Assembly (NCBI GenBank): GCA_024681705.1
Contig: JAILAI010000045.1
Coordinates: 1 to 34,702, forward strand
Source of the DNA: Prevotella sp.
GTDB lineage: Bacteria > Bacteroidota > Bacteroidia > Bacteroidales > Bacteroidaceae
Length of the DNA: 34,702 nucleotides
Direction: 5' to 3'
A program made the translations under genes and the position numbers. Each line of letters opens with the position of its first letter. Position 1 is the first letter of the stretch. Below the pieces are notes generated by a model. That model did not search any database and was not told the origin of the DNA. It was given only the letters and a program-made list of their open reading frames with translations. This document shows positions 1-34,702 of this stretch, one piece after another.

Positions 1-180
1 CCTTAGGAATAAAGGTTAAAGTGTAAACGAAAACAGGAATAAAGTCATAAGACTGACAACCTGTATAGGAATAAAACAATAAAGTGTAAACCAAGTTAGT
101 AATAACAAACAAAACTGTCAACCAAAATCAGTACACTACAAGGGTTTTCTCTTCACTATTCACTTAAACCGAAACCCCCA

Positions 181-246
181 TGAAAACTGCCGCTTTCCGT
201 CATCAAAACCGCCGCTTTTCTTCACGAAAACTGCCGCTTTTCGTGG
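181..246. repeat. Three-unit 22-bp-period intergenic array (locus A)
   Basis: tgaaaactgccgctttccgtca / tcaaaaccgccgcttttcttca / cgaaaactgccgcttttcgtgg. Last unit contains a perfect hairpin CACGAAAA-ctgccgc-TTTTCGTG (223-245). Confidence 0.85.
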
Positions 247-356
247 CATAAAAATTTCGCGTCAATCAGCACGTTGATATAGCTAGAGGGCCTAAATTTG
301 AACTTACCGAAATAAGATTATTTAACAAAAACTTTCCCCTTGGAGACCCCTGAATG

Positions 357-388
357 TTTGTTTTTTTGACGAAAATTTTGTACCTTTG
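357..388 (+). promoter_or_regulatory. Bacteroidetes-type promoter (TTTG-N20-TAccTTTG)
   Basis: TTTG at 357-360, 20-bp spacer, TACCTTTG at 381-388. Confidence 0.6.
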
Positions 389-452
389 CATATGTGCTGA
401 GATAGCAAACAAAAGGGGGAATTTGGCAGGAATGATAAGGGAATAATAGTAA

Positions 453-530
453 GAACGAAAGGTGAAAAAGCAGGAACGAAAGGTGAAAATCAGGAATGAA
501 GTGGGAATAGAAGGAATGAAAGGTGGAAAA
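453..530. repeat. Purine-rich ~20-21-bp-period repeats (GAAYGAAAGGTG)
   Basis: GAAY cores at 453, 474, 494 and 514. Confidence 0.7.
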
Positions 531-558
531 CAAAGCGATATATTTTGGGGAATGAACC

Positions 559-677
559 GGCGCAAAATTGCGCCCGTTGGTCGAGGTCGGCTCAGATCTG
601 AGCCCACCATAGATAGGTTTCATTGGTTGAACCGGCTCAAAATTGAACCCGTTGGCAGAGTGGTTCAAAATGGAGTT
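559..677. repeat. Series of related palindromes
   Basis: GGCGCAAAATTGCGCC (559-574), perfect palindrome GGCTCAGATCTGAGCC (589-604), degenerate GGCTCAAAATTGAACC (634-649) and GGTTCAAAATGGAGTT (662-677). Confidence 0.75.
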
Positions 678-707
678 CATATTGAAGACAGGCCAAACGA
701 TAAATTA

Positions 708-739
708 TTTGGTGGAATAAAAATAATTCCGTACCTTTG
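708..739 (+). promoter_or_regulatory. Bacteroidetes-type promoter upstream of cupin gene
   Basis: TTTG 708-711, N20, TACCTTTG 732-739. Confidence 0.6.
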
Positions 740-893
740 CAGATGGTACTCTGTCTTGAAAACAAGGGGTAGAGAATGCGTGAAGCACTTTTTCTTGCCG
801 ACCATTAAGTAGTAGGTGTTGTCGTACCTCTTCGTTTTGCTCGCCAGATCGTACAACAAAGACTGTGTTTTTAAATCATTAAACCAATAGATC

Positions 894-1226
894 ATGAAAA
901 TTGATTTCAAGAAAATCGAGGAAACCATAGTGCCCAACTTCAAGGGAGGCGAGGGGCGCTACATCATGAAGCACTATACCGACGACAAGGTGAAAATCAT
1001 GTTCGGACGTCTGGAACCTGGATGCTCCATCGGCTTGCATTGCCATGACCAGAATTCTGAAATCATGTACATCCTCTCGGGTGTGGCCACCTATATTTAT
1101 GAAGGTGTGGAAGAGATTGTCATGCCTGGTGAGGTGCACTATAACCCCATGGGCAAGGAACACACGCTGAAGAACAAGGGGACGGAAGACCTGACCTTCT
1201 TCGCCGTCGTTCCCGAGCATCATTAA
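894..1226 (+). CDS. Small cupin-domain protein
   Basis: 110-aa ORF with cupin-like pattern (GLHCHDQNSEIMYILSGVATYIYEGVEEIVMPGEVHYNPMGKEHTLKN). Confidence 0.85.
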   Translation: MKIDFKKIEETIVPNFKGGEGRYIMKHYTDDKVKIMFGRLEPGCSIGLHCHDQNSEIMYILSGVATYIYEGVEEIVMPGEVHYNPMGKEHTLKNKGTEDLTFFAVVPEHH

Positions 1227-1402
1227 CGCCTCGATGTGCCTTCCATAGGGATTTTGCCGTTGTTTTTCGTTAAAAAAACGTAACCCAGCGGGATTTATAA
1301 GTGCTTGTAAGCCGATAATTCTCGAAATCTGTGTACCTTTGCACCGCTCTTACGAGATGAGAGCATGAAATTCAACAAATATTTAAAAAAAAACAACAAA
1401 CA

Positions 1403-1927
1403 ATGGCAACAAAAATCAGATTGCAGCGTGGCGGTCGTAAGGGCTATGCCGTTTATCGCATCGTTATCGCTGACGCAAGAGCACCACGTGATGGTCGTTT
1501 TACTGAAAAGATTGGTATGTACAATCCCAACACCAATCCCGCCACGGTAGACTTGAATTTCGACCGTGCCCTCTATTGGGTTGAAGTAGGCGCACAGCCC
1601 ACTGACACTGTACGCAACCTTCTGAAGAATGAGGGTGTGTATCTGATGAAGCACCTGCGTGGTGGCGTTCGCAAGGGCGCTTTCGACGAGGATGCTGCTC
1701 AGAAGAAGTTCGATGCTTGGAAAGAGGCTAAGGAGAAGGGTTTTGAGGCCGTTCGCAATAGCGAAGCTAAGGCTAAGAAAGATGCCGCTACCAAGAACCT
1801 CGAAGCAGAGAAGAAAGTAAACGAGGCTATCGCCCAGAAGGTGGCCGACAAGAAGGCTGCCGCTGCTGCCGCCAAGGCTGAGGCTGAGGCTGCACCTGCT
1901 GAAGAGGAAGCTCCCGCAGAGGCATAA
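1403..1927 (+). CDS. rpsP: 30S ribosomal protein S16 with C-terminal extension
   Basis: N-terminus [44 protein letters not shown] is typical S16; Ala/Glu/Lys-rich tail. Confidence 0.97.
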
Positions 1928-1960
1928 GGCGAACCGACCTTCTGGTCAAAGAAACAAGGA

Positions 1961-1996
1961 CAAGTGTTGCAGGTTTTCTTGCAGCACTTGTTTTTT
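1961..1996 (+). terminator. Rho-independent terminator of rpsP
   Basis: CAAGTGTTGCA-ggttttct-TGCAGCACTTG (11-bp stem with one G-T wobble) followed by a T run. Confidence 0.8.
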
Positions 1997-2000
1997 ATGG

Positions 2001-2023
2001 GCTCTGCGCTATTTGCGCAGAGC
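2001..2023. repeat. Perfect 9-bp hairpin
   Basis: GCTCTGCGC-TATTT-GCGCAGAGC. Confidence 0.8.
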
Positions 2024-2026
2024 ACG

Positions 2027-2114
2027 GGACAGAAGGACAGAAGGGCAGAAGGACAGAAGGGCACAAGGGCAGAAGGACAGAAGGACAGAAGGACACAAGG
2101 ACAGAAGGACACAA
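2027..2114. repeat. 8-bp tandem repeat, 11 units (GGACAGAA variants)
   Basis: Units ggacagaa, gggcagaa, ggacacaa and gggcacaa in exact 8-bp register. Confidence 0.9.
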
Positions 2115-2227
2115 GGGCCCTATTTGGGTTTAAGCTGAACGAAGGCAGAATTGTCGATGATAACAATTGCCTCATACGGATAGTTATCATCTTCTTATTC
2201 TCCTTAATGCCGAGTGGAAGTGTTGGT

Positions 2228-3328
2228 CTATAAGTTCTTTGCTTTGGTGTAGAACTCGAGGTATTGTCGTGCCACCTTCAGATAGTCGTGATGGCGGCTG
2301 ATGTATTCTGTGCTTTGCCGTTTGAGCTCGGGTATGCGCGAAGGTTGGCTTATGAAGTCCACAAGGGCGGTGTAGACGCTCTCGTAGGTGGGTTCTACGT
2401 TGACGATGGGCCTCAGTTCGTTCTCGTGGAGTATCTCGTAGTTCTCGGGCTCCCCACCGCCAATGTTCACGATGCCTTTGCTCATGGCGAGGAGCGAGTT
2501 CATCGATGGGGTGTAAGAGTAGAGTTGGTCGAGAATGGCATCGCTTCCGTTCATGAGCTTCTCGTATTCATCGAACGGCACGCTTTCTGCCTTCACCAGC
2601 TCCATCTTGCCAGGATAGTCGCGCCTGACGTCGTTTGCGGCTTTCAGCATGATGTCGGTACCCTTGTATTCAGACCTTGCCTTGTTGATGCCGATGAAGA
2701 TGCGTGGCGGATTGGACGCTTTGAAGTCGGTGTGCGTCGGAGACATTTGGATGGGGTAGGGAATGAAGCAGGTTTTCTTCGGGAAGAGCGGATGGTAGCA
2801 AGCCCAGTATTCGTAGAGACCCGTGATGATTCCGTCGCAATCCTCAGCTATATACTTGTTCAGCCGTTCTTTGTCGGTACCAATCCAGTCGCGTCGTTCC
2901 TTTTCCGCATCGGCGTTGGTCCTGTTCTCATCGCCCATATTGAAGTCGCTATAGCGGAGCGGTTTCCGCGTGTCGCATTCATGCACCCAGTAGTAGTCCA
3001 TGCCGAATGCCCCCAGAAAAACCTTCTTGTTGTTTTTCCGCAGGTAATCATAGATGCTGAACAGGCGGTTGGCCTTCAGCTCGATGAAGATGGGGTTGAT
3101 GAGTTGTACTACGTCGAAGCCCTTCATCTTTGGCAATGCGCGTAGCAATTTCACGACGAACCTGATGCTCCCGCTCCATGAAAGCTCTCTGCTTAGGTCG
3201 ATGTCGCGAGGGTAGTTCTTCCAGAAGTCGCCATTACTGGCCACCACCACCTCGTGCCCCAATTCGCGAAGGCCTTTTGCTAGAGTGGCGTGCACGTTGC
3301 TGTATTCTCCGAGCAGCAGTATCCTCAT
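2228..3328 (-). CDS. Glycosyltransferase (GT4/group 1-like)
   Basis: 366-aa ORF, N-terminus MRILLLGEYSNVHATLAKGLRELGHEVVVASNG; C-terminal region resembles a group-1 fold. Confidence 0.7.
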   Translation of the reverse strand: MRILLLGEYSNVHATLAKGLRELGHEVVVASNGDFWKNYPRDIDLSRELSWSGSIRFVVKLLRALPKMKGFDVVQLINPIFIELKANRLFSIYDYLRKNNKKVFLGAFGMDYYWVHECDTRKPLRYSDFNMGDENRTNADAEKERRDWIGTDKERLNKYIAEDCDGIITGLYEYWACYHPLFPKKTCFIPYPIQMSPTHTDFKASNPPRIFIGINKARSEYKGTDIMLKAANDVRRDYPGKMELVKAESVPFDEYEKLMNGSDAILDQLYSYTPSMNSLLAMSKGIVNIGGGEPENYEILHENELRPIVNVEPTYESVYTALVDFISQPSRIPELKRQSTEYISRHHDYLKVARQYLEFYTKAKNL

Positions 3329-3331
3329 GGC

Positions 3332-4315
3332 CTATTTCTCCTTGTTCAGCAGGGGGAGTGTTCTGAGCAACAGCTTCTTACCGGTGCCAGTGTTCATCAT
3401 CTTTCTGAAATACTTGTATTTGGCGGTGTAGTCGCGTTCAGGTAGCGGATAGAGTCCCCTTGCTTGCAACCGCTTCAGTCGCTCGTCGAGCTGATGCTCA
3501 GAGCGTGTAAGCATGATGGTGTTGTAGATGTAGTCCATCGTCAGCTGAGCTACACGGCGCTGGAGGGCAAGTCGCTCGGCCGTTGGCAATGTGTCGGCCA
3601 GATGGTTGAGCTGCTGGATGACATATTCGGCATCGTCGAGTCTTTTCAGCTTCCAGCGTGTGCTGTTGTTGTGCACGATGGAATCGGCCCGCTCGCGGTA
3701 GTAGTAGGCAAACGTCTCGGTGCAGAAGAGCTTGTCGGAGCGTAGCACCAGCTGTGGCGTGAACTCCTCGTCCTCGTGTAGCAGGTTGGGCGTGAATCGC
3801 AAGTCGAGCAGCAGTTTCTTGGCGAAGGCGTAGCCCCATGCCGTTGCCCTGAGGTTGTTGTGCTTCATGTATTCGGTGCCAGTCATCGGACCGTCGAACA
3901 GATAAGGCGTGTCCACCTCAGCATCCTCTTTCGTGAAGTTGAACACCACCATGTCTGGGTCTTTGTATCTGATGATGTCCAGACAATGCTCATAGCCAGC
4001 CCTTATCAAGCTGTCGTCGGCGTCGACAAACTGGATGAACTTCCCGTGACAGATCTCTATTCCCATGTTTCTCGCCGTGCTGAGTCCCAAGTTTCGTTGG
4101 CGCATGTAGATCATTTTGTCCCTGTATTCGAACAGTTCGTTGAGCGGAGACACATCGGAGCCATCGTCAACGAGGATAATCTCGCGTTCCTCATCCTTCA
4201 GCGTGAGCGAGAGAATGCTGTCCATACACTCTCTGAGCATGGATACCGGTTCGTTGTGATAAGTGATGACAAAGCTAATCAGTGGCTGAACTTGAATATC
4301 TTGTGTATTTTGCAT
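3332..4315 (-). CDS. Glycosyltransferase family 2
   Basis: SFVITYHNEPVSMLRECMDSIL...ILVDDGSD...FVDADD motifs; overlaps the next gene by 37 bp. Confidence 0.9.
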   Translation of the reverse strand: MQNTQDIQVQPLISFVITYHNEPVSMLRECMDSILSLTLKDEEREIILVDDGSDVSPLNELFEYRDKMIYMRQRNLGLSTARNMGIEICHGKFIQFVDADDSLIRAGYEHCLDIIRYKDPDMVVFNFTKEDAEVDTPYLFDGPMTGTEYMKHNNLRATAWGYAFAKKLLLDLRFTPNLLHEDEEFTPQLVLRSDKLFCTETFAYYYRERADSIVHNNSTRWKLKRLDDAEYVIQQLNHLADTLPTAERLALQRRVAQLTMDYIYNTIMLTRSEHQLDERLKRLQARGLYPLPERDYTAKYKYFRKMMNTGTGKKLLLRTLPLLNKEK

Positions 4316-5199
4316 AATTTCTTGATTCCTGTTGTCTTTAGCATGATGGCTTTCAGTTTGTCGCCGGACGACTTGATTTGCCTTATGCGCAATTGGTCGC
4401 TATAATCGGGCAGAAGCACCTTTCCCGTGAGTCTGTATACGTCGAGCTGAATGTTCAGCACGTGCATATAGTATTCGGAAAAGCCCTTGCGGGTGATGAG
4501 AATGGCCTGTTCGAGCACCTCGATGTGGGCTTCGAGCAACGACATCAGCGAGGGTCCATCGGCCTTGTGCGTGATGCCCTGCGGGTTGTCGTAGTAGCAA
4601 TAGAATCCCTTCTGCGTGGTGGCAATGGTGTGAGGCGACTTCAGTATCTCCTTCAGCGCCCAGATGTCCTCGAAGGCTCTGCCCTTGGGGAATGTATGGT
4701 TGTTGAGCAATTCGCGACGGAACACCTTGTTGCAAGCGTAGCTATGCCTATAGGCTTTACCTCCGCACCAATAGTCGGCCGATTCCCCGTAGATGCAATC
4801 TTGCAGGCCTATCGCACTTTGGTCCTCGGTGAAATAGTGGATCAGGGTATCGTATTCCAGAATGTCGTATTCAGGATGCTCGGCCAGCATCTTCAGCAGG
4901 GGAGCGAGAGTGTTGGGTGCCAGTACGTCGTCCGAATCAACGAAGGTGATATAGCTTCCAGTGGCCTTCTCGATACCAGCGTTGCGCGCATCGCCAAGTC
5001 CTCCGTTTTCTTTGTGAATGACGCTTATCTGCTTGTTTCCAGAAGACAGTTGGTCGCAGATGTTTCCGCTATTGTCGGTCGAGCCATCGTCGACCAAAAT
5101 GAGCTCCATGTCTGCAATGCCCTGCGCGAGCACACTCTCTACACACCTCTCCAGAGTCTGCTCAACACAATATATGGGAATGACTACACTAAGCCTCAT
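4279..5199 (-). CDS. Glycosyltransferase family 2
   Basis: MRLSVVIPIYCVEQTLERCVESVLAQ...LILVDDGSTDNSG...FVDSDD. Confidence 0.93.
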   Translation of the reverse strand: MRLSVVIPIYCVEQTLERCVESVLAQGIADMELILVDDGSTDNSGNICDQLSSGNKQISVIHKENGGLGDARNAGIEKATGSYITFVDSDDVLAPNTLAPLLKMLAEHPEYDILEYDTLIHYFTEDQSAIGLQDCIYGESADYWCGGKAYRHSYACNKVFRRELLNNHTFPKGRAFEDIWALKEILKSPHTIATTQKGFYCYYDNPQGITHKADGPSLMSLLEAHIEVLEQAILITRKGFSEYYMHVLNIQLDVYRLTGKVLLPDYSDQLRIRQIKSSGDKLKAIMLKTTGIKKLCKIHKIFKFSH

Positions 5200-5204
5200 G
5201 GCTG

Positions 5205-5234
5205 CAAAGATACAAAAAAAAACAATTCGTCAAA
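5205..5234 (-). promoter_or_regulatory. Promoter of glycosyltransferase operon
   Basis: Minus-strand TATCTTTG at 5205-5212 and TTTG at 5231-5234; -7 box lies 5 nt from the ATG. Confidence 0.55.
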
Positions 5235-5319
5235 GAGTTTTGTAAAAAAAAAGTCGATGAGGACGGTTTTTAGTTGTGCAAATGTAATAAAATGCGGCAT
5301 TTCGCGTTCTATAATTTAT

Positions 5320-6816
5320 ATGATAAGCGAGAAAAAAGAAAGCAGCTATGGGCATATTCTGAAATATACCAGTCTCTTTGGCGGTATACAAGGTCTCAAC
5401 ATGCTCATAGGGTTGGTGCGCAACAAGCTGGTGGCCATCATCCTAGGGCCTCAGGGCATGGGACTTATCTCGCTTTTCAACACATCGGTCAAGCTGATTT
5501 CAGACTCCACGAACCTGGGGCTCTCCATGAGTGCTGTGAAGAATTTGTCGGAGGCTTACGAAAGTGGCGACGAAGAAAGGCTCAAGCACATGATGGTCGT
5601 CATTCGCATGTGGAGCTTGCTCACCGCCTTGGTGGGTGTGTTCTTTGCCTTTGCGCTGAGTCCTCTGCTCAACAATTGGACCTTCAACTGGGGCGACCAC
5701 ACGCTTCATTTCGTGCTGCTTTCGCCGATTGTCGGCATGATGGCCATAACTGGAGGAGAGATGGCCATACTGAAGGCTACGCGCCATCTAAGGCGGCTGG
5801 CCGTCATCTCGGTGTTCAACGTGCTGCTGGCTTTGTTCACGTCTGTCCCCATCTACTATCTGATGGGCGAACGCGGCATTGTGCCTTCGTTGGTGGTCAT
5901 CGCCTTGTCGCAGATGCTGCTCACCATCTACCAGTCCTTCCGTTTGTATCCCTATCGCATTCAGTTCAGTCGTCAGGGTCTTTCCGACGGTATGGATATG
6001 GTTCGTCTGGGCATCGCCTTCGTGTTGGCTGGCGTAATGGGTAGCGGTGCCGACTTCATCATCCGTTCTTTTTTGAACAATGTCGCATCGCTCGACGAGG
6101 TGGGCCTTTACAATGCCGGCTACATGATGACGATGGTGTATGCCGGAATGGTATTCTCGGCGATGGAGACCGACTATTTCCCCCGTTTGTCGGCGGTCAA
6201 CAACGATAGCGACCTTTGTCGGCTCACCGTGAACAGGCAGATTGAAGTGTCGCTTCTGCTCATCGCCCCTATGTTGGTGGCGTTCATCGTTGCTATTCCC
6301 ATTCTGCTTCCGTTGCTCTATAGTCGTCAGTTCCTTCCAGCCATCGGTATGGTGCAGGTGATGTCGTTGGCACTCTATTTCCGCGCGTTGAAGCTTCCGT
6401 TGTCGTACATTCCTTTGGCAAAAGGCGACTCGTGGTCGTATCTTTTCCTCGAGATGCTTTACGATATACTCATCGTCGTCATGGTCATTGTGTTGTTCCG
6501 AAGCTACGGACTTCTGGGTGCGGGCATCGCCATTACGGCAACTGGCATTCTCGAATACGGGTTGTTGTTGATCTATACTCGCGTGAAGTATGCCTATTGT
6601 CCTTCTCGTGAGGTGCTGATTTGCTCTTTGATTCAGATTCCAATTGGATTTGCCGCCTATCTAACCGTCATCACACTTCATGGATGGATGTGCTGGCTTG
6701 TCGGAGGTGTACTCTTTGCCATCAGCCTTTACTTCTCAATTCGCATTCTTCAGCAGAAGACTTCCATGTGGAAGAAACTCACTTCGCGTTTTCCCTTCCT
6801 ACGTCGTAAAGAATAG
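5320..6816 (+). CDS. Wzx-type oligosaccharide flippase / O-antigen translocase (MATE-like)
   Basis: Hydrophobic multi-TM protein MISEKKESSYGHILKYTSLFGGIQGLNMLIGLVRNKLVAIILGPQGMGLISLFNT. The 4378 start in the track is an artefactual extension. Confidence 0.88.
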   Translation: MISEKKESSYGHILKYTSLFGGIQGLNMLIGLVRNKLVAIILGPQGMGLISLFNTSVKLISDSTNLGLSMSAVKNLSEAYESGDEERLKHMMVVIRMWSLLTALVGVFFAFALSPLLNNWTFNWGDHTLHFVLLSPIVGMMAITGGEMAILKATRHLRRLAVISVFNVLLALFTSVPIYYLMGERGIVPSLVVIALSQMLLTIYQSFRLYPYRIQFSRQGLSDGMDMVRLGIAFVLAGVMGSGADFIIRSFLNNVASLDEVGLYNAGYMMTMVYAGMVFSAMETDYFPRLSAVNNDSDLCRLTVNRQIEVSLLLIAPMLVAFIVAIPILLPLLYSRQFLPAIGMVQVMSLALYFRALKLPLSYIPLAKGDSWSYLFLEMLYDILIVVMVIVLFRSYGLLGAGIAITATGILEYGLLLIYTRVKYAYCPSREVLICSLIQIPIGFAAYLTVITLHGWMCWLVGGVLFAISLYFSIRILQQKTSMWKKLTSRFPFLRRKE

Positions 6817-6822
6817 TGCCGC

Positions 6823-7812
6823 ATGCCAAAGGTCAGTATCATCATAGCCGTGTATAATGCAGAGCGTTTTCTCAGAAGATGCATCGAATCTCTGACGGCT
6901 CAGACGTACGGCGACCTCCAGATAATTTTTGTGGATGACGGTTCCAACGACCAGAGCCTTAAACTTATAAAGGAGTTTGCTGATGTCGATTCGCGAGTAG
7001 AATATGTATCTCTTCCAGAAAACCGAGGGCTCCCATGTGCTCGCAATGCAGGCTTGGCGCTCGTCAATGGTGATTTAGTCTGCACACTCGATGCCGACGA
7101 CTGGCTTTCGACTGATGCAATAGAGCAAGCTGTACGTACGTTTGAGTCATTCTCCGAAACCGATTGTGTGATGTTTCGCTTTGTCTATGTCGACGAAACG
7201 ACCAACGAAGAAAAGGAGTTCCCGATGACAGACTTCGATGTGCTTTCAGGAAAGGAAGCCATGAAACGAACACTTCTCGAGTGGAACGGTCTTCATGGCA
7301 TCTATATGGTGCGAGCAGCCATTCATTTGCGTTATCCCTTTGATGAAACCACACGTGTGTATAGCGACGAGAATACCGCACGCCTTCACTTCTTTGCGTC
7401 TCGTGAGGTCAGGAAGTGCAAAGGTACATATTATTATCGGCAACATGCGGCTTCGCTCACGCATTCGGGCACGATGGGATATTTCGATCGACTTCTTGCC
7501 AACGAAAGCTTGCTCCATCAGCTACAATCAGAAGGGGTCGATGCACAAGTCGTACAAACGCTTTATGACCGATGTTGGCTGGGCGTTGTCGATGCTTACT
7601 ACTATTATTGGCTTCATCACGACGATTTCTCTGCCGACGAAAGAGAAACGGCGCTCCGTAAGATAAAGAAAGCTTGGGAAAATGTTGACGTGAGCAAGGT
7701 TTCTTCCATACACAAGAAGTTCGGCTATTGGCCTTGCAAAAGTTCCTGGAATATGTTCCGACTTCAGGAAAAGGTTTATTTCTTCTTGAAATCGTTCAAA
7801 GCAACTAGATAG
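6823..7812 (+). CDS. Glycosyltransferase family 2
   Basis: MPKVSIIIAVYNAERFLRRCIESLTAQTYGDLQIIFVDDGSNDQS...LDADDWL. Confidence 0.93.
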   Translation: MPKVSIIIAVYNAERFLRRCIESLTAQTYGDLQIIFVDDGSNDQSLKLIKEFADVDSRVEYVSLPENRGLPCARNAGLALVNGDLVCTLDADDWLSTDAIEQAVRTFESFSETDCVMFRFVYVDETTNEEKEFPMTDFDVLSGKEAMKRTLLEWNGLHGIYMVRAAIHLRYPFDETTRVYSDENTARLHFFASREVRKCKGTYYYRQHAASLTHSGTMGYFDRLLANESLLHQLQSEGVDAQVVQTLYDRCWLGVVDAYYYYWLHHDDFSADERETALRKIKKAWENVDVSKVSSIHKKFGYWPCKSSWNMFRLQEKVYFFLKSFKATR

Positions 7813-7818
7813 CTCCCA

Positions 7819-8796
7819 TTATTCGCGATAGAACCAGCCAATCAGACGATTGAGCCAAGAGAAAGAGAAGCGGAACCATCGGTAGGTGCTCACTTCTTTT
7901 CCGCCGAAGCTTAGAATGAAATCTCTGTAGGGGTTGTGACGGAAGGGCAGACCTACGTCCATGAAGCGGAAATGACGGTAATGGCGTTGATAAGCGTCTT
8001 GTATAGCGGCCCATACGGTAGCTGTTTCGGGATGAAGCTTGGGATGGCTCTTTCTTTTTGACCCCATATACCATAAGTACGCGTTTTCTTTGTCGTAGAC
8101 ACATGCACAACCACCAATCGTGCGATCATGATACTTTGTGCAGAAAAGTCGTGCTTGTCGGCTTTTGAGTAACTCGGCGAACAGGCGCTCGGGTGGGAGA
8201 TAGCGGCGAACCTTCAGTGTGAAGAAACGATAGAGCATGCGATGGAACTCACGAAACTGGTCGAAGTCCTCTACGGCATTCACTTCGACACCCGCTTCAG
8301 TGATGCGTGCGATTCGCTCTATCATGTTTTCGCTCAGTCGCTCTTCGGGTTCTCGTGAGTGAAGGGAATTGTGAACCTCCATCCAATGAACGGGGAAATA
8401 TCCTTGTTGTCGAAAGAAACGGTAGCCAAACATCTTCTGAGAGAGGTTGCTGAACTCGATGTAGAGACAAATCTTCCTTTGGAACTTCTTCGTGATGGCC
8501 TCAAGCATTTTGCTGAACAATAGCTCGCGGTCTTCTCCTTCAGAGAACTCTCCTTCACCATAGATACGCCCCTGGGTGAAAAGGTAAGGCGGAATGAGCG
8601 AACCACGTCGCCTTAAAGAAGCAAGCATGTTTCCCACTACACGCTCTCCACGTCGGGCTACCACCATGTAAGGTGTTTGTCCGCGCGTCTTTTCGAGTAT
8701 GCGGAAATACTCTGGCCCATGGAAGAAATGCTTGTTTTCCATGGGAGGCAGATGCTGGCTTTGCTCGATAATCTGTATGGTTAGTTCTCCGTTCAC
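7819..8796 (-). CDS. FemAB/GNAT-like (BioF2-type) acetyltransferase-family protein
   Basis: 344-aa ORF in track (to 8853). A -7 box TATCTTTG at 8801-8808 lies inside the ORF and an in-frame GTG at 8796 follows, so the 8796 start is preferred. Residues such as GGCACVYDKENAYLWYMGSKRKSHPKLHPETATVWAAIQDA fit the family. Confidence 0.75.
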   Translation of the reverse strand: MNGELTIQIIEQSQHLPPMENKHFFHGPEYFRILEKTRGQTPYMVVARRGERVVGNMLASLRRRGSLIPPYLFTQGRIYGEGEFSEGEDRELLFSKMLEAITKKFQRKICLYIEFSNLSQKMFGYRFFRQQGYFPVHWMEVHNSLHSREPEERLSENMIERIARITEAGVEVNAVEDFDQFREFHRMLYRFFTLKVRRYLPPERLFAELLKSRQARLFCTKYHDRTIGGCACVYDKENAYLWYMGSKRKSHPKLHPETATVWAAIQDAYQRHYRHFRFMDVGLPFRHNPYRDFILSFGGKEVSTYRWFRFSFSWLNRLIGWFYRE

Positions 8797-8891
8797 GAAG
8801 CAAAGATAATGCAATTTGTGCAGAAAACAAAAAAAATCCTTTGTTTTTTCCATTATTGTCGAATCTCGGCATTTCTTTCAATGAAAGCCTC

Positions 8892-8921
8892 TTGTTTTGT
8901 CGGATTTTCTTTGTATCTTTG
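8892..8921 (+). promoter_or_regulatory. Promoter of the nitroreductase/KdsC-like/Maf run
   Basis: TTG 8892-8894, N19, TATCTTTG 8914-8921. Confidence 0.6.
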
Positions 8922-8980
8922 CAAGCGGTAGCATCGTCGAGTGCAATGCTGTCGGATACATTATTAAATACTTGATTAAT

Positions 8981-9508
8981 ATGGAAGATTTCAAACAATT
9001 GGTTCAGGTGCGTCGTAGCCACCGGAAATTTACTGAAGAACAGATATCGCCCGAAGATGTTCAGCTCATCCTGAGGGCAGCACTGATGTCGCCAACATCC
9101 AAGAGTCAACGTGCCTGGCATTTCGTTGTCGTAGACGATGCTACAGACATTGAGAAACTTTCTGATGCCAAAGACCTTGGTAGTCAGTTCATCAAGGGTG
9201 CACCGCTTGTCGTCGTCGTCTTGGGCGATCCATTGCAGAACGATTGCTGGGTTGAAGATGGAAGCATTGCCGCCATCTCGATGCAATATCAGGCAGAAGA
9301 TCTAGGTCTTGGCTCTTGCTGGGTGCAGATGCGTGGAAGAGGCCTTTCAGATGGAACAAGTGCCGACACCGTGATTCGTGGCATTCTCGATATTCCTGAG
9401 AATATGAGTTGTCTCTGCGTTTTAGCGTTTGGTCACAAGGCCGACGAGCGCAAACCTCAGAACGAGGACCGACTGAAGTGGGAGCATGTGCATGTTGGTA
9501 AATGGTAA
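8981..9508 (+). CDS. Nitroreductase family protein
   Basis: MEDFKQLVQVRRSHRKFTEEQISPEDVQLILRAALMSPTSKSQRAWHFVVV. Confidence 0.92.
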   Translation: MEDFKQLVQVRRSHRKFTEEQISPEDVQLILRAALMSPTSKSQRAWHFVVVDDATDIEKLSDAKDLGSQFIKGAPLVVVVLGDPLQNDCWVEDGSIAAISMQYQAEDLGLGSCWVQMRGRGLSDGTSADTVIRGILDIPENMSCLCVLAFGHKADERKPQNEDRLKWEHVHVGKW

Positions 9509-9514
9509 TGGCCG

Positions 9515-10033
9515 ATGATTAACTATGATCTGAAGAAAATACGTGCCATCATCTTCGATGTCGACGGAGTGTTGAGTGCTGAAACCATCGTCTTGAATAG
9601 CGATGGTGAACCCTTGCGTACGGTAAATATCAAGGATGGCTATGCCATTCAGCTTGCCCAGAAAGTAGGTTTGCGGATAGCTATCCTCACGGGAGCCTGG
9701 ACGGAAGCCGTCAGATTGCGCTATGAGCGTCTGGGCGTGGAGGATATCTTCATGAAATGTGCCGTTAAGATTAAGACTTATGACGAGTTCCTCGAACGCT
9801 ATGGTTATACTGACGACGAAATCATCTACGTGGGCGATGACATTCCCGACTTCGAAATTATGAAACGCGTTGGTTGCCCGTGTTGCCCTTCGGATGCTTG
9901 TCCTGACATCAAATCAATTAGCCGTTACGTCAGCGATTGCCGAGGTGGTTATGGTTGTGGACGGGACATTATCGAGCAGGTGCTTCGTGCACAAGACAAA
10001 TGGCTTTCAGATGAGCATGCCTTCGGATGGTAA
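9515..10033 (+). CDS. HAD-family phosphatase, KdsC-like (KDO-8-phosphate phosphatase)
   Basis: [54 protein letters not shown]-terminal [13 protein letters not shown]. Confidence 0.88.
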
Positions 10034-10059
10034 TGCCCAAACACTATGGTTGTGAAACA

Positions 10060-10626
10060 ATGAATAAGAAAATCATACTTGCAAGCAATAGCCCTCGTAG
10101 ACGAGAACTTTTGGGAGGGCTTGACATTGACTTTGAGGTAAAGGTTTTGCCCGACATCAACGAGAGCTATCCCGAGGGATTGCCGGTAGAGGAGACCGCT
10201 CAGTATATAGCTTCTGAGAAGGCCGCCGCGTATGTGGATTTGATGAAGTCTGACGAGTTGCTGATAACGGCCGATACCATTGTGGTTGTCGATAAGGAGA
10301 TTTTGGGGAAACCTCACGATGTAGAAGATGCCCGTCGAATGCTAAAGCTTATCAGCGGACGAACTCATCAGGTCATTACGGGTGTTTGTCTGATGACAAA
10401 GCAACGGGTGAAGACCTTCTCCGTTTCCACTGATGTCACCTTTAAGATGCTTTCTGACAAGGAAATCGATTACTATATCGAGCACTACAAACCATTCGAC
10501 AAGGCTGGTGCCTATGGCATTCAGGAATGGATAGGCTATATCGGTGTGACGAATCTTTCAGGTTCCTATTTCAATGTGATGGGATTGCCCGTACAACGCA
10601 TCTATACGGAGTTGCAAGACATGTGA
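10060..10626 (+). CDS. maf: Maf family nucleotide pyrophosphatase
   Basis: MNKKIILASNSPRRRELLGGL...ITADTIVVVDKEILGKPHDVEDARRMLKLISGRTHQVITGV. Confidence 0.95.
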   Translation: MNKKIILASNSPRRRELLGGLDIDFEVKVLPDINESYPEGLPVEETAQYIASEKAAAYVDLMKSDELLITADTIVVVDKEILGKPHDVEDARRMLKLISGRTHQVITGVCLMTKQRVKTFSVSTDVTFKMLSDKEIDYYIEHYKPFDKAGAYGIQEWIGYIGVTNLSGSYFNVMGLPVQRIYTELQDM

Positions 10627-11369
10627 CGTCTGAATTCAGCGCATGTGATGGCGGTGGCGATGGCAACGTTGAGACTCTCAGCCGTCTCTTGATGTTCGGG
10701 ATAGCTTGGAATCAAAAGACGTCTATTGATAAGCCGTCCTACTTCTTCAGAAATACCATTACCTTCATTGCCCATCACGATGATTCCGTTGTTGGAAAGC
10801 GGTTGCTCGTAAAGGTTGTCACCGTCGAGGAATGTTCCATATACCGGAATCATGGGCGATAGTTCGCTAAGGTAAGTAGGCAGGTCGGTATAGACGACGT
10901 TTACGCGTGCGATACTTCCCATAGTCGCTTGCACGACTTTTGGATTATAGGTGTCCGCCGTGTTGTTAGAGCAAACGATGGTATGAATCCCAAACCAATC
11001 GGCTATGCGGATGATGGTTCCTAAGTTTCCCGGATCTTGAACACCATCCAACGCCAAGAGTAGTTCTTCTTCAGGATTACCGACATTCAAATTCTCAGAG
11101 GGTAGGGGAAAGAGCCCAAGCACCTGCTGAGGGTGTTGAAGGAAACTGATTTTCCGGAGTTCGTCTTCTGTCGCAATGACATCGTCAAACCGCTTGCCGA
11201 AAGTTTGTTGACGGAACCATTCTTCGGTAGCTATCAGGCGATAAGGTGTGTACTTGCCGAGCAGGTCGCCCACCACTTTGGGACCTTCAGCAACGAACAG
11301 CCCTTCCTTCTGCCGACCTTTCTTCTGGTCGAGCGAACGGACGAGTTTCATCAAGTTTTTGCTAATCAT
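10602..11369 (-). CDS. TrmH/SpoU-family RNA methyltransferase
   Basis: LLALDGVQDPGNLGTIIRIADWFGI...VMGNEGNGIS...LLIPSYPEHQETAESLNVAIATAI. ATG chosen at 11369, next to a -7 box. Confidence 0.93.
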   Translation of the reverse strand: MISKNLMKLVRSLDQKKGRQKEGLFVAEGPKVVGDLLGKYTPYRLIATEEWFRQQTFGKRFDDVIATEDELRKISFLQHPQQVLGLFPLPSENLNVGNPEEELLLALDGVQDPGNLGTIIRIADWFGIHTIVCSNNTADTYNPKVVQATMGSIARVNVVYTDLPTYLSELSPMIPVYGTFLDGDNLYEQPLSNNGIIVMGNEGNGISEEVGRLINRRLLIPSYPEHQETAESLNVAIATAITCAEFRRHMSCNSV

Positions 11370-11373
11370 AGCG

Positions 11374-11404
11374 CAAAAGTACAAAAAAATTGCTAATTTT
11401 GCAA
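11374..11404 (-). promoter_or_regulatory. Promoter of TrmH-family gene
   Basis: Minus-strand TACTTTTG 11374-11381, N20, TTG 11402-11404; 4 nt from the ATG. Confidence 0.55.
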
Positions 11405-11434
11405 TCAAATTCAAGAATTGTGGTAAGATTGTAC

Positions 11435-13552
11435 ATGAAAATATGGTTGGGAGTAGTCGGAATGCTTGTTCTGGCCGCTTGTTCCTCGTCAGAGCAATTG
11501 GCTGAGGACACACTCCTCTTACATAGTGTCAAGGTACAATCCGATAGCAAAGAAGTGAATGTGGCCAGTTTGGAACCCTATGTTCGACAACGTCCCACCG
11601 TGAAATGGTTTGTACTCAAGAAGGATGTTCCTCTCGATACAATGCTGACACGACAGAGTTGCGAGGATTTGCTCACGGCTATGCAAAACATGGGTTATAT
11701 GAATGCTCAGGTGAGTATGGACACTATCGTCGGTAAAAAACACAAGGTGGATCTTGTTTACAACCTAAGTCCAGGCCAGCCTTTCTTCATCAGAAGCATT
11801 CGTCGTGAGATTGCTGATAGTGAAATCGAGAAGTTGTTGCTTCAGCATCCCGAGGTTCTTCAGTTGGAAGAAGGAATGATTTTTTCGGTGAATGAGCTCA
11901 ACAACGAACGTAAGCGCATCACAAGCTTGCTCAACAACAATGGTTATTTCAAGTTCCATAAGGAGTACATCCGCTTTACGGCTGATAGTACAAGAGGCTC
12001 GCGAATGGTAGACCTTACTATGCACCTCATGCCATATAAGGCAAGTAACGATGCTCCTGAGGTGAACCATCCGAACTACACCGTTCGAAATGTGACGTAT
12101 ACGAGTGGTGATGAGCAAGGAAACATCCATTTACGTCCGAAGGTGCTTCAAGAGAACACTTGGATAAGTGAAAACGCTCCTTATAGTGCCAATGATTTGC
12201 AAAAGACATATAATCACTTTGGCAAGCTCTCGGCGGTGAAATATACCAATATCCGATTCTCTGAAGTTCCCGATACAACACTTCTCGATTGCAATATTCA
12301 GGTGAGCACCAACAAGCCTAACACCTTGAGTTTTCAACCTGAGGGAACCAATACCGCTGGCGACTTGGGTGCGGCCGCATCGCTTACCTACGAAAACAGA
12401 AATCTCTTCCGAGGTTCAGAGACCTTCAGCATTCAGTTGCGCGGAGCCTTTGAAGCCATCACTGGTCTTGAGGGCTATCAGAATCAGGACTACGAGGAGT
12501 ATAATGTAGAGGCGAAGCTTACATTCCCGCGTTTCATTGCCCCATTCATCTCGAAGAGTTATCGTCGGCGTAGTACAGCCATTTCCGAGCTGATGCTGAG
12601 CCATAACCTTCAGAATCGTCCGGAGTTCCATCGTCGACTTTTCAATGCCGCCTGGCGTTATCGTTGGAGTGATGCGTCAACTCATACCTCCTATCGTGCT
12701 GATGTCATCGACTTGAACTATATCTACATGCCTTGGATATCGCCAACCTTCAAGCACGACTATCTCGATAGTGTATCAAATAGAAATGCCATTCTTCGCT
12801 ACAACTATGCCGATTTGTTCATCATGAAGATTGGTTTCTCGCTTTCGTATGCTTATGGTAATCATGCTTTCAAGGCTAATGTGGAGACGGCAGGCAATCT
12901 TCTTAATGCCACTTCAAATCTCTTTGGATCGCATACGAATGAACATGGGCAGCACACCTTATTTAATATAGCCTTTGCCCAATATGCAAAAGCCGACTTC
13001 GACTATGTGCATACCGTCCGTTTCAGTTCTAATAACGAGTTAGCTTTGCACGCGGGATTCGGCATCGCCTATCCTTATGGTAATAGTCAGGTGTTGCCTT
13101 TCGAGAAACGATATTTTTCGGGTGGTGCCAACTCCGTTCGAGGATGGAGCGTCAGGGGATTGGGACCAGGAAAGTTTCATGGCAACAATGGAGCCATCGA
13201 TTTCATCAACCAGACGGGCGACATGAAGCTTGACCTAAATATGGAATATCGCACTTTCCTCTTTTGGAAACTGATGGGAGCCGTCTTCATCGATGCTGGA
13301 AATATCTGGACGCTTCGTGCTTACGATGAACAACCGGGTGGACAATTCAAATTCGATGAGTTCTACAAACAAATAGCCGTTGCCTATGGTGTAGGACTTC
13401 GTCTGAACTTTGGCTATTTCATCTTGCGCTTCGATGCAGGCATGAAAGCTATTAACCCAGCTTATGAGTCAGATGAAGAGCATTGGGCCATTGTTCATCC
13501 CAAATTGAGTCGCGACTTCGCCTTCCATTTTGCCGTAGGTCTACCGTTCTAA
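11435..13552 (+). CDS. BamA/TamA-family outer-membrane assembly lipoprotein
   Basis: Lipoprotein signal MKIWLGVVGMLVLAACSSS; POTRA-like region; C-terminal barrel with FSGGANSVRGWSVRGLGPG and terminal FAVGLPF. Confidence 0.9.
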   Translation: MKIWLGVVGMLVLAACSSSEQLAEDTLLLHSVKVQSDSKEVNVASLEPYVRQRPTVKWFVLKKDVPLDTMLTRQSCEDLLTAMQNMGYMNAQVSMDTIVGKKHKVDLVYNLSPGQPFFIRSIRREIADSEIEKLLLQHPEVLQLEEGMIFSVNELNNERKRITSLLNNNGYFKFHKEYIRFTADSTRGSRMVDLTMHLMPYKASNDAPEVNHPNYTVRNVTYTSGDEQGNIHLRPKVLQENTWISENAPYSANDLQKTYNHFGKLSAVKYTNIRFSEVPDTTLLDCNIQVSTNKPNTLSFQPEGTNTAGDLGAAASLTYENRNLFRGSETFSIQLRGAFEAITGLEGYQNQDYEEYNVEAKLTFPRFIAPFISKSYRRRSTAISELMLSHNLQNRPEFHRRLFNAAWRYRWSDASTHTSYRADVIDLNYIYMPWISPTFKHDYLDSVSNRNAILRYNYADLFIMKIGFSLSYAYGNHAFKANVETAGNLLNATSNLFGSHTNEHGQHTLFNIAFAQYAKADFDYVHTVRFSSNNELALHAGFGIAYPYGNSQVLPFEKRYFSGGANSVRGWSVRGLGPGKFHGNNGAIDFINQTGDMKLDLNMEYRTFLFWKLMGAVFIDAGNIWTLRAYDEQPGGQFKFDEFYKQIAVAYGVGLRLNFGYFILRFDAGMKAINPAYESDEEHWAIVHPKLSRDFAFHFAVGLPF

Positions 13553-13681
13553 ATCTTTGCGTCTTATTGTTTTCCAAGTTTTGTTCTCCTACTCTTTTGG
13601 AAGGAGTTGGCAAGGTTTCTCCAATAAGGAAGCCCCTGCGCAGAGCGAACTCTAAACACAGGGGCGGAATGAAAGGAGGAG

Positions 13682-13754
<73 letters not shown>

Positions 13755-13907
13755 TTTTGGTTTTGTTTTGCGGGTGCAAAGGTACGATATTTTCTTGAAG
13801 AAAAAAAGCTTTTGCCTTAAAATCTTCCTTGTTTAACATTCTGTAACAAAACCCGTAACTCCTTTTGAACATTCATTTTTTCAACCATTCTTTTCTAATT
13901 GGCTGAC

Positions 13908-15023
13908 CTATTTGCTTTTAAGTGGATTCCAGCCTTGTGCGGTCAGTTCCATCTCCTGATCATCGCGTGTAACCAGCATTGTTCCCAGTTCGGGCTTCGT
14001 GATGTGGCCAATCACCTTCACACCTTCCACCTCTTGTATCTTCTCGTAGTCGCCGATGGGAATGGTGAACAGCAGTTCGTAGTCCTCACCACCATTAAGA
14101 GCGCAAGTCGTCACGTTCATGTTCAGTTCCTCGGCCATCACTGCCGTCTGGTAGTCTATGGGAATGTTTTTCTCGTAGATGCGGCATCCGGTTTTGCTTT
14201 GTTTGCAAATGTGAAGGATTTCGCTAGAGAGTCCGTCGCTGATGTCCATCATTGCGGTGGGTTGGATGTTGGCTTCTTTCAGATTTTCGATGATGTCGCC
14301 ACGAGCCTCTGGCTTCAGTTGTCGTTGTAGCAGATACTCCTTGCCCGAGAATTCTGGCTGGAAATCCTTTACGATGTTCCATTGTTGGTTGAACATCTCG
14401 CGCTTCTGCTCGTAAGTTCCATCGGCCTTTGCTTCTTTAATCTTTTTGTTCAGGTCGTCAATCTGCTGGTAGTAAACAATCTTTTCGCGTTCCAACAACT
14501 GAAGGCCCATGTAGGCGGCCCCCAGATCACCACTCACGCAAACGAGGTCGGTATCATGGGCACCACTACGATAAACAATATCTTCTTTCCGAGCTTCGCC
14601 AATGCATGTGATGCTGATGGCAAGTCCGGTGAGCGATGAGGTGGTGTCACCACCCACGATGTCGATGTTCCAACGGTCGCAAGCCATTCGCAAACCGCTA
14701 TAGAAGAGCTCTAAGTCTTCCACATTGAAGCGTTTGCTCAGGGCAAGACTTACGGTCATCTGACGAGGTGTGCCGTTCATGGCGAAGATGTCGCTTATGT
14801 TCACCATTGCCGATTTATAACCCAGATGTTGTAAATCGATATAGGTGAGGTCGAAGTGCACGCCCTCCATGAGCATGTCCGTCGTCACCAGCACTTCAGT
14901 TTCGGGATATCCCAATACGGCACAATCGTCGCCAACTCCGCGATGGGTAGATGTGTTTTTTATTTCAATATCTTTGGTGAGTCGGTCAATAAGACCGAAC
15001 TCACCGAGTTTTGCTATTTCCAT
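13908..15023 (-). CDS. thiL: Thiamine-monophosphate kinase
   Basis: EFGLIDRLTKDI...GVGDDCAVLGYPETEVLVTTDMLMEGVHFDLTYIDLQHLGYKSAMVNISDIFAMNGTP; MDISDGLSSEI. Confidence 0.95.
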   Translation of the reverse strand: MEIAKLGEFGLIDRLTKDIEIKNTSTHRGVGDDCAVLGYPETEVLVTTDMLMEGVHFDLTYIDLQHLGYKSAMVNISDIFAMNGTPRQMTVSLALSKRFNVEDLELFYSGLRMACDRWNIDIVGGDTTSSLTGLAISITCIGEARKEDIVYRSGAHDTDLVCVSGDLGAAYMGLQLLEREKIVYYQQIDDLNKKIKEAKADGTYEQKREMFNQQWNIVKDFQPEFSGKEYLLQRQLKPEARGDIIENLKEANIQPTAMMDISDGLSSEILHICKQSKTGCRIYEKNIPIDYQTAVMAEELNMNVTTCALNGGEDYELLFTIPIGDYEKIQEVEGVKVIGHITKPELGTMLVTRDDQEMELTAQGWNPLKSK

Positions 15024-15056
15024 TGTAAGTGTTTTGAATGAGCGGTGGGAGCGAGT

Positions 15057-15866
15057 TTAGCTACGACGAATCATTTCGCGCATGATTTCCGTCATGAGAG
15101 GTTGTGCGGCATTGGCTGCCTCTTGCACCTCTTCGTGGCTTACCTCAACGGGAACGTCGAAACCGCCAAGATCCGTAATGACCGAAACGCCGAACGTCTT
15201 GATTCCGCAATGGTGTGCTACAATGACTTCGGGAACGGTGCTCATGCCAACCGCATCGGTGCCAAAGAATCGGAACATGCGATATTCAGCTGGAGTCTCG
15301 AAGGTGGGACCCTGCACGCCGATATAGGTTCCATGTTTCACTTCGATGCCTTTCTCCTTAGCAATCTCATCGGCCAGAGCCACAAGCTTCAAGTCGTAGG
15401 GTTCGTGCATGTCGGGGAATCGAGGACCAGTGGGGAAGTTCTTTCCGCGAAGAGGGTGATCGGGGAAGAAGTTGATGTGGTCGGTAATGATCATCAGGTC
15501 GCCAATCTTGAAATCAGGATTCATGCCACCAGCCGCATTACTTACGAAGAGCGTTTTGATGCCTAGCTCGTACATCACTCTCTCGGGGAACGTCACTTCC
15601 TTCATGTTGTAGCCCTCGTAGTAGTGGAAGCGGCCTTGCATGGCCATAATGTCCTTATCGCCCAGTTTTCCGAAGATGAGTTTGCCCGAATGGCCCTCAA
15701 CCGTAGAAACGGGGAAGTTTGGGATACTGGAGTAAGGGAACTCGTATTTGTCGGTGATTTCTGTTGCCAGCTGTCCGAGACCAGTTCCCAGAATGATGGC
15801 CGTTGTTGGACTTGTGGTCATCCTCTGCTTCAGCCAGGATGCCGTTTCTTGGATTTTTTCGTACAT
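15057..15866 (-). CDS. Purine nucleoside phosphorylase (PNP family)
   Basis: IILGTGLGQLA...GRFHYYEGY...FVSNAAGGMNPDFKIGDLMIITDHIN...VGMSTVPEVIVAHHCGI. Confidence 0.95.
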   Translation of the reverse strand: MYEKIQETASWLKQRMTTSPTTAIILGTGLGQLATEITDKYEFPYSSIPNFPVSTVEGHSGKLIFGKLGDKDIMAMQGRFHYYEGYNMKEVTFPERVMYELGIKTLFVSNAAGGMNPDFKIGDLMIITDHINFFPDHPLRGKNFPTGPRFPDMHEPYDLKLVALADEIAKEKGIEVKHGTYIGVQGPTFETPAEYRMFRFFGTDAVGMSTVPEVIVAHHCGIKTFGVSVITDLGGFDVPVEVSHEEVQEAANAAQPLMTEIMREMIRRS

Positions 15867-16019
15867 ACTGTTCCTTGTTTTTTAATGATACTTGATGTGT
15901 GCTGATAATGCAGGACAAAGCAGAGTGGGGGACAAACGGACACGATAAGATTTTCATGTCGTCGTTACGTTGAATCTCATGGCTCCTTTCCTTCGTTCTG
16001 CATGTTTCAGAATCTGTGG

Positions 16020-16050
16020 CAAAGATAGCAAATATTTCTGATATAAACAA
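16020..16050 (-). promoter_or_regulatory. Promoter of PNP-thiL unit
   Basis: Minus-strand TATCTTTG 16020-16027, N20, TTG 16048-16050. Confidence 0.5.
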
Positions 16051-16195
16051 GAGATGTGTATAAATAAAAAGTGGCTTTTATTTTGGTATGCTAACAAATA
16101 AGTTCGTTAAGAGCTTGATTTGGTCATTGCTCGTATGCTCGATTCACGTATTGGTGTTTAATGTTATCATTTTCTTTGGCTTTTGAGACGATTGA

Positions 16196-16305
16196 GACAA
16201 ATCGCCAAAATCAATGATGAAAACCGCCAATATTCGTGATGAATTGCGCCAATATTCATGATGAATTGCGCCAATATTCGTGACTCGTTTTGCCGATATG
16301 TTTAG
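16196..16305. repeat. Five-unit 22-bp-period intergenic array (locus B)
   Basis: GCC cores at 16204, 16226, 16248, 16270 and 16292. Best units: tgaaaaccgccaatattcgtga / tgaattgcgccaatattcatga / tgaattgcgccaatattcgtga. Confidence 0.88.
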
Positions 16306-16383
16306 GCACCTTAGATATTACATCTTTTCCAAACTATAGGAATAATTCGTAAGGGATTGAAAATCAGTGATTTCAGTACTTTT

Positions 16384-17529
16384 TTAGAACTTAATGGTTG
16401 TCTTGGATTTTCCTTCTTTTGGTTCTTTTTTCCTATTTGATAGCGTACTTTTTCTGGAGTTCTTTGTGACGTAGCCGATAATTTTATCGTTGAACTCTTC
16501 CTGCTGGTTGAGCATAAACTCAATTTCGACCGGAAGCATATAGATGTTTTGTCGGACTTCGTCAGAAAGGCCTTCAATGCCGAATAGACGTGCATTGTCC
16601 TTCTCTGTTGTAATGATCATCTTCGGCGAAGGCATAGCCTCGAATGTTTCGTTGATTCGGCGTATGTCTTTCTTCTTGAACTGATGATGGTCGGGGAAGA
16701 CAAGCGGGGTGATGTTCTTTGTGTAAGGCTCAAGGTCGATAATCATCTGCTTGGGCGATGCAATGCCCGTGAGCAAGAGGATGTTCTGCTCGGGTGTGAT
16801 GCTATCAATTTTCTTGTTTCCTCCCTGATAAAGAGGTTTCAAGTCACCATATTTAAGCGTGGTGAAGAACAATTTCTGGTAAGGGTAGAGGTTGAGAGCC
16901 CTTGTGAGCACGCGATATTCCATGGGCTTGAGATTTCGCGGACACTTGGTCACGATGACGATATCGGCTCGGTTCTTCTCTTGCTTCGGTTCGCGAAGGC
17001 GTCCAGCTGGCAAGAGCTTGTCGTAGATGATGAGACGATGGTAGTCGACGAGGAGGATGTTTACTCCTGGTTTCACGTAACGATGCTGGTAGGCATCGTC
17101 GAGCAAAATGACATCTGTTTCCTTTGTCGTTTCGTCGGTCGTGAGCCGTTCTATACCTCTACATCTATCAGCATCGACGGCAATAAACGCATTAGGATAT
17201 TTCGTGAACATCTGATAAGGTTCGTCACCAATATCTCTCATCATTGTATCCTTATCAGCCAGCACGTAGCCTCGACTCTTCCTCTTGTACCCTCGGCTTA
17301 GGACGGCCACTTTCACCTTGTCTTCGAGCAACCGGATGAGATACTCCACATGGGGGGTTTTCCCCGATCCGCCGACGGTGATGTTGCCGACGGAGATGAC
17401 GGGAACCTTAAAACTTCGGCTCTTCAGAATGCCCATATCGAAGAGTTGGTTGCGCACCCCCACGCCAACTCCATAGAGCCAGCTAAAGGGGAGCAGCCAT
17501 TCGCGTATCTTAATGAAGTCGCCTTCCAT
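16384..17529 (-). CDS. lpxK: Tetraacyldisaccharide 4'-kinase
   Basis: SVGNITVGGSGKTPHVEYLIRLL...VAVLSRGYKRKSRGYVL...DIGDEPYQMF...LLDDAYQHRYV. Confidence 0.96.
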   Translation of the reverse strand: MEGDFIKIREWLLPFSWLYGVGVGVRNQLFDMGILKSRSFKVPVISVGNITVGGSGKTPHVEYLIRLLEDKVKVAVLSRGYKRKSRGYVLADKDTMMRDIGDEPYQMFTKYPNAFIAVDADRCRGIERLTTDETTKETDVILLDDAYQHRYVKPGVNILLVDYHRLIIYDKLLPAGRLREPKQEKNRADIVIVTKCPRNLKPMEYRVLTRALNLYPYQKLFFTTLKYGDLKPLYQGGNKKIDSITPEQNILLLTGIASPKQMIIDLEPYTKNITPLVFPDHHQFKKKDIRRINETFEAMPSPKMIITTEKDNARLFGIEGLSDEVRQNIYMLPVEIEFMLNQQEEFNDKIIGYVTKNSRKSTLSNRKKEPKEGKSKTTIKF

Positions 17530-17562
17530 GTTGAGAGGGTTAATAGATCGGTTTGCTAAAGA

Positions 17563-19344
17563 TTATTTAATGTTAATGCTAAAGGGAATGCGTGCCTGGA
17601 TGGCGTTCTGATGGTTGAGGCTCTTCATGAGCATAACAGGCTCGTAGAGGTCGCCCAATGCCGAGCGCATCTGTGCATCGAGATAGTTGTTGTGAACTTC
17701 GCCGCTGGCTTTGAGCAACTCTTCCATAAAGTCACTGGGACCAGGATAGCTCTTCGTGTAATACTCCGAGAGCTTAGCCAGCTGAGCGGCTTTCTTGATA
17801 GCTTCATCGAGTCCTCCAAGTTGGTCGACGAGTTTTATCTTCAATGCGTCTTTACCCAACCATACGTGTCCTTGGGCAATTGCTTCTACGGCATCAACGC
17901 TGAGATGTCTTCCGTCGGCCACACGTTGGCGGAACAACTTATAGCCACGATCGATATACATGTTGAGATAACTCATTTCCTCTTCGTTGAACGGACGTGA
18001 AGGTGTTCCGAAGGATGCATTCTTGTTGGTCTTGACTTCGTCGAACTTCACTCCGAGTTTCTGGGTGAGCAATTGGCTCATGTCTGGGAACATGCCGAAG
18101 ATACCGATAGAACCTGTAAGCGTAGTGGGTTCGGCCACAATCCAGTTGGCATCGCAACTGATGTAATAGCCGCCCGAAGCTGCCATTCCGCCCATTGAAA
18201 CGACAACGGGTTTCTTGGCCTTGAGATTCTTGACGGCGTGCCAAATCTGCTCAGAAGCGAAAGCGGAACCACCACCGCTATTTACGCGGAGGACAACGGC
18301 CTTGATGTCGTCGTCGTTCATGAGTTCCTCGAGATCCTTGCTCACTTCGTTGCCAACAATGAGATGTCCCTGACCACCCATGACGTCGCTTGTTGACTCG
18401 TCTACGATGTCGCCAAAAGCATAGTATACGGCGATGCGTTCACCATCGTGACTCTTCTCCTTGACATTTTGCATCTGTGCAACGCTAACCTGATTGATGT
18501 CATCGTCGTCTTCCAACTTGAGGAGTTTCTTCACTTCATTCTTCACTTCGTTGGTATAAATGAGTTTGTCAACCATCTTATACTTGACGAGGTTTTGAGC
18601 ATCCTCGAACATGATGAGGCGATCGGCATACGCGTTGAGCGAGTCCTTGCTGATTTTGCGGCTTTCGGACACATCGTTAAGCATGCTATCCCAAATGCCG
18701 TTGACATAAACCGTTACCTGTTCGCGGTTGGGGTCGCTCATTTGGTCGGCGGTAAACATTTCAGGTGCGCTTTTGTAGGCACCCACCTTGGCCAATTGCA
18801 TCTTTACGCCAAACTTAGCCATGAGGTCTTTGAGGAAATAAGGCTGAGAAGAAAGGCCGTGCCAGTCGACCATACCTTGAGGATTCATCCATATTTTATC
18901 GGCGACACTTGCAATGTAGTAGGTTCCTTGTGTGAATTGGTCGCTATAGGCAACTATCCATTTTCCGGATTTTTTGAAATCGGCAAGGGCCTTGCGCAAT
19001 GCTTGCATAGAGGCGGGGGAATCGGTAGTGAACATGCCGGCCTCGATGTAGATGCCCTTGATGTTCTCATTGTCCTTTGCCTTCTTGATGGCCTTGATGG
19101 TTTCATCGAGACCTGATTCTTTGGCAAGTTCACCACCAAGAATCGTAAGCAGATCGTTGCCCGCTTGTTCATTCATGGTGCCTTTGAGATCCAGCACGAG
19201 AACAGTGTTGTCCTTCACGTTAGTCGTGGTATCAGCAGAGGCTACCATACCCGCAATGCTCATGATGCCTAAAATACTCATGATGAGCATAAACACGAAA
19301 ATGCCTGCCACTGTGGCCAGCATATACTTCAAGAAATCTTTCAT
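17563..19344 (-). CDS. sppA: Signal peptide peptidase SppA (67K type)
   Basis: MKDFLKYMLATVAGIFVFMLI...; VVVSMGGMAASGGYYISCDANWIVAEPTTLTGSIGIFG; duplicated S49 domains. Confidence 0.95.
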   Translation of the reverse strand: MKDFLKYMLATVAGIFVFMLIMSILGIMSIAGMVASADTTTNVKDNTVLVLDLKGTMNEQAGNDLLTILGGELAKESGLDETIKAIKKAKDNENIKGIYIEAGMFTTDSPASMQALRKALADFKKSGKWIVAYSDQFTQGTYYIASVADKIWMNPQGMVDWHGLSSQPYFLKDLMAKFGVKMQLAKVGAYKSAPEMFTADQMSDPNREQVTVYVNGIWDSMLNDVSESRKISKDSLNAYADRLIMFEDAQNLVKYKMVDKLIYTNEVKNEVKKLLKLEDDDDINQVSVAQMQNVKEKSHDGERIAVYYAFGDIVDESTSDVMGGQGHLIVGNEVSKDLEELMNDDDIKAVVLRVNSGGGSAFASEQIWHAVKNLKAKKPVVVSMGGMAASGGYYISCDANWIVAEPTTLTGSIGIFGMFPDMSQLLTQKLGVKFDEVKTNKNASFGTPSRPFNEEEMSYLNMYIDRGYKLFRQRVADGRHLSVDAVEAIAQGHVWLGKDALKIKLVDQLGGLDEAIKKAAQLAKLSEYYTKSYPGPSDFMEELLKASGEVHNNYLDAQMRSALGDLYEPVMLMKSLNHQNAIQARIPFSINIK

Positions 19345-19622
19345 AACTATCAATTAATAATTTAAGTTTCACATTCGCTCCGCCCCTTTATGGTTTGAGG
19401 CAGAGAACTCTGACCAGTTGGGATAGTTGAGTAATAATTGAATGCAAAAATAATAAAAATATGTGAGATAGCACGTATGATAGGTGAAAAAATGAGAAAT
19501 CTTGACGTTTTTTCATCGATTTTGAAACAAATGCATCGTAGAAGTACCGATTCTTCACTTGAAAAGCGTAAGGCGTTCATCAAAAGATATTGCATTTACT
19601 AAAATAAAAATGTGGTATTTCC

Positions 19623-19653
19623 TTTGTGCTTTTCGTGCGATTTCGTAACTTTG
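19623..19653 (+). promoter_or_regulatory. Promoter of SDR gene
   Basis: TTTG 19623-19626, N19, TAACTTTG 19646-19653; 5 nt from the ATG at 19659. Confidence 0.6.
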
Positions 19654-19658
19654 CACAT

Positions 19659-20405
19659 ATGATGAAAAGAGCAATAATTATCGGAGCCTCTTCAGGTATA
19701 GGACGTGAAGTGGCTGAACTGATGCTTGAGAAAGGCTGGAAGCTTGGATTGGGCGCCAGACGAAAGGAAAAACTTGATGAGCTAAAAGCCAAATATCCCC
19801 AGCAGGTAGAGACGGAAGCCATTGATGTTCAGAAGCCGAATGGCACTGAAGGACTTCTTTCGTTGATAGAAAAAGTTGGGGGAATGGATATCTATGTTCA
19901 CGTTGCTGGTGTTGGCAAGCAAAATGTGTCTTTAGAATCTGATGTGGAAGAGCAAACCGTTAGCACGAATGCATTGGGCTTCACAAGATTCGTTGATTGT
20001 TCTTTCAACTATTTCGCATCGCACAAAGGTGGGCACATTGTTGTCGTTTCGTCTATAGCGGGGACGAAGGGCTTGGGCGTTGCGCCTTCATATAGTGCGA
20101 CCAAAGCTTTTCAAAACAACTATATTCAAGCGCTCGATCAACTGGCACATCTTCGCAAACTTCCCATTCGCTTCACCGATATAAGGCCCGGCTTTGTCGA
20201 TACGGATCTGTTGGGCGATTCGCAACACTATCCTTTGCTGATGAAGAAAGAGGAAGTGGCCAAGGACATCGTACGTTCAATAGAGAAGGGAAGGCACGTA
20301 CGTATTATCGATTGGCGCTATAGAATATTGGTGGCGTTTTGGAGATTGTTACCGAACAGGCTTTGGCCTTTGCTGCCTATTAAGACGAGGCAGCAAAAGA
20401 CTTAG
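19659..20405 (+). CDS. SDR-family oxidoreductase
   Basis: MMKRAIIIGASSGIGREVAELML...VVVSSIAGTKGLGVAPSYSATKAFQNNY. Confidence 0.93.
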   Translation: MMKRAIIIGASSGIGREVAELMLEKGWKLGLGARRKEKLDELKAKYPQQVETEAIDVQKPNGTEGLLSLIEKVGGMDIYVHVAGVGKQNVSLESDVEEQTVSTNALGFTRFVDCSFNYFASHKGGHIVVVSSIAGTKGLGVAPSYSATKAFQNNYIQALDQLAHLRKLPIRFTDIRPGFVDTDLLGDSQHYPLLMKKEEVAKDIVRSIEKGRHVRIIDWRYRILVAFWRLLPNRLWPLLPIKTRQQKT

Positions 20406-21127
20406 TCTGTAGTTTCGAAATAATCTTCCAAATCCGACTTCGCACTTCCGGCTTCGTTGGCGAGGTCTCGGATGACAACACCGTGCTCAAGCAAAGCAAT
20501 GCGTGGGCAGATGTCTACGGTGTGTGACAAGTTGTGGCTACTGATAAGAACGGTAGCACCCGTTGTCTTGTTGTAGTCTTCAAGTTTGTGCTTGAGGATG
20601 TTCTGGCTTGTAGGATCAAGGAAGTTGAAAGGTTCGTCGAGAATCAGCAGTTGTGGGTTGTTGAGAAACGCCGAAATGATGCCCACTTTCTGCTTGTTTC
20701 CTGCCGACAAATTGCGGATAAGCTTCTTTTGTCCAATGATTTCACCACCCATGAAATGGTCGAATTCTGCCACCTTTGTCTTCACTTCTTCATCCGAAAG
20801 ATTGCCTACCTTACCAATGAAACTGAAATACTCTTCGGGTGTGAGGAAGTCGATGAGGAAACCTTCGTCGATATAGGCTCCAGTAACATTCTTCCATTCC
20901 TCGCTAACAACTGGGTTGATGGGAGCGGAGAAATCGTTGGAGGATAGTGTAACTTCGCCATCATCGGCTTTCAGCAAATCGAGAATCAGACGAAACAAAG
21001 TAGTCTTGCCGGCACCATTGTTGCCGACAAGACCAAGCATGTCTCCCGACTTGATGGTGAAATCGGCTATATCAACAGCCGTCTTTTCACCAAAAGTCTT
21101 TTTAAGATTTGAAATGTGTATTTCCAT
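20402..21127 (-). CDS. ABC transporter ATP-binding protein
   Basis: MEIHISNLKKTFGEKTAVDIADFTIKSGDMLGLVGNNGAGKTTLFRLILDLL...NLSAGNKQKVGIISAFLNNPQLLILDEPFNFLDP. Confidence 0.93.
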   Translation of the reverse strand: MEIHISNLKKTFGEKTAVDIADFTIKSGDMLGLVGNNGAGKTTLFRLILDLLKADDGEVTLSSNDFSAPINPVVSEEWKNVTGAYIDEGFLIDFLTPEEYFSFIGKVGNLSDEEVKTKVAEFDHFMGGEIIGQKKLIRNLSAGNKQKVGIISAFLNNPQLLILDEPFNFLDPTSQNILKHKLEDYNKTTGATVLISSHNLSHTVDICPRIALLEHGVVIRDLANEAGSAKSDLEDYFETTD

Positions 21128-21129
21128 AA

Positions 21130-24100
21130 TTAGCCTAATCCACGTCCGTGACACTTCTTGAATTTCTTTCCACTTCCGCAAGGACATGGGTCATTAGGTC
21201 CAGGAAGTCTATCCTTCTTTATGGGCGTACGATTTATTTCTGTTGCCTGTGCACGAGTGTCTTGTTGAGCAGCTGCCTGCTGATTACGGTCGACGAGTTG
21301 CTCCTGTTGAGGTTGGTTGGCGTCGGCCTTGGTCTCCTGATAACGCTGGCTATGCTTCTCGGGTGCGGCTTCTCTGACCTCTTCCTGCTGAATTTCAGGA
21401 ATCTGTCCGCGCATCAAGATGCTGGCGATGCGGTTGTTCATTTCATCAACCATTTCGTCGAAGAGCTTTGCACTTTCCAACTTGAAGATGACCAGCGGGT
21501 CTTTCTGTTCGTAGCTGGCGTTTTGCACGCTATGCTTCAGTTCGTCGAGAGCACGGAGATTCTCTTTCCAGCAGTCGTCGATGATGTGAAGCATGATGGC
21601 CTTCTCAAATTCCTTCACCACCGATTTGCTTTCGGTATCGTAGGCTTCCTTGAGGTTACAAGCAATGTTGTACATGTGCTTTCCATCAGTGATGGGCACC
21701 ATGATGCGCTCGTACACTGAACCTTGGTTCTCGTAAACCTGCTTGATGACTGGATTGCCAACCGTACGAATGCGTTCGGTCTTGCGAGTGAATGCTTCCA
21801 TCACTTTATCGTAGGAGTCATCCTCAAGCTTGGCTTTCGATGTTTCAATGAACTGCTCGTTGCTGAAGGGACATTCCATTGCAAATATCTTTATGAATGC
21901 TTCCTGGCAACCTTCGTAGTCGTTGGTTTCGATGATGCTACAAACACGATCCCAAAGCACGTTGGCAATGTCCATACCGATGCGTTCACCCATCAGAGCA
22001 TGGCGACGTTTCTCGTAGATGACGGTACGTTGCTTGTTCATCACGTCATCGTATTCGAGCAGGCGCTTACGAACACCGAAGTGGTTTTCTTCCACCTTCT
22101 TCTGAGCACGCTCAATACTCTTGCTAATCATCGGGCTTTCAATTCGCTCGCCCTCTGCAAAACCAAGACGGTCCATCACACTTGCAATGCGCTCAGAGGC
22201 GAACAGACGCATCAGCTTGTCTTCAAGAGAGACGTAGAATACAGAAGAACCCGGGTCTCCTTGACGTCCTGAACGACCACGAAGCTGACGGTCAACACGG
22301 CGACTTTCATGACGCTCGGTACCGATGATAGCAAGACCTCCAGCTTTTTTCACATCGTCGGAAAGCTTGATGTCGGTACCACGACCAGCCATGTTGGTAG
22401 CAATGGTTACGGCACCTAAGCCATTGGTGCTCTGACCGGCCAATGCAACGATGTCGGCTTCCTTCTGGTGGAGTTTAGCGTTCAGAACCTGATGCGGTAT
22501 GTGGCGCATGTTCAGCATTCGGCTGAGCAATTCTGATATTTCCACCGAGGTGGTACCAACCAGTGTTGGACGTCCAGCCTTGCGCATCTCCTCGATTTCC
22601 TCGATGACGGCATTGTATTTCTCACGTGCCGTTTTGTAGACGCGGTCGTCTTGGTCGTTACGGATAACAGGGCGGTTGGTTGGAATCTCAACCACATCGA
22701 GCTTGTAGATGTCCCAGAACTCACCAGCTTCCGTTGAAGCCGTACCGGTCATACCTGCTAGCTTGTGATACATACGGAAGTAGTTCTGCAAAGTGATGGT
22801 GGCGAATGTCTGTGTGGCATCCTTCACCTTTACGTGCTCCTTGGCTTCTACAGCTTGATGTAAACCATCGCTCCACTGGCGGCCTTCCATGATACGGCCC
22901 GTTTGCTCGTCGACAATTTTCACCTCACCATCCATGACGACATATTCATCGTCCTTATTAAACATGGTGTAGGCCTTGAGCAACTGCTGGATGGTGTGCA
23001 CGCGTTCGCTCTGTACACCGTAGTGCGAAAGCAGTTCGTCCTTCTTCTGCACGCGTTCTTCCTCAGTGAGATTCTCGGCTTCGAGTGCTGAGAGTTCGGA
23101 GGTGATGTCGGGCAACACGAAGAGCTGCTTGTCGTTTACCTGCTTCGAGAGCCATTCGGTACCCTTGTCGGTAAGGTCGCAAGAGTTCAACTTCTCGTCG
23201 ACAACGAAGTATAGAGGTTCAACGGCCTCAGGCATGCGGCGGTTGTTGTTTTCCATATAAGTCTCCTCCGTGTGGAGCATGCCGGCCTTGATTCCCTCTT
23301 CGGAAAGGAACTTGATGAGCGGCTTGTTCTTTGGCAGAGACTTGTGCGAGCGGAAGAGAGAGAGGAAACCAGCATCCAACAATTCCTGACCTTCCTTTTT
23401 CTTTCCTTCTTCCATGAGCTTGTTTCCTTCAGATATCTTCTGCTTGGCGTCTGAAAGGAACTGAGTGGCAAGCTGACGCTGAACACCAACGAGCTTCTCA
23501 ACCAACGGCTGATACTCTTCGAACATCTGGTCGTCACCATTAGGCACAGGACCAGAGATGATAAGAGGCGTACGAGCATCATCGATGAGCACTGAGTCAA
23601 CCTCGTCGACGATGGCGTAGTTGTGGCGACGTTGCACGAGGTCGGCGGGTGAGATGGCCATGTTGTCACGCAGATAGTCGAAACCGAACTCGTTGTTGGT
23701 ACCGAATGTGATGTCGGCCTGATAAGCCTTGCGTCGTTCGGGAGAGTTGGGGCGATGCTTGTCGATGCAATCGACAGAAAGGCCGTTGAACATATAGAGC
23801 GGTCCGATCCACTCGGAGTCACGCTTGGCCAGATAGTCGTTCACCGTAACCACGTGGACACCGTTGCCGGTAAGGGCGTTGAGGAATACGGGAAGGGTAG
23901 CCACGAGGGTCTTACCTTCACCCGTTGCCATCTCGGCAATCTTACCTTGGTGGAGCACCTCACCACCGAACAGCTGCACGTCGTAGTGAATCATTTCCCA
24001 TTTTAGATCGTTTCCACCAGCCGTCCAGTGATTGTGGTAATAGGCCTTGTCGCCTTCGATGGTGATGAAGTCCTTGCGCGGATCGCCTGCCAACTCACGG

Positions 24101-24504
24101 TCGAAATCAGTGGCGGTGACGATTGTCTCTTCGTTTTCGGCAAAGCGACGGGCAGTTTCCTTCACGATGCTGAAAGCAACAGGCATCACTTCGTCGAGAG
24201 CCTTCTCGTAGATGTCGAGCACTTCCTTGTCGAGCTTGTCTATTTGGTTGAAGATGGCTTCGCGCTCGTCAAGGGGCGTGTCTTCAATCTTTGCCTTCAG
24301 CTCTTCAATCTGCTTTTTCTGCTCCGTTGCCGACGACTGTACATATTCCTGTATCTCCTTCGTCTTCAATCGGAGTTGATCGTTGTCGAGTGCCTGAATC
24401 TCTGGGTAGACCTTCTTCACCTTATCAACCAGAGGCTGAATGAGTTTCAGGTCGCGTGATGATTTATCGCCGAACAACGACTTTAAAAATTTGTTTAATC
24501 CCAT
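21130..24504 (-). CDS. secA: Preprotein translocase subunit SecA
   Basis: 1124 aa; [51 protein letters not shown]-terminal [16 protein letters not shown]. Confidence 0.99.
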
Positions 24505-24652
24505 GGGTATATTCTTTTTTTATTGATGCGATGTAAATGAGCGTGCAAAGTTACGAAGAAATCTCGTAATTGTTGCACATTTTTGGATAAATTATGGTTT
24601 TCGAAATGGATTATGGAAAATCGCAATGCGTCTTCCGGAGTTGATGTCGCCA

Positions 24653-26101
24653 TCAGAAGAGTGGAGACGCGGCACATGCGTTTGGTGCCCTGATGTGAAT
24701 GGTGGTTGCAATCGTTGGCGCAATGCGGTCAACGGTTATGGGTGTGGCAATGCGTTGTGGCTTCACCCCTGCTCCCAAAATGATGAGGGGGAAGTTCACC
24801 GTGCGCGCATTGATTTGATAATGTTCGTTGGTGTTCTCGTTGAACAGCTGCCAACCGGGAGCCACCTCGATGAGCAAATGTCCGCCTACGTTGGTGTTGA
24901 AGCCATTGCGAATCAGATCTGTCTTCGAGTCGCTGGCGGTGAGCAGGCTTTCGCTTGTGTGCACATTGATGATGCCTTCGCATTGTAGCAGGAACGATTG
25001 AGAGATTTGCAATATCTCGCTGAGTTTCAGTCGTTTCTTCTCAATCAGTTCAACGTTTAGATAAATATGGTTTCGCCAACATCCCCTGACGTAGGTGTCG
25101 CTTCCGTAGAGGGCTCCCAGATAGAGGTTGAGCAGATTGGCGGTGCGGTTGATGTAGAAAGAACCCGTCGGCACACGATGGTGCACATAGTCGTCGAGGG
25201 GGATGTCCTGATGACCTGTTCCTGTTATGAGGAAGAGAACGTTTCCGCGACCAACTTTGCTCTGTATGGTGGCGATGAGGTCGGCCAGTTGCCTGTCGAG
25301 ATTGATGTAGGTTTGTATGGCGTTAGCCTGCCAGTCGGCATTCTTCTTGTCCTTCTGTTTTTTGACGGAAGCGTCGAGCGTGATGTTGAGCATGTCCGTC
25401 ACATCGTCGTGCCCCATGCCGGTTTGCTCAATGCAAAGCACAGCCAGATTGGTGAGTTCCGTAATCTGCTCAAACTCTGTCTTCTTTCCCTTTCCCGAAG
25501 TCTGGTTGAATGCGTCGAGCCATTGTGGCGCACTCTTCATGAAATAGGTGGTAGTGCACCATCCGCCGTTATAGGTATCTTTCCAGAAGGCGCCATCGGC
25601 ATCGTGTCCTGCTGACAAAATGGCAGCATCTTGTTCGTTGGCAATGGCATAGACGAGCCCTTTACCTTGTGTGGCCACCTTCAGCTCATCGGTGATGGTC
25701 GATGTGCGGATGCTTTTGGGCGAAGAGAACTCCGTCGTGTAGACGCCAGGATAGGTGGGGTCGTCGACGCAGCTGATGGGTCTCAGTGTCTTCTTGTCGA
25801 GCCATCCAGTTCCGATGATACCATTATAATAAGGTGTGGTGCCTGTCATGATCGACGCGATGGCCGAAGCCCTGTCGACAGGCGAGAACGGGTAGCTGAC
25901 GTTTGAATAGACGGTGCCGTTCTGCATGAGTTCCTTGAAGCCGTTGGTGCCGAAGTAAGGGCCAAACTGCTCGATATACTCGGATGAGAGCTGGTCGATG
26001 GCAATGTTCACAACAAGCCTTGGTGACTGTTGCGCTACTTGTGCCTGAACCGTTGCGGCAATCAAGGCAATGAGGGCCGATGTGAACTGTCGTCTATTCA
26101 A
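24653..26101 (-). CDS. PafA-like alkaline phosphatase / nucleotide pyrophosphatase family protein
   Basis: Signal peptide; RLVVNIAIDQLSSEYIEQFGPYFGTNGFKELMQNGTVYSNVSYPFSPVDRASAIASIMTGTTPYYNGIIGTGWLD. Confidence 0.85.
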   Translation of the reverse strand: MNRRQFTSALIALIAATVQAQVAQQSPRLVVNIAIDQLSSEYIEQFGPYFGTNGFKELMQNGTVYSNVSYPFSPVDRASAIASIMTGTTPYYNGIIGTGWLDKKTLRPISCVDDPTYPGVYTTEFSSPKSIRTSTITDELKVATQGKGLVYAIANEQDAAILSAGHDADGAFWKDTYNGGWCTTTYFMKSAPQWLDAFNQTSGKGKKTEFEQITELTNLAVLCIEQTGMGHDDVTDMLNITLDASVKKQKDKKNADWQANAIQTYINLDRQLADLIATIQSKVGRGNVLFLITGTGHQDIPLDDYVHHRVPTGSFYINRTANLLNLYLGALYGSDTYVRGCWRNHIYLNVELIEKKRLKLSEILQISQSFLLQCEGIINVHTSESLLTASDSKTDLIRNGFNTNVGGHLLIEVAPGWQLFNENTNEHYQINARTVNFPLIILGAGVKPQRIATPITVDRIAPTIATTIHIRAPNACAASPLF

Positions 26102-26108
26102 TGTCTTT

Positions 26109-27317
26109 TTATCTTTTGTCGTTTGTGGCGTAGGTGCGTTGTCGCATGAAACACCATATATTCCTTAATAGCAAAGATGATGCCATGAGATATATTCCTT
26201 CAGCATATTGCTGCCAGATGCCTCCAACGAAGAAGAGGCAGATGAGGATGATCCACATGGCAAACTGCCAGTCTCTGCGCTTCTTGCGCACGCTCCTGAT
26301 CATTCTGAAGATGAAGAACAGGGGTAGGGGATTGAGCAGAAGAATCTGCAGGTTGACCCTTACGGTGGGGTGTTGCGAGAAGAGCATCATGGTGAGCACG
26401 ATGCCCGACAAACCACAGAGGAGCATCAGTATGGCATCATACCACCAAAGGCTCTTCTTCGAGAACGCCTCAATCACTGTTATCACAACTGTCAGTGCCA
26501 GCAGAAGCAGGAACACGGTGCGGGGCCTGAGCGGAAAATCTTCCTCAACGACCTGCGTGCCCGGAGCTACTAACTCTTGTGGCGGTTGCACCAATCTCTG
26601 CATCTTTGTGCCGTTTCCAAAGTCGCGCCTTGTGTTCTCAAGGTCCACCAGCAGGTTCTGCGGAAGGAATTCCTGTTGCAATCTGGTGGTCTTGAAATCG
26701 GCCTGAAGCCCTAGCAGCATATCGATACCAAACATCGACCAGGGGTGATGGTGACACTTCTGGTGCACCATGTCGCGATAGGTGAGAGTGCTATCCCTAT
26801 GGAGTCCGCGAGGCGAGTAGTGAAGCCCTCCGTTCAGGTGGTTCAGCACCATGTCGCGCGCCCTTGTGGTGCAGTTGTCGTAGAAATAATTGTATCGGTA
26901 GACCCTGTTCTCGGGTTTGTTGTTCTCTTCGAGGGCCAGCAGAATGGCCTGTTTCTCCTCTCTGGTGAGGTTAAATGTCTGTTGGGTGACGCTGCTGCCA
27001 TACGACTGATATATCCTACAGAACACGTCGAACGGCTCAATGCCCATCTCGTAGTCGGTGAGTCCGAAGATGAACCTCAGGATGAAGTAGGGCTTGTTGA
27101 ACGAGAACATGCCGTAGTTGACGGCAATGTCCTGACCACCCGCCCGATTGTCCTTCACGCGTAGTGCGGTGTGACCGTAGAGGCTATAGATTTCTTCGTG
27201 TGGCGAGCAGGTCAGCAGACTGATCTCTATGGAGTCGAGCTGTTCGTCTTGTGCGCTCACGTTCAGTGGCACAAGCAAGGCGAAGAGCCATACGAGAAGA
27301 TGCTTTGTCTGATTCAT
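26109..27317 (-). CDS. DUF4105-family membrane protein
   Basis: Signal peptide, IEISLLTCSPHEEIYSLYGHTALRVKD...YNYFYDNCTTRARDMV, C-terminal TM helices. Confidence 0.87.
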   Translation of the reverse strand: MNQTKHLLVWLFALLVPLNVSAQDEQLDSIEISLLTCSPHEEIYSLYGHTALRVKDNRAGGQDIAVNYGMFSFNKPYFILRFIFGLTDYEMGIEPFDVFCRIYQSYGSSVTQQTFNLTREEKQAILLALEENNKPENRVYRYNYFYDNCTTRARDMVLNHLNGGLHYSPRGLHRDSTLTYRDMVHQKCHHHPWSMFGIDMLLGLQADFKTTRLQQEFLPQNLLVDLENTRRDFGNGTKMQRLVQPPQELVAPGTQVVEEDFPLRPRTVFLLLLALTVVITVIEAFSKKSLWWYDAILMLLCGLSGIVLTMMLFSQHPTVRVNLQILLLNPLPLFFIFRMIRSVRKKRRDWQFAMWIILICLFFVGGIWQQYAEGIYLMASSLLLRNIWCFMRQRTYATNDKR

Positions 27318-27352
27318 GTTGCAAAGTTACGCTTTTTTCTTGAAACCAACGA

Positions 27353-30220
27353 CTATGACTGCTCTAATTCTTTTTTCAGGAACTTCGGAGTGTATCCTTT
27401 TTTGCTTCTGGCCACTTCTTCGGGCGTTCCGCAGGTGAGCAACTGACCGCCGTTTCTTCCGCCTTCGGGCCCCATGTCGATGATGTAGTCGGCCAGTTTG
27501 ATGACGTCGAGGTTGTGCTCGATGATGATCACGGTGTTCCCTCGGTCGACCAGCTTCTTGATGACGTCCATCAGTATGCGGATGTCCTCGAAATGAAGTC
27601 CGGTGGTGGGTTCATCCAGGATGTAGAGCGTCTTCCCCGTGTCTTTCTTCGATAGTTCGGTGGCCAGTTTCACGCGCTGGCTCTCGCCTCCGGAGAGGGT
27701 GGTTGAGGGTTGTCCCAACTTGATGTAGCCAAGTCCTACGTCCTGAATGGTCTTTATCTTTCGGAGTATCTCGGGGACGTTCTCGAAGAATTCCACCGCC
27801 TGGTTGATGGTCATGTCGAGCACGTCGGCAATGCTTTTCCCTCGGAATCTCACTTCGAGCGTCTCGCGGTTGTATCTCTTTCCGTGACAGATTTCGCAAG
27901 GCACCATCACGTCGGGCAGGAAGTTCATCTCGATGGTCTTGTAGCCGTTGCCGCCACAGGTCTCGCATCGTCCACCCTTCACGTTGAACGAGAAGCGACC
28001 GGGCTTGTAGCCTCTGATTTTGGCTTCGGGCAGGTTGACGAAGAGGTTCCTGATGTCGGAGAACACACCCGTATAGGTAGCCGGATTGCTTCTGGGCGTG
28101 CGTCCGATAGGCGTCTGGTCGACATTCACCACCTTGTCAATGTAGTCGAAACCTTCGAACGAGTCGTACTCCATCGGCTTCTTCAGCGAACGGTAGAAGT
28201 GTTGCGAGAGGATGGGCTGAAGCGTTTCGTTGACGAGTGTCGACTTTCCCGACCCACTGACGCCCGTCACCACGATGAGCTTGCCCAGCGGAAACTCTAC
28301 GTCGATGTTTTTCAGGTTGTTGCCCCGTGCCCCACGAATCCAGAGGCTCTTGCCGTTCCCCGGACGTCGGTAGACCTTTTGCTTTGCCTCTTTCGAACCT
28401 TCAGGAGGCGAGGGTAGGGCGATGCACTGCTTCCCGTTCAGGTATTGGGCGGTGAGTGTTTCGGTCTTCAGCATCTCCTTGGCCGTACCCTGAAACACCA
28501 CTTCGCCGCCTTTTCTTCCGGCCTTTGGACCGATGTCTACGATGTAGTCGGCATTGAGCATCATGTCCTTGTCGTGCTCCACTACGAGCACCGTGTTTCC
28601 GATGTCGCGCAGCTCCTTCAATGCACCGATGAGGCGCTCGTTGTCACGCTGATGGAGCCCTATGCTTGGCTCGTCGAGGATGTAGAGCACATTCACCAGT
28701 TGCGAGCCTATCTGGGTGGCCAGACGTATGCGCTGACTCTCACCACCCGACAATGTTGCCGACTGACGGTCGAGGGCCAGATATTCCAACCCTACCTCGA
28801 GCATGAAGGTCAGTCGTGTCTGTATCTCTTTCACTATCTCCTCGGCTATTCGCTTCTGTTGCGGCTCCATGTGGTTTTCCACTTCGCCGAGCCATTCCTT
28901 CAGCTCCAACAGGTCCATCTGGGCAAGTTCGGAGATGTTCTTGTCCCAAATCTTGTACGAGAGCGATTCGCGGTTCAGCCTTTGTCCCTTGCATTCGGGG
29001 CATTTCACCACCGCCAGGAACTGGTCGGCCCACTTCTGTCCACTTGCGCTATCGTCGTTTTCCATCACGTTGCGCAGGTATTTCACAATGCCGTTGAACT
29101 CCACGAAATAGTCGCTCGATGTGTGCACGAGGTCCTTGCTGATGCGGATGTTGCCCAGCGAACCGTAGAGCACCTCGTTGAGGGCTTCTTCGGGCAGCTC
29201 GCCCACGGGTGTCTTCAGGTTGCACTCGTACTTCTGCAGGATGGCGTCAATCTGCCAGAAAATCATCTGGTTCTTGTATTTGCCCAGAGGCACGATGGCG
29301 CCTTCGTGGATGCTGAGGTTTCGGTTGGGTATGACTTTTTCAAGGTCGATGGCGTTGATGTAGCCAAGGCCCTTGCAATGGGGGCAGGCGCCTTCGGGCG
29401 AGTTGAACGAGAACTTGTTGGGTGCGGGGTCGCCATAGGAGATTCCCGTCGTTGGGCACATCAGTCTCTTCGAGAAGTATTTGGCCTCACCCGTGTCCTT
29501 GTCCATGATCATGAGCAGGCCTTCGCCTTGCTTCATCGCTATCGAGACGCTCTTCTTCAGGCGGTCGTCGTCCTTCTCGTGCACCTGCAGCTTGTCGACC
29601 ACCACTTCGATGTTGTGGTTCTTGTAGCGGTCCACCTTCATGCCTCTGACAATCTCCACAATCTCGCCGTCGATGCGAATGTGCAGATATCCCTTGCGCC
29701 TCATGCTCTCGAAGAGTTCGCGATAGTGACCTTTTCGGTTGTGCACGAGTGGTGCGAGTATGAAAATCTTCTTGTTGGCATAGCTGGTGAGAATCATCTG
29801 AAGCACCTTCTCCTCGGTGTATTTCACCATCTTCTCGCCAGTCATATAGCTGTAGGCGGTTCCTGCTCTTGCGTAGAGCAGACGCAGGTAGTCGTAGACC
29901 TCGGTGGTGGTTCCCACCGTCGAGCGCGGGTTCTTGTTGGTGGTCTTCTGCTCGATGCTGATCACGGGGCTGAGGCCTGTAATCTTGTCGACATCGGGCC
30001 TTTCCATGTTTCCGAGGAAGTTGCGCGCATAGGCCGAGAATGTCTCAATGTATCGTCTCTGTCCCTCAGCGAATATGGTGTCGAAGGCCAGCGACGACTT
30101 GCCGCTGCCGCTCAGACCTGTTATCACCGTCAACGAATTGCGGGGAATCTCCACGTCCACATTCTTCAGGTTGTGCACGCGTGCTCCCCACACGTTAATC
30201 TTTTCGTCTTCTCTCTTCAT
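27353..30220 (-). CDS. uvrA: Excinuclease ABC subunit A
   Basis: 955 aa with two ABC domains: [64 protein letters not shown] zinc motif. Confidence 0.99.
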
Positions 30221-30248
30221 TATCTATTTCTCCAGTGCTGAAGGCGTC

Positions 30249-30971
30249 TTATTGGTCGACCGTTTCGTTACCGTTCTCCGTGTAGCCGCGCAGCAGGTTG
30301 ACGGCTCTTTTGATGTGGTATTTCCTGCCATCGGCACCTCGGGCTTCCACATTCACGTAGTACACGCCCTGCTTCGCATCGTGGCCGTTGAACGTACCGT
30401 CCCATCCATCGTTGGGGTCGGTCCATTCGAACATCTTCTGTCCCCATCGGCTGAAGATGGTGGCCTTGAATTCCACCAGGCTCTGCCATCCGGATTTGGC
30501 TTTATAGATGTCGTTGATGCCGTCGCCGTTGGGCGAGAAGGCATTGGGCATTTCGAGCTTGCTCTCGCTCACCGTCACGCGGATGGGCTGCATGTCGCTC
30601 CAGTATTCTTCGGTGAAGCTGACGGTGTCTGTACCCTGCACGAAAGTAGCATAGAGCACGATGGCATGACTTCCAGCTTTTGTGAAGGTATATTCCGTAT
30701 CTTGCTCATAGCGATTGAGATACGGGCTCTCTTCTCCTTCAAGGGTGAAGCGCCATTCGTAGGTGGCGTTCCATCCCGCATCGTTGCTGGGATTGGCCAC
30801 GAAGCGTCCCACGATGGGTGCCGATCCTGAATAGGACGTGCTCTGTTCCTCTTCGCCCTCGGTGTTGGTGAAGTAGGCCGTAGGGTCGATGCTTGGCATC
30901 TCGTCCTGCGCCCATGCCGATAGTGCTGATGCCATCATAATGGCTGCGATATATGCTCGGATTCTTCTCAT
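30249..30971 (-). CDS. Short CHU_C (gliding-motility-associated / T9SS type B sorting) protein
   Basis: Signal peptide [97 protein letters not shown]. The 31037 start in the track overlaps a -7 box (31035-31042), so 30971 is preferred. Confidence 0.85.
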
Positions 30972-31138
30972 TTTCTTTTCGTCGTTGTCACTTGAATTTA
31001 TAGAGATAACGCTATTTGCGCCGAAACTATTATGCAAAGATATGAAAAAAAATTCAACCTGCCATCCATGTTTTACTTTTTTCTATAAAAAAAACTTTTT
31101 TCAAGCACTTGCGCCGTTGTTTTGGAGCTATGAAGTGC

Positions 31139-31214
31139 GGCGGTTTCCGTGAGCAAAACTGGCGCTTTTCGTTGTCGAAAGCGCCAATTTCGGGGAGGGA
31201 TTTCGGCGGTTTCT
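31139..31214. repeat. Four-unit 22-bp-period intergenic array (locus C, opposite orientation)
   Basis: Cores at 31139, 31161, 31183 and 31205. Reverse complement: gaaaccgccgaaatccctcccc / gaaattggcgctttcgacaacg / aaaagcgccagttttgctcacg / gaaaccgccgcactt. Confidence 0.8.
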
Positions 31215-31296
31215 ATGGGGGGCTATGGGATTTGATGGTGGCTATGGGGTTTTGATGGGGGGGCTATGGGATTTGATGGGAGATGATGGGGGCTGT
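31214..31296. repeat. G-rich ~10-bp-period array
   Basis: ATGG at 31215, 31225, 31235, 31244, 31255, 31266, 31276 and 31286. Confidence 0.85.
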
Positions 31297-31322
31297 GAAG
31301 GATAGCGGTTGTTTCACGATGT

Positions 31323-31377
31323 CCTATGATGCCCTATAACCCCCTATTTAATCCTATAATCCCCTATCTAACCCTAG
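31323..31377. repeat. C-rich 10-bp-period array
   Basis: CTAT at 31324, 31334, 31344, 31354 and 31364, then CTAG at 31374: exact 10-bp register. Confidence 0.88.
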
Positions 31378-31493
31378 GAGGCCCCGCCGCTCGGTGCTCC
31401 CCTTCTTCGGAAGGGTTGGGGGAGGTTCCCATTTCCGCCTGCCGCCTTGGAGTTGGTGATGGTGTTCTGTACCAATTTGTAGAATACTGCCAT
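31374..31493 (-). pseudogene. HU-family DNA-binding protein N-terminal remnant
   Basis: Minus-strand ATG at 31493 gives MAVFYKLVQNTITNSKAAGGNGNLPQPFRRRGAPSGGAS*. The first ~19 residues resemble Bacteroidetes HU-like proteins (MAVFYKLVQN...), then similarity is lost. Confidence 0.65.
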
Positions 31494-31650
31494 TGTGTTT
31501 TTCCTTTCAAAGATTTTAACGGTTAACGAATTCTGTTCTGAAGGAGTTTCCGCGTTGCGCTGATCAGGCCTGTTTTATCATCGCTGAGCATCGTGTCGTG
31601 CCGTCCCCGGGCCCTTGGTTTCCGCATTCTCACGAGCTTCCACGTTTCTT

Positions 31651-31758
31651 CTCCTTTCAAGTGCAAAGTTACAACATAATTCCCTTAAATTCCAAATTTT
31701 TAGGGGGTCGAAAACGGCTAATAATTGTTAAGGATATTGAACGAATGTATTTGTTACA
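31651..31758 (-). repeat. 108-bp inverted repeat, left arm (contains a minus-strand promoter)
   Basis: Pairs with 31921-32028; minus-strand TAACTTTG at 31664-31671 and TTTG at 31693-31696. Confidence 0.85.
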
Positions 31759-31920
31759 ATGTTACATTTTGTCTTTCCCTGAATATGGTTGACTCCTTTT
31801 AGGCCTTGTTTTTTAACATTTGCCTACCCGTACGGATTTGGTTGACTGCCTCGCCTGAGTACAGTTGACTACTTTCGCTGGAGACATTGTGCCCGACCCC
31901 TAATGTCACAAAGTCATATA

Positions 31921-32028
31921 TGTCACAAATACATTCGTTTTGTATCCTTAACAATTATTAGCCGTTTTCGACCCGTTGAAAATTTGGAATATGGTCATGA
32001 ATTGTTGTACCTTTGCAAGTGAAAGGAG
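31921..32028 (+). repeat. 108-bp inverted repeat, right arm (contains a plus-strand promoter)
   Basis: Reverse complement closely matches 31651-31758, including a perfect 32-bp block (31943-31974 vs 31705-31736). TTTG 31983-31986, N21, TACCTTTG 32008-32015. Confidence 0.88.
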
Positions 32029-32152
32029 AGGAAAATATAAAGGCACAAGAAAGACGGAAACAAAGGGCAAACTCAACATCTCTCTCACTAGTTGCTAACT
32101 CGCATCTACATCATCAAAAATTAGTTATCAATCCATTAAAGTCAAAAAAGAA

Positions 32153-32500
32153 ATGAAACGCTTGTCATTGATTTTATCCCTACTACTGCTGGTATTCGTA
32201 GCCAGCGCCCAGACGTACAATGTTCGCATGAAGAGTGGTGCAGTTGTCAAGTTCAACTCTTCGGATATAGAATACGTAGATTTTTCTGCCAACGGCGAAG
32301 CACCGATAGCCGTCGACCTTGACCTTCCCTCCGGCCGGCTATGGGCAAACATGAACGTGGGCGCGAGCAGTCCCGAGGGCTACGGGTTTTTGTGTGCGGC
32401 CTGTGCGTTAGAGACTCTAGATTTTTCTAGAGATTCTAGATTTTCTAGAGGTTCTAGATTTTCTAGAGATTCTAGATTTCCCCGAGCCTTTATATCCTAG
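32153..32500 (+). pseudogene. Truncated FISUMP-like secreted protein with tripeptide-repeat tail
   Basis: Signal peptide MKRLSLILSLLLLVFVASAQ, then AVDLDLPSGRLWANMNVGASSPEGYG (FISUMP-like start), then abrupt change to FLCAACALETLDFSRDSRFSRGSRFSRDSRFPR. Confidence 0.65.
32417..32476. repeat. 9-bp-period CTAGA array
   Basis: CTAGA at 32417, 32427, 32436, 32445, 32454, 32463 and 32472. Confidence 0.92.
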
Positions 32501-32532
32501 ATATAACATTTTTCCCTGTTTGGTAGAATAAA

Positions 32533-32564
32533 TTTGGTAGTTTAAAGAAAAATTTGTAAATTTG
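32533..32564 (+). promoter_or_regulatory. Promoter of LRR gene
   Basis: TTTG 32533-32536, N20, TAAATTTG 32557-32564. Confidence 0.6.
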
Positions 32565-32596
32565 CGTCGAAATTATAACATAAGTATTTATAAGAT

Positions 32597-34702
32597 ATGA
32601 ACACAAAACCTCGCCACACACTTCTGCCGGCATCATGCACTGCGTCTGGCAGACTAATGAAAACGATGATCGTCATCACGATGTTGTGCCTCTCATCGGC
32701 AATCAAGGCCGAAATCGGGAAAACGTTCACATGGACCGTCACGCCCTACACAGTTACCTACATGGTGACTGGCGACAATACCGTGCAAGTGGGCGACGGA
32801 ACGAACCCCTGCATCAATTCCGTTTTCGAAGGGACTGTCAGGATTCCGGAAACGGTACATGACCCTCAAGGCAACCAGTACACCGTAACGAAAATTGGAG
32901 ACAAAGCGTTCTATGGGTGCACCAGCATCATAGGCATTAAAGTGCCCAAAACCATCACGGAGATGGGAGATCTTGCTTTCTATGAGTGCACCAACATGGA
33001 GGAAGTGCAGATTTCCGACTTGAAAGCATGGTGCAATATCAGCTTTCAGAATAGTTATTCAACCCCCTTGAAATATGCACACCATTTGTATCTGAATGGT
33101 ACGGAAGTTACGGCGCTCACCATACCCAGCGGCATCACAAAGATAAAGAGCTATGCCTTTTTCAATTGCGAGAGCATCACGTCGGTGACTATGCCTGATG
33201 ATGTGGTGGAAATAGGCATCAGCACGTTCCACGGGTGTACCCAACTCTCTACGATTAGCTGGTCGCCGAACATCACCTACTTAGGTCAGTCGGCATTCCA
33301 AGATTGCATCAACCTGGCGGCGACAGAACTACCTGCCAGCTTGAATTCACTCTCTAACAACGTTTTTCAAAATTGCAAGAAACTCGCTATAACCGAACTG
33401 CCCTCTCAACTAACGAGTGTATTTTCTTACGCATTCAGTGGTTGTGAGCAAATCACCTCGTTGAAGATTCCAGCATCACTTACGGATGTTTATGGTGGGT
33501 TCACGAATATGCCGAATCTCAAAACCTTCGTTGTCGACCCGGCCAACCCCTGTCTCAGCGTCGTTGACAATGTGCTCTACAGGACCGTGAATGGAACAAA
33601 GACGCTAGTGGCATATCCCATGACAAAATCAGACTACTCATTCACGGTGCCCAGCGATGTGACAATAATTGGAATAGGTGCTTTCTACGGTTCCTCCCTT
33701 TCAGCCATAACACTCCCCAGAAGTCTCAACATCATTCATAGGGATGCCTTCAAAGGATGTCAGAACTTGTCGTCCATCGACATCCCCGAGACCGTGACGT
33801 CGTTAGATTTCTACACGTTTCAAGATTGTACCAATTTATCGACAGTGACCATCAACAATAGTGTCACGACCTATAACAATCGCGTTTTCTACAATATTTC
33901 CCCCAATGCCACGCTACGCGTGCCTCTCGGCTCGCTCCCCGTCTATAATGTAGATCCATGGACAAACTGGTTTAAGAACATCGTGGAGTTCGATGCCGAA
34001 TATGCTCTTTGGGTGGAAGGCACAAAAGTGAAGAGGTCGACACGCGACAACCTCGCCAGTGGCACGGCATCCTACTCTCCCGTCACGGAGACGCTCACCC
34101 TGAACAACACGCAAATGGCAACATACCTCAACGACGTGTATTGCATCCACAATGAAGGCATCGCTGGGCTTACTATCGAAGTGAACGGCAATTGCAAGCT
34201 CACCTCCAACGACCCCGCCATGGTGCTCAGCGGAGGCCATACCACCATCGAGGGCGACGGCACGCTCAACCTCGTTAGCAACTACAGAGAGGGCATCAGG
34301 ATTGAGTCGTACAACACGCTCACCCTAAAGGACGCCAACGTCAACGTCACGGGGGAATATGGCATCATGGGCAGTGGCAAAGGAAACGACTGCCGTGTCT
34401 ACGTGAACCACTCCACGCTCGTGGCGAACACCTTCAACGTCTACGACGAGCACCTCACCATCTCTGGGCTCGACGACTTTGAACTCATCAATTCTGTATA
34501 CGATGAGCCTGGTTTTGGATTCGACTACAGCTACGGCTGGGTGTGCTATTGGAACGATGAATACTACAGCAAAGTCAGCATCTCGCCCTACAACATCCCG
34601 ACATCCATCAGCCAACCGCAGGCAACCGAACCGTCAACCTCCGACGCCACCTACTACAACCTGCAGGGTCAGCGCGTGGACCATCCCGCGAAGGGCATCT
34701 AC
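32597..34702 (+). CDS. BspA-like leucine-rich-repeat (LRR_5) surface/secreted protein, 3' end beyond window
   Basis: 702 codons without a stop from ATG 32597. Repeats such as ITKIKSYAFFNCESITSVTMPDDVVEIGISTFHGCTQLSTI; ends YYNLQGQRVDHPAKGIY, typical of Prevotella C-terminal tails. Confidence 0.9.
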   Translation, partial: MNTKPRHTLLPASCTASGRLMKTMIVITMLCLSSAIKAEIGKTFTWTVTPYTVTYMVTGDNTVQVGDGTNPCINSVFEGTVRIPETVHDPQGNQYTVTKIGDKAFYGCTSIIGIKVPKTITEMGDLAFYECTNMEEVQISDLKAWCNISFQNSYSTPLKYAHHLYLNGTEVTALTIPSGITKIKSYAFFNCESITSVTMPDDVVEIGISTFHGCTQLSTISWSPNITYLGQSAFQDCINLAATELPASLNSLSNNVFQNCKKLAITELPSQLTSVFSYAFSGCEQITSLKIPASLTDVYGGFTNMPNLKTFVVDPANPCLSVVDNVLYRTVNGTKTLVAYPMTKSDYSFTVPSDVTIIGIGAFYGSSLSAITLPRSLNIIHRDAFKGCQNLSSIDIPETVTSLDFYTFQDCTNLSTVTINNSVTTYNNRVFYNISPNATLRVPLGSLPVYNVDPWTNWFKNIVEFDAEYALWVEGTKVKRSTRDNLASGTASYSPVTETLTLNNTQMATYLNDVYCIHNEGIAGLTIEVNGNCKLTSNDPAMVLSGGHTTIEGDGTLNLVSNYREGIRIESYNTLTLKDANVNVTGEYGIMGSGKGNDCRVYVNHSTLVANTFNVYDEHLTISGLDDFELINSVYDEPGFGFDYSYGWVCYWNDEYYSKVSISPYNIPTSISQPQATEPSTSDATYYNLQGQRVDHPAKGIY

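Follow-up and report, generated by a model that had tools for sequence, protein, structure and literature searches.

An inverted repeat in a Prevotella genome is probably a divergent pair of copied promoter cassettes

RESULTS

An inverted repeat with a putative promoter in each arm

The window, that is, the whole stretch of 34,702 nucleotides analysed here, contains a long inverted repeat whose arms each carry a putative outward-facing promoter. We conclude that this repeat probably pairs, in divergent orientation, two members of a dispersed, species-limited promoter family, which is best read as a copied cassette. Among the origins proposed in a preliminary description of this DNA, the mobile promoter cassette fits best: 18 strong copies were found in the same genome, in intergenic positions before different genes.

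The two arms (31651–31758 and 31921–32028) were aligned in inverted orientation without gaps and are identical at 87 of 108 positions. Repeat finding divided the match into 70 nt at 90% and 32 nt at 88%, and a gapped alignment extended the homology out to 31611 and 32068. The perfect blocks of 32 and 14 bp previously described in the arms were recovered, the 32-bp block occurring exactly twice in the window and never in shuffled sequences. This block, perfect in both arms, reads TATCCTTAACAATTATTAGCCGTTTTCGACCC towards the promoter; it lies at 31705–31736 on the reverse strand in the left arm and at 31943–31974 on the forward strand in the right arm. Read outward, both arms show TTTG-N21-TAnnTTTG-CA, so that the −33/−7 pair with a 21-bp spacer attributed to each of them was confirmed. 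This arrangement fits the consensus of the Bacteroidetes primary sigma factor (PMC7366714). Using the sequence and an alignment of 19 copies, the core promoters were placed at 31662–31697 (left, reverse strand, ATTTGG...TGTAACTTTGCA) and 31982–32017 (right, forward strand, ATTTGG...TGTACCTTTGCA). Judged from the consensus match, on which the promoter assignment rests, each arm is most likely a working promoter. The differences between the arms are concentrated in the −33/−7 spacer and the upstream block is invariant. The full 401-nt stretch around the inverted repeat gave a folding z of −16. Searches for RNA families in the window matched a tRNA-Phe alone.

The arms belong to a dispersed family restricted to one species

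In the genome of origin (3.36 Mb, 299 contigs, 89% complete), a search with the arm sequence gave matches on many contigs. The genome was then searched with a family model, R1, for which 19 sites were aligned and 16 of them used in building. The left arm (31645–31758, reverse strand), which faces a CHU_C gene, scored 94.5 bits (E = 9e-27). The right arm (31921–32034, forward strand), a second and more divergent member facing a BspA-like gene, was found with E = 2.7e-24. The 18 strong copies had E values of at most 3.5e-16 and were followed by a gap, which excludes the earlier possibility that the block is found only here. The next match was the promoter of an intact HU-HIG gene on contig C85 (E = 1.4e-12), after which came a single HU-HIG promoter from another species (G013, E = 7e-9); below this, mostly generic core promoters appeared. 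The left arm is 91–98% identical to six copies (contigs C236, C134, C7, C9, C118 and C45) and the right arm 82–86% identical to any other copy. The arms are therefore two members placed back to back, and no fresh duplication is involved. An inverted duplication of one arm, which had also been proposed, was rejected, since, for each arm, copies on other contigs are at least as similar as the partner arm is.

Pairwise identity among 11 copies was 0.96 in the conserved ~25-bp block, which sits 11–35 bp before the −33 element, and 1.00 in the −33 hexamer, versus 0.62 in the −33/−7 spacer. This difference partly supports the idea that a site for a regulator or a structural site is conserved upstream of −33. 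The 25-bp core of the block was found in 11 copies in the genome at up to two mismatches and again in 11 at up to three, with none in the reversed control. At up to three mismatches it was absent from the 299 other genomes of the genus, and the family is restricted to one species among the 300 genomes checked. The exact block had no match in GTDB genome contigs, a set from which the source organism is possibly excluded. A 500-bp cassette matched nothing in either the phage or the plasmid collection, and a phage or plasmid origin was rejected on this ground. In copies with different downstream sequence, homology ends just past the predicted start, at GAAAGGAGA.

A second dispersed promoter-leader family, with the leader GTGCTGAGATAGCAAA...AAGGGGGAA, was also observed before different genes of this genome (window 317–394; L037, ~4323–4430; L047, ~4600–4690; L129; L132; L133).

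Leaders, HU-HIG remnants and downstream genes

Ten copies, the left arm and nine others, have about 170 nt of leader in common. Where the contig is long enough, these copies continue into an HU-HIG start (MAVFYKL...), which is interrupted at differing codons. In the window, this start lies at 31374–31493 on the reverse strand and is broken after about 19 codons, 16 of 19 being identical to the intact HU-HIG of C85 in the same genome; the truncated HU-like ORF described on the left is thus real. On the right, a short signal-peptide ORF (32153–32500, forward strand) is cut by TCTAGA-type tandem repeats. Its description as FISUMP-like was left unconfirmed, as there was no Pfam match even at E = 10 and no NCBIfam match.

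Both short ORFs are broken where simple repeats occur (TCTAGA-type 18-mers, CCCTATAA-type and CTCCCCCAACCCTTCCGAAGAAGGGGAG; 32409–32479 and 31218–31402), and in several other copies similar stretches come after the HU remnant. The number of HU-HIG genes varies widely between species of the genus, from 2 to 30 matches per genome (30 in G003, 19 in G007, 13 in G006).

Downstream of the left promoter lies a gene for a T9SS type B sorting (CHU_C) protein (30249–30971, reverse strand; PF13585 and TIGR04131 above cut-off). Downstream of the right promoter lies a gene for a BspA-type LRR protein, which runs off the contig (32597–34702, forward strand; PF13306, E = 1.6e-75). Both genes begin 0.6–0.7 kb away, past the broken ORFs and simple repeats, and for this reason transcripts may fail to reach them. 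No empty counterpart of the site was found in relatives, whose nearest CHU_C orthologues are only about 65% identical and stand in other neighbourhoods.

Among the 11 strong copies having no contig end before the next gene, this gene is in sense in 10, the exception being on C29. The genes concerned encode a umuC-like polymerase, a DHDPS-like protein, DUF5686, NAD synthase, an AXE1 esterase, a lipoprotein-like ORF, chorismate synthase, Memo/AMMECR1, CHU_C and BspA-LRR proteins. The corresponding one-sided binomial probability, 0.006, serves only as a guide because the copies are related. Three weaker copies are also in sense, before HU-HIG on C85, a CotH/lamin-tail gene on C58 and a UvrD-like helicase gene on C283. 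A near-identical promoter is hence found at several sites before non-homologous genes, as is characteristic of putative mobile promoters.

The segment between the arms is an IS3-family end

The spacer is a truncated end of an IS3-family element (31770–31889), whose terminus TGTCTTTCCCTGAATATGGTTGAC abuts the left arm. Over 115 bp it shares 99% identity with one end of an element on C118. This intact relative, of 1626 bp, carries an IS3 transposase (NF033516, 214 bits versus a cut-off of 160) and its termini agree at 18 of 24 positions; through it, the spacer can be assigned to the IS3 family. Only about 120 bp of the element remain in the window, without transposase, and the truncated inner end adjoins the upstream portion of the right arm. 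A 3-bp CAC duplication at the IS3 element is weak, the flanks otherwise failing to rejoin. On C118 too, the same IS lies directly upstream of a family promoter, via its other end. Because the IS3 terminus lies within the arms and points outward at the left arm, the arms are outside the element. The suggestion that the repeat may fall inside a known IS or MITE family accordingly holds for the middle and fails for the arms.

Module exchange among copies

Modules have been exchanged among copies. The copies on C7 and C175 are 97–98% identical upstream versus 65–67% in the block and spacer. The reverse holds between the left arm and C7, with 55–65% upstream and 95–100% from the block to the leader. 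Similarly, C224 and the left arm are 47–54% identical upstream and 95–96% from the −7 element on. The simplest reading of this mixing would be recombination or gene conversion between copies. Because 10 of the 18 copies have a contig end within 700 bp, some flanks and module joins are possibly assembly artefacts, and the joins near contig ends need long reads.

An upstream palindromic element in most other copies

Most other copies carry a palindromic element of about 250 bp upstream of the promoter; neither window arm has it. Its plan is an AT palindrome (TTATTATAATATATAATATATATATTATATATTATAATAA) between self-complementary arrays of ~8-bp repeats. At up to three mismatches, the pattern ACTCCTATAGGTTATTATAATATA, which adjoins the palindrome, matched 13 sites in the genome, all just upstream of a family promoter and two of them (C58, C85) inverted; it was absent from 29 relatives. 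Arm matching within one copy exceeds the average across copies (22.6 versus 14.2), and the own arm was the best or tied-best partner in 7 of 13 copies. The repeat unit varies among copies (TGTCACA, TGTAACA, TGTTGCA, CTGTTCAA, GGGACGGT). Palindromes built on this plan are present at least in G003, G011 and G016, and a looser look showed them upstream of HU-HIG genes in G006, G007 and G013.

The elements observed in other species of the genus measure ~250–300 bp, with an AT palindrome between long self-complementary arrays of 7–9-bp repeats and a unit that changes from copy to copy (ATTACAT, GGTTACA, ATTACAA, GGGAAAGC). They were seen at L198:1340–1640, L202 and L204 (G016), L200 (G011), L201 (G003) and L128:1–120 (G013), and one of them gave a folding z of −11.7. 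The window itself contains, at 2027–2116, a tandem array of GGACAGAA in 11 copies, again with a period of 8. The literature search yielded no paper describing palindromes of this kind in Prevotella.

Sequences like the IS3 terminus (TNAGGGAAAGACA), or longer relatives of IS ends, adjoin palindromic arms in several copies; they stand just upstream of the palindrome at L042, L044, L035 and L047, and were also seen at L045 and L131. This suggests either that palindromes are insertion targets or that an IS was ancestrally located beside the cassette.

A tentative and rather doubtful extension is that the cassette represents one species' version of a genus-wide, undescribed class of elements. These would have an AT palindrome (TTATTATAATATAT..ATATATTATAATAA) between arrays of ~7–9-bp repeats whose sequence is copy-specific but complementary to the opposite arm, and would lie upstream of strong promoters, often those of HU-HIG genes. 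Self-matching, fast-changing arms suggest a cruciform or hairpin copied by template switching, which may act in supercoiling-dependent promoter control or be the unit that moves the promoter.

DISCUSSION

Alternative explanations of the repeat

An ordinary regulon, in which one regulator or an RNA polymerase contact would select the block before unrelated genes without copying, could account for a constant block and hexamers with a variable spacer, for in-sense promoters before many genes and for the loosely similar promoter of the HU gene in G013. We hold this to be unlikely, because many copies have 170 nt of leader and 100–300 bp of upstream sequence in common at 90–99%, HU start codons before unrelated genes included, and selection on a binding site could not produce such sharing. 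Moreover, a tandem TTAAC version of the block showed no enrichment across 120 genomes (4 matches versus 2 in the reversed control) and was discarded as a genus-wide promoter element. The motif had appeared 4 times versus 0.2 expected in a small promoter set, a figure biased by the choice of the set by similarity.

The symmetry and length of the repeat, as well as the IS3 end inside it, would also agree with a MITE-like element (31645–32034), moved by an IS3-type transposase, in which the arms are terminal inverted repeats with outward promoters; the BrickBuilt MITE of Porphyromonas gingivalis does carry promoters in both ends. However, the two-armed form occurs in no other copy, the others having a single promoter, and the IS3 terminus, inside the arms, points outward at the left arm. 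The arms differ by 19%, yet the left arm closely matches single copies elsewhere. Weak homology runs past both outer ends into the leader, so that there are no sharp element ends, and the upstream palindromes have copy-specific ends. No target duplication of the cassette was identified by eye, and the conserved terminal inverted repeats of a known IS together with a target duplication, which mark a MITE, are not found here. Such an origin therefore seems quite improbable.

Even less credence can be given to a phase-variable switch in which a recombinase inverts 31759–31920 between the arms, in spite of the long inverted repeat and of the frequency of invertible promoters in Bacteroidales (PMC8748976). 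Known switches have the promoter between the repeats, in an invertible segment with a recombinase nearby. Here, the promoters lie within the repeats, the middle segment is an IS end and no recombinase gene was seen alongside among the ORFs of 26–34.7 kb. Inversion would only turn the IS stump and leave both promoters outward, and the switch was rejected on this anatomy. Thus, of the earlier view of the repeat as a recombination substrate, exchange between copies stands, as seen in the module swaps, whereas on/off inversion is unlikely.

A probable copied promoter cassette

Under the preferred reading, the cassette would consist of a primary-sigma promoter (−33 TTTG / −7 TAnnTTTG) and the conserved ~25-bp upstream block. 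Copying would have taken place inside the genome and probably began with the 5′ region of an HU-HIG gene; recombination between copies would then have partly reassorted the cassettes, which now stand in sense upstream of unrelated genes. At the window site, the pair flanking the IS3-end stump would drive the T9SS-sorted gene leftward and the BspA-like LRR gene rightward. We infer that the constant block upstream of −33 may be a contact for RNA polymerase or for a regulator.

Should the copies be active, a single promoter together with its upstream element would have come to stand before no fewer than 10 unrelated genes of one lineage, including those for an error-prone polymerase, NAD synthase, chorismate synthase, an esterase, an adhesin-like protein and T9SS proteins. 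Expression would then have been rewired without a regulator gene. The palindromes offer a natural series in which the hairpin arms are wholly changed with pairing kept, so that it can be tested directly whether DNA structure plays a part in bacterial promoters.

Comparison with known systems

Promoter stretches of the kind called putative mobile promoters ('promoter propagation in prokaryotes') reportedly recur, nearly identical, in intergenic regions of one genome, ahead of genes that are unrelated, and have no coding sequence of their own. Like them, the cassette is near-identical, intergenic, placed before unrelated genes and devoid of its own coding sequence. Two features set it apart: most copies have a long palindromic element upstream, and ten carry a broken HU leader. 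Putative mobile promoters are also mentioned in the report on BrickBuilt (PMC4596501).

The inverted repeats near promoters of surface-protein genes recall the invertible promoters of Bacteroidales (PMC8748976); unlike in these, the promoter is inside the repeats, there is no recombinase and inversion would be silent. The recurrence of IS3-type ends at the edge of palindromic arms in several copies resembles IS elements that target REP palindromes (PMC1525189), the likeness being one of resemblance only.

BrickBuilt has 19 copies in P. gingivalis, always intergenic, with promoters shown in lacZ fusions, and possesses 12-nt conserved ends and a 23-nt repeat in its middle (PMC4596501). Compared by description, the two systems have in common the bacterial order, intergenic copies, tandem short repeats and inverted-repeat ends. 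They differ in that a conserved AT palindrome here forms the middle, and the ends consist of ~8-bp repeats, which vary between copies and match within a copy. In its behaviour, the cassette resembles both putative mobile promoters and BrickBuilt, with which it agrees in copy number and placement.
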